Assembly: GCF_900090285.1 (NCBI RefSeq)
Contig: NZ_LT607754.1
Coordinates: forward strand, 1,674,001-1,738,000
Origin: Micromonospora inositola
GTDB lineage: Bacteria; Actinomycetota; Actinomycetes; Mycobacteriales; Micromonosporaceae
Length of the DNA stretch: 64,000 nucleotides
Direction of reading: 5' to 3'
The first letter of the stretch is position 1; each line of letters starts with the position of its first letter. Below, in pieces: positions 1 to 64,000 of the stretch. Under the pieces are notes generated by a model that was not told the origin of the DNA, did no database searches, and saw only the letters and a program-made list of their open reading frames with translations. The translations under genes and the position numbers were made by a program.

Positions 1-389
1 CTGCGCTGCGCCGGGCTCAGCCGGCCGAGCGCGTGCCGGATGGCGTGCGACGCCAGCGCGGTGCCGGTGGTGTCGTCACCCGCGGGAATCCAGGTCATGT
101 CGACGAGATGGACCTCGGCCGGGCGGCCCCGCCGCAGCCGGACGCCGTCGATGACGAGCCGCCGGGCGACGGTGAAGAGCCACCGGCGGGCGGCATCGGG
201 CTCGGCCGGCACCGAGTCGAGGTGCCGCCAGGCCCGCAGCATCGTCTCCTGGAGCAGATCCTCGGCGGTCTGCCGCTGGTCGCGGGTCAGCACGAGCAGG
301 AGACGCAGCACGGCACGGGCGTGGTCCGCATGCAGCGCGGTCATGCGCTCGGCCCGGCCGGCCGCTGATCCGTCGGGTGCCCGCAGCAC
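1..389 (-). CDS. ECF-type RNA polymerase sigma factor (C-terminus outside window)
   Basis: The first 129 residues are visible; the gene runs off the left edge. Region 2 is clear: TAEDLLQETMLRAW (helix 2.2) followed by ARRWLFTVARRLVID (2.3/2.4), and the linker to region 4 begins with ALGRLSPAQR. This is the usual ECF layout. I chose the GTG at 389 because GGGGAG lies about 5 nt upstream and the frame is closed by a TAG further upstream; an ATG at 403 is in another frame and stops early. It lies 114 nt downstream of the SARP-like regulator on the same strand, so the two may be cotranscribed. No anti-sigma gene is visible, and it may lie outside the window. Confidence 0.8.
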   Translation of the reverse strand, partial: MLRAPDGSAAGRAERMTALHADHARAVLRLLLVLTRDQRQTAEDLLQETMLRAWRHLDSVPAEPDAARRWLFTVARRLVIDGVRLRRGRPAEVHLVDMTWIPAGDDTTGTALASHAIRHALGRLSPAQR

Positions 390-503
390 GACATCTCCCC
401 CATAGGCAGGAGCAACGGTGACTGAGGCACGAGCCTAGGGACGATCGATGCGAATGGACTGACAGGTAAGTGCGGATCGAGTGCCGTCGCCGATCGCAAT
501 CGG

Positions 504-3347
504 TCACGGACGCGACGTGACCGCTGCGAGCAGGCCGGCCAGCCGCCGGCCGGTCCGGGTCTGCGCGTACGGGATCAGGGCCAGCGCCTCCTGCCACGCC
601 CGCACCGCGGCGTCCTGGTCGCCGGCGGCGGCGAGGGCGTCGCCGAGCAGCGCCAGCACCTCCGCGGCCGGCGCCGACGCCGAGGCCTCCTGGTAGGCGA
701 CGGCCGCCTCGCGCCAGCAGTCGACCGCCTTGCCGAGCTCCCGGCGGGCGGAATGCACCTGGCCGAGCACCTCCCACGCCTCGGCGATGCCCAGCCTGTA
801 CTGCGCTCCGCGCGACAGCGCCATCGCCTGCTCGGCGCAGCGCACGGCCTCTTCCTCCCGGCCCAGTTCGGCGTTGCTCGCGGCCATGATCACCAGGGCG
901 TCCGCGAGCAGTTTGTCGTCTCCGGCCGCCCATGGCCCCAGCGCCGCGGAAAGCGCCCGGACGACCTCCTCGTGTCGCCCCTGGGCGCCCAGGATCATCG
1001 CCCGGTTGATCGCGGCCCGGGTCATCTCGCCGTGCAGGCCGAGCCGGGCGAGCAGCACGAGCGCCTGGTCGAGATGCCCGACCGCGGTCTCGTGCTCGCG
1101 CCGGAAGTAGGCCGCCCCGGCCAGGCTGCGGTGCATCCGGGCCTGCCCGACCAGGTCGCCGCCCGCCCGGGCGGCCCCGAGGGCCACCTCGCCGGTCGCC
1201 GTCCAGTCGGCCCACCGGCCGCTGCGGTCGAAGAAGTGCTGCATGCCCAGGGCGAGCTGCCAGGCGTCGGTGTGCCGGCCCTGCCGGGCGGCCCGGCCGA
1301 CCAGCGCGATCAGGACCTGCCGCTCGGCGGTGAACCAGCGCATGGCGTCGCCGTGGCCGGCGAAGCGCAGCGGGGTCTCGCCGGGCCCCGGCTCGATCAT
1401 CGGGTGGTACTCGGAGGCCAGCAGCCGCCGGTGCGCCTGATAGCAGGTGGCCCGGTAGAACTGCAGGCAGCGCAGCTCCGCGGCGGCGCGCTCGGCCGGG
1501 CTGTCGTTCTCCTCGCCGAGCTCCGCGGCATAGGCCAGCAGCAGGTCGTGGGTGCGGTAGCGGCCCGGCAGGTCCTCGCTGATCAGGTGCGCGCGGCTCA
1601 GCTCGCCGATCAGCGCCCGCCCGGTCCGCAGCGGGACGCCGGCCAGGCCCGCCGCCCCGGCGATCGAGATGTCGGGGCCGGGATGGATCGGCAGCAGCCG
1701 GAAGAGCCGGGCGGCCGGGGCGGAGAGTGCCTGGTAGGACCAGGAGAAGACGGCACGCAGGCCGGTCTGCGGGTCGTCGCCGTCGAAGCCGTCCAGGCTC
1801 CCGGGCGCTTGGGCCAGCTCGGCGGCGATCTGCGCCGGTGGCGTCCGCGGCAGGCTCGCCGCTCGGGCGGCCACCACGGCCAGCGCGAGCGGCAGCCGCC
1901 CGCAGCTGGCGATGATGGCGTCGATCGCGGCCGGGTCCGCCGCGACGCGGCTGGCGCCGAGCGGCCCGAGGAGCGCCGCGCGGGCCTCGTCGAGGCTCGG
2001 CAGGTCGACCGGCAACGGGTGGGCGCCGGCCGTGGTCAGCAGGCTGCTGAGCCGGCTGCGGCTGGTGACGATCACCAGACAGTCGGGGCTGCCCGGCAGC
2101 AGGTGCCGGATCTGCTCGGCGTCCCGGCAGTTGTCGAGCACGATCAGCAGGCGCCGGCCGGCAAGGCTGCTGCGGTACATGCCCGCCTGGGCGTGCAGCT
2201 CGGCGGGAATGCCCTCCTGGGGCACCCCGAGCGAGCCGAGGAACCCGCGCAGCGCCTCGGCCGGGCTCATCGCCGGCTCCCGCCCGTCGTATCCGCGCAG
2301 GTCGACATACAGCTGCCCGTCCGGGTAGCCGGCGGCGAACTCGTGGGCGAGGTGGACGGCGAGGGCGGTCTTGCCGATCCCGGGCATGCCGTCGATCGCG
2401 AGCACCGCCGGCCCGCCCGGACGCGCGACCGCCGCGCGGGCCTCGGCGATGAGGTCGTCCCGGCCGCTGAAGAAGGGCAGGTCCGGCGGCAGCTGCGCGG
2501 GCCGGGGGAGTGGCGACGGCGACTCGGTACGCGCCGGCCGGGTGCGCTGGTGCAGCAGCCGGTCGTACGCCTCCCGCAGCTCCTCGCCCGGATCGATGCC
2601 CAGGTCGTCGGAGAGCCGGCGGCGCACCACCCGGTACATCTCGACGGCTTCCGCCTGGCGGCCGTCGGCGGCGAGCGCGAGCAGCAACCGGCTCTGCAGC
2701 GACTCGTCGAGCGGGTGCTGCTCGGCGGCGTGCCGCAACGGCGCCAGCACCGCGCCCAGCCGGCCGCAGCGCTCGGCGGCGTCGGCGGCCTCGCGCACGG
2801 CCTGGGCGCGTTCGGCCTCCACGGCGAGGAACGCAGGATGCAGGCGGGAGGCCGGTTCCAGGCCCGCGGCGCACCGGCCGCGCCACAGCCGCAGCCCGTC
2901 GAGGGAATGCCGCAGCGCCGACTCCGGGTCGCCGTCCTGCAGGCTCCGGCCGGCCAGCCGGCTCAGCGACCGGAACTTCAGCAGGTCAAGGGACTCCTCG
3001 TCGGCGCGCAGCCGATAGCCCGAGAGCTCCCGGAGGATGTGCCGGCCCGCCGACCGGGTGGCCAGGCCGGGCTCGAGCAGCCGCCGGAGCACCCCGACGT
3101 GCCGGTGCACGACGTTCGCGGCGCTGGCCGGAGCCTCCTCGTCCCAGAGCAGGTCGACCAGCTCGGCCAGGGAGACCGGTGAACCGGCCCGGGCCAGCAG
3201 CAACGCGAGCACCAGGCGCTGCTGGCGGGCGCCCAGACGCAGCTCGGCGCCGGCGCGGACGACCCTGATCGAGCCGAGCACCGAGAAGCCGATCGTCTCG
3301 CCCGCCTCCGCCCGCACACCGGCAACGGTAACCGGCCGATCCGCCAC
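504..3347 (-). CDS. SARP/AfsR-type regulator: winged helix, BTAD, NB-ARC, TPR
   Basis: Large STAND-type transcription factor of about 947 aa. In order: an OmpR-like DNA-binding domain (about residues 21-117, FSVLGSIRVV to the recognition helix near SLAELVDLLW), a bacterial transcriptional activation domain (about 124-269, ending YDRLLHQR), a P-loop ATPase (GMPGIGKTAL at about 320-329; RLLIVLDN as Walker B), then TPR-like helices to the end. AfsR/SARP proteins activate secondary-metabolite or developmental genes, but no target cluster is adjacent. The start is uncertain: GTG 3347 and GTG 3317 both lie just before the winged helix, and neither has a good ribosome binding site. The open frame continues upstream but would overlap the Rieske gene. 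Confidence 0.85.
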   Translation of the reverse strand: MADRPVTVAGVRAEAGETIGFSVLGSIRVVRAGAELRLGARQQRLVLALLLARAGSPVSLAELVDLLWDEEAPASAANVVHRHVGVLRRLLEPGLATRSAGRHILRELSGYRLRADEESLDLLKFRSLSRLAGRSLQDGDPESALRHSLDGLRLWRGRCAAGLEPASRLHPAFLAVEAERAQAVREAADAAERCGRLGAVLAPLRHAAEQHPLDESLQSRLLLALAADGRQAEAVEMYRVVRRRLSDDLGIDPGEELREAYDRLLHQRTRPARTESPSPLPRPAQLPPDLPFFSGRDDLIAEARAAVARPGGPAVLAIDGMPGIGKTALAVHLAHEFAAGYPDGQLYVDLRGYDGREPAMSPAEALRGFLGSLGVPQEGIPAELHAQAGMYRSSLAGRRLLIVLDNCRDAEQIRHLLPGSPDCLVIVTSRSRLSSLLTTAGAHPLPVDLPSLDEARAALLGPLGASRVAADPAAIDAIIASCGRLPLALAVVAARAASLPRTPPAQIAAELAQAPGSLDGFDGDDPQTGLRAVFSWSYQALSAPAARLFRLLPIHPGPDISIAGAAGLAGVPLRTGRALIGELSRAHLISEDLPGRYRTHDLLLAYAAELGEENDSPAERAAAELRCLQFYRATCYQAHRRLLASEYHPMIEPGPGETPLRFAGHGDAMRWFTAERQVLIALVGRAARQGRHTDAWQLALGMQHFFDRSGRWADWTATGEVALGAARAGGDLVGQARMHRSLAGAAYFRREHETAVGHLDQALVLLARLGLHGEMTRAAINRAMILGAQGRHEEVVRALSAALGPWAAGDDKLLADALVIMAASNAELGREEEAVRCAEQAMALSRGAQYRLGIAEAWEVLGQVHSARRELGKAVDCWREAAVAYQEASASAPAAEVLALLGDALAAAGDQDAAVRAWQEALALIPYAQTRTGRRLAGLLAAVTSRP

Positions 3348-3426
3348 CCGGAGCTTGCGACCACAGGCCCAGGGGCGGGACTGGGTCTTCGACCCCGGCG
3401 CGGCACGCGGCGGTCGTCGGCCGCCG

Positions 3427-4278
3427 TCAGGGCAGGCGGGTCTCCAGGACCCCGTCGACCACCCGGGTCGGCAGGATCTGCTGGTCGTTCGCGGACGGCC
3501 CGTGCATGACCTCGCCACCGTTGAGCCGGAAGGTGCTGCCGTGCCAGGGGCAGACCACACAGTCGTGGCCGTCGACCTCCTGCACCTCGCCCTGGCCGAG
3601 CGGGCCGCTCTGGTGCGGGCAGCGTTCCAGCATCACGGTGACCTCGTCGCCGTGCCGGTAGAGGATCACCGAGACGTCGTCCACCTCCCGGGTGACCAGC
3701 TGCCGCTGCGGCAGCGTCGCCATGTCCGCCACCGAGTGCCAGCCGTCGCTGATCCGGTGCAGCTCGGAGACGCTCTGGGTGGTCTGCGCCCCCTGCTTGT
3801 ACGCCAGGTGCCCGCCCAGGTACGCCCCGGTGCTCGCCGCGGAGAGTCCCAGGTAGGCCAGCGCCTTGCCCAGCCCGTGCCGCCCGTTCAGCCGGGCGGC
3901 CAGCGAGCCCGCGTAGAGGGCCACCCCGATGGTGTTGGAGGCTGCGTGCACCAGGCCGACCCGGCGCTGGTCGCGGGTCAGGCCGGCCCAGTCGTTGAGC
4001 CCGGCCACGGCGGCCGGCATCGCGCTGAGCGTGCCGAGCCCAACCAGTGCGGTGGCGGCCCGGCGCTGCCCGGGCAGCAGGTCGACCACAGCAGCGGAGA
4101 TCCAGGCGCCGACCGGCACCTGCACCATCGCCGGGTGCAGCGGGTGGCCGAGCCAGACGCCGTGCAGCGCGTCCCGGACCCGCTGCGGACGCAGGGTGGC
4201 CTGGACAATCCGCTGCAACCGGTCGCCCACCCGGTCCAGCGCGGAGGCCTGTTCGAGTTTCGTCAGCAGTTCACGCAC
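3427..4278 (-). CDS. DUF2231 membrane domain fused to Rieske [2Fe-2S] domain
   Basis: The N-terminal two thirds is a DUF2231-like membrane region (LHGVWLGHPLHPAMVQVP then several hydrophobic helices). The C-terminal 100 residues are a Rieske ferredoxin fold with both cluster-binding boxes, CPHQSGPLG (Cys, His) and CVVCPWHGS (Cys, His). It is probably a membrane-anchored electron-transfer protein; partner unknown. I prefer GTG 4278 (VRELLTKLEQ, GGGAAG 9 nt upstream); an in-frame ATG at 4347 would add 23 residues that look non-conserved. It is divergent from the riboswitch-nrdAB unit, with the promoters sharing about 140 nt. Confidence 0.82.
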   Translation of the reverse strand: MRELLTKLEQASALDRVGDRLQRIVQATLRPQRVRDALHGVWLGHPLHPAMVQVPVGAWISAAVVDLLPGQRRAATALVGLGTLSAMPAAVAGLNDWAGLTRDQRRVGLVHAASNTIGVALYAGSLAARLNGRHGLGKALAYLGLSAASTGAYLGGHLAYKQGAQTTQSVSELHRISDGWHSVADMATLPQRQLVTREVDDVSVILYRHGDEVTVMLERCPHQSGPLGQGEVQEVDGHDCVVCPWHGSTFRLNGGEVMHGPSANDQQILPTRVVDGVLETRLP

Positions 4279-4417
4279 CCGGTCCGACTTCCCGGCAGGA
4301 GCCGCCCCAAACCGGGCGGCGGGACACACAACCGGGTGACTCGCCATCGTGGACGACACGCCCACAGCATGTGGTGTGTTGGCTTTTCCCGACCCACTAC
4401 ATCTAGGATCACTTTCA

Positions 4418-4634
4418 CTGCTGGTTCGACCTGGCGACAGGTCAGCCAGGCGCGGCACCCGCCAGGCGTCGCGTTCGAACAGGGAACCCGGTGCGAATCC
4501 GGGACTGCCCCGCAGCGGTGAGCGGGAACGACCGCCGTCATCAAGCACTGGGCCCGACGGGGCCTGGGAAGCGACGGCCAGTAGGCGTACGCGCAAACGC
4601 GTCGGCCCGTGAGTCCGAAGACCTGCCAGCAGGG
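4418..4634 (+). promoter_or_regulatory. Cobalamin (B12) riboswitch upstream of nrdAB
   Basis: The canonical B12-riboswitch core is readable: GGTGCGAATCCGGGACTGCC near 4490-4509, CCGCAGCGGTGAGCGGGAAC after it, the GGGAAGCGACGGCCAGTAGG arm near 4566-4585, and the 3' box GTGAGTCCGAAGACCTGCC near 4609-4625. The flanks CTGGCGACAGGT and ACCTGCCAG can close the P1 helix. An 8-bp hairpin at 4634-4651 (GCGCGCCG/CGGCGCGC) follows with no U-run and may be part of the expression platform. The nrdA start lies 145 nt downstream. B12-controlled class I nrdAB is known in Streptomyces, where a B12-dependent class II enzyme can take over, so repression by B12 is expected here. Confidence 0.95.
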
Positions 4635-4778
4635 CGCGCCGTCCGGCGCGCGTACCACCTCGGGGCCTCGTGGGAGGGCCGTCGAGCCGTACGGAGCACC
4701 GCCGGCACACCGACCGGCGGCGATCCGGCGTGCCGTCGCGCCCTCCCGCGGGTCCACACCGACCACTCAGGAGAGCAC

Positions 4779-7178
4779 GTGACGGCGTCATCCACCCTTT
4801 CCCCGCCCGCGGTCGACGCGCTGCGGAATCTGCTGCACCGGCACCACCACGACCTGCCCGACACCGACCCGGACCGGATCCTCGCCCTGGTCGGGTCGGG
4901 GCGTACCGCCCGGGCCGACGGGGCGGAGCTGACCGAGCTGGCCATCGCGGCGGCGGGCGGCCTGATCGCCGAGGAGCCCGCGTACGCCCGGCTCGCCGCG
5001 CGCCTGCTCGCCGGGCGGATCGCCGACGAGACCACCGCCCAGGGCATCACCGGCTTCGGCGACAGCGTCACGGCCGCGTACGCCGAAGGGCTGCTGGACC
5101 CCGGCTTCGCCGGCTTCGTCGCGACGCACGCCGACGCCCTCGACGGCCTGATCGACCACGCCCACGACGACGCGTTCGAGTACTTCGGGCTGCGCACGCT
5201 GTACGACCGCTACCTGCTGCGCCACCCGGACAGCCGGGCGGTGCTGGAACGGCCGCAGCACTTCTGGCTGCGGGTGGCCACCGGCCTGTCGGACACCGTC
5301 GAGGAGGCCGGCGAGCTGTACCGGCTCATGGCCCGGTTGGCGTACCTGCCCAGCTCGCCGACGCTGTTCAACGCCGGCGCCCGGCATCAGCAGCTCTCCT
5401 CCTGCTTCCTGGTGGATTCGCCGCGCGACGAGCTGGACTCGATCTACGAGCGCTACACGCAGGTGGCGAAGCTGTCCAAGTTCGCCGGGGGGATCGGCAT
5501 CTCGTGGTCCCGGGTGCGCTCGCGGGGGTCGCTGATCCGGGGCACCAACGGCCGATCCAACGGCATCGTGCCCTGGCTGCGCACGCTGGACGCGAGCGTG
5601 GCGGCGGTCAACCAGGGCGGCCGGCGCAAGGGCGCGGCCTGCGTCTACCTGGACACCTGGCACGCCGACATCGAGGAATTCCTGGAGCTGCGGGACAACA
5701 CCGGCGACGAGGCCCGGCGTACACACAACCTCAACCTGGCCAACTGGGTGCCCGACGAGTTCATGCGCCGGGTCGAGGCGGACGCCGACTGGTCGCTCTT
5801 CGACCCGAAGGAGGTGCCGGAGCTGGTCGACCTCTGGGGCGACGAGTTCGACGCCGCGTACCGGGCCGCGGAGGCGGCGGGCCGGGCCGCGCGGACGCTG
5901 CCGGCCCGCAGCCTGTACGCGCGGATGATGCGCACCCTGGCGCAGACCGGCAACGGCTGGATGACGTTCAAGGACGCAGCGAACCGGACCTGCAACCAGG
6001 TCGGCAACGGCGGCGGGGTGGTGCACCACTCCAACCTGTGCACCGAGATCCTCGAGGTGACCAGCGACGACGAGACGGCGGTCTGCACCCTCGGCTCGAT
6101 CAACCTGGCCGCGCACCTGATGCCGGTCACCGGGCCCGACGCCGGGTCCGGCCCCACGGCCTCCGGCGTCGACTTCCCGGCACTGGCGCGCACCGTCCGG
6201 CTGGCGGTCGGGGCGCTGGACCGGGCGATCGACCGGAACTGGTTTCCCACCGAGCAGGCCGCGACCGCGCACCGGCGCTGGCGGCCCCTCGGGCTGGGCG
6301 TGATGGGGCTGGCCGACGTGCTCGCCGCGCTGCGGCTGCCGTTCGACGCGCCGGAGGCGCTGACCCTGTCGACCCGGATCGCCGAGGAGATCGCCCTTGC
6401 CGCGTACGACGCGTCGGCCGATCTGGCGTCGGCGCGCGGGGCGCATCCGGCGTACCCGCTGACCCGGGCGGCGGACGGGGTGCTGCATCCGGACCACTGG
6501 CCGGACGCCCGGCCCACCCGCCCGGAGGCCTGGGCCGCGCTGCGGGACAAGATCGCCCGACACGGGCTGCGCAACTCGCTGCTGGTGGCGATCGCCCCGA
6601 CCGCGACGATCGCCTCGATCGCCGGCTGCTCCGAGTGCGTCGAGCCGCTGGTCTCCAACGTCTTCAAGCGGGAGACCCTTTCCGGGGAGTTCCTCCAGGT
6701 CAACCGGCACCTGGTCACCGACCTGAAGCGGCTGGGCCGGTGGACGCCGCAGACCCGGGACGCGATCAAGCGGGCGGACGGCTCGGTGCGGGAACTGGAC
6801 CTGCCGGCGGAGCTGAGGGCGTTGTACCGCACCGCCTGGGAGCTGCCGCAGAAGGCCCTGATCGACCTGGCCGCCGCGCGGGCCCCGTACGTGGACCAGG
6901 CGCAGTCGCTCAACCTGTTCCAGGCCAGCCCGACCATCGGCCGACTCTCCTCGATGTACGCGTACGCCTGGCGGGCCGGCCTGAAGACCACCTACTACCT
7001 GCGTTCGCGCCCGGCCACCCGGATCGCCCAGACCACCGTCGCCACGGCCCCGGCCGCCGTGCCATTGCCGGCACAGCCGAAACCCGCCGCGCAGGCCCTG
7101 CTCACCCTGTCCGTCGGCGACGGCGAGGCGATCGCCTGCTCGCTGGAGAACCCCGAGATCTGCGAGGCCTGCCAGTGA
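4779..7178 (+). CDS. nrdA: Class I ribonucleoside-diphosphate reductase, large (catalytic) subunit
   Basis: Reduces ribonucleoside diphosphates to deoxy forms with the NrdB radical subunit; 799 aa. Active-site residues are present: Cys209 (SSCFLVDSP), the radical-site NLCTE with Asn419, Cys421 and Glu423, the second disulfide Cys436 (AVCTLGS), and the C-terminal redox pair CEAC at 795-798. The start is GTG 4779, preceded by CAGGAGAG at 4768-4775. The N-terminal 80 residues are too divergent to call an intact ATP-cone. nrdB follows after 2 nt. Family knowledge: Streptomyces has the same riboswitch-nrdAB unit but with nrdS downstream; no nrdS-like gene is visible here. Confidence 0.96.
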   Translation: MTASSTLSPPAVDALRNLLHRHHHDLPDTDPDRILALVGSGRTARADGAELTELAIAAAGGLIAEEPAYARLAARLLAGRIADETTAQGITGFGDSVTAAYAEGLLDPGFAGFVATHADALDGLIDHAHDDAFEYFGLRTLYDRYLLRHPDSRAVLERPQHFWLRVATGLSDTVEEAGELYRLMARLAYLPSSPTLFNAGARHQQLSSCFLVDSPRDELDSIYERYTQVAKLSKFAGGIGISWSRVRSRGSLIRGTNGRSNGIVPWLRTLDASVAAVNQGGRRKGAACVYLDTWHADIEEFLELRDNTGDEARRTHNLNLANWVPDEFMRRVEADADWSLFDPKEVPELVDLWGDEFDAAYRAAEAAGRAARTLPARSLYARMMRTLAQTGNGWMTFKDAANRTCNQVGNGGGVVHHSNLCTEILEVTSDDETAVCTLGSINLAAHLMPVTGPDAGSGPTASGVDFPALARTVRLAVGALDRAIDRNWFPTEQAATAHRRWRPLGLGVMGLADVLAALRLPFDAPEALTLSTRIAEEIALAAYDASADLASARGAHPAYPLTRAADGVLHPDHWPDARPTRPEAWAALRDKIARHGLRNSLLVAIAPTATIASIAGCSECVEPLVSNVFKRETLSGEFLQVNRHLVTDLKRLGRWTPQTRDAIKRADGSVRELDLPAELRALYRTAWELPQKALIDLAAARAPYVDQAQSLNLFQASPTIGRLSSMYAYAWRAGLKTTYYLRSRPATRIAQTTVATAPAAVPLPAQPKPAAQALLTLSVGDGEAIACSLENPEICEACQ

Positions 7179-7180
7179 GG

Positions 7181-8176
7181 ATGCTGCTCGACCCCGGCAT
7201 GGATCTGACCCTGCGACCGATGCGCTACCCGGACTTCTACGAGCGGTTCCGGGCGGCAATTCGCAACACCTGGACCGTGGAGGAGGTGGACCTGGCCTCC
7301 GACGTACCCGATCTGGCGAAGCTCTCCGAAGGCGAGCGGCACCTGGTCCACCGCCTGGTGGCGTTCTTCGCCACCGGCGACACGATCGTGGCGAACAACC
7401 TGGTGCTCAACCTCTATCAGCACGTCAACGCGCCCGAGGCCCGGCTGTATCTCTCCCGCCAGCTCTTCGAGGAGGCGGTGCACGTCCAGTTCTATCTGAC
7501 CCTGCTGGACACCTACCTGCCCGATCACGCCGAGCGGGCCCGCGCGTTCGCGGCGATCGAGCACATCCCGTCGATCCGCGACAAGGCGGAGTTCTGCTTC
7601 CGCTGGATCGACTCGATCGGGTCGCTGCACCGGCTGGAGAACCGGGCCGACCGGCGGGCGTTCCTGCTCAACCTGATCTGTTTCGCCGCCTGCGTGGAGG
7701 GGCTGTTCTTCTACGGCGCCTTCGCGTACGTCTACTGGCTGCGCTCGCGCGGCCTGCTCTCCGGGCTGGCCACCGGCACCAACTGGGTGTTCCGCGACGA
7801 GTCGATGCACATGGAGTTCGCCTTCACGGTGGTGGACACCGTCCGGGCGGAGGAACCCGACCTCTTCGACGACGAGATCGCCGCGCAGGTGCGGGCCATG
7901 CTCGACGAGGCGGTCGCGTCGGAGCTGGCCTTCGCCCGGGACCTCTGCGGCGACGGCCTGTCGGGCATGAACACCGCTGACATGCGCCGCTACCTGGAGT
8001 ACGTCGCGGACGCGCGGCTCGCCCGGCTCGGGCTGCCGCCGGCGTACGGGTCGGCGAACCCGTTCCCGTTCATGGAGCTGCAGGACGTGCAGGAGCTGAC
8101 CAACTTCTTCGAGCGGCGGGTGTCGGCGTACCAGGTGGCGGTCGAGGGGACGGTGGCGCTGGACGAGGTGTTCTGA
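7181..8176 (+). CDS. nrdB: Class I ribonucleoside-diphosphate reductase, small (radical) subunit
   Basis: Ferritin-like diiron protein of 331 aa that generates the radical used by NrdA. Iron-site candidates are Asp67 (FFATGDT), Glu98 and His101 (FEEAVHVQFY), and the second E/H pair in FRDESMHMEF. Tyr105, four residues after His101, sits where the radical tyrosine is in tyrosyl-type enzymes, so this is not the Phe-containing subclass Ic. The C-terminal peptide GTVALDEVF is the expected NrdA-docking tail. It starts 2 nt after the nrdA stop and shares the B12 riboswitch. Confidence 0.96.
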   Translation: MLLDPGMDLTLRPMRYPDFYERFRAAIRNTWTVEEVDLASDVPDLAKLSEGERHLVHRLVAFFATGDTIVANNLVLNLYQHVNAPEARLYLSRQLFEEAVHVQFYLTLLDTYLPDHAERARAFAAIEHIPSIRDKAEFCFRWIDSIGSLHRLENRADRRAFLLNLICFAACVEGLFFYGAFAYVYWLRSRGLLSGLATGTNWVFRDESMHMEFAFTVVDTVRAEEPDLFDDEIAAQVRAMLDEAVASELAFARDLCGDGLSGMNTADMRRYLEYVADARLARLGLPPAYGSANPFPFMELQDVQELTNFFERRVSAYQVAVEGTVALDEVF

Positions 8177-8225
8177 CGGTCGATATCGGTGGCGCCGGGG
8201 GTCGGCCGGGCGGCAGGGTGGCCGC

Positions 8226-9125
8226 ATGTACGTGCACGCCTCCCGCCCCCTGGGCGCCTCGACGGCCGTACGGCTGACCGCGGGCCTCGCCCGGCCGGAC
8301 GCCGTACCGCCGCCGCTGCTGATGCTGCTCGGGATGGTCTCCACCCAGGTCGGCGCGGCGGTTGCCAAGCAGCTCTTCACCGCGACCAGCCCGGGCGGCA
8401 CCACCACCCTGCGGCTCGGCCTCGGCGCGCTCGTCCTGCTCGCGGCCAGCCGGCCGGGGCTGCGGCTGGGCTGGCGGGCGGCCGGGCTGGTCGGGGCGTT
8501 CGGGGTGGCCATGGCGGCCATGAACCTCGCCTTCTACGCCGCCCTGCAACGGGTGCCGCTGGGGGTGGCGGTCACCGTCGGCTTCGCCGGCCCGCTGCTG
8601 GTGTCGCTGCTGGGCAGCCGCCGGTTCACCGACGTGCTCTGGGCGGCGCTGGCCGGCACGGGCGTGCTGCTGCTCGCCGGGCTCGGCGGGGTCGGCGTGG
8701 ACGCCGTCGGCCTGCTGCTCTGCGCGCTGATCGCGGTCGGCTGGGCCGGGTACGTGCTGCTCGGCAAGGCGATGAGTGGACACGTGCCGGGCACCCGGGG
8801 GCTGGCGGCGGGGATGGCGGTGGGCGCGCTCTGCGTACTCCCCTTCGGGGTGGCGTCGGGCGGCGCGGAGCTGCTCGACCCGCGGATCCTCGCGCTCGGG
8901 CTCGGGGTGGCGCTGCTGTCGTCGGTGCTGCCGTACTCGGCGGAGCTGGCCGCGCTGCGCCGGCTGCCGGCGCGGGTCTTCGCGGTGCTGCTCAGCCTGG
9001 AACCGGCCGTGGCGGCACTGGTCGGCGCGCTGCTCCTGGGCGAGCTGCTGGCCTGGCCGCAGCTGCTCGGGGTGGGCTGCGTGGTGGGCGCCGCCCTCGG
9101 CGCCACCCTGGCCCGCCGCGCCTGA
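8226..9125 (+). CDS. EamA/RhtA-family inner-membrane exporter
   Basis: About 299 aa and ten hydrophobic segments in two homologous halves, as in drug/metabolite transporters. The second half carries LPYSAELAALRRLPARVF and LLSLEPAVAALVG, typical of RhtA-like amino-acid/homoserine exporters. Probably exports a small metabolite; substrate not deducible. The start ATG 8226 follows GGCAGGGTGGCCGC with only a weak ribosome binding site. It lies 49 nt after nrdB on the same strand but is functionally unrelated. Confidence 0.85.
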   Translation: MYVHASRPLGASTAVRLTAGLARPDAVPPPLLMLLGMVSTQVGAAVAKQLFTATSPGGTTTLRLGLGALVLLAASRPGLRLGWRAAGLVGAFGVAMAAMNLAFYAALQRVPLGVAVTVGFAGPLLVSLLGSRRFTDVLWAALAGTGVLLLAGLGGVGVDAVGLLLCALIAVGWAGYVLLGKAMSGHVPGTRGLAAGMAVGALCVLPFGVASGGAELLDPRILALGLGVALLSSVLPYSAELAALRRLPARVFAVLLSLEPAVAALVGALLLGELLAWPQLLGVGCVVGAALGATLARRA

Positions 9126-9163
9126 CCGTCGGCGCGGACCGCCGGGAGCCGCCGCCGCGCCGG

Positions 9164-9412
9164 TCACCGGGCGCGCGCCCAGGACAGGAACCGCTCGGTC
9201 AGATTCTCCGGCGCGGCGTGGCCGTTGAGCTGGGGCAACTGCGCGCCGGCCTCGGCCATCAGGGTGCCGAGGTAGACCAGCAGCGCGGTCCGGTCGTCGC
9301 GGTACTCGACCAGTAGGGAGAGTCGCGCCGGCTGGCAGGGCCACTCCGCGCCGCAGCCCCGGCAGCGCCACAGCGGGCGCATTGGCAGGTGCGGCCGGGA
9401 CGGGCGGCTCAC
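9164..9412 (-). CDS. Small CxxC protein, unknown function
   Basis: 82 aa. The only recognisable element is a zinc-ribbon-like box near the N-terminus, WRCRGCGAEWPC, followed by a helical region (LLVEYRDDRTALLVYLGTLM) and a C-terminal FLSWARAR. The family recurs next to HTH-DUF5753 genes in Micromonospora and is often labelled flavin reductase, which nothing in the sequence supports. I chose GTG 9412 because it forms a GTGA overlap with the stop of the upstream small gene, implying translational coupling; the internal ATG 9382 lacks a ribosome binding site. Confidence 0.6.
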   Translation of the reverse strand: MSRPSRPHLPMRPLWRCRGCGAEWPCQPARLSLLVEYRDDRTALLVYLGTLMAEAGAQLPQLNGHAAPENLTERFLSWARAR

Positions 9413-9609
9413 CTCCGGCCGCCGTCGCGCCGCCACCCGCCGGCCCGCCAGCGCTGCACCGGAGTGAGGTTGCCCGCGCGACCCGGGTCGGTCGTCGGAA
9501 AGACCTCGGTCGGCCGGGTCGCCCAGCTCGGCCGCTCGTTCAGCGGCGTCCGCTGCCGAGGTACGTGGATCGACCTCTCGGGCTGGTGTCGCCAGAACCG
9601 GAAACGCAC
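9409..9609 (-). CDS. Small basic protein, unknown function
   Basis: 66 aa starting MRFRFWRHQPE and containing PRQRTPLNERPSWATRP and an Arg/Gly-rich tail. GTG 9609 has AAGGGA 6 nt upstream. It overlaps the next small gene by 4 nt (GTGA), so the two form a coupled pair. It is divergent from the HTH-DUF5753/DUF397 pair at 9807, a neighbourhood I recall from related actinomycetes. No function can be inferred. Confidence 0.55.
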   Translation of the reverse strand: MRFRFWRHQPERSIHVPRQRTPLNERPSWATRPTEVFPTTDPGRAGNLTPVQRWRAGGWRRDGGRR

Positions 9610-9806
9610 GGTGGGTCCCTTCGGAAGAGGTTCGAGGCGGCCGCTCCGACGTCGTTGGCGGGGCGGCCCCGGCGTGGGCGCCGACCGCCGGGCTCCTCGC
9701 CTCCACCGGCCGCGCCGTCCTGCGCAACACGCTCCCTCCGGTGATCGGACAGATACACCGCGTAGCTATATGGTCGGTGGATATTCGAGACGTCCGATGG
9801 AGGGCC

Positions 9807-10574
9807 GTGAACGACGCGCTGCGGGTGGCGCTCGGCGAGACCGGGCACACGACCGAATCGCTCGCCGAGCGAGTGGGTGTGGACCCGAAGACCGTGGGGC
9901 GCTGGCTCAGCGAGGGCCGGATCCCCCATCCCCGGCATCGGGTGTCAGCGGCGGAGGTGCTGGGCCGGGATGTCGGGGACATTTGGCCGGACACTTCAAG
10001 ACGTCGTGAGCCAGTTTGGTTCCGTCCATGGCAGGAGATCGAGCGCGAGGCGGTGTCGCTGCGGTCGTTTGAATCCCTCGTTCTGCCGGGCCTACTTCAG
10101 ACCGAGGCCTATGCCAGGGCTGTTCTCACCGGCGCCGGCATGCTGCCGAGGACCGACATCGACCGACACATCGCGGCTCGGCTCGCCCGCCAGGGCATCC
10201 TCAGACGAGAGGAACCGCCGCAGTTCACGGCCGTGATCGACGAGGGAGTTCTGCGCCGGCCCGTCGGTGGTCCGGAGACGATGCGCGAGCAGCTCCACGC
10301 CCTGGTGGCCGCCTGCGCCGAACCGCACGTCCGGATCCACGTCGTGCCGTCCTCGGTCGGCGCATACGCCGGCCTGAACGGCCCCTTCGTGATCGCGGCC
10401 TGCCCGGACCACCGACTCGCCGGGTACCTCGACAACCAGCTCCAGGGACAAGTGGTTAGCGAGGTCGATGAGATCGCGGCGATAATGGCCGCGTGGGAGA
10501 ACGTGCGCGGCGAGGCGTTGTCCCGCTGGCAGTCGGTCGACCTCATCACGGAAGTGGCGGAGACATGGAGCTGA
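9807..10574 (+). CDS. HTH (XRE-like) regulator with DUF5753 (WhiJ type)
   Basis: 255 aa. An N-terminal helix-turn-helix (about residues 1-60; SLAERVGVDPKTVGRWLSEGR) is followed by the DUF5753 domain (FESLVLPGLLQTEAYARAVL to HRLAGYLDNQ). This class is abundant in sporulating actinomycetes and pairs with DUF397 proteins; WhiJ of Streptomyces is a member acting as a developmental repressor. The start is GTG 9807, with GGAGGGCC directly upstream. The stop overlaps the DUF397 start by 10 nt. Confidence 0.85.
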   Translation: MNDALRVALGETGHTTESLAERVGVDPKTVGRWLSEGRIPHPRHRVSAAEVLGRDVGDIWPDTSRRREPVWFRPWQEIEREAVSLRSFESLVLPGLLQTEAYARAVLTGAGMLPRTDIDRHIAARLARQGILRREEPPQFTAVIDEGVLRRPVGGPETMREQLHALVAACAEPHVRIHVVPSSVGAYAGLNGPFVIAACPDHRLAGYLDNQLQGQVVSEVDEIAAIMAAWENVRGEALSRWQSVDLITEVAETWS

Positions 10575-10756
10575 CGGGCGCCCGATGGCGCAAGAGCAGC
10601 CGCAGCAGCGGCAACGGCGGCAACTGCGTCGAGATCGCCGACAACCTCCCCGGCCTGGTCGCGGTCCGCGACTCCAAGAACCCGACCGACCCGGCCCTCA
10701 CCTTCACTCCGGCCGCGTGGCGAGCCTTCGTCGCCGAGCTGCGTGAGCGCGCCTGA
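10565..10756 (+). CDS. DUF397 protein, partner of the WhiJ-type regulator
   Basis: 63 aa with the DUF397 signature: WRKSSRSSGNGGNCVEIA, then VAVRDSKNP and FTPAAWRAFV near the C-terminus. DUF397 proteins are thought to bind and antagonise the neighbouring HTH-DUF5753 regulator. ATG 10565 lies within the end of that gene (10-nt overlap), with GGAG in the preceding bases, so translation is probably coupled. Confidence 0.88.
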   Translation: MELTGARWRKSSRSSGNGGNCVEIADNLPGLVAVRDSKNPTDPALTFTPAAWRAFVAELRERA

Positions 10757-10776
10757 GGCTGGCCGACACCAGCGAT

Positions 10777-10802
10777 TCATTCACGTCATCAGCTTCGTAG
10801 CG
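10777..10802. repeat. Dispersed 26-bp repeat (copy also at 48680-48705)
   Basis: TCATTCACGTCATCAG is followed by a variable base and TTCGTAGCG; 25 of 26 bases match 48680-48705, and a diverged inverted copy lies at 48474-48505. It sits just after the DUF397 stop, in the 134-nt gap before the crotonase gene. The rest of that gap shows no gene. Confidence 0.6.
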
Positions 10803-10890
10803 GGCGCGGGCCTTGACCTGACCCGTCGAGGGCAGCACGGCGCCGACTGAAACCTGGCGTGCCGGTGCCGTCGGCGGGCATGCTGACCCG

Positions 10891-11649
10891 ATGGGCGTAC
10901 GCGTGGAGCACGACGGGCCGGTGACCACGGTGATCCTGGACCGGCCGGCGGCCCGGAACGCCGTCGACGGACCGACCGCCCGGGCGCTCGCCGACGCGTT
11001 CCGCGCCTTCGAGGCCGACTCGGACGCGGCGGTCGCCGTGCTCTGGGGCGCCGGCGGCACGTTCTGCTCGGGCGCCGACCTGAAGGCCATCGGTACGCCG
11101 AGCGGCAACCGGGTCGAGCCGGAGGGCGACGGTCCGATGGGCCCCACCAGGATGCGCCTGTCCAAGCCGGTGCTCGCCGCGATCTCCGGGTACGCCGTGG
11201 CCGGCGGGCTGGAACTGGCGCTCTGGTGCGACCTGCGGATCGCCGAGTCCGACGCGGTGCTCGGGGTCTTCTGCCGGCGGTGGGGCGTCCCGCTGATCGA
11301 CGGTGGCACGGTACGGCTGCCGCGGCTGATCGGCGAGAGCCGGGCGATGGACCTGATTCTCACCGGCCGGCCGGTCCCCGCCGAGGAGGCGTACGCGATG
11401 GGGTTGGTCAACCGGCTGGTCGCGCCGGGTGCGGCCCGGGCGGAGGCCGAGCGGCTGGCCGCCGAGATCGCCCGGCACCCGCAGACCTGCCTGCGTAACG
11501 ACCGGGCCGCGCTGCTCGCCAACGCCGGCCTGCCGGAGCCGGAGGCGATGGCCACCGAACTGGCCTTCGGCATGGAGTCCCTGATCACCGACGCGATGCC
11601 CGGCGCCGCCCGCTTCACCGCCGGCGCCGGGCGCCACGGCGCCGACTGA
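10891..11649 (+). CDS. Crotonase-superfamily protein with atypical active site
   Basis: 252 aa. The crotonase fold is clear: the oxyanion-hole segments GGTFCSGADLKAI and AGGLELALWCDLRI, and the trimer-helix region to the end. Aligned by eye to classical enoyl-CoA hydratase, the first catalytic Glu (QPE motif) is replaced by Cys (GVFCRRWGVP), and the second Glu by Asp (ESRAMDLILTG). Simple hydratase chemistry is therefore doubtful; an isomerase, hydrolase or decarboxylase role is possible. It is a single gene, convergent with the anti-sigma gene. Confidence 0.8.
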   Translation: MGVRVEHDGPVTTVILDRPAARNAVDGPTARALADAFRAFEADSDAAVAVLWGAGGTFCSGADLKAIGTPSGNRVEPEGDGPMGPTRMRLSKPVLAAISGYAVAGGLELALWCDLRIAESDAVLGVFCRRWGVPLIDGGTVRLPRLIGESRAMDLILTGRPVPAEEAYAMGLVNRLVAPGAARAEAERLAAEIARHPQTCLRNDRAALLANAGLPEPEAMATELAFGMESLITDAMPGAARFTAGAGRHGAD

Positions 11650-11665
11650 CCCCGGCACGGCCTCC

Positions 11666-11699
11666 GACGGCCCCGCCGGTCGAACCTGGCGAGGCCGTC
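11666..11699. terminator. Hairpin between convergent genes
   Basis: GACGGCC pairs with GGCCGTC, and an inner CGCC with GGCG, around the loop GGTCGAACC. It lies between the crotonase stop (11649) and the convergent gene end (11770), consistent with a shared transcription terminator. No U-run. Confidence 0.5.
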
Positions 11700-11769
11700 G
11701 GGGCGTTGCGTCGGTCGGAATCCGCCGGTCCGCGGACCCGGGCTGACCACCGCACCCGGCCGTGGTGAG

Positions 11770-12657
11770 CTACTTGAGGACGACCACGTTCGTCGGCCGT
11801 TCGACCTTGACCGGCGCGCCATAGTCGGACAACTCGAGCGTCACCCGAATGTTCTTGGCGAAGTCGCTCTGCGGGGCACGCTTGGTCCGGCCGCGCGTCG
11901 CCCACTCGTAGGTCACCGTCGCCACCCGCTGGTCGGCGCCCACCGTGATGTCGCCGACGAACGTGGTGGTCGACGACTGGATCGCGTCGTCGTCACGGCT
12001 GGCGGCCACGAAGTGGTACGTGCCGGCGCCGGTCTTGGTGATCTTGGCGTCGGCCTGCCGCAGCACGTCGAAGAGGCTCTCCGGGTCCGCCGAACCGCTC
12101 AGGGCCCCGTCCAGCACCTGGGCGTCATAGGCGAGTCGATCGAACCTGGCCGAACCGTCCTGCACGAACTGCCCGTCGGTCCCACCCGGGCTGCGCACGA
12201 AGCGCACGCCGTCGATCAACCGCTCCTCATGGCCCTCGGAGCGCAGGTAGCCGGTGTCGGTGGCGGGATCGAAGGCGCCCTCCGTGGTGTACGGGCGGCC
12301 GGCCACCTCGAACTTCCCGGCGGTCTTCCGGGCGGTGATGCTGGCCTTGATCCGGTAGCTGATGTTCTCACTGGCGGTGACCGCTGACACCAACTCCACC
12401 TGCGGCGACGCGACCTGCGACGCGGTGGCCTCCGCCCCGACGGCCGGGCGGGTCGGCGTTGACGGCTGCACGAGGGTGGCCGTACCGATCGCGCCGAGCG
12501 CCAGCACGGCGAGGGTGGCACTGACGGCGACGCCGGAGCGCCGGCGGCGCCCCCGCCGGCCCAGCTCCAGCAGCTTCTCCGTCGGCGGGGTCGAGTCCGG
12601 TTCTCCGTCGACGATCCCGTGCAGCCCGTTGGTCAGTCGTTCATCGAGGTTGAACAT
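11770..12657 (-). CDS. Membrane protein downstream of SigE-type sigma factor (putative anti-sigma)
   Basis: 295 aa. A short cytosolic N-terminus (LDERLTNGLHGIVDGEPD) is followed by an Arg-rich stretch, one transmembrane helix (about 43-62, VSATLAVLALGAIGTATLV), and an extracellular domain of about 220 residues resembling LppX/LprG-like or DUF-type lipid/stress sensors. It starts 7 nt after the sigma factor stop, which makes it the likely regulator of that factor. No zinc-binding HxxxCxxC motif is seen, so it is not a ZAS-type anti-sigma. Start ATG 12657, with GGTGAGATC upstream. Confidence 0.75.
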   Translation of the reverse strand: MFNLDERLTNGLHGIVDGEPDSTPPTEKLLELGRRGRRRRSGVAVSATLAVLALGAIGTATLVQPSTPTRPAVGAEATASQVASPQVELVSAVTASENISYRIKASITARKTAGKFEVAGRPYTTEGAFDPATDTGYLRSEGHEERLIDGVRFVRSPGGTDGQFVQDGSARFDRLAYDAQVLDGALSGSADPESLFDVLRQADAKITKTGAGTYHFVAASRDDDAIQSSTTTFVGDITVGADQRVATVTYEWATRGRTKRAPQSDFAKNIRVTLELSDYGAPVKVERPTNVVVLK

Positions 12658-12664
12658 GCCGATC

Positions 12665-13183
12665 TCACCTGATTCCTGAGTGCGAGGGTTGTTCCACGAG
12701 GTGACGGAGCTTCGCCAGGGCACGGGAGTGCTGGCTCTTGACCGTGCCGACCGAGCAGCCCAACACCCGGGCCACCTCACGTTCCGGCAGGTCTTCGTAG
12801 TGCCGCAGCACCACGACCGCACGCTGCCTCAGCGGCAGCGACAGCAATGCCCGGCGCAGTACGAGGGCGTCGTGGTCGAGGCCGCCGCCCGGCCCGACCC
12901 GGTCGGGCACCTCCGCGACCAGGCTCTCCCGGCGACGCCGCCGCCAGACGGAGGTGTGGTTGTTGACCAGGGCACGCCGGAGGTAGGCGTGCAGGTCGTC
13001 CAACCGCGACAGCTTGCGCCAGCGTTCGTACATCCTGACCAGGCTGTCCTGGAGCAGCTCCTCGGCCCGCCACCGGTCGCCGGTCAGCAGCATGGCCAGC
13101 CGGAGGTGGCGCTGCCAGGCCGCCTCGACGAATGCCACGTACGCGGCATCCGCTGTGGAGAGGGGTTTCGTTTGGTCCGTCAC
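12665..13183 (-). CDS. SigE-family ECF RNA polymerase sigma factor
   Basis: 172 aa. Region 2: LRLAMLLTGDRWRAEELLQDSLVRMYERW and DLHAYLRRALVNNHTSVWRRR. Region 4: LPLRQRAVVVLRHYEDLPE with the helix-turn-helix VARVLGCSVGTVKSQHSRAL. The SigE (SCO-type) family usually contains a downstream membrane regulator, matching the next gene. GTG 13183 has AAGGGGC just upstream. The RRRRRES cluster in the linker is characteristic of the family. Confidence 0.92.
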   Translation of the reverse strand: MTDQTKPLSTADAAYVAFVEAAWQRHLRLAMLLTGDRWRAEELLQDSLVRMYERWRKLSRLDDLHAYLRRALVNNHTSVWRRRRRESLVAEVPDRVGPGGGLDHDALVLRRALLSLPLRQRAVVVLRHYEDLPEREVARVLGCSVGTVKSQHSRALAKLRHLVEQPSHSGIR

Positions 13184-13235
13184 GCCCCTTCCACGTGCCG
13201 GCGGCGTGGAAGGTTGTCTCGCGCCGGGAATCGGG

Positions 13236-14723
13236 TCAGCGCAGGTTGCGGAGGGCGTCCTCGATGGCGCGGTGGAAGGTCGGGTACGCGTAGATCATGT
13301 GCCGGAGCTGGCTCAGCGGCACCGCCGCGTGCACCGCCACCACCAGGGCGGAGAGCACCTCGCCGCCGGCCGGGCCGACCGAGGTCGCCCCGATCAGCAC
13401 CCCCTGGTCCGCGTCGGCGACCAGCTTGATGAAGCCCTCGTTGCCCGCCTTGTGGATCCAGCCCCGGGCGGACGACGTGAGGTCCGTGTACCCGACCTGG
13501 ACGTTGACGCCGCGCTCACGGGCCTGCTGCTCGGTGAGCCCGACCGCGCCGACCTCGGGGTCGGTGAAGGTGACCCGGGGCAGCGCCCGGTAGTCGGCGC
13601 GCGGGACACTCCCCGGCGCGGCGGTCGCCCCGCCGGCGCTCATCGCGCCGCCGACCGCGCTGGCCACCCCGGCCGCCCCGCCGACGACGCTGGCGGTGCC
13701 GCTGGCGTCCGGACCGCCCTTCGTACGACGCATGTAGTCGAGGACGTCGGCGACGACGATGGCCGCCTGGTACATGGCGATGTGGGTGAACGCGCCCTCA
13801 CCGGTCAGGTCGCCGACCGCCCAGATGCCGTCGGCCGCCCGCATCCGCTCGTCCACCGGCAGGTAGCGCTGCGACGCGTCGACGTCGATGGTTTCCAACC
13901 CCAGCTCCTCCAGGTGCGCCTTGCGGCCGGTCACCACCAGCAGCCGCTCGGCGGTGAACTCCGCGCCGCCGCCCCCGTGCACGGTGAAGCTCTGCCCGTC
14001 GTGGCTGACCCGCTCCGCCTTCACCCCGGTGGCGATGATCACCCCGTCGGCGCGCAGCGCCGCCGCGGCCGCCTCCGACGCCTCCGGCTCCTCGACGGCG
14101 AGGACCCGGTCCGCCGCCTCGACCACGGTCACCCGCACGCCGAACCGGGCGAAGACCTGGGCGAGTTCCAGCCCGATCGCGCCGCCGCCCAGCACGAGCA
14201 GCGATTCCGGCAGCTCCTCCACCTCGATGGCCTGGTGATTCGTCCAGTACGGCGTGTCGGCGAGCCCGTCGATCGGCGGGATCGAGGGACGGGTGCCGGT
14301 GCCGAGCACGATCCCGTACCGGGCCTGGAACACCTGGTCGCCGACGCGGACCCGGCCGGGGCCGTCGAGCCGGCCGCTGCCCCGGACGAACCGGCCGCCC
14401 TTGCCGACGAAGCGGTCCACCGCGACCTTGTCGTCCCAGGTGTCGGTGGCCTCCTCCCGGATCCGCTTCGCCACCGGCGCCCAGTCGGGCTGGACCTGTG
14501 CCGCGCCAGCCAGCTCGTTGACCCGGCGCGCCTCGGCGAGCGCGTTCGCGGCCCGGATCATCATCTTGCTCGGGATGCAGCCCCAGTAGGGGCATTCCCC
14601 GCCGACCAGGTCCCGCTCGATCCCGACGACGTCGAGGCCGGCCTCGGCGAGTCGCCCGGCCACCTCCTCGCCGCCGACCCCGAGCCCGACCACGACCACG
14701 TCCACCAGTTCCGGCTCCGCCAT
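13236..14723 (-). CDS. FAD/NAD(P)-dependent disulfide oxidoreductase
   Basis: 495 aa, pyridine-nucleotide-disulfide reductase family. FAD-binding VVGLGVGGEEVAGRLAEAG at the N-terminus, redox pair CPYWGC followed by IPSK, NAD-binding LLVLGGGAIGLELAQVF, and ATG-type box WAVGDLTGEGAFTH. The C-terminal dimer domain ends with YPTFHRAIEDAL, where His and Glu form the proton relay. An unusual Ala/Gly/Ser-rich insert of about 35 residues (about 335-373) separates the NAD domain from the dimer domain. It could be a dihydrolipoamide dehydrogenase-like or mercuric-reductase-like enzyme; substrate unknown. Confidence 0.88.
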   Translation of the reverse strand: MAEPELVDVVVVGLGVGGEEVAGRLAEAGLDVVGIERDLVGGECPYWGCIPSKMMIRAANALAEARRVNELAGAAQVQPDWAPVAKRIREEATDTWDDKVAVDRFVGKGGRFVRGSGRLDGPGRVRVGDQVFQARYGIVLGTGTRPSIPPIDGLADTPYWTNHQAIEVEELPESLLVLGGGAIGLELAQVFARFGVRVTVVEAADRVLAVEEPEASEAAAAALRADGVIIATGVKAERVSHDGQSFTVHGGGGAEFTAERLLVVTGRKAHLEELGLETIDVDASQRYLPVDERMRAADGIWAVGDLTGEGAFTHIAMYQAAIVVADVLDYMRRTKGGPDASGTASVVGGAAGVASAVGGAMSAGGATAAPGSVPRADYRALPRVTFTDPEVGAVGLTEQQARERGVNVQVGYTDLTSSARGWIHKAGNEGFIKLVADADQGVLIGATSVGPAGGEVLSALVVAVHAAVPLSQLRHMIYAYPTFHRAIEDALRNLR

Positions 14724-14814
14724 CCCGCCAGCATTCCGCACCGGCGGAGGGTCGGCCACCACACCGGGCCGAATTCCCGCGCCCGTAACACCTCGGACCC
14801 CCTACCGTGACCGG

Positions 14815-15864
14815 ATGCACCCACGCTTCGCCCCGGTCCGGGACTGCTTCCAGGACCTGTTCGCCAGCGGCCGGGAGACCGGCGCGGCGCTGACCATCCG
14901 GTACGACGGCGCCCCGGCGGTCGACCTGCTCGGCGGGCCGGCCTGGCGGCCGGACACCCTGGTGAACGTCTACTCGGTGGGCAAGCCGGTGGCCGCGCTC
15001 TGCCTGCTGCTGCTGGTCGACCGGGGCCGGGTCGACCTCGACGACCCGGTGTCCGCGCACTGGCCGGAGTTCCGCACCCCGGCGACGGTCCGGCAGGTGC
15101 TCAGCCACACCGCCGGGTTGCCGGCGTTTCCGGTCCCCCGACCTGCGGAGGCGGTCGCCGACTGGGGGCTGCTCTGCGCGGACCTGGCCGCCGCCGAGCC
15201 GGAATGGGCGCCGGGCACCGTCGCGGGCGAGCACGCCTGGACGTACGGGCACCTGGTGGGCGAGCTGGTCCGCCGGGTGGACGGTCGGTCGGTGGGCCGG
15301 TTCCTGGCCGATGAGATCGCCGGACCGTGGGGCCTCGACCTGGGTTTCGGCCTCGGTCCGGCGGACCAGCGGCGCTGCGCCGACCTGTCGTACGGCGATC
15401 CGGGGTGGCCGACCCGGATACCGGGCGAGCCGGGGTCGCTGCGCGACCGGGCGCTGGGCAACCCGGCCGGCGGCCTGGACGTCGCGGTGGTCAACAGCCG
15501 GCTCTGGCGGGGCGCGGAGGTGCCGGCGGTGAACCTGCACGCCACCGCCGCCGCCCTGGCCCGCCTCTACGCGGCCCTGCTGGCCGGCGGCACCCTGGAC
15601 GGGGTGCGCCTGTTCAGCCCGGAGCTGGTCGCCGAGGCGACCCGGGTCCAGTACGACGGCCCGGACCTGGTGCTGGACCGACGGGCGTACTGGACGCTGG
15701 GCATGCAGTGGGAGCCGGACGGCAGCTGGGGCATGGGCGGGATCGGCGGCAGCAGCGCCTGGGCCGATCCCGAGCGCGGCTACACCTTCGCGTACGCGAC
15801 CGCGCGACTGGCGGAGCACGACCGGGTGGACGAGCTGGTCGAGGCCCTGCACTCCTGCCTCTGA
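14815..15864 (+). CDS. Serine hydrolase, beta-lactamase/EstB family
   Basis: 349 aa. The SxxK nucleophile motif is YSVGKPVAAL near residue 55; the DPVSAHWPEF and LSHTAGLPAF segments are typical of class C-like esterases. The usual Tyr-x-Asn position reads YGH (WTYGHLVGEL), and the C-terminal box reads GGIGGSSAWAD. No signal peptide is seen, so it is probably a cytosolic esterase or amidase rather than a resistance enzyme. Divergent from the flavoprotein gene. Confidence 0.87.
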   Translation: MHPRFAPVRDCFQDLFASGRETGAALTIRYDGAPAVDLLGGPAWRPDTLVNVYSVGKPVAALCLLLLVDRGRVDLDDPVSAHWPEFRTPATVRQVLSHTAGLPAFPVPRPAEAVADWGLLCADLAAAEPEWAPGTVAGEHAWTYGHLVGELVRRVDGRSVGRFLADEIAGPWGLDLGFGLGPADQRRCADLSYGDPGWPTRIPGEPGSLRDRALGNPAGGLDVAVVNSRLWRGAEVPAVNLHATAAALARLYAALLAGGTLDGVRLFSPELVAEATRVQYDGPDLVLDRRAYWTLGMQWEPDGSWGMGGIGGSSAWADPERGYTFAYATARLAEHDRVDELVEALHSCL

Positions 15865-15923
15865 CCCTCCAGTCAGGAGCATCGGGGCCTCGCGTCAGCA
15901 GCGGCCGGGTCTGGTCCGCGCGC

Positions 15924-16850
15924 TCACGCCACGGCGACTGGGGTGCGGGCCGGGCCGGGGATCACCACCGGCGCGCCGGTGGGGGTGAGCAGCGCCCGCG
16001 CGGCCACCGCCATCCGCCGCCGCTGCGGTACGAGCGCCCGCCGCGCGAGGACGTCGTAGTCCTGGGCGGCCACCTCGTCGAGGATCCCGCCGTAGAGCGC
16101 GTACGCGGTCCGCATGCAGGCCTGCGAGGCGGGGGCGAGCAGGGTGATTCCCGGCGCTGCGGCCGCGTAATGGGCCTGGGCGCGGGTCACCTCGTACTCG
16201 ATCAGCTCCCGGATCCGCGGCGTGGCGCGGCCCTGCGCCCTCGCCGCGAGCAGGTCGTCGCGGGTGACGTCGAACTTCGCCAGGTCCTCGTCGGGCAGGT
16301 ATGTCCGGCCCCGGTCCAGGTCCTCGGCGACGTCCCGGATGAAGTTGGTGAGCTGGAAGGCGAAGCCGAGCTGCCGGGCCGGCTCGCGGGCGGCCGCCGG
16401 ATCGGAGCTGCCCAGGATCGGCAGCATCATGGTGCCGATGACGGCGGCCGACCCGTCCATGTAGTCGAGCAGGTCGCCGTAGCTCGGGTACGACATGACC
16501 GTCAGGTCCATCGCCATGCTCTTCAGAAACGACGCGAAGTCGGCCCGGTCCAGGTCGAAGACGGCGATGGTGTGCAGCACGGCGGGGAGCAGCGGGTCGT
16601 CGACCGGCTCGCCGTGCAGCCCGGCGACGAACCGCGCCGACCACTCGTCCAGCCGGGCGGCGCGCTCGGCCGGCGGCAGGTCCTCGGTCCGGTCGACGAT
16701 CTCGTCGGCGTACCGGGTGAATCCGTAGAGTGCGTGTACGTGCCGCCGTTTCCAAGCGGGGAGCAGACTGGTGGCGAGATAGTAGGTGCGCCCGTGTCGT
16801 TTGTGCAGCTCCTGGCAGCGGGCATAGGCGGCGGTGAGATCGGTGTCCAC
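15924..16850 (-). CDS. crtB: Phytoene/squalene synthase family enzyme (phytoene synthase)
   Basis: 308 aa; condenses two geranylgeranyl diphosphates to phytoene, the first committed carotenoid step. Both Asp-rich motifs are present: RYADEIVDRTED and FIRDVAEDLDRGRTYLP. The CACHALYGF-like segment reads VHALYGFTRYAD. GTG 16850 has AGGAGGGCCG directly upstream. It is transcribed away from crtI, with a broken polyprenyl-synthase gene lying between. ACCCTAGGGT, a perfect 10-bp palindrome at 16894-16903, sits in the divergent promoter and is a candidate LitR site. Confidence 0.93.
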   Translation of the reverse strand: MDTDLTAAYARCQELHKRHGRTYYLATSLLPAWKRRHVHALYGFTRYADEIVDRTEDLPPAERAARLDEWSARFVAGLHGEPVDDPLLPAVLHTIAVFDLDRADFASFLKSMAMDLTVMSYPSYGDLLDYMDGSAAVIGTMMLPILGSSDPAAAREPARQLGFAFQLTNFIRDVAEDLDRGRTYLPDEDLAKFDVTRDDLLAARAQGRATPRIRELIEYEVTRAQAHYAAAAPGITLLAPASQACMRTAYALYGGILDEVAAQDYDVLARRALVPQRRRMAVAARALLTPTGAPVVIPGPARTPVAVA

Positions 16851-16915
16851 CGGCCCTCCTCGAGGTTCGACGCAGCAATCGACGCAACTCGTAACCCTAG
16901 GGTACGCTCGCCGAC

Positions 16916-17190
16916 ATGGCCAACGACGCCGTTGCGGGTAACGCGCTCCGCGTCCGCCGAGCCGGCTGCTCGACGTCCGGCGCTGCTACGACCAGATGCG
17001 GATCGAGACCGTCGCCGGGCAGTACCTCGACGTGCTCGGCGACAACGACGCGGCGAACTGGTCGGTGGACCGGGCGCTGCGGGTGGCCCGCTACAAGACG
17101 GCCAGCTACACCGTGCAGCGACCGATGCTCTTCGGCGCGGCGGGCATGATGGGCAATTTTGTGAGGGACGTGGTCACGTGCGGACCGTGA
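16916..17190 (+). pseudogene. Remnant of polyprenyl (geranylgeranyl) diphosphate synthase
   Basis: From 16960 the reading frame encodes an internal piece of a polyprenyl synthase (RLLDVRRCYDQM, then AGQYLDVLGD, then YKTASYTVQRPMLFGAA), stopping at 17190. Both Asp-rich catalytic motifs are missing and a TAA lies in frame just upstream. The ATG at 16916 is in a different frame and may be the old start, so the gene seems to have lost its front by deletion and frameshift and its rear by truncation. The stop overlaps the crtI start, showing it was once the first gene of the crtI operon. Confidence 0.8.
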
Positions 17191-18659
17191 ACGGACGTAC
17201 GGACCGGGTGGTGGTGGTCGGCGCGGGCCTGGGCGGGCTGGCGTGCGCGCTGCACCTGGCCGGCATCGGCCGGCAGGTGACCGTCCTGGAACGCGAGCCG
17301 GTGCCCGGCGGCCGGGCCGGCCGGCTCAGCGTCGACGGGTACGAGTTCGACACCGGCCCGACCGTGCTCACCATGCCCGGCCTGATCGCCGAGGCGCTGG
17401 GCGCGGTCGGCGAGGAGCTGTCCGACTGGCTCGACCTGACCCCGCTCGACCCGGCCTACCGGGCCTGGTACCCGGACGGCTCGACGCTGGACGTCATCAC
17501 CGACACCACCCGGATGGCGGCGGAGATCGCGCGGGTCTGCGGTGCCCGGGAGGCCGACGGCTACCTGCGCTTCGTCGACTACGCGCGCCGGCTCTGGGAG
17601 CTGGAACGGAACGACTTCATCGAGCGCAACCTGGACGCGCCGACCGACCTGCTCACCGGCAACCTGCTGAAGCTGGTGGCCGGCGGGGCGTTCCGGCGGC
17701 TCCAGACGAAGATCAACCAGTTCTTCCAGGACCCCCGTACCCAGCGGATCTTCTCCTTCCAGGCGATGTACGCCGGCCTGGCGCCGCACGACGCGCTGGC
17801 CATCTACGCGGTGATCGCGTACCTCGACTCGGTGGCCGGGGTGTGCTTCCCGCGCGGCGGCGTCCACGCGGTCTCCCGCGGGATGGCCGGCGCGGCCGAG
17901 AAGCACGGCGTGCAGATCCGGTACGGCACCACGGTGACCCGGGTGGAGACCGCCCACGGCCGGGCCACCGGGGTGGTGACCGCCGACGGCGAGTTCGTCC
18001 CGGCCGACGTGGTCGTGCTCAACCCGGACCTGCCGGTCGCCTACCGGGACCTGCTCCCCCCGGCCCGGGCGCGGAAGCTGACCTACTCGCCCTCCTGCGT
18101 CGTGCTGCACGTCGGCTCCAGGCAGGGCTACGGGAAGATCGCCCACCACAACATCCACTTCGGACGGTCATGGAAGGGTACCTTCGACGAGGTGATCCGG
18201 CGAGGCGAGCTGATGACCGACCCGTCGCTGCTGGTGACGAACCCGAGCCGGACCGACCCGTCCGTCGCCCCGGCCGGCCGGCACACCTACTACGTGCTCG
18301 CCCCGGTGCCGAACCTTCAGCGGGCGCCGTTCGACTGGCGCGGCGAGCTGAGCCGCCGCTACGCCGACCAGCTCGTCGACACCCTGGAGGAGCGCGGCTA
18401 CGTCGGCTTCGGCGCGGGCGTCGAGGTGCTGCGCACGATCACCCCCGCCGAGTGGGAGGAGCAGGGGATGGCCGCCGGCACGCCGTTCGCCGCCGCGCAC
18501 AGCTTCTTCCAGACCGGCCCGTTCCGCCCGTCGAACCTGCACCGCACGCTGGACAACGTGGTCTTCGTCGGCTCCGGCACCCAGCCTGGCGTGGGCGTGC
18601 CGATGGTCCTCATCTCCGGCAAGCTCGCCGCCTCCCGCATCACCGGCGGCTCCCGGTGA
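17178..18659 (+). CDS. crtI: Phytoene desaturase
   Basis: 493 aa flavoprotein that desaturates phytoene. FAD-binding VVVVGAGLGGLACALHLAG with the trailing Glu (VLEREPVPGGRAG), EFDTGPTVLTMP, the central RIFSFQAMYAGLAP, and the C-terminal flavin box NVVFVGSGTQPGVGVPMVLISG. GTG 17178 has GAGGGA about 9 nt upstream, and the start overlaps the stop of the polyprenyl-synthase remnant. idi and litR follow on the same strand. Confidence 0.95.
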   Translation: MRTVNGRTDRVVVVGAGLGGLACALHLAGIGRQVTVLEREPVPGGRAGRLSVDGYEFDTGPTVLTMPGLIAEALGAVGEELSDWLDLTPLDPAYRAWYPDGSTLDVITDTTRMAAEIARVCGAREADGYLRFVDYARRLWELERNDFIERNLDAPTDLLTGNLLKLVAGGAFRRLQTKINQFFQDPRTQRIFSFQAMYAGLAPHDALAIYAVIAYLDSVAGVCFPRGGVHAVSRGMAGAAEKHGVQIRYGTTVTRVETAHGRATGVVTADGEFVPADVVVLNPDLPVAYRDLLPPARARKLTYSPSCVVLHVGSRQGYGKIAHHNIHFGRSWKGTFDEVIRRGELMTDPSLLVTNPSRTDPSVAPAGRHTYYVLAPVPNLQRAPFDWRGELSRRYADQLVDTLEERGYVGFGAGVEVLRTITPAEWEEQGMAAGTPFAAAHSFFQTGPFRPSNLHRTLDNVVFVGSGTQPGVGVPMVLISGKLAASRITGGSR

Positions 18660-18717
18660 GCGCGACGAGTGCAGCGGAGCGGAGCCCCGCAGTCGTGAAC
18701 GAAAGGCAGGGCCGGCC

Positions 18718-19338
18718 ATGACCGCCCGCGAGGAACACCTGGTCGAGCTGGTCGACGACGCCGGGCGCCCGCTCGGCGAGACCACCGTCGCCGCCGCCCA
18801 CCAGCCGCCCGGCCGGCTGCACCGGGCCTTCTCGGTGCTGCTCGTCGACCCCGACGGCCGCGTGCTGCTCCAGCGCCGGGCCGCCACCAAGACCCGGTTC
18901 CCGCTCCGCTGGGGCAACTCCTGCTGCGGCCACCCGCTGCCAGGTCAGTCGCTGGTCGAGGCCGCCAACCGCCGGCTCCGCGAGGAGTTGGGCGTCGACC
19001 CGGTCGCCCTCACCGAGATCGGGGTGTACGTCTACTACGCCGAGGACCCGGCCACCGGCCGCGTCGAGTTCGAGTACGACCACGTCCTGCGCGCCGACGT
19101 GCCAGCCGGGCTGCCCAACCGGCCCGACCCCGCCGAGGTGGCCGAGCTGCGCTGGGTCGACCCCGCCGAGCTGGAGGCCGACCTCGACGTCGACCCCCGC
19201 GCGTACGCACCCTGGCTGGGCGGGGTGGTGAACCGGCTGCGGCGCTCCGCGCGTCCCGTCCCGGGTACCCCCGGCACCGCCGCGATCCCGTCCGGCGGCC
19301 CGGCGGATGAGGCGTCGGAGCGGCCAGGTGGCCGATGA
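18718..19338 (+). CDS. idi: Isopentenyl-diphosphate delta-isomerase, type 1
   Basis: 206 aa Nudix-fold enzyme interconverting IPP and DMAPP. Catalytic Cys in NSCCGHP, the Nudix helix AANRRLREELG, and the acidic site FEYDHVLRAD are all present. The last 30 residues are a non-conserved Pro/Gly/Ala tail whose coding region overlaps litR. It lies 58 nt after crtI, with GGCAGGG near the start, and supplies the carotenoid precursors together with crtI and crtB. Confidence 0.93.
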   Translation: MTAREEHLVELVDDAGRPLGETTVAAAHQPPGRLHRAFSVLLVDPDGRVLLQRRAATKTRFPLRWGNSCCGHPLPGQSLVEAANRRLREELGVDPVALTEIGVYVYYAEDPATGRVEFEYDHVLRADVPAGLPNRPDPAEVAELRWVDPAELEADLDVDPRAYAPWLGGVVNRLRRSARPVPGTPGTAAIPSGGPADEASERPGGR

Positions 19339-20275
19339 GGCGCTGAGCGCGGGGGCCGTCGCGCGCCGGCTGGGCGTCGCGGTCACCACGCTCCGCACCT
19401 GGCACCAGCGCTACGACCTCGGTCCCAGCGAGCACGTACCGGGGCACCACCGGCGCTACACGCCGGCCGATCTCGCGCGTCTGGAGATCATGCGACGGCT
19501 CACCGCGGAGGGGGTGACCCCGGCCGAGGCGGCCCGCTGGGCCTGCCAGGCGCCGGCGGGGAGCGCCGTCGACATCGCCGGACCACGGGCCCGGCCGGGT
19601 GCCGCCCGGGACGGCGGCGGGATGACCATCCCCGTCGGCCGGGCCGGGCCGGTCGCCCGTGGGCTGGCCCGGGCCGCCATGCGGCTGGACTCGGTGGCCA
19701 TCGGCGAGACCATCGCGCACGCCCTCGCCGCCGACGGCGTGATCGCCACCTGGGACGGGCTGCTGCGCCCGGTCCTCGTCGGAATCGGTGAGCGGCACGC
19801 CGCCACCGGTGGGCTGATCGAGGTGGAGCACCTGGTGTCTCGGTGCGTCTCGGAGGCGTTCGCCGCGGTGGCCCGGTCGCATCCGGTCACCGCACCGGCC
19901 CGGATCCTGCTCAGCTGCGCCGACGAGGAGCAGCACAGCCTCCCGCTGGAGGCGCTGGCCGCCGCCTTGGCCGAGGCCGGGGCGAGCTACCGGATGCTCG
20001 GCGCCCGGGTGCCGGTGGCAGCGCTGGTCGAGGCGGTCACCCGGACCGGGCCGGTCGCTGTCGTGGTGTGGTCGCACACCCGGACCACCGCCGACCCGGG
20101 CCAGCTCTCCGCCCTGCTCGCGGCCCCCCGCCGGCCGCTGCTGGCGCTCCCCGCCGGCCCGGGCTGGCGGGCCGACGCGCTGCCCGCCGGGGTGGTCCGC
20201 CCGGTCGACCTGACCGAGGCGCTCTCGCTGGCGCTGGCCGTGCGCGACTCGCTGGAGCAGTCGACAACGGATTGA
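19328..20275 (+). CDS. litR: MerR-type B12-binding regulator (LitR/CarH photoreceptor family)
   Basis: 315 aa. N-terminal MerR helix-turn-helix (AGAVARRLGVAVTTLRTWHQRY, then HRRYTPADL), a middle helical domain with TWDGLLRPVL and EVEHLVSR (the Trp and Glu-His that cap adenosylcobalamin in CarH), and a cobalamin-binding domain with DEEQHSLPLEAL supplying the axial His. Family members repress carotenoid genes in the dark until light breaks the B12-Co bond. I chose GTG 19328 (GGAG with 7-nt spacer; 11-nt overlap with idi) over ATG 19307, which has no ribosome binding site. Confidence 0.9.
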   Translation: MADEALSAGAVARRLGVAVTTLRTWHQRYDLGPSEHVPGHHRRYTPADLARLEIMRRLTAEGVTPAEAARWACQAPAGSAVDIAGPRARPGAARDGGGMTIPVGRAGPVARGLARAAMRLDSVAIGETIAHALAADGVIATWDGLLRPVLVGIGERHAATGGLIEVEHLVSRCVSEAFAAVARSHPVTAPARILLSCADEEQHSLPLEALAAALAEAGASYRMLGARVPVAALVEAVTRTGPVAVVVWSHTRTTADPGQLSALLAAPRRPLLALPAGPGWRADALPAGVVRPVDLTEALSLALAVRDSLEQSTTD

Positions 20276-20352
20276 CCGCCCCTCCCGATCCCGGGCCGCG
20301 TCCCGTACCGTCGGTGCGTCCGCGTACCCCGACCCCCCTTCGGGAGCGACAC

Positions 20353-21147
20353 ATGCGTTCACGCGCCATGCTGGCGTTCGGCCTCAGCCTGGTCCTGTTC
20401 CTGGCGGGGTGCGGCGACCCCGCCCGCAACCCGTCCCAGGCCGGCGGCCCGCCGCCCTCGGCCGCCGCGACCCCGCCGGCGCCGAAGCCGACCGCCTCGC
20501 CGCGGCCCAGCCGCACCACCCCGCCGAAGCCCCGGCTGCGGCCGCTGCCCACCACCCTCCCCGCCGGCCTGCGCCGCACCAGCGGCGACCGGGCGGTGGC
20601 GCTGACCTTCGACGACGGGCCGGACCCCAGGTGGACCCCCCGGGTCCTGGACCAGTTGCGGGCCGCCCACGTCACCGCGACGTTCTGTGTGATCGGCAGC
20701 CGGGCGAAGCGCCACCCGGAGCTGGTGGCCCGGATCGCCCGGGAGGGGCACCAGCTCTGCAACCACAGCTGGCGCCACGACATCAACCTCGGGCGGCGAC
20801 CGGTGGCGGAGATCCGGGCCGACCTGGTCCGCACCGACAAGGCCATCAGGGCGGCCGTACCGCACGCCAGGATCCCGTACTACCGGCAGCCGGGGGGCCG
20901 GTGGACCCCGGAGGTGGTGGCGGTGGCCCGCCAGCTCGGGATGCGCTCGCTGCACTGGAGCGTCGACCCGCAGGACTGGGACCACCCGACCGCGACGACG
21001 ATCGCGAAGCGGGTGGAGTCCGCAGTCCGCCCCGGTGCGATCGTGCTGATGCACGACGGAGGCGGTGACCGGCGGCCCACGCTGGCCGCCTGCCAGCACC
21101 TGATCCCCGACCTGAAACGCCGCTACGGCATCTCCCGGCTCCGCTGA
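20353..21147 (+). CDS. Lipoprotein polysaccharide deacetylase (NodB domain)
   Basis: 264 aa. A lipoprotein signal (LSLVLFLAGC, Cys about residue 21) and a Pro/Ala/Thr-rich linker precede a NodB homology domain with the metal triad: TFDDGPD, the HSWRH zinc box, RQPGGRW, and the terminal LMHDGGG. It probably removes acetyl groups from cell-wall glycan or chitin-like polymers outside the membrane. ATG 20353 follows GGGAGCGAC. It lies 77 nt after litR; cotranscription is possible but no functional link is evident. Confidence 0.92.
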   Translation: MRSRAMLAFGLSLVLFLAGCGDPARNPSQAGGPPPSAAATPPAPKPTASPRPSRTTPPKPRLRPLPTTLPAGLRRTSGDRAVALTFDDGPDPRWTPRVLDQLRAAHVTATFCVIGSRAKRHPELVARIAREGHQLCNHSWRHDINLGRRPVAEIRADLVRTDKAIRAAVPHARIPYYRQPGGRWTPEVVAVARQLGMRSLHWSVDPQDWDHPTATTIAKRVESAVRPGAIVLMHDGGGDRRPTLAACQHLIPDLKRRYGISRLR

Positions 21148-21302
21148 CACCGGCACTGACCTGGGGTTTTACCCGCCGGCGTGCCCCGGGCCATACCGGT
21201 TTGGTTCACCGCCCGGCCATCACGTATGCTTTCCAAGCCTCCGGCGGGGCCGGATGGGAGCAAGTCCGCTTGAAGTTGCGAATGTGCAATGATGGCGGGG
21301 CC

Positions 21303-21375
21303 GCCCTCATCGTCTAGCGGCCCAGGACGCCGCCCTTTCAAGGCGGTAGCACGGGTTCGAATCCCGTTGGGGGCA
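21303..21375 (+). tRNA. tRNA-Glu (anticodon TTC)
   Basis: 73 nt. Acceptor GCCCTCA pairs with TGGGGGC; the anticodon arm is CCGCC-CTTTCAA-GGCGG with anticodon TTC, and the T-arm is CGGGTTCGAATCCCG. CCA is not encoded. First of a Glu-Asp-Phe cluster. Confidence 0.97.
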
Positions 21376-21407
21376 CGGTCCGGCTTCGGCCGGATGCAAC
21401 AGAGCTG

Positions 21408-21481
21408 GGTCCTGTGGAGCAGTTGGAGTGCTCGCCGCCCTGTCAAGGCGGAGGTCGCGGGTTCAAGTCCCGTCAGGACCG
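21408..21481 (+). tRNA. tRNA-Asp (anticodon GTC)
   Basis: 74 nt. Acceptor GGTCCTG pairs with CAGGACC; the anticodon arm is CCGCC-CTGTCAA-GGCGG with anticodon GTC, T-arm CGGGTTCAAGTCCCG. It lies 32 nt after tRNA-Glu. Confidence 0.97.
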
Positions 21482-21587
21482 CAAGCGCTGACGCCGCGCG
21501 AATGCTGCGCGGCGTTCTGCGTATATCGGAGCGTGTGGCCCTCCGGGCGGAGAACCCGCCTTCCGGGTAGCATGAGCCGAGCAGCAC

Positions 21588-21661
21588 GGCCAGGTAGCTC
21601 AGTTGGTACGAGCGTCCGACTGAAAATCGGAAGGTCGGCGGTTCGACCCCGCCCCTGGCCA
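21588..21661 (+). tRNA. tRNA-Phe (anticodon GAA)
   Basis: 74 nt. Acceptor GGCCAGG pairs with CCTGGCC; the anticodon arm is CCGAC-TGAAAAT-CGG with anticodon GAA, T-arm GGCGGTTCGACCCCGCC. It borders the accessory region to the right, but I find no second copy of its 3' end in the window. Confidence 0.97.
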
Positions 21662-21684
21662 CATAGCCTTTCGCCGGGCTACAT

Positions 21685-21718
21685 GAGCGCCGACCAGCGG
21701 AGACGCCGGTCGGCGCTC
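21685..21718 (+). terminator. Terminator of the tRNA cluster
   Basis: GAGCGCCGACC pairs perfectly with GGTCGGCGCTC over an 11-bp stem with a 12-nt loop, 23 nt after tRNA-Phe, followed by TGCTTTG. Confidence 0.75.
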
Positions 21719-21954
21719 TGCTTTGCGCCCCGAGGAATCGCCTGTCCGGTCTGACCCTCATTGACCCCGGAATCCCGCTGATGGCCGACTCTTGTCGCAC
21801 GGGGATCGCACGGACCGACCTCGCTGCGCGTAGAGCGTCCAGCGCGGCGCCTCTCGGCACCTCTCACCACTCCCCCGCTGTCCGTCGCCCTCTTGCGGAC
21901 TAGATGCGGACTGCGCCGCCTGGACTCGCCCCCTGTGACTCATAGGCTCGTCTG

Positions 21955-22134
21955 GTGGTGTCGATGGTTGAGACGGCGGGGCTTGTTGTTGTCGTCGTCG
22001 CGATTCTGCTGACCCTCCTGGTGCTCATGGTGGTCAGTCTGTTCAGGCCACGAGACTCCCGGTCCGATGACGGGCCGCTTGACCACATGCATCACCCTCC
22101 GCCGGATGGGGGCGCGGGTGGCGGTGGAGACTAG
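21955..22134 (+). CDS. Small single-pass membrane protein
   Basis: 59 aa from GTG 21955 (56 aa from ATG 21964). One strongly hydrophobic helix (TAGLVVVVVAILLTLLVLMV) is followed by SLFRPRDSRSDDG and a His/Pro/Gly-rich cytosolic or extracellular tail ending in GGGGD. Too short for ordinary ORF calling, but the helix and third-base GC preference look coding. No clear ribosome binding site. Function unknown; such small membrane proteins are common in actinobacterial integrative elements. Confidence 0.45.
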   Translation: MVSMVETAGLVVVVVAILLTLLVLMVVSLFRPRDSRSDDGPLDHMHHPPPDGGAGGGGD

Positions 22135-22477
22135 TTTCAAGCTGCCCGCGGAACCCAGGCCGTCAGTTTGGAAGGACGAAGATCACCGCCCCGGGATGCC
22201 CGAAACGCCTGCTCGGAGCTGGGGACTGGACCACGACTTGTGCCCACTCGTGTCCGCTCGGGGCGCCGGCTACTGGCACATGGCTGGCACGCCGCCATCT
22301 GATCCGTAGATTCCCAAGACCATGTCAAGGCCGTCCGATGCCGTCCGCCTAGTCCTGGTCCTCAAGCGCTCGGCAACTCGATCGGTCCCGTACCGTCCGG
22401 TCCAGTCCGCCCCGGTGGCTCCCACGCGTGGCTCCCAGACTGTCAACATGGAGTGGTCGATCTAGCCGACGTGGCTG
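22135..22477. other. Non-coding stretch, nothing recognised
   Basis: 343 nt in the accessory region with no convincing gene on either strand. Open frames exist but lack coding-like composition or recognisable protein features. It may hold decayed coding sequence. Confidence 0.4.
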
Positions 22478-22780
22478 CTAGCGCCGCACAAAGATCAGGC
22501 AGGCCACAGAGGCCGCGACGGTGACAAAAGCCGCTGCGGTCAGCGCTACTGCGACCGGATGCGGAGTCGATGGAAACTCCGCTGACGCTCCCAGGACGAT
22601 AGTGACACCTATCAGAGCGACGGAGCTGCCTCTGCGCAACGGCAGCGGTGCGAGACCCTGAAGTGGCCACGGGACACGCCGCGTGACGATTATTCCGATG
22701 CCTAGAGCTATGGCAGCGATGCCGAAAAGCTCAAAGAACAACAGGACGGCGACAGGGGGGGATGCTGACGAGGTGAGCAC
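22478..22780 (-). CDS. Small three-helix membrane protein, unknown
   Basis: About 100 aa from GTG 22780. Three hydrophobic segments: VAVLLFFELFGIAAIALGIG, SSVALIGVTIVLGAS, and VALTAAAFVTVAASVACLIF, ending FVRR. The frame remains open further upstream, but the extra residues are Arg/Pro-rich and look non-coding. The ribosome binding site is weak. Base composition is visibly less GC-rich than the flanking core genes. No family recognised. Confidence 0.5.
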   Translation of the reverse strand: MLTSSASPPVAVLLFFELFGIAAIALGIGIIVTRRVPWPLQGLAPLPLRRGSSVALIGVTIVLGASAEFPSTPHPVAVALTAAAFVTVAASVACLIFVRR

Positions 22781-22949
22781 GGCGCGATCTTTACACGCCT
22801 GAATTCCAGTGGCTACCCCGACTGCGCGGCGGATTGGCGTTGCCCCCAACCGGTACCTGTTCCCCCTGGCAGTCTTCCGCTCTGCGGGACGACGGGGTCG
22901 ACGGCACGCTGGCTTAGCGGATCTCCTCGTCGGGCAGTCGCCAGACCGT

Positions 22950-23024
22950 CCAGCCTCCTCGGACGGGGACCAGGTGGAGCGCCCCTGCCGGACGAACGAC
23001 CTGGTCCCCGTCCGAGGAGGCTGG
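22950..23024. repeat. 26-bp perfect inverted repeat, 23-nt spacer
   Basis: The left arm 22950-22975 begins CCAGCCTCCTCGGACGGGG and the right arm 22999-23024 is its exact reverse complement. Pairing stops sharply at both ends. It could be a terminator, a protein-binding site, or paired ends of a small element. Confidence 0.85.
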
Positions 23025-23185
23025 TAGCCCTTGTGGTGCCCGGCGAGGTGAGCCGCGGGCGGCATCTCTGAGGAGGGTCGGGGTTCGGGGCGGAGCCCCG
23101 AGGTCTTCATGGTCTGGTCGTTCCGAAGCGTGGCCGGCCGGCCCGGCCGATGCCGGCCGAAGGTCGCCAGCAGGCCGGAGCCGGG

Positions 23186-23214
23186 CCGGCGCGGCCCGCT
23201 TGCGGGCCGCCTTG
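23186..23214. repeat. 29-bp hairpin repeat, copy 1
   Basis: It contains GCGGCCCGC-TT-GCGGGCCGC, a perfect 9-bp stem, followed by CTTG. Copy 2 at 26752-26780 has two mismatches. Confidence 0.6.
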
Positions 23215-23335
23215 ATCTGATAGAGCGGAATTCGGCAACTCGTGTGGCCTGTGCCTGTGTCGTGTCACGGGACATGCTTGGCACCCGCGTCCCACCAGGC
23301 GCTTGACAAGATCTGGAAATTGAGGGGCCAAGGGC

Positions 23336-24109
23336 GTGGACGAGATCGACTACGCTCCTGGCATGTTGGCCGCGATCTTCGCCGTCACGGTCCGCTACCG
23401 GCGGCCGATCCTCGCCGTTGCGCTTGTCTTGGCCGTGATCCTGGCCGTGGGTCGCCGGCTGTCACCCTGGCTGGATCTGATCCTGGGCAACGCGACCTTC
23501 CTCGCAACTCTGCTGGCGTATTCGCTGGCCGCGCTCGCCTGGCGCCGAACACGGCCAGCGGCCTTACTGGTCAAGCCCGAGGTTCGTGCGTTCGCCACTG
23601 AACCGAGCGCCTCCCAGATCTCAATGGCCGTTGGGCTCACGTTCTTGGCCTCACTGATGCTGGGCACTGGCCACCTGACCGGCGTGGGCCTGTTCATGGT
23701 GTTGCCGTTCCTGCTCCTCGTCGGCGTCGGTCTCCACCTTGCCGCCGGCTGGCGCGGCGTTCTCGTCGAGCTGCGACCTTACGGTGTCTGTCAACGCGAC
23801 TTCACCGGCTCCTTGACTGTGCCGTGGGAGGCCCTGGCACCCGGCCGCCCTTCCCGACCCGCAGTCAACGCCGCCACCCTGGCCCTGACCTACGCACAAC
23901 CGGAACTGGTACGCCGCCGCGGCATCCTCCCCCTGGGCCGGCGGCTGCGCATCGACAACGTCCACCCATGGTTCATCGCCGACACCATCCGGTACTACGT
24001 CGATCACCCGCAGCACCGGGCGGCGATCGGAGAACCAGCCGAATACCAACGGCTCTGGCATGCGTTGACGTCTCCGCCCGCTGGCCCCGTCCCTGGACAC
24101 GCTTCCTAG
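23336..24109 (+). CDS. Membrane protein with C-terminal PH-like region, unknown
   Basis: 257 aa. Two N-terminal hydrophobic helices (ILAVALVLAVILAVG; ATFLATLLAYSLAALAW) and two central ones (SMAVGLTFLASLMLG; FMVLPFLLLVGVGLHLAAG) are followed by a soluble half starting WRGVLVELRPYGVCQRDFTG and VPWEALAPG, reminiscent of bacterial PH-like domains attached to membrane anchors. GTG 23336 is the longest start; ATG 23363 is an alternative. Function unknown. It sits in the accessory region without operon partners. Confidence 0.55.
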   Translation: MDEIDYAPGMLAAIFAVTVRYRRPILAVALVLAVILAVGRRLSPWLDLILGNATFLATLLAYSLAALAWRRTRPAALLVKPEVRAFATEPSASQISMAVGLTFLASLMLGTGHLTGVGLFMVLPFLLLVGVGLHLAAGWRGVLVELRPYGVCQRDFTGSLTVPWEALAPGRPSRPAVNAATLALTYAQPELVRRRGILPLGRRLRIDNVHPWFIADTIRYYVDHPQHRAAIGEPAEYQRLWHALTSPPAGPVPGHAS

Positions 24110-24380
24110 GCCCACTGGCAAGCAGGTGCCGGGACGGATTCGGACGGGTTCAACTGGTGTGCGCAAGGAGCTCGGCGAGCCGCTCCGATGGTTTCATGTA
24201 TGCGAGCGTTTGCGTGGGCGGTTGTTGAGGCTTCGTGCGTAGCGGGCGAGGTCCTCCGCGGGACTGGAGCGCAAGAACGGGTGGACGCTGTCGGCCAGCG
24301 TGCACCGGCAGTCTCCCGCAGTCCTGGGTTGATGACCGGGACCGGTGCCGGGCCGGTTAGCCAGCAGGGGTCACCCGTCC

Positions 24381-25775
24381 TCAAGGTCCCGAACCGTCTG
24401 GTTCGCGGGTCTCAGGAAGCTGGGCGCCAAGGACGATGTCTTGGTTTACGGGTGCCGCTGGATCGAGGAGAAGCTGCGCGACCGCGGCTGGGCGGCCCGG
24501 CATGATGGCAATAACCACGGCGACAACCTCGCTGAAGCCAGTGGCCGCGTATTCTCCGTTCCGGTCGGTGCGGGTGCGGACAAGCTGGCGGCCGTGCGTG
24601 TCGATCACGGTGACCGTGGTGCCTGGCAGCGGCTGACCGGACGGATCGGTGACCCGCCCGGTCAGCATCGGCGCTTCGTCGCCGAAATGGTGCTGGTGTG
24701 GGGCAAGGGCGACGGGCCGGGGCAGCATCACCGTGGGATCTTCCGCAGGGGGCCCGGGGACATACTCGGTCATGGTCTGGTCTGCCGCCACCTGCGCCAG
24801 GCGCCGTCGCTGCCTGAGGTAGCCGAGCAGGATGAGCGTGACGCCGGCAGCGGTCCAGGCGCAGAGCACGACTGTGGGCCGCAACAGCTGGCTATTGCCG
24901 AAGTAGCCGACGCTGCGCAGGGCGTCGACCGCGTTCCCCATGGGCAGGATCGGGTGCAGGAACCTGAAGAAGCCTGGCAGGAGTTGGACGGGGACAGCGC
25001 CGCCGCTGCTGGGCACGCCGAGCAGGACGAACAACGTGATCGCGATCCCGGGGAAGAACCCGCGGAAGAAGGGCACCAGGCCATAGGCGGTTAGCGACAC
25101 GGCCTGGGTCACCAGGAACAGGTACAGCAGGTACAGCGGATTCGGCGGGATCGCCTGCACCACATAGGCGCCCGCGAGGTAAGCGACAGCGGCGGTCACC
25201 GCCCCCCAGCCGATGCTAGTGGCTACGTGTGCCCGCAGGCCGAAGCCCACCGCGCGCTGCATGGTGATCACCATGAAGTAGGCGGCGACAACGCAGGAAA
25301 GGACGACGTACAGCAGGCCGGAGCCGGAGGCATCGCCCGGCACGGTGGGGACCAGTTCGCGGAAGGCGAGCGTGCCGCCGGCCCGTTCCGCAACGGCGGC
25401 GAAGGTCTCGCGGATAACCGGCTCCAGGGCGGCGCCGTTCGCCTTGGCCCCGTACAGCAGGGGATGGGGCCCGTCTGGCACGTATGCCGCGACTGCGCTC
25501 TGGTGTAGGACGGCAGCACGGGCCTCGGCGGCGTCGGCCGTCGGCCGGAGGGTGAAGCCACCCGGCGCCGCCACGTCGAGCTCGTGCTGCAGCTGCGCCG
25601 TGGCGGCCGGCGAAGCGGCCACTGCGATGCTGACGTGATGCGGCGCCGGGTGATGGAAGGCCGGCAGGTAGGAGAAGAGCAGCCCGGCCAGGAAGAGCGC
25701 CGGGAGCCACAGGCCCGTCGCGAGCGTGCGCACGGCTTCGCCGACGCGTTTTCTGTCTGTCTGCCCCTGTGTCAC
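24381..25775 (-). CDS. DUF3533/ABC-2-like membrane protein with C-terminal carboxypeptidase-regulatory-like domain
   Basis: 464 aa. One N-terminal transmembrane helix, a large extracytoplasmic loop (about 45-150), then five or six helices (VVLSCVVAAYFMVITM onward), the layout of YhgE/Pip-type and DUF3533 proteins. After the last helix a cytosolic linker leads to a Cna-B/carboxypeptidase-regulatory fold near 368-440 (GRVTDPSGQPLPGTTVTVID, then GEYAATGF). It is divergent from a TetR gene, which is a common layout for efflux-like membrane proteins controlled by a local repressor. Start GTG 25775. Confidence 0.75.
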   Translation of the reverse strand: MTQGQTDRKRVGEAVRTLATGLWLPALFLAGLLFSYLPAFHHPAPHHVSIAVAASPAATAQLQHELDVAAPGGFTLRPTADAAEARAAVLHQSAVAAYVPDGPHPLLYGAKANGAALEPVIRETFAAVAERAGGTLAFRELVPTVPGDASGSGLLYVVLSCVVAAYFMVITMQRAVGFGLRAHVATSIGWGAVTAAVAYLAGAYVVQAIPPNPLYLLYLFLVTQAVSLTAYGLVPFFRGFFPGIAITLFVLLGVPSSGGAVPVQLLPGFFRFLHPILPMGNAVDALRSVGYFGNSQLLRPTVVLCAWTAAGVTLILLGYLRQRRRLAQVAADQTMTEYVPGPPAEDPTVMLPRPVALAPHQHHFGDEAPMLTGRVTDPSGQPLPGTTVTVIDTHGRQLVRTRTDRNGEYAATGFSEVVAVVIAIMPGRPAAVAQLLLDPAAPVNQDIVLGAQLPETREPDGSGP

Positions 25776-25796
25776 ACCGCCACGCTACAAGAGATT

Positions 25797-25851
25797 TTGC
25801 AGTAGTGCAAGATTTCATCAGTGCAGTAGGATGTCAGCCGGATACGCTGAC
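25797..25851. promoter_or_regulatory. Candidate TetR operators in divergent promoter
   Basis: Within the 107-nt divergent gap are two inverted repeats: TTGCA-GTAG-TGCAA at 25797-25810 and GTCAGC-CGGATAC-GCTGAC at 25833-25851. GCAGTAG also occurs twice. They are well placed to control both the DUF3533 gene and the TetR gene. Confidence 0.55.
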
Positions 25852-25882
25852 ACTCGCACATCGCCGAAAGGACCTGGTCTCC

Positions 25883-26518
25883 ATGCAGGCAGCAGCTCCC
25901 GGGCTCCGGGAACGCAAGAAGGCCGAGACCCGCTCGGCCCTCCGCGCAGCGGCCGTGCGCCTGTTCCTCGAGCGTAGCCCCGCCGCCGTCACGGTGAGCG
26001 ACATCTGCGAGGCGGCCGGGGTCTCCGCACGGACCTTCTTCAACTATTTCGATGCAAAGGAGGAAGCGCTCCTGCCCTGGGACAAGCACCTCATCGAAGA
26101 AGTCATCACGGGACTGGCCGCGCGCCCGGCCGCCGAGCCGCCGCTAACCGCGGTGCGCCAGGCGATCGAGCAGACCCTCCCCAGCCTCACCGCCAGCACC
26201 GGCTGGCAGGCCTGTGACAGGGTGCTCACGGCATACCCCGAACTCCGCACAACGATCGTCCACGGGATGTTCCGCAACGAGACCAGGCTCGCCGATGCCC
26301 TCGCCAATCGCGTCGGGCAGACAGGCGGCAGTCTCTACCCGCAGCTCCTCGCGGGCGCCGCGGCGTCAGCGTTCCGCGCGGCCTTCAGCGTCTGGGCACC
26401 GGAAACCGGGACCGCAGGCCTGCAAGCGCTCGTCGGCGAAGCCTTTGACCGGCTCGCCGCCGGCCTTCCCCCGAGTCGACCTGACCCGGCGAGCGCCGCC
26501 GGCCGCCCGCCGAACTGA
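25883..26518 (+). CDS. TetR-family transcriptional regulator
   Basis: 211 aa. Helix-turn-helix VTVSDICEAAGVSARTFFNYF near residues 35-55 with the typical KEEAL continuation; the C-terminal ligand domain is all-helical and resembles the MftR-type acyl regulators. ATG 25883 is preceded by GAAAGGA. It probably represses the divergent DUF3533 gene and itself; inducer unknown. Confidence 0.85.
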   Translation: MQAAAPGLRERKKAETRSALRAAAVRLFLERSPAAVTVSDICEAAGVSARTFFNYFDAKEEALLPWDKHLIEEVITGLAARPAAEPPLTAVRQAIEQTLPSLTASTGWQACDRVLTAYPELRTTIVHGMFRNETRLADALANRVGQTGGSLYPQLLAGAAASAFRAAFSVWAPETGTAGLQALVGEAFDRLAAGLPPSRPDPASAAGRPPN

Positions 26519-26751
26519 CCGCCGGCCACTAGTCGACAGCACTGACCGCGGTCACACCTGCGCGAGCTGTCGCGCCAGCTGCTCTGGCAGCTCAACCTCC
26601 GACACGTGGCCAGCATATGAAGCAGCTCGCGAGACTGCCAGCTTGGGAATCGCACAAGATTGGCTGTGAGTGCTGCCTTGTGCCTGATCGATGCGCTCTC
26701 ACGTGGCCTGGTGTGGCCCCCGGTGACACCAGGTTGTGGCCCGTGGATGGC

Positions 26752-26780
26752 CCGGCGCGGCCCGTTTGCGGGCAGCCTTG
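26752..26780. repeat. 29-bp hairpin repeat, copy 2
   Basis: 27 of 29 bases match 23186-23214. It lies in the 266-nt gap between the TetR gene and the GNAT gene, a stretch with no other recognisable feature. Confidence 0.55.
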
Positions 26781-26784
26781 TCCA

Positions 26785-27264
26785 CTACAGGCGTTTCGCC
26801 ATCTGTTGGGTCGTGACCTCGTAGCCGCACGTCTGGTACAGCGAGATCGCGGGAGCGTTATGGCCGAACACGTTAAGCCCAAGCCGAGTCGCACCCGCTT
26901 CCCGTGCCACCGCCTCTACGGCCGCGAGGATCGCTCTCCCATAGCCGGATCGCCGGTAGGGTTCTTCCACGCTGATGTCGTAGAGCCACGCCGAGTCGGT
27001 TGTCTTGGTTCGTGGCTCCTCCAGCCCGACCCACGCGTAGCCGACGACCTGGCCCGTGGTGTTCTCGGCTACCAGAAGGCGGTGGCGTTCCGTCGCCAAT
27101 CCCTGGGGTAGGAAGAGGGCTCGATCCTGTCGCGCCTTCTCCATCGCGGTCTCGGCCGGCATTGTCTCGGCGAGTGACTGGACGTACTCCAGGTCCCGTC
27201 GCGCCGTGTAGTTCTCGTACTCGTCTTGACGCATCGGGCGCAGGGTGACTACGGGTGAATTCAC
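26785..27264 (-). CDS. GNAT N-acetyltransferase
   Basis: 159 aa. N-terminal VTLRPMRQDEYENY, then the acetyl-CoA motif A in ISVEEPYRRSGYGRAILAAVEA and motif B GLNVFGHNAPAISLYQTCGYE. Transfers acetyl from acetyl-CoA to an unknown amine. GTG 27264 start; single gene in the accessory region. Confidence 0.85.
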   Translation of the reverse strand: MNSPVVTLRPMRQDEYENYTARRDLEYVQSLAETMPAETAMEKARQDRALFLPQGLATERHRLLVAENTTGQVVGYAWVGLEEPRTKTTDSAWLYDISVEEPYRRSGYGRAILAAVEAVAREAGATRLGLNVFGHNAPAISLYQTCGYEVTTQQMAKRL

Positions 27265-28003
27265 CCGGACATGCTGCCAGGCACCGTTCCGGGGAAGCGA
27301 GTGGCTTTCCCACCTGATTCACCGTGTCCGCTCTGTCGCCAGCTTCCCGACCGGCGCCAAGACGCGGATCTCGTCGTCGGGCAAACCGGCGACCATCGGC
27401 GGACGATCGCGGACCGTGGCAGGACGTCGGGCACGAGGACCGGGCGGTGGACCAGCGCCGAGGGACCGACTCGTAATGCGCAGGCCCCTGGTGCCCTTGC
27501 CTGCCCCGGCCACACTGGCCATGTGAACTCGGGGAGCAAGGCCCGGTTCGTGGTCCCACCGACCTTGACAAGTTCCGCTCCGTCGGGGGCTGCCCGGCGG
27601 TCACCAAAGAGGCTGGGACGGGGCCTGACAACTGGCTAGTACAGACGTCGTCGCGGCAGGGTGAATGCCGCCATGACGACTTCCTGCACCTGTCGGAGAC
27701 TGCTCATCGAAGGTCTCGTCGTTGGGCTCGACGGTGCAGAGGTGGAAGCGGTGGAGCGAGAGGTGGGCGCACCGAGGAGCAGCCAAACCAGCGACCAGTG
27801 GCGGACAGCTGCGGACACGATCAGCAGCAACCGCCCATCGAGCACCGAAGGGATCGGCAGTCGGTTATCGACTCGTAATGCGCAGACCGTCCCGTCAGGA
27901 CCCTTTAGGGCATTCGTCTAACGCGCGGTTGTCGGCAACCCGTCACCGCTGCTGCTGTTTCGGTCCAGTGACTATCAGCGATGTGTCATGCAAACGTGTA
28001 TGG
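27265..28003. other. 739-nt gap, no supported gene; 17-bp direct repeat
   Basis: Several open frames cross this stretch on both strands but none has recognisable protein features or a convincing start. CGACTCGTAATGCGCAG occurs twice, at 27467-27483 and 27869-27885; its CTCGTAA core looks like an anticodon loop of a Thr(CGT) tRNA, though the 5' stem is absent in both copies. Confidence 0.45.
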
Positions 28004-28294
28004 ATGACCACGAACGCGTCCGTTCTAGTCATCATCAGTGTTGCGATCGGGTTTCTGGCCGGCCGGGCCTATCAGGTCGCTCACCGGGCCTGGTCGGACT
28101 ACAAGAAGGCCAAGGCGCTCGTACCACAGCGGTTGACGGCGTTCTGGGCGGCCGTGCGGGGGGCTTTCGTGATCCTTGCCGTCGCCTTGGCCTGGATGGT
28201 TGGCTCCGCATGGGCGGCCGCATCCAGCAACTCGACCGAGGGCCCGTCGCCATCGCCTTCACCGTCATCGGCGGCTCCGTCACATAGCCGGTAG
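28004..28294 (+). CDS. Small membrane protein, unknown
   Basis: 96 aa. Two helices (SVLVIISVAIGFLAGRAYQ and FVILAVALAWMVGSAWAA) flank a basic amphipathic stretch (HRAWSDYKKAKALVPQRLTA); the tail is Ser/Pro-rich. ATG 28004 follows GTGTATGG with a poor ribosome binding site. It resembles small transfer-region membrane proteins of actinobacterial integrative elements by general character only. It lies 236 nt before the tRNA-Pro fragment. Confidence 0.5.
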   Translation: MTTNASVLVIISVAIGFLAGRAYQVAHRAWSDYKKAKALVPQRLTAFWAAVRGAFVILAVALAWMVGSAWAAASSNSTEGPSPSPSPSSAAPSHSR

Positions 28295-28529
28295 AGCGCA
28301 AGCGACGTCGCCGACTTGTCGTGACGTCGACATAGAGGAGGTGACAGCCCGTTACCCGGCCACGGCCTGCCCGGAGTCGGGCCTGTGCCCCCTGAATATT
28401 GGCGGCAAGCAGCGAGAAGGCAGCGAGACCACCGGCAGCAGCTGGCATGACACGTCAACAGGCAGCATTGTGGACGTGCTCAGGGGCGCAAGACGGCAGC
28501 GGATGGTATCCAACGATGCGCCATACCCG

Positions 28530-28576
28530 CGTTCGGGACGAAGAGGTCGTCGGTTCAAATCCGGCCACCCCGACCA
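28530..28576 (+). other. tRNA-Pro (CGG) 3' fragment: integration-site scar
   Basis: The 47 nt are the 3' portion of a tRNA-Pro: anticodon loop TTCGGGA (anticodon CGG), CGAAG stem half, variable AGGTC, T-arm GTCGGTTCAAATCCGGC, acceptor half CACCCCG, then ACCA. The 5' half is absent; the anticodon stem already fails to pair. Such fragments form when an element integrates into the tRNA and replaces its 3' end. pSAM2-type elements use a tRNA-Pro. The intact gene is not in this window. The preceding 28295-28529 has no supported gene. Confidence 0.8.
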
Positions 28577-28603
28577 GAGGCAAAGGCAAGCTGGCAGTGG
28601 CAC

Positions 28604-29515
28604 TCAGGCCAGTTCGGCGATCACTGCGCGGACCATTCGGCGGCCGTGCTCGGCCATTCGCGGAAAGGTATGCCGGTAGTAGTCGATGCCGGTCAGCGAC
28701 GGTGCGAGGGCCCAGCCGCAGGCGCGGCGCCAGGTAGCGTCGTCGTACCCGATTGCCTCCCGGTAGGCTTCCCGGGCCGCGCCGGTGAAGGTCCATAGCG
28801 CCGGAGCCACGTCCGGCGCCGGATCGCCGACACCGAGTGCGCCGAAGTCGATGACCGCGGCCAGTCGGCCGCAGTCGGTGATCAGGTTGCCCGGCTGCAG
28901 ATCACCGTGGATCCATACGGGGTCCCGGTCCCAGTCAGGAGCAGCCAGGCAGGCGTCCCAGGCCGCCTCGGCCGCGGTCACATCGAAGCCGTCGTCATGC
29001 CCGGCGAGCCGGGGCAGCACCCGGCGGACGCCTTCATCGGCGTGGAGCAGGGCGGACCCGCGGGAACCCGGTGGCTTGAACGGACCTCCGGCCGGATCCA
29101 CCCCGTGCAAGGCGCGAACGAAGGCTGCCACATCGCGGGCCAGGAGTACGTCGTCGCAGCCAAGCCTGGGAGGCGTGCTCCCCACGACCCACGGCACCAC
29201 GGTCCACCGCCACGGGTACCCCGCGCCCGGCTCGCCCACGTGAAGCGGAACTGGAATCCGCACAGGCAGGTGGGACACCAGCAAGGGCAGCCACCGCGCA
29301 TCTGAATCGGCCTGGTCGACCGCCCAGGCAATCTTGGGCATACGGGCGACGAGTTCGTTGCCGATCCGAAAGAGTACGTGGTCGGTGCCCTCCAATTCGT
29401 CGGGTAGGGGTGTCACCGGAAGATCGGCCCACTGCGGGCACTGGGCCGCCACCAGGCGGCGCACCTGCCCGACGGTGGCTCGGATCTCGTCATCATGGAT
29501 GGGCACGGCTGGCAC
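28604..29515 (-). CDS. Aminoglycoside/choline-type phosphotransferase family protein
   Basis: 303 aa. APH kinase core: DHVLFRIGNELVARMPK (nucleotide loop and Lys), catalytic loop WIHGDLQPGNLI, metal-binding AVIDFGALGVGDPAPD. The family includes aminoglycoside resistance enzymes and many metabolic kinases, so substrate cannot be assigned. GTG 29515 start. It ends 27 nt from the tRNA-Pro fragment, just outside the presumed element end. Confidence 0.87.
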   Translation of the reverse strand: MPAVPIHDDEIRATVGQVRRLVAAQCPQWADLPVTPLPDELEGTDHVLFRIGNELVARMPKIAWAVDQADSDARWLPLLVSHLPVRIPVPLHVGEPGAGYPWRWTVVPWVVGSTPPRLGCDDVLLARDVAAFVRALHGVDPAGGPFKPPGSRGSALLHADEGVRRVLPRLAGHDDGFDVTAAEAAWDACLAAPDWDRDPVWIHGDLQPGNLITDCGRLAAVIDFGALGVGDPAPDVAPALWTFTGAAREAYREAIGYDDATWRRACGWALAPSLTGIDYYRHTFPRMAEHGRRMVRAVIAELA

Positions 29516-29771
29516 GGTAATGCGGTTAGGCGGTGTGGTGCCAACCGATTAGGTGTCCAGCACCGACGCACCCGAAGGACTACGGCGCTGACCACGGTTG
29601 GCGGGTGCTGACGATCGAGCCACGAGGAGGAACCATCGGATCCTGCGCGAGGCAGGTTGGGCCCGCGACCGTCGAGGATCCCGGACCGCGACGCACTCAA
29701 CTCGGCAGAGTCGGACGCGCCCCGCTCGGCGAGCTGTCAACGCCCGACCAGCGGCTGATGAGCGGATACTG

Positions 29772-30413
29772 TCAGAGGCCAAACATCGGCCGACAAGCCG
29801 CGATCCCGTCCACCCTCACCGCGGGCCGCTTTTCCTGAATCCACCTCTCCCGGGTAAGCCGTAGGCGGTCGGATACGACGGCCTCGTCGCCGCGGGCGTC
29901 AACTGAGATGCCGTCGTACTCATAGCCGAGCTTGCGGGACACGCCTTGAGAGGCATGGTTGTCCTGGAACACCTCGGTGAGCGCGGCACGTGCGTCGAGG
30001 TGGTCGAAGGCTAGCGTCAGCAGGCCGACCCGAGCCTCGGTTCCGTAGCCCCTGCCCTGATGTTCGATTCCCAGCCACGCGGACGTCGTGACCTCTCGAA
30101 CAACCGGGAAGTCGCGTCCTCGAAGCGTGACCACGCCGAGCGGGTCTCCGTGACGGAAGACCCCAAGCCCCAACCGCCACGCTGCCACGCTCCAGCCTCC
30201 AAGCTGGCCCCAGTGTCCCTGCAGCACGGACCGCGCCCGATCCTCAGGGCTGCCGTCGGTCCAAGGTGTCAGGAACGGACGCTCGTCGGCGCGGTGCACG
30301 CCCCTGCCTGCGAGGTGAGCAAGCTCCGCCAGTTCCTCCTCGCGGGGCAGGCGAAGCTCGAGTCGTGGCGTGAAGATGGTGAGGCCGTATTGGGGCCACA
30401 GATCAGAAAGCAC
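29772..30413 (-). CDS. GNAT acetyltransferase, RimJ/RimL type
   Basis: 213 aa. LTIFTPRLELRLP at the N-terminus is typical of RimJ/RimL-like members; acetyl-CoA motif A is WLGIEHQGRGYGTEARVGLL, followed by TEVFQDNHASQGVSRKLGYE. I prefer GTG 30413 (AGGA with an 8-nt spacer) to the longer TTG start at 30434. It marks the right-hand end of the accessory region; 30414-30587 shows no feature. Confidence 0.85.
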   Translation of the reverse strand: MLSDLWPQYGLTIFTPRLELRLPREEELAELAHLAGRGVHRADERPFLTPWTDGSPEDRARSVLQGHWGQLGGWSVAAWRLGLGVFRHGDPLGVVTLRGRDFPVVREVTTSAWLGIEHQGRGYGTEARVGLLTLAFDHLDARAALTEVFQDNHASQGVSRKLGYEYDGISVDARGDEAVVSDRLRLTRERWIQEKRPAVRVDGIAACRPMFGL

Positions 30414-30587
30414 GGGCTCGATCCTGACGATCAAGCCCCCACCGCGCTACTGGTTTGCTGAGACAGCGCTGTCAACGGCACGACCGCGCGAGAACTTCTG
30501 ACGGCGTTGCATCGGCACCCTTGACCGCCGGTACTGCGCAGAGGTGGCCAAGTTGATCCGCTGAACGGCGGCGCGCCCGGTGCGGCG

Positions 30588-31172
30588 CTACCGCTTCGGC
30601 CAGTGCTGGCCCATGCCGCCCTGGATCGCCTCCCAGACGCTCCGGCCGGCGTGGCGCAGCGTCTCGCCGGCCTGACCGGCCATCTGGGCCGCCCCGGCGG
30701 CTCCCTGCTGCCCCGCCTGGCCGACCTGCTGCCCCGGCTGACCGACCAGCGGGCCAGCGGCCCCGGCGAGTTGCTGGGCGGACCGGTTGACGTCGTCGAT
30801 GCTGGTCTCCACCGTGCGGGCCAGCGCCTGGATGATCTGCGGATTGCGGTCGATCGTGGTGAGCGCCCGGTCCAGGATCGTCAGCAGCTTCTCCAGCCGC
30901 ACCTTGAGCAGCGCCTCGGCGTGCACGCCGGTGATGTCCAGTTCCACGCCCTCCAGGTGCACCCGGACCCCGGCGTCGAGCTGGAGCAGGTTGGCCAGCC
31001 GGGCGCGCAGCGACAGGTCGGCGTCGAGCCCGTCGACCGCCAGCCGGATCGAGTCGACCGACACCTTCGGGACGTCGAGCAGCACGTCCGGCTCGCTCGA
31101 CCCGGCCTGGTGGTGGGCCAGCCGCTCGCTGGTCGGGTCCGGTTCCCGTTCAGTCGCTCCGCTCTCGCTCAT
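30588..31172 (-). CDS. Conserved hypothetical with Gln/Gly-rich tail
   Basis: 194 aa. The N-terminal 70% is a predicted mixed alpha/beta and helical region (VPKVSVDSIRLAVDGLDADLSL, LDITGVHAEALLKVRLEKLLTILDRALTTID). The tail is rich in Gly, Gln and Ala (GQPGQQVGQAGQQG). No signal peptide or membrane segment. ATG 31172 has GGAGAGC directly upstream. Function unknown. Confidence 0.65.
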   Translation of the reverse strand: MSESGATEREPDPTSERLAHHQAGSSEPDVLLDVPKVSVDSIRLAVDGLDADLSLRARLANLLQLDAGVRVHLEGVELDITGVHAEALLKVRLEKLLTILDRALTTIDRNPQIIQALARTVETSIDDVNRSAQQLAGAAGPLVGQPGQQVGQAGQQGAAGAAQMAGQAGETLRHAGRSVWEAIQGGMGQHWPKR

Positions 31173-31390
31173 GCTCTCCGCTCTCCAAGCTGGCCCGATG
31201 CGCCGGGCCGGATCAGCCGCGGTTACCCGCTTTCGGGGCGGCCACCCGTGGCGGCGGCGGGCCGGCCGTACGCGGGGAACGGCCCCGACGCCACCGGCCC
31301 ACGCCGACCGGGAGAGCGGTTTCCCGTTGTCCGGAAGCGGGCACACCGCGAAGCTGCACACCCGGGCACCAGCCGGTATGGTCCGGGCCT

Positions 31391-31906
31391 ATGGGACAGG
31401 AGATGGCTGATCCGGATGAGGTCCGTCAGGATGTCGCCCGGTTCTCGTTACGCAGCAGCCTCCTCGCCCCAGCCTCCGCGGAGCGGGCGTTCGCGGTGTT
31501 CACCGGGGCGCTGACCGACTGGTGGGTACGCGAGTACACCTGGTCCGGCCCGGAAGCGCTGGCCGAGCTGGGGATCGAGCCACGCGCCGGCGGCATGCTC
31601 TACGAGATCGGCCCGTACGGCTTCCGGGGCGACTGGGGCCGGGTGCTCACCTGGGACCCACCCCGCCGGCTGGTCTTCACCTGGCAGCTCGGCCCCGACC
31701 GGGTGCCGGTGCCCGATCCGGCACGGGCCAGCGAGGTCGAGGTCCTCTTCGTCCCCGAGGGCGACGGGCGGACCCGGGTGGACCTGGAGCACCGGCACTT
31801 CGACCGGCACGGCGAGGCGGCCGAGGGCTACCGCGAGGCGTTGACGGCCGGCTGGCAGGACCTGCTCTGCCGCTACCTCGCCACGGTGGCCCGGGCGGGG
31901 ACCTGA
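31391..31906 (+). CDS. SRPBCC (AHSA1/START-like) domain protein
   Basis: 171 aa hydrophobic-pocket fold. Recognised by APASAERAFAVFTGALTDWW, the GGMLYEIGPYG strand, WDPPRRLVFTWQ, and VDLEHRHFDRHGE with a terminal helix. Family members bind small hydrophobic ligands or act in toxin/stress pathways; ligand unknown. ATG 31391 has a weak ribosome binding site. Confidence 0.82.
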   Translation: MGQEMADPDEVRQDVARFSLRSSLLAPASAERAFAVFTGALTDWWVREYTWSGPEALAELGIEPRAGGMLYEIGPYGFRGDWGRVLTWDPPRRLVFTWQLGPDRVPVPDPARASEVEVLFVPEGDGRTRVDLEHRHFDRHGEAAEGYREALTAGWQDLLCRYLATVARAGT

Positions 31907-31960
31907 TCCGACCGCCCGTGCGGGGCAGGGCCCGGGCGATCCGGCGTACCTCCTCGACGG

Positions 31961-32668
31961 TCACCATCCGATGCCCCGCGCCGACGCCGGGCCGGTGGTC
32001 ACCCCGGTGCCGCCCAGGTCGGCCCGGCGGCCCGCCTCGACGCCGGAGCCGAAGCCGGTGCCGGCCAGCCGGCGGGGCGCCGCGGTCCGCAGGCGCGGGT
32101 ACACCTCGGCGAGCCGCCGCCGCACCTGGTCGGAGCGGTCGGCCAGCACCAGCGCCATGGAGGGTGCGCCGGACCCGGCGACCGCGCCGGCCTCGGCGGC
32201 CCGCAGCCGGTCGCCGACCACGTGGGCGAAGCCGGCCAGCCAGGTACGGCGGAAGGCGGCCGGATGCTCACCGGCCGGTACGACGGCGCCGGCCAGCCCG
32301 TGCGCGGCCTGCACCAGCAGCGAGGTGAAGAGCAGCTCGACCCGTTCCAGGTCGCTGGCGAAGCCGAACAGGTGCATGGCGAAGCCGTTGCCCTGCCGGC
32401 GGCGTACGCAACGGCAGCGCAGCGGGTCGGCGACCGCGGCGAGCAGCCCGGCCTTGTCCCGGGCGTACGGGGTAACCACGTCGACCACCCGGTCACCCAC
32501 CGGGTCGGTGGCCGGGTCGCGGGCGGCCAGCAGCGCCCGGTCCACCCCGTAGCGGGCGATCAGCTCGGTGGCCTTGGCGGTGAAGGCCGCCGCCTCGGCG
32601 GGCGTGCAGGCCGGGTCCTCCGCCTGGGCGAGCAGCTTGCGGACCTTGCTGAGCATCGCCTCGGACAT
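31961..32668 (-). CDS. DUF2786 protein
   Basis: 235 aa. The DUF2786 signature is at the N-terminus (MLSKVRKLLAQAEDPACTPAEAAAFTAKATELIARYGVD). The middle (RVELLFTSLLVQAAHGLA) and C-terminal Gly/Arg-rich part follow the usual actinobacterial form. Function unknown; some relatives occur in phages. ATG 32668. Confidence 0.8.
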   Translation of the reverse strand: MSEAMLSKVRKLLAQAEDPACTPAEAAAFTAKATELIARYGVDRALLAARDPATDPVGDRVVDVVTPYARDKAGLLAAVADPLRCRCVRRRQGNGFAMHLFGFASDLERVELLFTSLLVQAAHGLAGAVVPAGEHPAAFRRTWLAGFAHVVGDRLRAAEAGAVAGSGAPSMALVLADRSDQVRRRLAEVYPRLRTAAPRRLAGTGFGSGVEAGRRADLGGTGVTTGPASARGIGW

Positions 32669-32805
32669 GCCACCACAGGTACCACAGCGGTAGGACGCGA
32701 ACGGGATGAGGCAGCGGACAGATCGACGGTTACCGACTTCACGCTCAGCGCCCTGACCGCAACTCGACCCGCTGGTCGCGTACCACGCGTTCTGATCCCG
32801 CGCGG

Positions 32806-32841
32806 CGCGCGGCGCCCGTCCCCCCGGTCGGGCGCCGCGCG
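32806..32841 (-). terminator. Strong hairpin after 32843-33232 gene
   Basis: CGCGCGGCGCCCG pairs with CGGGCGCCGCGCG (13 bp) around TCCCCCCGGT, directly after the stop codon of the minus-strand gene ending at 32843. No U-run, as usual for this GC content. Confidence 0.65.
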
Positions 32842-32842
32842 G

Positions 32843-33232
32843 TCAGCCGGCCCGGCTGCGCAGCGTCGCCACCGTCGAGCCGGCGAGGGTGAGCAGGCAG
32901 TCCGGCAGCAGCCCGTCGGCCGCCGCCGCGCCGAAGAGCGCCTCGCCGGTGTCGGCGTCGTGGTTGGCGTACGCGCTGACGAAGCGGGCCACCCAGCGGG
33001 TGTCGTAGTCGGCCTGGTCGATGCCGGGGAAGTCGAGCGCGCAGGCCCCCGCGGGGGCGGCGTCGCCGACCATGGTGCCGGCCAGGCACCAGGCCACCCC
33101 GTACGCCCCGGCCAGGCCGGCCCGGTCGACCACCGCGTCGAAGGCGCCCACCACCGCGTCGCCGTCCCCCACCAGCGCCGAGCGGAGCACGGCGGTCGCA
33201 TCGTCCAGCGTCTGCTGTGCTTCGTCGGTCAC
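32843..33232 (-). CDS. Conserved hypothetical helical protein
   Basis: 129 aa, predicted all-helical: QQTLDDATAVLRSALVGDGDAVV, AYGVAWCLAGTMVGDAA, TRWVARFVSAYANHDADTGEALF, LPDCLLTLAGSTVATLRSR. No recognised domain, signal or motif. I chose GTG 33232 (VTDEAQQ); the upstream frame overlaps the promoter of the divergent lipoprotein gene. Confidence 0.6.
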   Translation of the reverse strand: MTDEAQQTLDDATAVLRSALVGDGDAVVGAFDAVVDRAGLAGAYGVAWCLAGTMVGDAAPAGACALDFPGIDQADYDTRWVARFVSAYANHDADTGEALFGAAAADGLLPDCLLTLAGSTVATLRSRAG

Positions 33233-33398
33233 GTGCGGCACAGTAGGACGGCCGGTCAAGCGGTGACCGGGGCACGGTCCAATCGTCACTCTCCGTACTG
33301 TGATGGGTCGGCCTCCCGACCACACCGACCTCCACGGTCCCGCCGTCCGTCCCGGCACGCTAATGTGCCTGCGGACCGTTGGCGGAGGAAGGACGACC

Positions 33399-34751
33399 AT
33401 GCTCGTATCACGCGGTTCGCGCGCGGCCGTGATCACGGCCTGTGCGGGGCTACTGCTCGCCACCAGCGCCTGCGGCAGCGACAAGACCGAAGGGGGTGCC
33501 ACCACCACCCAGGTGCGCCTCTACGGCACCGACGGCAACATGCTCAACTCGTACGCGGCGGAGCTGAAGGACCGCGCCGACCTCGTGAACGGGATGAAGG
33601 GCACCACCCCGCTGACCCAGCTCCCGGAGAACTTCAAGGAGCAGCTACTCAACGTAGACCCGAAGCTCACCGACTACCTCTACGCCGCGGAGACGTACGA
33701 CGCGGTGGTGATCAGCTCGCTCGCCGCTCAGCTCGCCGGCAGCACCGACCCGGCCGCGATCGCGAAGCAGATCGTCGGGGTGACCACCGGCGGGGAGCGC
33801 TGCGAGGACCCGGCGACCTGCCTGGCGCTGGCCCGGCAGGGGCGGGACATCGAGTACCGGGGGGTGTCGCTCACCCGGGCCGGGTTCACCGACGCCGGCG
33901 AGCCGGCCACGGCCAGCTACGCCACCCTGCACTTCGACGAGCAGAAGATCGACGACGGCAAGACCGAGTTCGTCGGCGCGGGCGACGAGTCGGGGGCGAG
34001 CACCAAGGCGCCGCCCCGGGCGAAGAAGCAACGTGGTGGCAAGTCGGACAAGAGTGACGGCTCCCCGCTGGTCCTCGGCGGGCTGCTGCCGCAGACCGGT
34101 GACCTGGCGCTGGCCAACCCGCCGATGGCGGCCGGCGCGGCGCTGGCCATCAAGGACGTCAACGCGGGCGGCGGGGTGCTCGGCGAGCCGGTGGTCTGGA
34201 TCGACGGCGACGACGGCACCAACCCCGCCGTCGCGAAGGCGACCGTGGTCTCGCACATCACCAAGGGCGTGCAGGTCTTCATCGGCGCGGGTGGCTCGAG
34301 CATCTCCCGCGCGGTCCTGCCGGACGTGGTCGCGGCCGGCCGGGTGCTCTTCTCCCCGTCGAACACCGACGCCGGGCTGACCACCGTGGACGACAAGGGG
34401 CTGTACTTCCGCACCGCGCCGCCGGACAGTCTCCAGGGCCGGGCGCTGGCCGACGTGATCCTGCGCGACGGGCCGCACAAGATCGTGCTGCTCGCCCGGA
34501 AGGACTCCTACGGCGAGGGCCTCCAGGAGAACGTCCGGGCCGAGCTGGAGCGGGCCGGTTTCGGCGGCGACCGGGTCAAGCTGCTGACGTACGTGCCGCC
34601 GGCCGACGCGAAGGCGCCGCCGGTCGACTTCACCGACATCGCCAAGGAGATCAAGGACTCCGGGGCGGACGCCGTGCTGGTCATCGGCTTCGGCGAGTCG
34701 GCGCCGGCGATCACCGCGCTGGCCGACGCCGGGGTGCAGATCCGGCACTGA
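33399..34751 (+). CDS. Substrate-binding lipoprotein (LivJ/Peripla_BP_6 type) with swapped lobe order
   Basis: 450 aa. Lipoprotein signal with Cys25 (LLLATSACGSD). Residues about 39-187 (VRLYGTDGNML ... YAAETYDAVVISSLAAQLAG ... FTDAGEPATASYATLHF) match what is normally the C-terminal part of LivJ-type proteins. After a Lys/Gly/Ser linker, residues 223-450 (PLVLGGLLPQTGDLA ... WIDGDDGTNPAVAKATVVSH ... RKDSYGEGLQENV ... VLVIGFGESAPAI) match the normal N-terminal part and end exactly where the other half would continue (ADAGVQIRH). This is a circular permutation with the signal peptide retained. No permease or ATPase genes are nearby. ATG 33399 has GGAGGAAGGA upstream. Confidence 0.85.
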   Translation: MLVSRGSRAAVITACAGLLLATSACGSDKTEGGATTTQVRLYGTDGNMLNSYAAELKDRADLVNGMKGTTPLTQLPENFKEQLLNVDPKLTDYLYAAETYDAVVISSLAAQLAGSTDPAAIAKQIVGVTTGGERCEDPATCLALARQGRDIEYRGVSLTRAGFTDAGEPATASYATLHFDEQKIDDGKTEFVGAGDESGASTKAPPRAKKQRGGKSDKSDGSPLVLGGLLPQTGDLALANPPMAAGAALAIKDVNAGGGVLGEPVVWIDGDDGTNPAVAKATVVSHITKGVQVFIGAGGSSISRAVLPDVVAAGRVLFSPSNTDAGLTTVDDKGLYFRTAPPDSLQGRALADVILRDGPHKIVLLARKDSYGEGLQENVRAELERAGFGGDRVKLLTYVPPADAKAPPVDFTDIAKEIKDSGADAVLVIGFGESAPAITALADAGVQIRH

Positions 34752-34754
34752 CCG

Positions 34755-34797
34755 ACGACGAAGGCCGCACCGGTTCGCCCGGTGCGGCCTTCGTCGT
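34755..34797. terminator. Bidirectional terminator, 19-bp stem
   Basis: ACGACGAAGGCCGCACCGG pairs perfectly with CCGGTGCGGCCTTCGTCGT around TTCGC. It lies between the convergent ends of the lipoprotein gene and the enoyl-CoA hydratase gene. Confidence 0.9.
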
Positions 34798-34804
34798 GTC
34801 CGGG

Positions 34805-35548
34805 TCAGCGGGAGCGGCGCCGCTCCAGGAACTCGGTCATCCGCCGGTGCTTCTCCGCGTCCTCGAAGAGCACCGCCTGGCCGACCAGGTCGAGCTGCGG
34901 ATGGGCGGCGGGCGGGGCGTCCACGGCCAGCTTGGTCAGCCGCAGCGCCAGCGCCGAACCCTTGGCCATCTCGTCAAGCAGCCCGTGCGCGGTGGGCAGC
35001 AGCTCGGCGGGCTCGGCCACCACCCGGTTGACCAGCCCGATCCGCAGGGCCTCGTCGGCGTCGACCCGGCGGCCGGTGAAGAGCAGTTCCTTGGCCCGGG
35101 CCTCGCCGATCAGCGCCGGCAGGCGGTGCGTCGCGCCCGCGCCGGCCAGGATGCCCAGCCGCACCTCGGGCTGGCCGAAGACCGCCCGGGCCGTGCACAC
35201 CCGCAGGTCGCAGGCGTACGCCAGCTCGGCGCCGCCGCCCAGCGCCGGACCGTCCACGGCCGCCACGCTCGGCATCGGCAGTGCCCGGATCCGGGCGAAG
35301 GCGGCCGAGTTGATGGCGGCGAGGGCGTCGAGGCGCCCCCGCTCGCGGAGCTGGCCGATGTCCGCCCCGCCGGCGAAGATGCCGTCGGCCCCGCCGGTGA
35401 GCAGCAGCAGCCGGGGCCGGGCCTCCAGCTCGGCGCAGACCGCGTGCAGCTCGCCGATCAGGTCGGCGTCGATGGCGTTGCGCTTCTCCGGTCGGTCCAG
35501 CGTCACCACCAGCCGGTCCGGCAGCTCCTCGATCCGCAGTCCTGTCAA
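34805..35548 (-). CDS. Enoyl-CoA hydratase
   Basis: 247 aa. Crotonase fold with both catalytic Glu residues: FGQPEVRLGILAGAGATHRL and GEARAKELLFTG; oxyanion-hole segments GIFAGGADIGQL and ALGGGAELAYACDLRV. Hydrates trans-2-enoyl-CoA. The TTG start at 35548 overlaps the stop of the upstream dehydrogenase by 4 nt (TTGA), with GGGGTGAAG upstream, so the two are translationally coupled. PaaF-like or general beta-oxidation role. Confidence 0.88.
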   Translation of the reverse strand: MTGLRIEELPDRLVVTLDRPEKRNAIDADLIGELHAVCAELEARPRLLLLTGGADGIFAGGADIGQLRERGRLDALAAINSAAFARIRALPMPSVAAVDGPALGGGAELAYACDLRVCTARAVFGQPEVRLGILAGAGATHRLPALIGEARAKELLFTGRRVDADEALRIGLVNRVVAEPAELLPTAHGLLDEMAKGSALALRLTKLAVDAPPAAHPQLDLVGQAVLFEDAEKHRRMTEFLERRRSR

Positions 35549-36402
35549 GACTTCACCCCGTTCTCCCAGCGGTAGAAGCCCTGGCCGGACTTCTTGCCGA
35601 GCTTGCCGGCGGCCACCATCTCCTCGAGCAGCGGCGGCGGTGCGAACCGGTCCCCGTACGCGGCCTGGAGGGTGCGGGCGATGTCGAGCCGGACGTCCAG
35701 CCCGACCAGGTCGGTCAGCTCCAGCGGGCCGACCGGGTGCCGGTAGCCGAGCACCATCGCCTTGTCGATGTCGGCGGGGGCGGCCACCCCGTCGGCCACC
35801 ATCCGGATCGCCTCCAGCCCGAGGGTGACCCCGAGCCGCGAGGTGGCGAAGCCCGGCATGTCCCGTACGACGACGGGGTCCTTGCCCAGCCGGCCGGCGA
35901 GCGCGACGGCCGCGTCGGTGCTCTCCGGCGCGGTGGCCGGGCCGACCACGATCTCCAGCAGCGCCATCGCCCAGACCGGGTTGAAGAAGTGCAGGCCGAG
36001 GAACGCCCCCGGCCGGTCCAGGCCGGTGGCCAGCTCGGCGATCGGGATGCTGGACGTGTTGCTGCCCAGCAGGGCGGGGCGCCGGGCGGCGGCCTCGAGG
36101 AGCACCGCCCGCTTCAGGTCGAGCCGCTCCGGGACGGCCTCCACGACGACGTCGGGACCCTCGGCGACCTCGCCCAGTCCGGCCCGCAGGGTGAGCCGCG
36201 CCCGGTTCGCCACCGCGTCGTCGGCGGTCAGCTTGCCGCGCTGCACGCCGCGTTCCCACAGCTCCCCGAGGCGTTCCACGGCGGCGGCGCCGCGGGCCGG
36301 GTCCACCTCGACCAGCTCGACCGCGTAGCCCGCGCCGGCCGCCACGTAGGCGATGCCGAGCCCCATCGTGCCGGCCCCGACAACCACAAATCGACCACTC
36401 AT
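35545..36402 (-). CDS. 3-hydroxyacyl-CoA dehydrogenase
   Basis: 285 aa. NAD-binding FVVVGAGTMGLGIAYVAAGAGY at the start, catalytic GLHFFNPVWAM with the preceding SNTSSIP, and the C-terminal dimerisation domain with PVGPLELTDLVGLD and the terminal KSGQGFYRW. Oxidises 3-hydroxyacyl-CoA to 3-ketoacyl-CoA, the step after the coupled hydratase. ATG 36402. The length fits stand-alone PaaH/HBD enzymes. Confidence 0.93.
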   Translation of the reverse strand: MSGRFVVVGAGTMGLGIAYVAAGAGYAVELVEVDPARGAAAVERLGELWERGVQRGKLTADDAVANRARLTLRAGLGEVAEGPDVVVEAVPERLDLKRAVLLEAAARRPALLGSNTSSIPIAELATGLDRPGAFLGLHFFNPVWAMALLEIVVGPATAPESTDAAVALAGRLGKDPVVVRDMPGFATSRLGVTLGLEAIRMVADGVAAPADIDKAMVLGYRHPVGPLELTDLVGLDVRLDIARTLQAAYGDRFAPPPLLEEMVAAGKLGKKSGQGFYRWENGVKS

Positions 36403-36569
36403 GACGTCCCCTCGCCGCGGGCCGTGACGCGCGGGGTCTCCGCCATGCCCGGCCGCTCGCTCCGCTCGTTCATGGGTGCGACCCTAGGCGGCACCGGTTC
36501 GTCGGGGATGCGTGGGGGCGCGCCGGATCGGGTACAGACGGCCGTCAACCGAGGGAAGGACCAGCCGAC

Positions 36570-36875
36570 ATGAGCCAGGCACCGGAGAACGCCACCACGA
36601 CCGGCACCGACGGGGACACCGCGACGGTGGAGACCCGCGGCGACGAGCGGGTGGACCTGCTGCGCGCGGACACCAACAACGACGGGAAGACCGACGTGTG
36701 GGTGGTGGACACCGACGGCGACGGCAAGGCTGACCTGTTCCAGTTCGACACCGACGGCGACGGCAAGGTGGACATCACCATGGTCGACATCGACGAGGAC
36801 GGCACCCCGGACGAGGTGGTGGACGGCGACGGTGGCCTCCCGCCGGAGGAGCACTCCCCGACCGTGCAGGTCTGA
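36570..36875 (+). CDS. Small acidic protein with Ca-binding-like DxDxDG repeats
   Basis: 101 aa, strongly acidic. At least four loops follow the DxNxDG/DxDxDG pattern (DTNNDGKTDVW, DTDGDGKADLF, DTDGDGKVDIT, DIDEDGTPDEV), each followed by an aromatic or hydrophobic strand residue and spaced about 15 residues. This resembles dockerin or thrombospondin type-3 calcium loops rather than paired EF-hands. No signal peptide is seen, so it is probably cytosolic. ATG 36570 has AAGGACC upstream. Confidence 0.8.
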   Translation: MSQAPENATTTGTDGDTATVETRGDERVDLLRADTNNDGKTDVWVVDTDGDGKADLFQFDTDGDGKVDITMVDIDEDGTPDEVVDGDGGLPPEEHSPTVQV

Positions 36876-36886
36876 GCCACCCACGC

Positions 36887-36913
36887 CGGCCCCCGGGTAC
36901 GCCCCGGGGGCCG
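36887..36913. terminator. Bidirectional terminator
   Basis: CGGCCCCCGGG pairs with CCCGGGGGCCG (11 bp) over TACGC, between the convergent Ca-repeat and methyltransferase genes. Confidence 0.8.
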
Positions 36914-36915
36914 AG

Positions 36916-37707
36916 TCACGCCCCGGTCAGCTCCAGCATCGCCAGGTAGTAGGGCCGGTCGGCGTCGTCCACGTCGACCAGTCGCCACGGCGAACCGTGG
37001 ACCAGCTCGGCCAGCTCGTCGACCGAGCACACCAGATAGTCGAACCACTCGGTGCCGAGTTCCCGGTAGCGCAGCCGCAGCCGTAGCTGCCCGCCCAGCC
37101 GGCCGCGCCGCCGGTTGAGCTCGTGGTAGCCGGTGTGCACCGGGTCCCTGGTGCCGTACGGGTCGGTGCCGTGCGCGATGATCCGCGCGCCCGGTCGGGC
37201 CAGCGCGGCGAGCGCGGCGAGGAACCCGGGTGCCCGCTCCCGCCCCTCGATCAGGCCGAGGTTGTTGCCGAGCAGCAGGAAGGTGTCGTACCGGTGGCCG
37301 TCGGCGACGTGCTCGTCCACGGTGCCGAGCACCAGGTCCCGTACGCCCCGGTGCCGGCACACCCGCAGCGCCCCCGCCGAGGTGTCCAGCCCGGTGACCG
37401 GCACCCCACGCTCCTGGAGGTGCAGCGCGATCCGGCCGGCGCCGACGCCGACGTCGAGCACCCGGCCGCGGACCCGGTCCACCGCCCGGTGGTCGTGCGG
37501 CGGCCACGCCTGCGGCGGGTCCAGGTAGTGGGCGGCGGGCGCGCCGTTGACCAGCCCGTCGTCCCGTTCGATGATCTCGATGACCGGCCGGGGCAGGCGC
37601 CCGCCGGCCAGCGGCCGGGGGCCGATCCCGGTGGCGACCGCGTACGCGTCGCGGATCATCTCCCCGAACACGTCGCCGATCGTCGGTTCCCCCGTCACGG
37701 CGCTCAC
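36916..37707 (-). CDS. SAM-dependent methyltransferase
   Basis: 263 aa. Class I methyltransferase motif I GRVLDVGVGAGRIALHLQERG, motif II Asp in VTGLDTSAGAL, and motif IV-like FLLLGNNLGLIEGR. An N-terminal helical extension (IGDVFGEMIRDAYAVATG) precedes the core. Substrate unknown. Starts GTG 37707 and GTG 37698 are both possible; they differ by three residues. It is divergent from the PPOX gene at 37753. Confidence 0.85.
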   Translation of the reverse strand: MSAVTGEPTIGDVFGEMIRDAYAVATGIGPRPLAGGRLPRPVIEIIERDDGLVNGAPAAHYLDPPQAWPPHDHRAVDRVRGRVLDVGVGAGRIALHLQERGVPVTGLDTSAGALRVCRHRGVRDLVLGTVDEHVADGHRYDTFLLLGNNLGLIEGRERAPGFLAALAALARPGARIIAHGTDPYGTRDPVHTGYHELNRRRGRLGGQLRLRLRYRELGTEWFDYLVCSVDELAELVHGSPWRLVDVDDADRPYYLAMLELTGA

Positions 37708-37752
37708 GCTATCCGGGCTGCGATCGGTTGTCGCGGTCGTATCCTGAGCCAC

Positions 37753-38133
37753 GTGACCGACCTGGACCGCCTGGCGGCGGAGAAGTACGTCCTGCTGACC
37801 ACCTTCCGCAAGGACGGTCGGGCGGTGCCGACCCCGGTGTGGGCGGTTCGCGACGGCGACGCGCTGGCGGTGTGGACGGTGTCGGACTCCGGCAAGGTCA
37901 AGCGGATCCGGCGCGACGGCCGGGTGACGGTGGCCCCGTGCGACGTGCGCGGCCGGCCGCACGGCACGGCGGTGCCGGGGCACGCGACGATCTGCGACCT
38001 CGCCGGCACCCGCCGGGTACGCGCCCTGCTGAAGCAGAAGTACCGGCTGCTCGGTCGGCTCAGCCTGCTCGGCAGCCGGCTGCGCCGGGGCGAGCGGGGC
38101 ACGGTCGGGCTCCGGGTCACCCTGGACGAGTGA
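37753..38133 (+). CDS. PPOX-class F420-dependent oxidoreductase
   Basis: 126 aa split-barrel flavin/F420-binding protein. Typical elements: KYVLLTTFRKDGRAVPTPVWAVRDGDALAVWT, SGKVKRIRRDGRVTVAPCDVRG, and the terminal GLRVTLDE. The family uses F420 or FMN to reduce small molecules; substrate not predictable. GTG 37753. Confidence 0.87.
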   Translation: MTDLDRLAAEKYVLLTTFRKDGRAVPTPVWAVRDGDALAVWTVSDSGKVKRIRRDGRVTVAPCDVRGRPHGTAVPGHATICDLAGTRRVRALLKQKYRLLGRLSLLGSRLRRGERGTVGLRVTLDE

Positions 38134-38144
38134 CCCCCGGACGC

Positions 38145-38197
38145 GATTCAGGGGCGGCGGATCGTCGCTGTCGCGTACGTCCGGCCGCCCCTGAATC
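38145..38197. terminator. Inverted repeat between convergent genes
   Basis: GATTCAGGGGCGGC (38145-38158) pairs perfectly with GCCGCCCCTGAATC (38184-38197), with a 25-nt spacer, between the PPOX gene and bldC. Probably a bidirectional terminator. Confidence 0.7.
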
Positions 38198-38224
38198 GGA
38201 ACGCCTGATGAAACGTCCGGGTCG

Positions 38225-38434
38225 TCAGTCCCCCTGACGCTGCTGCGGGATCTGGCCCTGCAGCAGCGCCCTGACCTCCGACTCGCGGTAACGGCGGTGG
38301 CCGCCCAGGGTCCGGATGGCGCTGAGCTTGCCAGCCTTGGCCCACCGGGTCACCGTCTTCGGGTCGACACGGAACATCGACGCCACCTCGGCCGGCGTGA
38401 GTAGCGGCTCTGGTTCGTGCGTTCGCGATGCCAT
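38225..38434 (-). CDS. bldC: Developmental regulator BldC (MerR-like DNA-binding protein)
   Basis: 69 aa consisting of a single winged helix-turn-helix: LLTPAEVASMFRVDPKTVTRWAKAG, then the wing SAIRTLGGHRRYRESEVRALL. It matches BldC in length and sequence as remembered; in Streptomyces BldC controls the onset of development by cooperative binding to direct repeats. ATG 38434. The convergent neighbour ends beyond a strong terminator, so it is monocistronic. Confidence 0.96.
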   Translation of the reverse strand: MASRTHEPEPLLTPAEVASMFRVDPKTVTRWAKAGKLSAIRTLGGHRRYRESEVRALLQGQIPQQRQGD

Positions 38435-38686
38435 CGGGTCACTCCTCCACGTGTATAGACATCGGCCGGGGTCCCGCCGGCCGACGCGTCTCCCATGGTC
38501 CGGCTAGTCCCCGATGTCCGACATGGGCCGAACGGATGAAGGTCCTTAGACGGACGGATGAACCATGCCCGATTTTTACGACTTTTATGCCGCAGAAACT
38601 ACCTTATTCGGACTCATGATCACGGGTCGTGATGCGCTAACTACGAGGTACCTTCGAGTTGGGAGCGCTCCATGGGTGTTTTGCGG
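38435..38686 (-). promoter_or_regulatory. AT-richer bldC upstream region
   Basis: 252 nt between bldC and the next minus-strand gene. The part 38555-38650 is clearly AT-richer than the surroundings (CGATTTTTACGACTTTTATG and similar), as expected for a developmental promoter region. GGACGGATGAA-like repeats (38525-38570, ACGGATGAAGG and ACGGATGAACC) are possible BldC-type direct-repeat sites. No precise promoter assigned. Confidence 0.45.
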
Positions 38687-39526
38687 TTAGTTGCACCGCT
38701 CCAGCAGCTGCACCGCGCGCCACCGGGCGACCAGCTTGTCGTACGCCGCGGAGGCCTCCTCCGCCTCGCCCCGGGAGAGCCCGGCCAGGCCGTTCGCCAC
38801 CAGCTCGGTCGAGTCGTCGGCCGCGAGCATCTCGTCCGGCAGCAGCTGCACCAGGCCGCCGTAGTCCAGCTCCACCACCGAGCGCGGGTGGAACTCCTCC
38901 AGCCACCGGGCGGCCTCCTCGACCGCCTCGGTGATCGGCGCCTCGCCGACCGACTTGCGCAGCACCGACAGGGCCCGGGACGACCGGCGGCGGGCCTTGG
39001 AGATCTCGGTCCGGTACCGCAGCGCCCGGCGGCCCGGGTCGGTGACCAGGTGGCGCTCCGCCGGCTCGAAGAGCACGAACCAGCGCAGCGGCACCCCCCA
39101 CGTGGCGATCTGCTCGTGCACCCGGGGCACCCCGTGCTCCAGCACCCGCGCCCCGCTGCGCCAGTCCTCCACCACCGCCTTGGCCTGCCCGGCCAGGATC
39201 GGCGGGACGAACGCGTCGGCCAGCACCGACGGCACCCCGTCCCGGGCGCTCAGCGCCGCCTCGGCCACCCGGATCCGCAGGTTCCAGGGGCAGACCAGCA
39301 GGCTGTCGTCGGTCTCCAGCACGTACGCCTCGTCCGGCAGGTCGGGCAGGCGGGTCCAGCCCGCGCCGAGCGCCTCGATCACCGCCGTCCGCTGCCGGAC
39401 CGGCCCCTCCAGCGGGGCCACCGCGCGGCCCTCGTTGACGTACCGGCGCCAGAACGACTGGCGGTCCCGGTCGAAGGCGGTCAGCGGCTCGTACACGCGC
39501 AGGTAAGAAGCGAAGAGCGACGGCAC
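38687..39526 (-). CDS. Conserved actinobacterial hypothetical protein
   Basis: 279 aa, soluble, helical, highly charged. Begins [20 protein letters not shown] and contains [36 protein letters not shown] and [21 protein letters not shown] recognise this as a widely conserved actinobacterial family with no known function. GTG 39526. It lies divergent from the valine dehydrogenase gene. Confidence 0.75.
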
Positions 39527-39697
39527 GGCGCGATCCTCCCACGAGACGGAACCCGCACGCCGTCAGCGTGGCGGGGACACGTGACGCGGGCGGCGGTACG
39601 GCTTCGGCCGATATTAGGCTCAGCAGCACCGGCAGCATCCCGCCGGCGTGCCACCAGGTCCGCCCCACAAGGGCGCCCACCGTCACAGGAGTCAGCC

Positions 39698-40780
39698 ATG
39701 GGCGTATTCGCCAGCACCGAAGACCCGGGATCGACCGGTCACGAACAGGTCGTGTTCTGCCAGGACAAGCAGTCCGGCCTCAAGGCGATCATCGGGATCT
39801 ACTCCACCGCGCTGGGCCCCGCGCTCGGCGGAACCCGGTTCTACCCGTACGCGAGCGAGGAGGACGCCCTCGCCGACGTGCTCGACCTCTCCCGCGGCAT
39901 GGCGTACAAGAACGCCCTGGCCGGTCTGGACCTGGGCGGCGGCAAGGCGGTCATCTGGGGAGACCCGGAGCAGATCAAGAGCGAGGCGCTGCTGCGCGCG
40001 TACGGCCGCTTCGTGGAATCGCTGGCCGGGCGCTACTACACCGCCTGCGACGTCGGCACCTACGTCGCCGACATGGACGTGATCGCCCGGGAGACGAGCT
40101 ACGTCACCGGCCGCAGCGTCGAGCACGGCGGTGCGGGCGACTCCTCGATCCTCACCGCCTGGGGCGTCTTCCAGGGCATGCGGGCCGCCGCCGAGCACGT
40201 CTGGGGCACCCCCTCGCTCGCGGGCAAGCGGGTCGGCGTGGCTGGCCTGGGCAAGGTCGGCAAGTACCTCACCGGGCACCTGCTGGACGACGGCGCCGAG
40301 GTGGTGGCGACCGACGTCAACCCGAAGGCGCTGGAGTGGGTGCGCGCCACCCACCCGCAGGTCGCGCTGGTCGACGACGCCGCCGCGCTCGTCGCCGCCG
40401 ACATCGACGTGTACGCCCCCTGCGCGCTGGGCGGCGCCCTCAACGACGACACCGTGTCGGCCCTGCGGGCGAAGGTGGTCGCCGGTGCGGCGAACAACCA
40501 GCTCGCCCACCCCGGCATCGAGAAGGTCCTCGCCGACCGGGGCATCCTCTACACCCCCGACTACGTGGTGAATGCCGGCGGCGTGATCCAGGTCGCCGAC
40601 GAGATCGAGGGCTTCAACTTCGACCGGGCCAAGCTGCGGGCCACCCGGATCTACGACACCACCCGGGAGATCCTCCGGCTCGCCGACGACGAGGGCGTCC
40701 CGCCGGCGGTAGCCGCGGACCGGCTCGCCGAGCGGCGGATGGCCGAGGTCGGTCGGCTGCGCACGATCCACCTGCGGTGA
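39698..40780 (+). CDS. vdh: Valine/leucine dehydrogenase (Glu/Leu/Phe/Val family)
   Basis: 360 aa. Oxidatively deaminates branched-chain amino acids with NAD. N-terminal catalytic domain with [30 protein letters not shown] (active-site Lys residues) and the [10 protein letters not shown] segment; C-terminal NAD domain [16 protein letters not shown] and [10 protein letters not shown], then [13 protein letters not shown]. In Streptomyces the homologous Vdh feeds acyl-CoA precursors for polyketides. ATG 39698 has CAGGAG upstream. Confidence 0.93.
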
Positions 40781-40786
40781 ACGTCA

Positions 40787-40818
40787 CCCGGGGGCGGGTC
40801 GTCGGGTCCGCCCCCGGG
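40787..40818 (+). terminator. Terminator after vdh
   Basis: CCCGGGGGCGG pairs with CCGCCCCCGGG (11 bp) around GTCGTCGGGT, 7 nt after the stop codon. Confidence 0.75.
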
Positions 40819-41082
40819 CCACGGGCCGGCCAGCGACGGCGTTAAGCTGGATATTGGGGTGCTTCGTGCCGGTTTGACCGGTGTCACGGCCAGTCCTGGG
40901 TATTGGTCCTTACCGGGTACACTTTGTGACGGCCGGATCACTGCGACGCGCAGGGCCGGCTGACGGTAACCCGAGGTGCCGAACGGTGGCATCCCCATGT
41001 ACCGTAAGAGCCACGAGAGATGCCTGACGTCATCGGGGCCCGCCTTCGGGCTGCCCCGCATTCTGTGCGAGGGGGTCGAGCC
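40819..41082 (+). promoter_or_regulatory. Upstream region of the DUF3073 gene
   Basis: 264 nt with no gene. It is less GC-rich near 40840-40930 (AAGCTGGATATTGGGG; ACACTTTGTGACG), and probably holds the DUF3073 promoter and a long leader. No riboswitch or clear operator seen. Confidence 0.4.
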
Positions 41083-41298
41083 ATGGGGCGCGGCCGTGCT
41101 AAGGCCAAGCAGACGAAGGTGGCCCGGGAGTTGAAGTACCACTCCCCGAACACCGACCTCACCGCCTTGCAGCGCGAACTGGCGGGTGCTGGTAAGTCTG
41201 AGCACCACTTCGACGACGACTCGAAAGAGTATGTCGACGACGATGATGAGGATCACGCGGACGAGGACCCGGACACCTGGGCCCGCCCGACCCGCTGA
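41083..41298 (+). CDS. DUF3073 protein
   Basis: 71 aa. Starts MGRGRAKAKQTKVARELKY, then SPNTDLTALQRELAG, then a strongly acidic tail (FDDDSKEYVDDDDEDHADED). This is the actinobacterial DUF3073 family, usually found near purM as here. Function unknown; the basic head and acidic tail suggest nucleic-acid or ribosome association. ATG 41083 with GAGGGGG upstream. Confidence 0.9.
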   Translation: MGRGRAKAKQTKVARELKYHSPNTDLTALQRELAGAGKSEHHFDDDSKEYVDDDDEDHADEDPDTWARPTR

Positions 41299-41312
41299 CC
41301 TCCGGACGCAGC

Positions 41313-41341
41313 TGAGCACGCGGTAACTGCCCGCGTGCTCA
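41313..41341 (+). terminator. Terminator after DUF3073
   Basis: TGAGCACGCGG pairs with CCGCGTGCTCA (11 bp) over TAACTGC, 15 nt after the stop codon. Confidence 0.75.
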
Positions 41342-41373
41342 CGCATGTGCCCATCCGAAGCGGCGTACCGACG

Positions 41374-41428
41374 ATCAGGGACCTCGCCATGCCGGAGACA
41401 TCTTCCGGCTGATCGGCGGGTCCCTGAT
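41374..41428 (-). terminator. Nested hairpin downstream of the RiPP precursor gene
   Basis: Outer arms ATCAGGGACC and GGTCCCTGAT (10 bp) enclose an inner GCCGGA...TCCGGC stem. It lies 16 nt after the precursor stop on the minus strand, so it probably ends or stabilises the RiPP transcript. Confidence 0.55.
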
Positions 41429-41443
41429 CTCGGACGCGCACCC

Positions 41444-41680
41444 TCAGCGGGGCCGGTTGTTCCAGTTGTAGAACGTCGGGATGTTCTCGAAGTGGTTCCA
41501 GGCGCAGACCGCGCTGGCACCGTCGCCGCCCGCCACCTCCGCCCGCAGCCGCCGCGCGGCCTCGGCCTCGTGGAGCAGTGCGGTCAACCCCACGGCGGCT
41601 TCCCGCACCCGGTCGACGACCGGATCCGCGTCGGCACCCCCGGCGCCCTCAGGCTGCCGGCGACTCGTGGTCTCGGGCAT
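41444..41680 (-). CDS. Cyclophane-type RiPP precursor peptide (AmcA-like)
   Basis: 78 aa. The leader (1-58) is hydrophilic with an amphipathic helix (DRVREAAVGLTALLHEAEAARRL). The core is the last 20 residues, CAWNHFENIPTFYNWNNRPR. It contains three aromatic-x-Asn motifs (F64-E-N66, F70-Y-N72, W73-N-N75) plus W61-N-H63, the pattern that three-residue-cyclophane radical SAM enzymes crosslink (triceptide/AmcA families, from memory). ATG 41680 has TTGGAGC upstream and lies inside the end of the maturase gene (32-nt overlap), so the pair is coupled. No protease or exporter adjacent. Confidence 0.82.
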   Translation of the reverse strand: MPETTSRRQPEGAGGADADPVVDRVREAAVGLTALLHEAEAARRLRAEVAGGDGASAVCAWNHFENIPTFYNWNNRPR

Positions 41681-42776
41681 GCTCCAACACTCCCTCCAGT
41701 AGGCGGATCTTGCTGTTGCGGCAGTGCTCGGTCTCCGTACCGTCGAAACGCCCCAGCTCGAAGTAACGGTTGGCGGCGTGGCCGCCCCCGCAGAACCCGA
41801 AGTAGGGACAGGACGACCGGCACGCCTCCACCCCGGCGAGGAACTCACCCACCCAGAGCGTCCGCCCGGCGTCGACCAGGATCTCGGCCAACGGCGTGGC
41901 CAGCACGTTGCCGCTGCTGAAGTCGCCGTACCGCGGATCGGTGAAGCCGGCCAGCTCCGGGGAGAGCACGACCACCGAGCCGTCGTGGGCGACGGTGGGG
42001 ATCGGGTCCAGCCGCCGGGGCAGCAGGTCGTCCGCCGCGCCGGCCAGGACCGCCCCGGCGTACCGGAGCGACCACTCCACCTCCCGCAGGTGGATCCGGG
42101 GGTCCCGGCGCCAGGCGCCGACCAGCTCCGCCCAGAACGCCGTGACCGCGGCGGGATCCCGGGCGTTCGTCCGCGTGTTGACCCCCTCGGTCTCCTCGAT
42201 GTTGACGCCCAGCACATCACAGCCGAGGTCGAGGAAGTAGTCGTACAGCTCGGTGGCCAGCCCGGGGGCGGGCCGGGAAACCACCGCGAGCGCCGAGAAG
42301 GCCACCCCGTGCCGACGCAGCGCCGCCACCCCGGCCAGGATCCGGTCGTACGCCGGCCGGCCGCCCCGGGTGACCCGCTCGGCGTTGCGCTCCCGCGGCC
42401 CGTCCACGCTGACGCTCACCCGGATGCCGTGCTCGGCAAAGAACGCGCACCAGGCGTCGTCGATCAGCGTGGCGTTGGTCTGGATGTGGTGTTCCACCTC
42501 CGGCCCGAACGGGGCCAGCAGCGCCGCCAGATGCTCCCGTCCCGCCGCGAGGGGCTCCCCGCCGTGCCAGACCACCGAGAAGCGACCGGCGGCCGCCCAC
42601 GGGTTGACCGAGGCGGCCACCGCCTCGGCCACGGCCACCGGCATCCGCCGGTCCGCCGCCCGCATCGGCAGGTAGCAGTAGGCGCAGTCCAGGTTGCAGA
42701 GGGTGGTCGGCTGCATCACCACGTACGAGGGGACCGCGGCGATACCGCGCATCCCGGTGTGCGTACGAGCAGCCAT
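41649..42776 (-). CDS. Radical SAM/SPASM peptide maturase (cyclophane-forming, AmcB-like)
   Basis: 375 aa. The [4Fe-4S] motif CNLDCAYC is at Cys27, Cys31 and Cys34, followed by SAM-binding VVWHGGEPL and SVSVDGPRERNAERV. The C-terminal SPASM domain has CRSSCPYFGFCGGGHAANRY and a final Cys in TETEHC, ligating auxiliary clusters. With the overlapping precursor gene it should crosslink aromatic rings to neighbouring Asn beta-carbons (family inference). ATG 42776 directly follows GGGGGAGGATTG. A 22-bp palindrome lies just upstream. Confidence 0.92.
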   Translation of the reverse strand: MAARTHTGMRGIAAVPSYVVMQPTTLCNLDCAYCYLPMRAADRRMPVAVAEAVAASVNPWAAAGRFSVVWHGGEPLAAGREHLAALLAPFGPEVEHHIQTNATLIDDAWCAFFAEHGIRVSVSVDGPRERNAERVTRGGRPAYDRILAGVAALRRHGVAFSALAVVSRPAPGLATELYDYFLDLGCDVLGVNIEETEGVNTRTNARDPAAVTAFWAELVGAWRRDPRIHLREVEWSLRYAGAVLAGAADDLLPRRLDPIPTVAHDGSVVVLSPELAGFTDPRYGDFSSGNVLATPLAEILVDAGRTLWVGEFLAGVEACRSSCPYFGFCGGGHAANRYFELGRFDGTETEHCRNSKIRLLEGVLEHARDHESPAA

Positions 42777-42789
42777 CAATCCTCCCCCG

Positions 42790-42811
42790 CTAGCCTGAAC
42801 CTTCAGGCTAG
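42790..42811. promoter_or_regulatory. 22-bp palindromic operator before the RiPP maturase gene
   Basis: CTAGCCTGAA (42790-42799) and TTCAGGCTAG (42802-42811) form a perfect inverted repeat with a 2-nt centre, 13 nt upstream of the maturase start and overlapping the expected promoter/leader. A dimeric repressor is the simplest reader; no regulator gene is adjacent. Confidence 0.7.
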
Positions 42812-42871
42812 GCGGCGGTGGCCACTCGGGTGAACCCCCGATCAGGTGCTCGGATGATCACCAGAGCGTGA

Positions 42872-44026
42872 TCAGCCCCGGGTGTGCTGCCCGATCATCT
42901 GCACGTTGCCCGAGCCCTCGATGATCTCGCCGGCCTGCCAGGCGTCCACGCCCCGGCCGGTCAGGGTGGCCAGCGCGCGGTCGGCGTCCTCGGCCGAGAC
43001 GATCGCGAACATGCCGACACCCATGTTGAACGTCGCCTCCATCTCCGGGTCCTCGATCCGGCCCTTGGACTGGATCAGGTCGAAGACCGGCTGCGGCTTC
43101 CAGGTGGAGCGGTTCACCACCGCGTCCGCGTGCTCCGGCAGGACGCGGACCAGGTTGCCCGGGATGCCGCCGCCGGTGACGTGCGCGAGCACCCGCACCT
43201 CGGCCTCGGCGATCAGCTTGAGGCAGTCCTGCGCGTAGATCTTGGTCGGGGTGAGCAGCTCCTCGCCGAGGGTCCGCTGCCGGCCGAAGTCGTCGATCAC
43301 CACGTCCAGCCGCATCCGGCCGGCGCCCAGCAGCACGTGCCGGACCAGCGAGTAACCGTTGGAGTGCAGACCCGAGGAGCGCATGGCGATGACCACGTCG
43401 CCCACCTCGACCCGCTCCGCGCTGAGGATCTCGCTCTCCTCCACCACGCCGACGCCGGTGGCGGAGATGTCGTACTCGTCGGGGCGCAGCACGCCGGGGT
43501 GCTCGGCGGTCTCCCCGCCGAGCAGCGCGCAGCCCGCGTAGCGGCAGCCGTCGGCGATGCCGGCGCCGATCTCGGCGACCTTGTCCGGCACGACCTCACC
43601 GGTGGCGATGTAGTCGAGCAGGAAGAGCGGCTCGGCGCCGCAGGCCACCAGGTCGTCGACGACCATCGCGACCAGGTCGATGCCGACCGTGTCGTGGATG
43701 TCGAGCTGCTGGGCGATGACCAGCTTGGTGCCGACCCCGTCCGTGGAGGAGGCCAGGATCGGGTTCTTGTACTTCTTCGTGTCCAGTCGGAACAGCCCGG
43801 CGAAGCCGCCCAGGTCGCCCATGACCTCCGGGCGGCGGGTCTGCTTGACCTTGGACTTCAGCAGCTCGACCGCGCGGTCGCCCGCCTCGATCGACACCCC
43901 GGCGTCCGCGTACGAGACCGAGCGTTTGCGCGCCGTGCGGCCGGCGCCGGCGGTCCAGGGCTGGCGGTCGCCGCCGGCGCCGGTCGGGCTGCTTCCTGCG
44001 CCGCTGCGCTCGGACACGTGCGTCAC
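42872..44026 (-). CDS. purM: Phosphoribosylformylglycinamidine cyclo-ligase (AIR synthetase)
   Basis: 384 aa. Fifth step of purine synthesis: ATP-dependent closure of FGAM to AIR. Signature segments: SYADAGVSIEAGDRAVELLK, ASSTDGVGTKLVIA (ATP-binding), DLVACGAEPLFLLDY, GCALLGGETAEHPG, HVTGGGIPGNLVRVLP and FNMGVGMF. An N-terminal extension of about 35 residues is Gly/Arg-rich and not conserved. GTG 44026 has GGGGAG upstream. It lies 65 nt after purF on the same strand. Confidence 0.97.
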   Translation of the reverse strand: MTHVSERSGAGSSPTGAGGDRQPWTAGAGRTARKRSVSYADAGVSIEAGDRAVELLKSKVKQTRRPEVMGDLGGFAGLFRLDTKKYKNPILASSTDGVGTKLVIAQQLDIHDTVGIDLVAMVVDDLVACGAEPLFLLDYIATGEVVPDKVAEIGAGIADGCRYAGCALLGGETAEHPGVLRPDEYDISATGVGVVEESEILSAERVEVGDVVIAMRSSGLHSNGYSLVRHVLLGAGRMRLDVVIDDFGRQRTLGEELLTPTKIYAQDCLKLIAEAEVRVLAHVTGGGIPGNLVRVLPEHADAVVNRSTWKPQPVFDLIQSKGRIEDPEMEATFNMGVGMFAIVSAEDADRALATLTGRGVDAWQAGEIIEGSGNVQMIGQHTRG

Positions 44027-44091
44027 GGTTCTCCCCTTTGTGGTTCTCGCGGGGCCGCCGTTGCGGTGGTCGGCTCCCGCGTCGGGTGGTG

Positions 44092-45687
<1,596 letters not shown>

Positions 45688-45851
45688 GTGCCGCTCCCTC
45701 ATGCTGGTCTGGACTGGCCTGGGCGGAGTCGGGGGGCAGCTCCGCACGGTCGGCCGGGACCGTCGTCGCCTGACAGTGTACGCGAATCGGCGTCGACACT
45801 GATAGTCACGATTTGCCTCCGGATCGTGACGAGGATCGGGCGTCGGCCCAG

Positions 45852-46205
45852 CTAGAGGGGAAGATGCCCGGAGAGGTCCGCCCGGATTCCGCTGATCCGT
45901 ACGCGACCCTCGGTGACCGCCTCCGACCATGCGAGACGGCCGGTGGCCAGCGCGAGCCAGGTGGCCGGGTCCATTTCCACCACATTCGGTGGCGTGCCGC
46001 GGGTGTGTCGCGGGCCGGCCACGCACTGCACGGCACCGTAAGGTGGGACGCGCACCTCCACCGATCGGCCGGGGGCGCGCTCCGCGAGGACGGTCAAGAG
46101 GGTACGGACCGCTTCCCGGTACACCGGCCGTTCGGGCGTACGCCCCTCGTCCAGCGCCGTCAATGCCGCGACCACAGCGGCGGACTTAATGTGCGGAGAG
46201 GACAC
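45852..46205 (-). CDS. Sterol-carrier-like (SCP) family protein
   Basis: 117 aa. VRTLLTVLAERAPGRSVEVRVPPYGAVQC, then VEMDPATWLALATGRLAWSEAVTEGRV, a segment typical of SCP2-like domains (FxxxPxxWLxLxTGxxxW). Actinobacteria commonly carry this gene beside purF. Role unknown, possibly lipid binding. GTG 46205. Confidence 0.8.
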   Translation of the reverse strand: MSSPHIKSAAVVAALTALDEGRTPERPVYREAVRTLLTVLAERAPGRSVEVRVPPYGAVQCVAGPRHTRGTPPNVVEMDPATWLALATGRLAWSEAVTEGRVRISGIRADLSGHLPL

Positions 46206-46362
46206 GACGGGACGATACGACCCGGAATCGGCAGCCGCGACGCCGGCCCTGGGTCGCGCTCATCCGGTCAGACAAGGCATAGTTGCCGACGGCGTATTCG
46301 TACCGTGATGATCCCCGGCCCGGCGCCCGCCGCCGGGGAAGTAAGACCGGAAGGCGGTGGAC

Positions 46363-48318
46363 GTGTCAACACACCGACGTGCCTGGAAGCATCGGGCCGG
46401 TGTGGTCGTAGCGCTGGTTGCCGGCGCACTGCTCGCCGTCCCCGCCACACCAGCCCTCGCGGCTCCCAACATCGGCAACGTTTCGGCGTCGCCAAGTTCG
46501 GTCGAAGCTGGCAAAACGACCAGGGTGAACTTCACGCTGAACTTCACCGATCCCATCAGCACTCCTGCTGATGTCACGGTCACTTCGGACAACCCGAAGC
46601 TAAGCTGCGTCGATGGCTGCAGCCGCAACAGGGTCGACAAGGGTGGAAACTACGACGCCACGTTCAAGCTCGCTGATGACGCAGCGAACGGCTCGGCAGT
46701 CATCACCGTCCGGGCTGTCGACTCGATGGGCCCGAAGCAGGAGCAGACGGCTTCCACGACTGTCACATTGGTCGCCAAGGCCGCACCGCCGCAGGTGCAG
46801 ACCGTCAAGTCGATCTCCGGCAAGGTGGTCATCACGGCCAACGGCGACCCCGTGCCGAACGCCACGGTGATGCTGCTCGACTCGCAGCAGCACCAGTACA
46901 GCACCGTCAGCGACGGCAGCGGCAACTACCGCTTCACCGGCTCGACCAGCAACCCGATCACCCCGGGACGGATCGAGCTCGGTGCCATCAAGGACACCTT
47001 CAAGGGCACCAAGACGGTCAACGCGAGCGCCGGGCAGAGCGTGACCGGCCAGCGGATCGCCCTGCCGATCAAGGTCGAGGTGAGCCCGAGCGCCAGCCCC
47101 TCGGCGAGCGAGGAGACCGCGGCGACGGACGAGGCGACCGACGACGCCGCCACCGACGAGCCCGCCACCGATGCCCCCGCCGGCCAGCAGGCCGCCGCCA
47201 ATCAGGACTCCGGCGCCTCCTGGCTGCTGATCCTGCTCGGCGGCCTCTTCGTGGCCGTGGGCGTCGGCACCATCGTGCTGCTCTACATGCGGCGCAAGAA
47301 CGAGGGCGACGACGTCGACGGGGACGGCCCGGGCGGCCCGGGTCCCATGGCCGGCGCCGGCGCGGTGCCGGGTGCCCGGGGCGGCTACCGGGGCGCGGAC
47401 GACCACACCCGGGTGGTGAACGGGATGGGCGCCGGTCCGGCCCCGACCATGGCCGGCGGCACCTCGCTCAGCGACGCGCCGACGATGATGCACCGACCGG
47501 TCGACGACGTCCCGCCGGACCCGTACGGCGCTCCGCCGCCCTCGTACGGCCCGGGTGGGCAGCCGGGCTGGGCCGGCAACGGCTACGGTGAGGAGGCCCC
47601 CGGTCAGGGCGGCTACGGCGCGGCCAACGGCTACGGCAACGCCCCCTCCTCGGGTGGCGGCTACGGCAACTCGCCGTCCTCCGGGGGCGGGTACGGCAGC
47701 CGGGACTACGGTGCCGGGGCGGCCGGCTACCCGCCCGCCCAGGGCGCCGGTGGCTACGGCGAGCCGGCCCAGGGCGGCGGCTACGGCGAGCGGTACGACG
47801 AGCCGACCGGCCGCTACGCCGGTGAGGGCACGCAGTCGTACGCCCCGCCGGCTGACCCGTACCCGACCAGCACCTACCAGCCTCCCGAGCAGGGGCGGGG
47901 CTACGGCCAGCCGGATCCCGGCCAGTACGGCCAAGGGCCCGAGCCGACCAACGGCTACGGCGCCGGCGCCGGCGGCTACGGCGCACCGGCCGGCGGTTAC
48001 GACAACGCGCCCGCCGGCAACGGCTACGACAACCCACCGGCCGGTGGCGGCTACGACAACGGCCAGCAGCAGGGCTACGGCGGCTACGACCAGCGCGGCG
48101 GCTACGGCGGCGACGGGTACGGCCAGCCCCAGCAGGGCGGGCACGGCCAGCAGGGTGGCTACGGCCAGGAGCAGCCGCCGCCGCAGCGCAACGGTGGCTA
48201 CGACCAGGGCGGATACGACCAGAGCGGCTACTACGGCGACCCGGCGCAGGCCGGTCGGGGCCGCCCGGACGCCCCGCAGGAGCGCGGCGGTCGCCGGCTG
48301 GACTGGCTCGACGACTGA
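46363..48318 (+). CDS. Surface membrane protein with Cna-B-like domain and long Gly/Tyr-rich tail
   Basis: 651 aa. Signal peptide (AGVVVALVAGALLAVPATPALA), a beta-rich extracellular region, a carboxypeptidase-regulatory/Cna-B domain near 140-235 (SISGKVVITANGDPVPNATVM), an acidic Ala/Thr linker, and one transmembrane helix near 286-308 (LLILLGGLFVAVGVGTIVLLY) followed by MRRK. The remaining 340 residues are low-complexity, full of GYG, GGY, YGN and YDN units, and should be cytoplasmic and disordered. GTG 46363 fits GGAAGG with an 8-nt spacer better than GTG 46357. Function unknown. Confidence 0.8.
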   Translation: MSTHRRAWKHRAGVVVALVAGALLAVPATPALAAPNIGNVSASPSSVEAGKTTRVNFTLNFTDPISTPADVTVTSDNPKLSCVDGCSRNRVDKGGNYDATFKLADDAANGSAVITVRAVDSMGPKQEQTASTTVTLVAKAAPPQVQTVKSISGKVVITANGDPVPNATVMLLDSQQHQYSTVSDGSGNYRFTGSTSNPITPGRIELGAIKDTFKGTKTVNASAGQSVTGQRIALPIKVEVSPSASPSASEETAATDEATDDAATDEPATDAPAGQQAAANQDSGASWLLILLGGLFVAVGVGTIVLLYMRRKNEGDDVDGDGPGGPGPMAGAGAVPGARGGYRGADDHTRVVNGMGAGPAPTMAGGTSLSDAPTMMHRPVDDVPPDPYGAPPPSYGPGGQPGWAGNGYGEEAPGQGGYGAANGYGNAPSSGGGYGNSPSSGGGYGSRDYGAGAAGYPPAQGAGGYGEPAQGGGYGERYDEPTGRYAGEGTQSYAPPADPYPTSTYQPPEQGRGYGQPDPGQYGQGPEPTNGYGAGAGGYGAPAGGYDNAPAGNGYDNPPAGGGYDNGQQQGYGGYDQRGGYGGDGYGQPQQGGHGQQGGYGQEQPPPQRNGGYDQGGYDQSGYYGDPAQAGRGRPDAPQERGGRRLDWLDD

Positions 48319-48351
48319 CCCGGTCGGGGCGTGACCTGCCCCGGTGACCTC

Positions 48352-48389
48352 GACGGCGGCCGCTCGGAATTTCCCGGGCGGCCGCCGTC
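48352..48389 (+). terminator. Terminator after the Gly/Tyr-rich protein gene
   Basis: GACGGCGGCCGC pairs with GCGGCCGCCGTC (12 bp) around a 14-nt loop, 34 nt after the stop codon. Confidence 0.75.
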
Positions 48390-48473
48390 GTCATGCGGTG
48401 ATCACGGTCGTCATGGGGTGGCTGGCATCTTCACCCGTGGCCGAAAGAACCGCGAGCGGTGGTGCCTGCCGCC

Positions 48474-48705
48474 CGCTACCAAGCTGATGTCGTGGATGAA
48501 TCGCGAGGCGCGCCGTGCCTGGTGCCGCGCCGCCCTCGACGAGGCACCTGGGGCGCGAGCGGCCTGCGCGAGGGGCGACCCGGTACGCGGAGGCGCCGGA
48601 CGGGAAACCGACGCGCAGGCGCCGGACGGGAAACCGACGCGCGGACGCCTGACCGAGGGCCGGCGCGAGGTGGCCTGAGTCATTCACGTCATCAGGTTCG
48701 TAGCG
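48474..48705. repeat. MITE/REP-like unit bounded by inverted copies of a dispersed repeat
   Basis: Left: CGCTACCAAGCTGATGTCGT at 48474-48493, continuing GGATGAATCGC to 48504. Right, read on the minus strand from 48705: CGCTACGAACCTGATGACGT, continuing GAATGACTC. The two are imperfect inverted copies about 230 nt apart; a third copy lies at 10777-10802. Inside are two perfect 26-bp tandem units (48591-48616 and 48617-48642, core GGCGCCGGACGGGAAACCGA). The whole gap 48390-48797 has no supported gene. Confidence 0.55.
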
Positions 48706-48797
48706 TCCGGTCACCCAGAGGTCGGCTGGGCATGGGCGGCCGTTGGCGCGCACGAGGCGGGGCGAGAGGCGGTGGGCGGGCGGAAGGCGGGCCTGGG

Positions 48798-49595
48798 TCA
48801 GGCGGCGGAGAAGAAGCCCTGCCGCAGCACCGGCACCACGTCCGAGACGTCGACCTGGACCGCGACCTCGACGTCGGCGGCGAAGCCGCCCTCGATGAGT
48901 TCCCGGCCGGAGACGCAGCCCCGGACCGCCGCCGGCACGTCCGGCGTGCTGGCCAGCGCGGCCAGCGCCATCGCCGCCTCCACCGACAGCCCGCCCGGCA
49001 CGCCGGCGAGGGCGTCCAGCACGCTGGCCGCCGCGAGCAGGTCCTCCACCGAGGGGCGCAGCGAGCCGTCCGGCCACCGTTCGCCGGCGGCGATCACGCC
49101 GACCGGGGTGGCGGTCGAGCCGTACCCCTGGGCACGCAGCCATCGCCCGACGGCGCGCGCGTTGCGCAGGCACGCCGCGACCACCGGCAGGCCGGTGGCG
49201 CTGGCGGCGGCGCTGATCGCCGAGCCGTTCGGCGAGGGCAGCACCAGGTCGGCGACGGCCGGCGCGGTGCGCAGTGCGGCCGGGGAGAGCGACCACGGAT
49301 GCTCCGGGGTCATCCGCCGGCGGCCGACGGCCGCGACGGCACCGACCCGGCGGGCGTACTCGGCCGCCTGCTCCCCCCAGGGGAACGGGTGCACCCGCAT
49401 GCCGCGGCCGACCGCCACCTCCACGGCGGTGGTGAACGAGAGGACGTCCACCACCACCAGAGCGGCACACACCCGGCCCAGTTCGGCCGCCCCGGTCAGC
49501 CCCCAGTCGAACCGGGCGCCGGAACCGGGCTGCAAGTAGACGGCCTTGGCCAACGCGTCAGCGCTGATCGGACGCGGCGGGCTGGTCCGGGTCAC
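48798..49595 (-). CDS. 2-phosphosulfolactate phosphatase family protein (ComB-like)
   Basis: 265 aa. ComB fold segments: [48 protein letters not shown], and [26 protein letters not shown]. ComB acts in coenzyme M synthesis in archaea; actinobacterial homologues next to purL have an unknown substrate. The proposed GTG 49595 overlaps the purL end by 38 nt, and a later start is possible because no clear ribosome binding site is visible. Confidence 0.82.
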
Positions 49596-52290
49596 CGGAG
49601 GAAGCCGGCGCGGACCCGTCCGGGCCGGCGCCGGCCGGCTCGGTCGCGTCGGAACCGCCGTCGGTCGTCGTCTCCTCGGCGGCGCCCTCGGTCGCGGTCA
49701 CCGTGCCCTCGACTGGCTGGTCCAGCGCCGCGACCGAGGTGGCCCCGACGCTCACCGGCGCGGCGTCGGTCACCTCGGCGGTGGCCGGGAGGGGGGTGGT
49801 CGTCCCGATCCGGGCCGCCTCCACCTCCACCTGGGCCGCCTCCGGGCTGCCGAAGAGCCGGGGCAGGGTCTCGGTGTGCGCCGCGCGCAGCTCGTCGAGG
49901 CCGATCCGGAACTGGCCGCGCACCTCGAGGGCGCCGCCGGCCTGGTCGGTGACCCCGATGAACTCCCACGGCACCCCGCGCTCGGCGCAGAGGGCGGTGA
50001 ACGCCTTCTCGTGCCCGCGCGGCACCGACACCAGGACCCGCCCGGCGGACTCGCTGAACAGGTAGACGAACGGCATCGAACCGCCGGTGAAGTGGTCCGG
50101 CACCGCGATCCGGGCGCCGACGCCCCGCCGCAGGCAGGACTCGACCAGGCTCTGGGCCAGACCGCCGTCGGAGAGGTCGTGCGCGGAACTGAGGTGACCC
50201 ACCCGGGCCGCCTCGGCCAGCAGTTCGGCGAGCTGCCGCTCACGGCCCAGGTCGACCTGCGGCGGGATGCCGCCCAGGTGCTCGTGGGTCACCCAGGCCC
50301 ATTCCGAGCCGGAGAGCTCCACGTGCGTCTCACCGAGCAGGAAGAGCTGGTCGTGGTCGCCGCCCGGCCGCGGCACGAAGCCCATCGGCACCCGGTCCGC
50401 GACGTCGTCCAGCACGCCCAGCACGCCGACCACCGGGGTCGGGTGGATCGCCGCCGCGCCGGTCTGGTTGTAGAAGCTGACGTTGCCGCCGGTCACCGGA
50501 ATGCCCAGCTCCAGGCAGCCGTCCGCCAGGCCGCGGACGGCCTCGGCGAACTGCCACATCACGCCCGGATCCTCCGGCGAGCCGAAGTTGAGGCAGTTGG
50601 TCACGGCGATCGGCTTCGCGCCGGTCACCGCCACGTTCCGGTACGCCTCGGCGAGCGCCAACTTGGTGCCGTGGTACGGGTCAAGGCGGGCGTACCGGCC
50701 GTTGCCGTCGACGGAGAGCGCCACGCCGAGTCCGGTCCGCTCGTCGATCCGGATCACGCCGGAGTCCTCCGGCTGGGCCAGCACGGTGTTGCCCAGCACG
50801 TACCGGTCGTACTGCTCGGTGACCCAGGTCTTGTCGGCCAGGTTTGGCGACGCGATCATGCGCAGCACGGTCTCCCGCAGCGCGTCCGGGTTGTTCGGCC
50901 GGGGCAGCGTCTCGGCCCGGTCCGCCTGGAGCAGGATCAGGTCCGCGGGCTCGCGCATCGGGCGGGCGTAGACCGGCCCGTCGTCGACCAGCGAACCCGG
51001 CGGGACGTCGACCACGATCTGGTCGCGCCAGGTGATCACCAGCCGGCCCGGCTGGCCGTCCGGCGCCGGCGCGGTGACCTCACCGATGGCGGTGGCGAGC
51101 ACGCCCCACTTCTCGGCGGTCTTGAGCACCGCCTCCAGCTTGTCCGGGGCGACGACCAGCAGCATCCGCTCCTGCGACTCGCTGGCCAGGATCTCGCTCG
51201 GCTCCATCGAGGGCTCGCGCAGCGGCACCCGCTCCAGCCAGACCCGCATGCCGGTGCCGGCCGCGGCGGCGGTCTCGGTCAGCGCGCAGGTCAGCCCGGC
51301 GCCGCCGAGGTCCTGGATGCCGACCACCAGCTCGGCGTCGTACAGCTCCAGGCAGGCCTCGATCAGCAGCTTCTCGGTGAACGGGTCGCCCACCTGCACC
51401 GCCGGGCGGCGCTGCTCGCTGGCCTCGTCGAAGGTGGCGCTGGCCAGCACCGACACGCCGCCGATGCCGTCCCGGCCGGTCTTGGCGCCCATCAGCACCA
51501 CGACGTTGCCCGGCCCGGCGGCGGCCTTGTTCTGCAGCCGGGACACCGGCAGCACGCCGAGGCAGAGCGCGTTGAGCAGCGGGTTGCCCTGGTAGCTGGG
51601 ATCGAAGACGAGCTCGCCGCCGATGTTCGGCAGGCCGAGGCAGTTGCCGTAGCCGCCGACGCCGGCGACCACGCCGGTCAGCACCCGGGCGGTGTCCGGG
51701 TGGTCGGCCGCACCGAAGCGCAGCGGGTCCATCACCGCGACCGGGCGGGCGCCCATGGCGAGGATGTCCCGGACGATGCCGCCAACGCCGGTCGCCGCGC
51801 CCTGGTACGGCTCGACGAAGCTCGGGTGGTTGTGCGACTCGACCTTGAAGGTCACCGCCAGCTCGTCGGAGACCTGGACCACGCCGGCGTTCTCACCGAT
51901 GCCGGCGAGCAGCCGGTCACTCGGCGGGGCCTTCTCGCCGAACTGGCGCAGGTGCACCTTGCTGGACTTGTAGGAGCAGTGCTCGCTCCACATGATCGAG
52001 TACATGGCCAGCTCGGCCTGGGTGGGCCGGCGGCCGAGGATGTGCCGGATCCGGTCGTACTCGTCGTCGCGGAGGCCCAGCTCGGCGTACGGCTGGAGCT
52101 CCTCCGGGGTGCCGGAGGCCCGGGGCACGGTGTCCACGCCGAGGGCCCAGTCGTCGGCCGGGGCCGGGTCGGTGCGGCCGGCGTCGACCGGGCCGGCCTG
52201 CGGCACCACGACGGCCGTACGCGGCTCCGCCGGGGCGGCCGGGAAGGCACCCGGTGTCTCCCGTACGGCCGGGTCCGGATGGGTGGTCAT
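49558..52290 (-). CDS. purL: Phosphoribosylformylglycinamidine synthase subunit II (small-type PurL)
   Basis: 910 aa. ATP-dependent FGAM synthesis with PurS and PurQ. Recognised by [44 protein letters not shown]-type [29 protein letters not shown], and the second-half repeat [13 protein letters not shown] and [15 protein letters not shown]. It has an N-terminal extension of about 60 residues and a C-terminal tail of 96 residues (815-910) rich in Thr, Ala, Glu and Asp with no fold; both exceed the usual small PurL. purQ and purS lie upstream on the same strand. ATG 52290. Confidence 0.97.
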
Positions 52291-52357
52291 GACCTCTCCT
52301 CGCTGCGCTCGCCGGCGTACCGGCGGGTGAGCCGACCGATGATCCCGCCGCGCACGG

Positions 52358-53041
52358 TCACGCCGGCGCCCCCACCAGGTGCTTGAGCACCGAGGTGAAG
52401 AAGCCGAGACCGTCCTGGGAGGGGCCGGTGAGCGCCTCCACCGCGTGCTCGGGATGCGGCATGATGCCGACCACGTTGCCGGCCTGGTTGGTGATCGCGG
52501 CGATGTCGCGCTGCGAACCGTTCGGGTTGCCGGCGAGGTAGCGGGCGACGACCCGACCCTCGGCCTCGAGCTGGTCCAGCGTCGCGGTGTCGGCGACGTA
52601 GCAGCCCTCGCCGTTCTTGACCGGGATCAGCACCTCCTGGCCCGGCTGGAACGCGTTCGTCCAGGCGGTGCCGGCCGACTCGATCCGCAGGATCTGGTCC
52701 CGGTTGCGGAAGTGCAGGTGCTGGTTGCGGGTGAGCGCCCCGGGGAGCAGGTGCGCCTCGCAGAGGATCTGGAAGCCGTTGCAGATGCCAAGCACGGGCA
52801 GGCCGCCCCGGGCGGCGTCCACGATCGTCTCCATCACCGGGGCGAACCGGGCGATGGCGCCACAGCGCAGGTAGTCACCGTAGGAGAAGCCGCCGGGGAG
52901 GACGACCGCGTCCACCCCGTGCAGCTCCGGGTCGCCGTGCCAGAGGCGGACCGGCTCGGCGCCGGCGATCCGGACGGCACGGGCCGCGTCCCCGTCGTCG
53001 AGCGAGCCGGGGAAGGTCACCACACCGACCCGGGCGGTCAC
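52358..53041 (-). CDS. purQ: Phosphoribosylformylglycinamidine synthase subunit I (glutaminase)
   Basis: 227 aa class I glutamine amidotransferase. [17 protein letters not shown] at the start, [16 protein letters not shown], nucleophile Cys in [14 protein letters not shown], and the His-Glu pair in [11 protein letters not shown]. Supplies ammonia to PurL. GTG 53041 overlaps the purS stop by 4 nt (GTGA), indicating translational coupling. Confidence 0.97.
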
Positions 53042-53301
53042 TGGTGCGCGTCCACGGTCTCGTCGGTCTCGACCAGGCGGACGGTGAAGTCCTCGATGAC
53101 CGGGTTGGCGAGCAGCTTGTCGGCGATCTCCCGGGCCCGGTCCAGGTCCGGTTCACCGGTGAACTCGATCTCGATCCGCCTGCCGATCCGGACCGAGGCG
53201 ACGTCGCTGACGCCGAGCCGGGGCAGCGCGTTTGCGACGGCCTGGCCCTGGGGATCGAGGATCTCGGGCTTGAGCATGACGTCGACGACGACGCGAGGCA
53301 C
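53038..53301 (-). CDS. purS: Phosphoribosylformylglycinamidine synthase subunit PurS
   Basis: 87 aa. [21 protein letters not shown], then [19 protein letters not shown] and [17 protein letters not shown], the standard PurS ferredoxin-like fold that bridges PurL and PurQ. First gene of the purS-purQ-purL operon. GTG 53301 with AGGAGTGCCCA-like upstream sequence. Confidence 0.96.
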
Positions 53302-53692
53302 TGGGCACTCCTGACTGTGTACGCAGTTGGGTGCCGACCCACAACGGGCGAGCGCAGCCAGCCTACCTGGCAGATGCCGTCCCGGCCGCACCGGCCGGGC
53401 GCGGTCCAGACACTGATCAACATAACCGGCGGAGAGCGGGCCGACCGGACCGGGCACCACCCGGCGAGGCATGTCCCGGGGTGTCACCTCCGGCCGCTTT
53501 TCGGGCAGATCGTACCTTCTCGGACATCCGCCACCGGTGGTCGCCGGCGATCGCCCTACAGGCGGATGTCCGACAGTTCCCGCCGTACGGGCCCGGCACG
53601 GCCCACCCGACCCCGGCGCGTCGTTTTGCAGCATCCGATCAGGTGAACAACCCTCACGAACGGCCCGCTCCCCGGCTGACAGCATCGGAACC
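53302..53692. promoter_or_regulatory. Divergent purSQL / YbjQ-like promoter region with 12-bp inverted repeat
   Basis: 391 nt without a gene. A perfect inverted repeat, CGGACATCCGCC (53521-53532) and GGCGGATGTCCG (53561-53572), has a 28-nt spacer and could be a regulator site or RNA hairpin controlling either direction. No purine riboswitch core was recognised. Confidence 0.55.
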
Positions 53693-54154
53693 GTGCTGGT
53701 CGTGACGACGGATCAACTGCCCGGCTACGAGATCCGCCAGATCCTCGGCGAAGTGGTGTCCTCGATGGCCAGGACCCGGAACCCGTACCGCGAGGGGGTC
53801 AAGAACCTGCGCGGTGGCGCGTACGACCCGATGGCGCCGGACAACCTCACCCGCTGGCGTACCGATTCGGTGGCCCGGCTGGGTGAGGAGGCCGAGCGGC
53901 TCGGCGCGAACGCGGTGATCGGCATGCGCTTCGACAGCCGGGACTGCGGCGAGATGTGGATGGAGATCTGCGCGTACGGGACGGCGGTGATCGTCGTACC
54001 CAAGATGCCGGACGTCATGCCGGCCGACCAGCCCGTGGTGGCCGCGGAGTCCGCCCACGAGCCGGGGATCGTGGAGGCCCCCGGCGGCATCGCCGAACCG
54101 GCGAGCGCCCCCAACCTCACCTCCGCCGCCGAAACCCCCACCCGCGACTTCTGA
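53693..54154 (+). CDS. YbjQ/UPF0145-family protein
   Basis: 153 aa. The YbjQ fold is recognised by PGYEIRQILGEVVSS, ARTRNPYREGVKNLRGG, RLGEEAERLGANAVIGMRFDSR and MEICAYGTAVIVVP. The Ala/Pro-rich C-terminal 40 residues are variable. Often annotated heavy-metal-binding; the real role is unknown. GTG 53693 with GGAA upstream. Convergent with purB, only 15 nt apart. Confidence 0.85.
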   Translation: MLVVTTDQLPGYEIRQILGEVVSSMARTRNPYREGVKNLRGGAYDPMAPDNLTRWRTDSVARLGEEAERLGANAVIGMRFDSRDCGEMWMEICAYGTAVIVVPKMPDVMPADQPVVAAESAHEPGIVEAPGGIAEPASAPNLTSAAETPTRDF

Positions 54155-54169
54155 CCTGGGTCGGAAGGG

Positions 54170-55594
54170 TCAGAGGATGGGGGGTGGGGTGTAGGCGGCG
54201 GCTTCGGGGTGGGCGGCGACCACGTCGGCGATGCGGGCGGTGATCCGGTCCACCTGGGCGGCGGCGGCGCCGACGAAGGCGTTGCGGTCGGCGACCAGGG
54301 CGTCGATCTCGGCGCGGCTGAGACCCAGGCGACCGTCGGCCGCCAGACGGTCGAAGAGATCGTTGTCGGGGGCGCCCTTCTCCCGCATGGCGAGGGCGAC
54401 GGCGACCGCGTGCTCCTTGATCACCTCGTGCGCGACCTCCCGGCCGACGCCCCGCCGGACCGCCGCGACCAGGATCTTCGTGGTGGCCAGGAACGGGAGG
54501 AAGCGCTCCAGCTCCCGGTTGATCACCGCCGGGTACGGCCCGAACTCGTCCAGCACGGTGAGGAAGGTCTGGAACAGCCCGTCGGCGGCGAAGAACGCGT
54601 CCGGCAGGGCGACCCGGCGGACCACCGAGCAGGAGACATCCCCCTCGTTCCACTGGTCGCCGGCCAGCTCGCCGACCATCGACAGGTAACCCCGGATGAT
54701 CACCGCGAAGCCGTTCACCCGCTCGGAGGAGCGGGTGTTCATCTTGTGCGGCATCGCGCTGGAGCCGACCTGGCCCGGCTTGAAGCCCTCGGTGACCAGC
54801 TCCTGGCCGACCATCAGCCGGATCGTGGTGGCCAGGCTGCTCGGCGCCGCCGCGGTTTGCGCCAGCGCGGAGAGCACGTCGAAGTCGAGCGAGCGCGGGT
54901 AGACCTGGCCGACGCTGTCCAGCACCCGGCTGAACCCGAGGTGCTCGGCCACCCGGCGCTCCAGCTCGGCCGCCTTGCCGGCGTCGCCGTCGAACAGGTC
55001 GAGCTGGTCCGCGGCGGTGCCGACCGGGCCCTTGATGCCGCGCAGCGGATACCGGCCGATCAGGTCCTCCAGCCGGTCGTACGCGATCAGCAGCTCCTCC
55101 GCCGCCGACGCGAAGCGCTTGCCCAGCGTGGTGGCCTGCGCGGCGACGTTGTGCGAGCGGCCGGTCATCACCAGACCGGAGTACTCGTGCGCGTGCCAGG
55201 CGAGCCGGACCAGGGTGGCCACCACCCGGTCCCGGATCAGCTCCAGCGAGGCGCGGATCTGGAGCTGCTCGACGTTCTCGGTGAGGTCCCGGGAGGTCAT
55301 CCCCTTGTGCACGTGCTCGTGCCCGGCGAGCGCGCTGAACTCCTCGATCCGGGCCTTCACGTCGTGCCGGGTGACCCGCTCGCGCGCCGCGATGGAGGCC
55401 AGGTCGACGTCGTCGACCACCCGCTCGTACGCCTCGACCACCCCGTCCGGCACCGGCACGCCGAGGTCCCGCTGGGCCCTCAGTACGGCGAGCCAGAGCC
55501 GCCGCTCCATGCGTACCTTCTCCTCCGGCGACCAGAGGGCGACCAGCTCGGGCGAGGCGTACCGGTTGGCGAGCACGTTCGGGATCGTCGTCAC
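54170..55594 (-). CDS. purB: Adenylosuccinate lyase
   Basis: 474 aa, fumarase/aspartase superfamily. Acts twice in purine synthesis (SAICAR and adenylosuccinate cleavage). Starts VTTIPNVLANRYASPELVALW; contains GHEHVHKGMTSRDLTENV (catalytic His region), MTGRSHNVAAQATTLG and the signature loop GSSAMPHKMNTRSSER. GTG 55594 is preceded by GGAGAATGGCCGG. It is separated from purS by the YbjQ-like gene, so it has its own promoter. Confidence 0.97.
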   Translation of the reverse strand: MTTIPNVLANRYASPELVALWSPEEKVRMERRLWLAVLRAQRDLGVPVPDGVVEAYERVVDDVDLASIAARERVTRHDVKARIEEFSALAGHEHVHKGMTSRDLTENVEQLQIRASLELIRDRVVATLVRLAWHAHEYSGLVMTGRSHNVAAQATTLGKRFASAAEELLIAYDRLEDLIGRYPLRGIKGPVGTAADQLDLFDGDAGKAAELERRVAEHLGFSRVLDSVGQVYPRSLDFDVLSALAQTAAAPSSLATTIRLMVGQELVTEGFKPGQVGSSAMPHKMNTRSSERVNGFAVIIRGYLSMVGELAGDQWNEGDVSCSVVRRVALPDAFFAADGLFQTFLTVLDEFGPYPAVINRELERFLPFLATTKILVAAVRRGVGREVAHEVIKEHAVAVALAMREKGAPDNDLFDRLAADGRLGLSRAEIDALVADRNAFVGAAAAQVDRITARIADVVAAHPEAAAYTPPPIL

Positions 55595-55784
55595 CCGGCC
55601 ATTCTCCGGTACGGCCCGAGCCGGGCGACCGGCCGGCCCCGGGCCGCCCACCGGGGGGCGGCGGACCCCACCGTATCGCCGAAACCGCGCCGGGCCCCGG
55701 ACCAGCGGCAGGCGGGGTAGCTGGAGGCGCTTTTCCCAGCCAGGCCGGGCTGGCGCTGCGCCGGCTCCGGCCAGGAGTGGCCAT

Positions 55785-55943
55785 GCCCGGACCGGCCGGG
55801 AACGTCTCCTCGCTGAATACCTCGGCAACCGCATCGGCGTGGCGATGCTGCTCTCCTCGTACCTCCTGGACGCCCTCGTCGAGCTGCCGGGCGAGTCACC
55901 GGCGGCGCTGCGCACCCGCTTCCTCGGCTGGCTGCCCCGGTGA
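55785..55943 (+). other. Short coding-like fragment, possible small gene or remnant
   Basis: The frame reads GRERLLAEYLGNRIGVAMLL, then SSYLLDALVELPGESPAALRTRFLGWLPR and stops. It looks protein-like (amphipathic and hydrophobic helices) but has no convincing start codon. It could be the end of a decayed gene. The rest of 55595-55997 shows only the purB promoter side and nothing else. Confidence 0.3.
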
Positions 55944-55997
55944 AGGCGCGGGTGGCGGACGGCCCCGGGCCGTCCGCCACCACGCCGACCGGTCGGG

Positions 55998-56213
55998 TTA
56001 CTTCCCGGGGAGGGCGACGGCCGGGTCGAGAGCGATGGCCTTCTGCTGCTCGGCGGTCAGCGCGAACGCGTCCCTGGGACCGTGGTTATGGGTCACCCAG
56101 ACCGTGGAGCCGTCCTGGGGCGGGACGGCCGATGAGGGCCGAGCGAGGCGGCGTGCCCGGTATGTCGCGGAGGGATAGCCAGCTACCGGAGGGTAGGAGA
56201 TCATCGTCTCCAT
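55998..56213 (-). CDS. Small protein, possible C-terminal remnant of a larger secreted protein
   Basis: 71 aa from ATG 56213. The second half, GSTVWVTHNHGPRDAFALTA, then EQQKAIALDPAVALPGK, looks well folded and conserved, while the first half (YPPVAGYPSATYRARRL) does not. This suggests either a small intact gene or the tail of a truncated one. No signal peptide. It is divergent from the large secreted protein gene. Confidence 0.4.
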   Translation of the reverse strand: METMISYPPVAGYPSATYRARRLARPSSAVPPQDGSTVWVTHNHGPRDAFALTAEQQKAIALDPAVALPGK

Positions 56214-56261
56214 CTAACTCCCGGCACGAGCCGGATCCTTTCTCCTCACCAGAGGACGCGC

Positions 56262-58580
56262 ATGCGCAAATCGTCCCTCGCCGGCCTCACCGCTCTCGCT
56301 CTGGCCGGCGGCACCCTGCTGGGCGCGGCCCCAGCCCAGGCGGTCGACCCGGCCGTCCTGCACGTCAAACAAAACTCCATCACGGGCTGCTCTGACACGT
56401 GGCCGGGCACACTGGAGCAGCCCTTCTGCACGATCGGGGCGGCTGCCGCGGTGGTCACCGCCGGGCAGACGGTCGACGTCGGCGGCGGCAACTACCGGGA
56501 ACGCGTCATCATCACCAGCTCGGGCACGCCGGACCAGCCGATCACCTTCCGCACCACCAACTACGCCACCCTCATCGGGCAGACCGCCGGCTTCGTCATC
56601 GACGGCCAGCACGACATCACGATCCAGGGTCTCCGGGCCGGCGGGGCGGTGGACGTCCCCGCGCTCGACCTCCGGAACGCCTCAGCCATCACGGTCGACG
56701 GCGGCGGCTACTGGACGGCCGACCTGGCCACGGCTCCCGCCGTCCGGCTCGCCGGGGTCACCCGGTCCTCCCTGAAGCGCCTCTCCGCCAGCGGGCTGTC
56801 GCTGGTCGGCGGCCTGACCATGGACGCCGCTACCAGCGGAGTCACCGTCACCTCCGCCACGGTGGCGAGCGCGCAGTACAACACCCCCGACCACAGCGTG
56901 GGAATCCAGGTCGACGGCCCCGGCAACAGGATCGTCAACAACATGGTCAGCGGCTTCACCGGCGCCGCCATCGCGGTCGGGCCTGGCGTGGCCGACACGG
57001 TGGTAGCCAACAATCAGATCAACGGCGGGGCCGGCTACGGCATCCACAACCGCGGCGCCAGCGGCACGGCCATCACGAACAACAATGTCCGGGACCGCTG
57101 CCTCGACGGCATCCGGGTGGACGGGGCGTCCGCCGGGGTGTCGGTGCAGAACAACGTGTTGGCCAAGAACGGCTACTTCAGCCAGGGCTACTGCGACCGG
57201 TCCAAGCTGGACGGCGTGGAGGTCGGGGTCTACGACGAGGCGGTCAAGGACACCGTGGTCGACTACAACAACGCGGACCACTACGACCCGTCGTCCCCGA
57301 CCATCTACGCCTGGAGCGGCACGCGGATGAGCCTGGCGGCGTTCCGCGAAGCGTCCGGTCAGGCCGCCCACGACCTGGAGACGCGGTACGCCCGGGACAA
57401 CTACGACTCGGCGAACTCGGCGGCTCCCGGCTACCAGGTCACCGACCGCTACGGCAAGACACGCGCCGACGACCCGGCCGTGGCGGACACCGGCGCCGGC
57501 CCGGTCACGTACGCCGACCGTGGCGCGGTCGAGACCATCCGACCCCCGGTGGCCTCGTTCGACCTCGCCCTGGACCTCGGGACGACATCGGTGGAGGTGG
57601 ACGCCTCCGCCTCCACCCCCGGCTTCGTCCCGATCGCCTCCTACCAGTTCGACTTCGGCGACGGAACGGTGGTCACCCAGGCCACTCCGGTCGCCTCGCA
57701 CCGCTACCAGGCGCCCGGCGGCTATGAGATCAGGCTCAAGGTCACCGGCACCGACGGGACGTCGGGCAGCAGGTACCAGCGGGTCAGCCTGCTGCGGCGG
57801 ACCGCAACGGTGGGCCTGCTCGCCCTGCCCAACCTCCGCTACGTCGGGCCGGGCACCCTCGCGACGACTCTTCAGCCGAACCAGGCCGGGTTGGGCACGA
57901 CCGCCCAGTTCGACCTCGCGGACGCCGGCGACGGCCAAGTCGCCCTCTTCTCGCGCGCGACCGGGCGGTACGTCTCGGCCGACTTCGCCGGCACCGCGTT
58001 GCTGACCATGACGGCCACCGCGGTCTACAACACGGAGACGTTCACCGTCGTCCGCAACACCGACGGCAGCATCAGCCTCAAGTCGGCGTCCAGCAACCGC
58101 TACGTCAGCACCGCGTCGGCGCTCTCCCCCTATCTGAGCGCGAACCAGACCACCATCGGCGCGAACGAGAAGTTCTACCGGGTCACGGTGACCGATGCGA
58201 ACCGGTGGCTGAGGGCCGCGAACCGTCGGTACGTCACAGCCGAGAGTGCCGGCACCAATCCGCTGATCGCGAGCCGGACCACGATCGTCACGTGGGGGCG
58301 GTTCGACGTGATCGACCTCGGCAACGGTCAGGTGGCCCTCTTCGCCCGCGCCAACAACCGCTTCGTCACCGCGGACGGCGCCGGGACGTTGCCGCTGATC
58401 GCGAAGCGCGGCACCGTGGGTACCTGGGAGCGGTTCACCCTCGTCCGCAACGGCAACGGCACCGTGAGCCTCAAGGCCATCGCCAACGGCCGCTACGTCA
58501 CCGCCGACGGCGGAGGTGCGAAGCCACTGATCGCCAGCCGCACCACGATCGGACTCTACGAGAAGTTCACCCTGGGCTGA
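56262..58580 (+). CDS. Secreted protein: right-handed beta-helix, PKD domain, fascin-like repeats
   Basis: 772 aa. Signal peptide ending APAQA (about residue 27). Residues 35-410 form parallel beta-helix coils, as in pectate-lyase/NosD-like proteins (DITIQGLRAGG, GNRIVNNMVSGF, TVVANNQINGG, SVQNNVLAKNG). A PKD domain lies near 426-510 (SYQFDFGDGTVV). From about 523 there are five beta-trefoil/fascin-like repeats (GRYVSAD, NRYVSTA, RRYVTAES, NRFVTADG, GRYVTADG). Probably a polysaccharide-binding or -degrading exoprotein. ATG 56262; single gene followed by a terminator. Confidence 0.85.
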   Translation: MRKSSLAGLTALALAGGTLLGAAPAQAVDPAVLHVKQNSITGCSDTWPGTLEQPFCTIGAAAAVVTAGQTVDVGGGNYRERVIITSSGTPDQPITFRTTNYATLIGQTAGFVIDGQHDITIQGLRAGGAVDVPALDLRNASAITVDGGGYWTADLATAPAVRLAGVTRSSLKRLSASGLSLVGGLTMDAATSGVTVTSATVASAQYNTPDHSVGIQVDGPGNRIVNNMVSGFTGAAIAVGPGVADTVVANNQINGGAGYGIHNRGASGTAITNNNVRDRCLDGIRVDGASAGVSVQNNVLAKNGYFSQGYCDRSKLDGVEVGVYDEAVKDTVVDYNNADHYDPSSPTIYAWSGTRMSLAAFREASGQAAHDLETRYARDNYDSANSAAPGYQVTDRYGKTRADDPAVADTGAGPVTYADRGAVETIRPPVASFDLALDLGTTSVEVDASASTPGFVPIASYQFDFGDGTVVTQATPVASHRYQAPGGYEIRLKVTGTDGTSGSRYQRVSLLRRTATVGLLALPNLRYVGPGTLATTLQPNQAGLGTTAQFDLADAGDGQVALFSRATGRYVSADFAGTALLTMTATAVYNTETFTVVRNTDGSISLKSASSNRYVSTASALSPYLSANQTTIGANEKFYRVTVTDANRWLRAANRRYVTAESAGTNPLIASRTTIVTWGRFDVIDLGNGQVALFARANNRFVTADGAGTLPLIAKRGTVGTWERFTLVRNGNGTVSLKAIANGRYVTADGGGAKPLIASRTTIGLYEKFTLG

Positions 58581-58590
58581 GCCTCCGTTC

Positions 58591-58623
58591 GACGCCCGCC
58601 AGGCAACCGCCCTGGCGGGCGTC
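58591..58623 (+). terminator. Terminator after the beta-helix protein gene
   Basis: GACGCCCGCCAGG pairs with CCTGGCGGGCGTC (13 bp) around CAACCGC, 10 nt after the stop codon. It may also serve the convergent thiolase gene. Confidence 0.85.
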
Positions 58624-58657
58624 GGCGCGTCCGGTCCCAAAACGGGGCTCCGACGGG

Positions 58658-59950
58658 TCAGCGTTCCAGGATCGCCGTCACGCCCTGGCCGCCGGCCGCG
58701 CAGATGGAGATCAGGCCGCGCCCGCTGCCCTTCTCGGCGAGCAGCTTGGCCAGGGTGGCGACGATCCGGCCGCCGGTGGCCGCGAACGGGTGCCCGGCGG
58801 CCAGCGAGGAGCCGTTGACGTTGAGCCTGTCCCGGTCGATCGACCCGAGCGGCGCGTCCAGGCCCAGCCGTTCCTTGCAGAACTCCGCCGACTCCCAGGC
58901 GGCCAGGGTGGCCAGCACCTGCGAGGCGAACGCCTCGTGGATCTCGTAGCAGTCGAAGTCCTGCAGCGTCAGCCCGGCCCGGGCCAGCATCCGGGGCACC
59001 GCGTACGCGGGGGCCATCAGCAGCCCCTCGTCGCCGTGCACGAAGTCGACCGCGGCGGTCTCGGACCAGCTGAACCAGGCCAGCACCGGCAGGCTGTGCT
59101 CCCGCGCCCACTCCTCCGACGCCAGCAGCACCGTGGAGGCGCCGTCGGTGAGCGGCGACGAGTTGCCCGCGGTCATGGTGGCCCGCTCGGCGTCCGGGCC
59201 GCGGTGGCCGAAGACCGGCTTGAGCGAGCCGAGCTTCTCCAGGCTGGTGTCGGGGCGGAGGTTCTGGTCCCGGGTCAGCCCGAGGTAGGGGGTCATCAGG
59301 TCGTCGAAGAACCCCTTGTCGTACGCGGCGGCGAGCCGTTGGTGCGAGCGGAACGCCAGCTCGTCCTGGGCCTGCCGGTCGACGTTCCAGCGCAGCGCCG
59401 TCCGGGCGGCGTGCTCCCCCATCGACAGCCCGGTACGCGGTTCGGCGTTGCGCGGGATCTCCGGCTTGAACGGCTGCAGGGGACGGAGCTTCGCGGCGAT
59501 CTTCAGTCGCTCGCCGAGGGTCCGGGCGGAGTTGAGCTGCAACAGGGTGCGGCGCAGGTCCTCGTTGACGGCGAGCGGCGCGTCCGAGGTGGTGTCCGCG
59601 CCACCGGCGATGCCCACCTCGATCTGCCCGAGGGCGATCTTGTTGGCGACCAGGATGGCCGCTTCCAGGCCGGTGCCGCACGCCTGCTGAATGTCGTACG
59701 CGGGGGTGTGCGGGTCGAGCCGGGAGCCGAGCACCACCTCGCGGGTGAGGTTGAAGTCCTTCGAATGCTTGAGCACCGCGCCGGCGACCACCTCGCCGAC
59801 CCGCTGACCGGCCAGCCCGAACCGGGCCACCAGGCCGTCCAGGGCCGCGCCGAGCAGGTCCGCATTGGACGCGTGCGCGTACCGGGAGTTGGACCGGGCG
59901 AAGGGGATGCGGTTGCCACCGATGACCGCGACCCGCCGGACACTCTGCAC
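58658..59950 (-). CDS. Acetyl-CoA acetyltransferase / 3-ketoacyl-CoA thiolase (FadA2-like)
   Basis: 430 aa thiolase. Nucleophile Cys in QQACGTGLEAAILVANKI, His in YEIHEAFASQVL, second Cys in ISICAAGGQGVTAIL. VAVIGGNRIPFARSNSRYA at the N-terminus resembles the mycobacterial FadA2/FadI group. GTG 59950 has GAGG upstream. It is divergent from the fabG4-like gene, as in the mycobacterial fadA2-fabG4-htdX locus (family knowledge), and shares a 54-nt promoter with it. Confidence 0.92.
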   Translation of the reverse strand: MQSVRRVAVIGGNRIPFARSNSRYAHASNADLLGAALDGLVARFGLAGQRVGEVVAGAVLKHSKDFNLTREVVLGSRLDPHTPAYDIQQACGTGLEAAILVANKIALGQIEVGIAGGADTTSDAPLAVNEDLRRTLLQLNSARTLGERLKIAAKLRPLQPFKPEIPRNAEPRTGLSMGEHAARTALRWNVDRQAQDELAFRSHQRLAAAYDKGFFDDLMTPYLGLTRDQNLRPDTSLEKLGSLKPVFGHRGPDAERATMTAGNSSPLTDGASTVLLASEEWAREHSLPVLAWFSWSETAAVDFVHGDEGLLMAPAYAVPRMLARAGLTLQDFDCYEIHEAFASQVLATLAAWESAEFCKERLGLDAPLGSIDRDRLNVNGSSLAAGHPFAATGGRIVATLAKLLAEKGSGRGLISICAAGGQGVTAILER

Positions 59951-59980
59951 GATCGGCCTCCTCGAAGCTGTTGCCCGAAC

Positions 59981-60004
59981 CCTACTCGCCAGTAGGCTAC
60001 GCCC
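59981..60004. promoter_or_regulatory. Candidate TetR operator in the fadA2-fabG4 promoter
   Basis: CCTACTCGCCAGTAGG (6-bp arms CCTACT/AGTAGG) followed by CTACGCCC. It aligns with CCTACTCG...GTA...TACGCCC at 63899-63923 in the TetR promoter, differing by four substitutions and one gap. It abuts the fabG4 start and lies 31 nt from the thiolase start. Confidence 0.6.
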
Positions 60005-61363
60005 ATGACCGACAGGTACGCGAGCTTCGTCCAATCGGGGGCCGGTCGCGCGCTGGTCAAGCGCCTCGGGCTGCCCGACCCGCCTCGACTACGCCGGCAC
60101 ACGCCGGGCGATCCGCTCGTCCATGGGCCCGTCCTGCTGGGCGCCTCGGCCGGTGGCCGGCTCGCCGAGCCGGCCACCAAGATCCTGACCTCCGCCGGGG
60201 TCGAGCTGCGCGATCCGTCCGCTGCCACCGACGCCACCGCGCGCTACGCCGCCCTGGTGTACGACGCGACCGGCATCACCGACTCCACCGAACTGCGGCA
60301 GCTCTACGACTTCTTCTACCCGCAGGCCCGGGCGCTGCTGCCCAGCGGTCGGGTGATCGTGCTCGGCAGCCCGCCCGGCGAGTGCGGCTCGCCCCGCGAG
60401 GCCACCGCCCAGCGCGCCCTGGAAGGGCTGACCCGCAGCATCGGCAAGGAGTTCGGCCGGGGCGTCACCGCCCAACTGGTGTACGTGACGGAGGCCGGCG
60501 ACCCCGGCACCCTGACCAGCCTGGAGTCGACGCTGCGCTTCCTGCTGTCCGGGCGCTCCGCGTACGTCTCCGGCCAGGTGGTCCAGGTCTGCGCCGGCAC
60601 GGCGCAGCCGCCGGCCGACTGGGACCGGCCGCTGGACGGGCAGGTCGTGCTGGTCACCGGCGCGGCCCGGGGCATCGGCGCGGCGCTGGCCCGGGTGCTC
60701 GCCCGGGACGGCGCGCAGGTCGTCGCGCTGGACGTCCCGGGCGCCGGGGACGAGCTGGCCGCGGTCGCCAACGAGATCGGCGGCACGGCCGTCCAGCTCG
60801 ACCTCACCGCGCCGGACGCCCCGAGCCGGCTCGCCCAGCACCTCGCCGACCGGCACGGCCGGGTCGACGTGGTGGTACACAACGCCGGCATCACCCGGGA
60901 CAAGACGCTCGGCCGGATGGACGCCGACCGCTGGGACTCCGTCATCGACGTGAACCTCTCCAGCCAGGAGCGGATCAACGACGTGCTGCTGGAACGCGCC
61001 CTGATCCCGACCGGCGGGCGGATCGTCTCGGTCTCCTCGATCGCCGGCATCGCCGGCAACCGCGGCCAGACCAACTACGCCACCAGCAAGGCCGGGGTGA
61101 TCGGGCTGGTCGACTCCCTGGCCCCGGCGCTGCGCGAGCGCGGCATCAGCGTCAACGCGGTGGCCCCCGGCTTCATCGAGACCCGACTGACCGCGCGCAT
61201 CCCGCTGATGCTGCGCGAGGCGGGCCGCCGGATGAACAGCATGTCCCAGGGCGGCCTGCCGGTGGACGTCGCCGAGACGATCGGCTGGCTGGCCTGGCCG
61301 GCGACCGGCGCGGTCAGCGGCAACGTCGTCCGGGTCTGCGGCCAGAGCCTGCTGGGGGCGTGA
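60005..61363 (+). CDS. High-molecular-weight 3-oxoacyl-ACP/CoA reductase (FabG4-like)
   Basis: 452 aa. An N-terminal flavodoxin-like domain without catalytic residues (1-200; GPVLLGASAGGRLAEP) precedes a classical short-chain dehydrogenase: GQVVLVTGAARGIGAALARVL, VVHNAGITRDKTL, catalytic SVSSIAG with TNYATSKAG (Ser, Tyr, Lys), and the C-terminal NAVAPGFIETRL. The double-domain build matches mycobacterial FabG4 (HMwFabG), which reduces long-chain 3-oxoacyl-CoA. ATG 60005. Its TGA overlaps the next ATG by 1 nt. Confidence 0.92.
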   Translation: MTDRYASFVQSGAGRALVKRLGLPDPPRLRRHTPGDPLVHGPVLLGASAGGRLAEPATKILTSAGVELRDPSAATDATARYAALVYDATGITDSTELRQLYDFFYPQARALLPSGRVIVLGSPPGECGSPREATAQRALEGLTRSIGKEFGRGVTAQLVYVTEAGDPGTLTSLESTLRFLLSGRSAYVSGQVVQVCAGTAQPPADWDRPLDGQVVLVTGAARGIGAALARVLARDGAQVVALDVPGAGDELAAVANEIGGTAVQLDLTAPDAPSRLAQHLADRHGRVDVVVHNAGITRDKTLGRMDADRWDSVIDVNLSSQERINDVLLERALIPTGGRIVSVSSIAGIAGNRGQTNYATSKAGVIGLVDSLAPALRERGISVNAVAPGFIETRLTARIPLMLREAGRRMNSMSQGGLPVDVAETIGWLAWPATGAVSGNVVRVCGQSLLGA

Positions 61364-62466
61364 TGGCCAGGCGGAAGGACCGGTCGGCGGACGGCCCGAC
61401 CGAGGATCTGTCGGTCCACGAACTGATCGACGGCCCCACCCAGGACCTCACCGGGCTGCACCCGGACGCCAAGGCCGTCGAGGCCACCCCCGGCCTGTCC
61501 GGCCTCCGGGCCGGGACCGACCCGGGGGTCGATGCCACGCAGGACCTCTCCGGGCTCGCCCTCGCGGACCCGTCGGTGGCAACGGCGACTGCCGGGCCGG
61601 CCCCGGGTCCCGCTGGACGGGTGCAGGTCGACCTGCCCCGGATGCCGTCGGCCGGTGCGCTCTACCGGCGGGCCCTGCTCGGCGCCCTGCCGGGGGTGGG
61701 CGGCAGGCGCCGCGACGCGATCCCCGCGGTGGAGCTGACCGTCGCCGGCGTCGCCGTGGACCGGGCGCACCTCGCCGACTACGACCGGGTCTGCGGCTTC
61801 CGGCTCGCCGACCGGCTGCCGGCGACATACCCGCACGTCATGGGGTTCCCGCTGGCGTTGCGGCTGATGACCTCGCCGGAATTCCCCATCCCGCTGAGCG
61901 GGGTGGTGCACGTGGCCAACCGGATCACCGTGCACCGGCCGGTCGAGGCCGGCGAACGGCTGGACTTCCGGACGTACGCGGAGAACCTGCGTCCACACGA
62001 CCGGGGTCGGCAGCTCGACGTGGTGCTCGTCGGGTCGGTCGACGGGGAGGAGGTGTGGCGCGGCGTCTCGACGTACCTCGGCAAGGAGCGCAGGGCCGGC
62101 GGCGGTGAGCGGCGCGACCGGGGCGACCGGCCGACCCCGCCGGCCCCCTCCGCGCACTGGCGGCTGACCCCCCGGGTCGGTACGGACTACGCGCGGGTCT
62201 CCGGCGACCACAACCCGATCCACACCTCCCGGCTGGGCGCGCGACTGTTCGGCTTCCCCCGGCCGATCGCGCACGGGATGTGGAGCAAGGCCCACTGCCT
62301 GGCCGCGCTGGAGAGCCGGCTGCCGGACGCCTACACGATCGACGTGGCGTTCAAGCTGCCGGTGCCGCTGCCGTCGACGGTGGCGTTCAGCGCCACGCCG
62401 GGCTGGGACTTCGCGCTGCACGACGCCCGGTCCGGCCGCCCGCACCTGGCCGGCGCGATCCGCTGA
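61363..62466 (+). CDS. MaoC-like 3-hydroxyacyl dehydratase (HtdX-like) with repeat-bearing N-terminus
   Basis: 367 aa. Residues 1-85 are disordered and carry repeats of a Gln/Glu-Asp-Leu motif (GPTEDLSVHEL, GPTQDLTGL, DATQDLSGL). A degenerate first hotdog fold (about 90-240) is followed by a MaoC domain with the catalytic DYARVSGDHNPIH near 275 and GFPRPIAHGMWS. It dehydrates 3-hydroxyacyl-CoA/ACP after FabG4. ATG 61363 overlaps the fabG4 stop (TGATG). Confidence 0.9.
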   Translation: MARRKDRSADGPTEDLSVHELIDGPTQDLTGLHPDAKAVEATPGLSGLRAGTDPGVDATQDLSGLALADPSVATATAGPAPGPAGRVQVDLPRMPSAGALYRRALLGALPGVGGRRRDAIPAVELTVAGVAVDRAHLADYDRVCGFRLADRLPATYPHVMGFPLALRLMTSPEFPIPLSGVVHVANRITVHRPVEAGERLDFRTYAENLRPHDRGRQLDVVLVGSVDGEEVWRGVSTYLGKERRAGGGERRDRGDRPTPPAPSAHWRLTPRVGTDYARVSGDHNPIHTSRLGARLFGFPRPIAHGMWSKAHCLAALESRLPDAYTIDVAFKLPVPLPSTVAFSATPGWDFALHDARSGRPHLAGAIR

Positions 62467-62552
62467 CCCGCCGCCGCGTGAGCCGGGCCCGGGCGGTGCC
62501 GTGATCCGGCGACTCGGCCCGCGGCCGGTGGCCGAGCACCGAGCATGGGGGC

Positions 62553-63170
62553 ATGGAGTCCGTGCTCGACCTGCTGCACGACACGGTCGCCTCGCCGTGG
62601 GTGTACCTGGTGATCTTCGCGGTCACCGCGGTCGACGCGTTCTTCCCGGCGGTGCCGGGCGAGACGGTGGTGATCACGGCGGGAGTCTTCGCGGTGGGCG
62701 GGGAGCCCGCCCTGGCCGCGGTGATCGTGGTGGCCGCGGTCGGCGCGCTCGCCGGCGACCACGTCTCCTACGGCATCGGCCGGGGCGGCGGCGCCCACCG
62801 GGTGGCCCGGCTGCCCGCCGACAGCCGTCGGCGGGCCGGCTCGGAGTGGGCGCGCCGGGCTCTCGACCGGCGCGGCGGGATGATCCTGACCACCGCCCGC
62901 TACGTGCCCGGCGGTCGCACCGCGGTCACCCTGACCATGGGCGCGGTCCGCTACCCGCTGCGCTGCTTCCTGCTGTACGACGCGCTGGCCTGCGGCAGCT
63001 GGGCGGTCTACTGCGGCCTGCTCGGTTACCTCGGCGGCCTGGCCTTCGAGCGCGACCCGGTGAGGGGACTGCTGGTCGGCGTCGGCCTGTCGATCGCGGT
63101 GACGGGGTCGCTGGAGGTGGCCCGCTGGGCCCGCCGCCGCGCCCGCGTCCGCGCCGCCGCCCGGCGCTGA
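62553..63170 (+). CDS. DedA/SNARE-associated family membrane protein
   Basis: 205 aa. DedA hallmarks: VDAFFPAVPGETVVITAGVF (re-entrant Glu-containing segment), AGDHVSYGIGR, and the FxRY-type TTARYVPGGRTAVTLTMG. Four to five hydrophobic segments and an Arg-rich C-terminus. DedA proteins act as lipid scramblases or proton-linked membrane homeostasis factors. ATG 62553. It lies 86 nt after the htdX-like gene. Confidence 0.9.
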   Translation: MESVLDLLHDTVASPWVYLVIFAVTAVDAFFPAVPGETVVITAGVFAVGGEPALAAVIVVAAVGALAGDHVSYGIGRGGGAHRVARLPADSRRRAGSEWARRALDRRGGMILTTARYVPGGRTAVTLTMGAVRYPLRCFLLYDALACGSWAVYCGLLGYLGGLAFERDPVRGLLVGVGLSIAVTGSLEVARWARRRARVRAAARR

Positions 63171-63246
63171 CCCGCCCGGCACCGACCGTCCCAGCCGCCG
63201 CTCGGACCCGCCCGGCCACCAGGGCGGTCGGTGCTGGCCGGGGGCG

Positions 63247-63897
63247 TCAGATCGTCGGCGGACGCCAGGTGACGCCGTGGAGGAGCTGGGCGGCGCCGAG
63301 CCAGGCGACGTTCATCATCCGGGTGGCGGTCTTCTCCGGGTCGGCCTCGGGGTGGTCGGCGAGCCAGTCCGCGAGCGACTCGGTCGCGCCGACCAGGGCG
63401 TACGCGACCACCTCCAGGTCGGTCGGGCCCACCTCGCGCCCCTCGGCGCGCAGCGCGTGGTCCAGCATTCCGGCGACCACCTCGACCAGCCGGCCCCGCA
63501 TGGTGGCCAGTTCCCCGGCGAAGGGCTGCTCGCCGCGGGCCTGGCGGTAGAGCACCGCCCAGCCGTCCCGGTGCGCGCCGACGAAGCCGAAGAAGGCGCG
63601 CAGGCCGCGCCAGAGCCGCTCGTCGGCGGGGAGGTCGGAAGCGGCCGCCCCGGCGATCGCCTCCATCATCCGGGTGCCCTCCCGGTGCAGGCAGGCCACG
63701 AAGAGCTCCTCCTTGGTGCCGAGGTACGCGTAGACCATCGGCTTGGAGATCCCGGCGTCCTCGGCGATCTCGTCCATGCTGGCGGCATGGAAGCCGCGGC
63801 GGGAGAAGACCTTGACCGCCGCGTCGAGCATCTGCTGCTCGCGGACGGCCCGGGGCAGGCGCTTGAAGGTGGGTGTGCTGGACACTCTTGCGAGCAT
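63247..63897 (-). CDS. TetR-family regulator, probable controller of the lipid locus
   Basis: 216 aa. Helix-turn-helix ASMDEIAEDAGISKPMVYAYL with TKEELF, preceded by QQMLDAAVKVFSRRGFHA. The C-terminal domain is all-helical (LRAFFGFVGAHRDGWAVLYRQ). Start ATG 63897, or GTG 63885 four codons later. Its own promoter carries a 13-bp-arm palindrome whose half resembles a site in the fadA2-fabG4 promoter, so it probably represses those genes, itself, and the divergent gene at 63964. Confidence 0.88.
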   Translation of the reverse strand: MLARVSSTPTFKRLPRAVREQQMLDAAVKVFSRRGFHAASMDEIAEDAGISKPMVYAYLGTKEELFVACLHREGTRMMEAIAGAAASDLPADERLWRGLRAFFGFVGAHRDGWAVLYRQARGEQPFAGELATMRGRLVEVVAGMLDHALRAEGREVGPTDLEVVAYALVGATESLADWLADHPEADPEKTATRMMNVAWLGAAQLLHGVTWRPPTI

Positions 63898-63900
63898 ACC

Positions 63901-63928
63901 TACTCGTGCGTAAGGTTACGCCCGAGTA
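63901..63928. promoter_or_regulatory. TetR operator palindrome
   Basis: TACTCGTGCGTAA (63901-63913) and TTACGCCCGAGTA (63916-63928) form an inverted repeat with one mismatch and a 2-nt centre. It lies 3 nt before the TetR ATG and 35 nt before the divergent gene start. Confidence 0.75.
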
Positions 63929-63963
63929 ACCAAAGTCGGCCCGCTCCGAGAGGTGCATCCCCA

Positions 63964-64000
63964 ATGACTGACTTCGACCCGGCCAACTTCGCGAACGTGG
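63964..64000 (+). CDS. Start of a gene cut by the window edge (possibly SCP2 sterol-binding protein)
   Basis: Only MTDFDPANFANV is visible. The ATG is preceded by GAGAGGTGC. The N-terminus resembles small SCP2 sterol-binding proteins that begin MTDFDPA, which would fit the lipid setting, but 12 residues are too few to be sure. It is divergent from the TetR gene and shares its operator. Confidence 0.4.
   Translation, partial: MTDFDPANFANV

Follow-up and report, generated by a model that had tools for sequence, protein, structure and literature searches.

The gene analysed here encodes a LivJ-type binding lipoprotein, P0001, and lies in a window of 64 kb, by which we mean the whole stretch of DNA that was analysed; its parts and neighbours are listed in Table 1. 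The reading frame is intact, and the coding part (33399-34748) contains no internal stop codon. We take the first 25 residues to be a lipoprotein signal peptide according to the lipobox rule, and Cys25, which is invariant in alignment A1 and nearly so in alignment A2, would be the lipidated residue. In the AlphaFold2 model of P0001, the bridge between the two segments contains a strand at residues 190-195, and residues 215-218 have pLDDT values below 50.

The long hairpin downstream of the gene is possibly a terminator; a scan for a hairpin followed by a T-run after the P0001 gene found none. Taken together with the opposite-strand neighbours, the hairpin suggests that the P0001 gene is a single-gene unit.

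Table 1. Features at the P0001 locus, with positions counted within the window
Feature	Position	Strand	Remarks
Gene of the permuted LivJ-type binding lipoprotein P0001	33399..34751	+	450 aa + stop
Putative signal peptide and lipobox, residues 1-25	33399..33473	+	From the sequence, judged by eye
Segment A, residues 39-187	33513..33959	+	Second part in normal-order homologues, here first
Bridge and linker, residues 188-222	33960..34064	+	Old C-terminal strand DDGKTEFVGA, then K/G/S/P-rich linker
Segment B, residues 223-450	34065..34748	+	First part in normal-order homologues, here last
Long hairpin directly 3' of the P0001 stop codon	34752..34803	+	-45 kcal/mol, z -6.7
Small gene, divergent from the P0001 gene	32846..33238	-	No Pfam family; present at 65/65 named loci
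Gene of a small acidic protein with DTDGDGK repeats, near the P0001 gene but not adjacent	36570..36872	+	No Pfam family; present at 65/65 named loci

Exchanged order of the two halves

P0001 has a permuted order. The preliminary description had proposed a natural circular permutation, in which residues 39-187 normally come second and residues 223-450 normally come first, and this proposal is supported by sequence, phylogeny, gene neighbourhood and predicted fold. When the two segments were aligned separately, each matched LivJ-type homologues, in exchanged order. The Pfam family PF13458 (Peripla_BP_6) matched residues 225-447 with a score of 123.7 bits against a curated cut-off of 31.7, but covered only a part of the profile (positions 3-216 of 343), and a Pfam search with segment A alone gave no match even at E 10. 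The best stretches shared with solved LivJ-type proteins likewise fall within segment B. BLASTP with residues 35-190 retrieved normal-order homologues at E-values down to 7e-27. The identities to normal-order homologues in BLASTP were 33-48% for segment A and 35-46% for segment B, and in these homologues the segment-A match lies directly downstream of the segment-B match within one open reading frame.

The unrotated protein gave no end-to-end colinear match to ordinary LivJ proteins, the halves being exchanged. We also rotated P0001 in silico, and the rotated sequence aligned colinearly with 15 normal-order homologues; the joint differs by a few residues, or by an insert, before the YGTDGN/YFVDGN strand. 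Across 30 permuted and 57 normal rows, 43 columns share one residue in at least 93% of the rows, and they include S300, T323, Y371, E433, Y42, D45, Y100 and D101. Some of these are presumably pocket-type residues, an assignment that leans on the ligand contacts of leucine-binding protein; a literature search for those contacts returned nothing relevant.

Among the other genomes of the same genus, 35 of 36 showed a full colinear match to the permuted protein at 68-86% identity, running from residue 1 or 2 to residues 447-450. Several of these assemblies are single-contig, and the window's own genome is also one contig. The permuted order was found at 65 of the 65 loci from named genomes (Micromonospora, Verrucosispora, Asanoa and unclassified Micromonosporaceae), and the best 120 of 1486 database matches to P0001 were permuted without exception. 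In comparisons of the P0001 gene with seven relatives, dN/dS was about 0.28-0.44, which indicates purifying selection on the permuted gene. We considered an assembly artefact or a frameshifted pseudogene, since the gene is in two pieces, with a TGA, in one genome of the 36 (G014, an 890-contig draft). However, conservation in many species and genomes, including single-contig ones, excludes an assembly breakpoint, and with purifying selection acting on the gene the probability of an artefact or pseudogene is negligible. Assembly error, pseudogene formation and chance were all rejected on the basis of the full permuted matches and this selection.

Next, we predicted the structure of the whole chain with AlphaFold2. 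The model was a confident two-lobed alpha/beta structure (pLDDT 86.1, pTM 0.83), although it is a prediction only. In the model, the 15 helices and strands of segment B correspond, one after the other, to those in the first part of a normal-order model, and segment A has the same series of elements as the second part plus one extra helix (12 versus 11). Structural matches reached a Z of 17.4 for residues 222-449. Foldseek and VIA-align depend on the order of elements and covered only about residues 220-450, so that the fit of residues 39-187 rests on the AlphaFold model and on sequence homology; these programs gave no match for residues 39-187, as expected from their order-dependence, and we do not read this as an absent fold. 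P0001 is therefore predicted to fold as the usual two-lobed clamshell. The chain would enter at the strand carrying the probable pocket acid D45, a strand that we assign to the second lobe. From segment A it would run to the old C-terminus, cross via the linker to the old N-terminus, and end at the helix that formerly preceded the entry strand.

Repeated changes of gene order and their probable origin

The preliminary description had called for orthologues of both orders in Micromonosporaceae, and both kinds were found. Normal order in one open reading frame was seen at 14 fetched loci (L147-L160; 13 from Micromonosporaceae and one from family f10), and four genomes (G065, G103, G112 and G122) have one gene of each order. 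Not every genome of the family has the gene: a match at E 1e-30 was present in 230 of 300, and these matches are not all permuted; the weak family matches that were checked in genera g26, g33, g50 and g51 were normal-order genes. From the names of their nearest proteins, we take family f16 to be Geodermatophilaceae (Blastococcus, Geodermatophilus and Modestobacter) and family f15 to be Pseudonocardiaceae. All 67 f16 genomes with a listed match had a full-length gene in permuted order; further f16 members may be among the 201 genomes that gave no match and were not listed. The best 120 database matches (of 7930) to a Blastococcus homologue were all permuted, and the best 120 (of 7862) to a Pseudonocardia-type homologue were all in normal order. 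Two permuted proteins, P0137 and P0145, appear by eye to have a short tandem repeat of the segment B start.

A class-wide search found permuted proteins outside the order as well, in family f39 (L263-265 and L268), in genus g203 of family f49 (L266 and L267) and in genus g160 of family f41 (L262). Given that the class-level draws comprised 394 genomes each, more permuted lineages may exist. The break in the additional lineages falls in the same helix-strand loop; the linkers, compared by eye, are not alike, and segment A starts with YLVDGN or YFVDGN as in normal proteins, not with YGTDGN. In genus g160, 68 of 118 genomes had a match; the 30 loci returned comprised five full-length permuted genes (G765, G1023, G1044, G1052 and G1076) and 25 normal ones. 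The five permuted genes are 73-100% identical, with four liv genes beside each, and permuted and normal genes share 48-67% identity per half among the classified loci. In genus g203, where 13 genomes had a match, nine genes were full-length and permuted and two were partial; the gene of G1135 is in normal order, and in G1134 a normal gene comes directly after a diverged permuted one. At this last locus (L366), the permuted gene (1056-2483) and the normal gene (2487-3989) both lie beside livHMGF.

To place these genes, we calculated trees thinned by hand to 62 rows of 169 distinct sequences, and later to 70 and then 87 rows; the long outgroup rows N_L161 (after the half-trees) and N_L160 (after the AU sets) were left out. 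The groups in the AU tests were named by gene order: PM for the permuted rows of Micromonosporaceae, PG for those of the Geodermatophilaceae side, and X39, X49 and X41 for the permuted rows of f39, f49 and f41. The 70-row tree needed four changes of order, three of them forced by starred branches, and the 87-row tree gave the same counts. The AU test rejected a single clade of all permuted rows (p 2.2e-6), a single clade of the seven extra permuted rows (p 1.1e-4), and a single clade of PM, PG and six f39/f49 rows (p 5e-37). Therefore, at least three changes of gene order have taken place, all of them at one and the same helix-strand loop. The polarity of the change would be from normal to permuted.

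In the 87-row tree, the five X41 rows (100/99) share a 19-row clade (100/100) with 14 normal rows, and the eight X39 and X49 rows group at 96/93. The X39/X49 rows are found near two f10 rows (94/72) and not beside the normal f49 rows, so that transfer between families is possible. PG and PM fall within a 21-row clade (100/100) that holds four normal rows. One event for PG and PM had a support of 90/70 in the 62-row tree, and the AU test did not reject their joint clade in the 70-row set (p 0.53); in the tree with the AU test of PM, PG and the f39/f49 rows, PG groups with normal rows at 76/71. The stretch AGDES.AST past the old C-terminus is common to Micromonospora and to a family f13 locus (L217), a likeness that favours one event for PG and PM.

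An alternative is that the order was permuted only once, long ago, and that reversals, or gene transfer together with local recombination, produced the present distribution. The permuted lineages examined are all broken at the same loop, X39/X49 and PM/PG fall in one 31-row clade that includes six normal rows, and for one part of the tree a single gain plus reversals would cost the same number of changes. However, the AU rejections of all permuted rows and of PM, PG and the six f39/f49 rows speak against it, at 100/100 X41 groups with normal rows of the same family, the linkers are unlike between the lineages by eye, and a reversal requires the same kind of event as a gain. We consider a single ancient permutation improbable. 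Another possibility is that half-proteins or domains from two separate genes were joined in the exchanged order, and no intermediate of the duplication route has been seen that would speak against this. A possible origin from two parents was evaluated with one tree for each half, and by these trees both halves seem to derive from a single lineage. In the A-half tree the permuted rows known at that stage form one clade (96/86), and the B-half tree, which shows two changes of order, has no single permuted clade but does not reject one (AU p 0.488). Moreover, the linker joins a natural C-terminus to a spacer-like stretch. Such a fusion of two halves is very improbable, and a fusion from two parents was discarded as a candidate on the same half-trees.

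For the origin of the exchanged order, the preliminary description had suggested tandem duplication and loss of the outer halves. This remains the most economical route in view of the linker, the signal peptides and the tandem copies, although a fused intermediate was not found. A binding-protein gene would have been duplicated head to tail, and the old C-terminus would have been fused to the N-terminal spacer of the second copy; the first half-gene between the signal peptide and segment A would then have been lost and the chain truncated after segment B. In the permuted proteins, the bridge consists of the old C-terminus (GADN...YITGQI or LDD..TEFV.AGDE) and about 15-25 residues, followed by GDGVL- or DGSPL-like wording that resembles the stretch before the first strand of normal proteins. 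In addition, the signal peptide and serine-rich spacer of the permuted g203 genes closely resemble their counterparts in the normal gene of G1134, and the signal peptide and spacer of the f39 permuted genes are like those of normal Micromonosporaceae genes. Head-to-tail pairs of normal genes occur beside liv genes at four loci (L274, L275, L376 and L377), and these pairs are possible raw material for the permutation. Together, the linker, the signal peptides and the tandem pairs would be explained by a duplication and fusion in which the first B half was deleted internally and the last A half cut off, and we infer this route. No fused or three-half intermediate was found in searches that return proteins up to 1.75 times the query length, duplicated halves (> 60 bits) were absent from 361 proteins, and the only leftover flanking a permuted gene was the whole normal copy in L366. 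As for the wider meaning, we tentatively propose, at slightly less than even chances, that permutation at one fixed loop is a recurrent and selected solution in the lipid-anchored Liv binding proteins of the class.

Gene neighbourhood and probable function

No match to livH, livM, livG or livF was found at E 1e-5 within the 64-kb window, and the preliminary description had called the gene an orphan without transporter genes. This holds for Micromonosporaceae, where no liv gene was present at any of the 65 named permuted loci and 13 of 14 further permuted loci with more than 8 kb of DNA were without liv genes, the other (L233) having one LivF match of 34%. It does not hold outside the family, where 20 of 23 permuted loci (again those with more than 8 kb of DNA) adjoin all four liv genes. 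These four genes (livHMGF) adjoin the permuted gene at seven of the seven main f16 loci (L162 and L220-225), as well as at L262-267, L368-371, L378-379 and L366, and two liv genes lie near the permuted gene on the 9.4-kb contig of L217. Two second permuted copies in f16 genomes (L218 and L219) have no liv genes and represent a separate case of a permuted orphan.

Since the permuted genes mostly lie beside livHMGF, we infer that the permuted form serves there as the binding protein of the Liv importer. The f16 permuted protein is probably the local binding protein of such an importer, and the neighbourhoods in f16, f39, f41 and f49 support a working Liv binding protein.

The normal genes have a similar setting. 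All four liv genes were near 13 of the 14 normal-order loci L147-L160, and polA was near 11 of the 14; among purely normal loci longer than 8 kb, 44 of 48 had all four. The usual normal locus runs from polA through the binding-protein gene and livF/G/M/H to the gene of an ANTAR-domain response regulator. In the window's genome (G000), the polA-pdtaR locus (L237, 3857000-3874000) holds a Liv-type system that differs from the one in other Micromonosporaceae and has its own binding protein, which is full-length and in normal order according to Pfam, and the same locus appears, by a look at the sequence, to hold another Liv system in five relatives (G008, G061, G067, G069 and G091; L238-L242). The original Liv system has apparently been displaced at this locus in all six. 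In addition, the LivH most similar to the cognate one has an identity of only 35% in the window's genome, compared with 57-100% in genomes with the original cluster. The orphan state is thus real here but derived. In some genera (L088, L163, L165 and L166) the orphan permuted gene has a 4HBT thioesterase gene nearby, and a relative is found between liv and polA in L162, perhaps as a remnant of the former locus.

In Micromonosporaceae, the permuted gene would thus have become a solitary, conserved lipoprotein gene away from transporter genes. Most likely the orphan hands over a small ligand of amino-acid type to a Liv-type permease whose gene lies elsewhere. The preliminary description had raised the possibility of a ligand sensor or regulator with a membrane signalling partner in place of a transport component, and the absence of liv genes at the Micromonosporaceae loci and the distant LivH would suit such a role. 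However, the two conserved neighbours that were tested have no known domain, so that no signalling partner is evident, and other permeases of the window's genome (23 PF02653 matches, some of which are probably sugar permeases) could accept P0001 in trans. We favour binding in trans for a Liv-type permease and consider a sensor less likely. The moved lipid anchor, now on the other lobe, may be an advantage, which is a conjecture; the ligand class and the transport role are putative. As a whole, the account of a permuted type I lipoprotein that arose by duplication, with at least three changes of order and delivery in trans in Micromonosporaceae, appears highly probable to us.

Comparison with known binding proteins

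One comparison is with the homologues of the same class that occupy the locus polA - binding protein - livFGMH - pdtaR, whose order-level copies share about 33-47% identity in the halves with P0001. They have the normal order, a shorter C-terminus and no bridge linker, and their locus is shared with permuted genes of other families. P0001 also resembles LivJ and LivK (type I, Cluster B, PF13458) in the family of both halves, the predicted two-lobed fold, the export as a lipoprotein and the pocket-type residues. Unlike in LivJ and LivK, however, the halves have changed places, the old termini are connected by a strand and a linker, and no liv genes lie beside the gene in the window.

To our knowledge, most of the natural circular permutations described separate remote homologues and go back to a single, old event. 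In the present case, the two versions share a locus, a family and even a genus, together with transporter genes, so that the cause and the cost of permutation become testable. The database names shown are ordinary ('ABC transporter substrate-binding protein' or 'hypothetical protein'), and none among the matches listed mentions permutation, which is a warning that annotation misses it.

A permuted LivJ-type protein, or a repeated origin at one loop, was not found among the literature matches listed, most subscription journals being outside the coverage; in the titles and abstract starts of these matches, TpMglB-2 was the only natural permuted binding protein recognised (PMC4990184). According to the available passages of that report, TpMglB-2 (Treponema pallidum Tp0684) is a 'Type Ic' glucose-binding lipoprotein and represents a type I binding protein with a natural circular permutation; it is membrane-tethered and has relatives in several bacteria (PMC4990184). 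In this member of the MglB family, the same passages state, the first three strands of the N-lobe have moved to the C-terminus and there is a fourth hinge crossing, and the authors raised a similar idea about the anchor for tethered proteins (PMC4990184). P0001 is likewise a naturally permuted type I binding protein and, as predicted, a tethered lipoprotein. However, its break comes after the part matching LivJ-type residues 1-221, unlike the three-strand break described in these passages for TpMglB-2, and the passages are silent on repeated origins (PMC4990184). Permuted binding proteins themselves have their closest precedent in TpMglB-2, and the novel part of our results is the recurrence of the permutation at one breakpoint.
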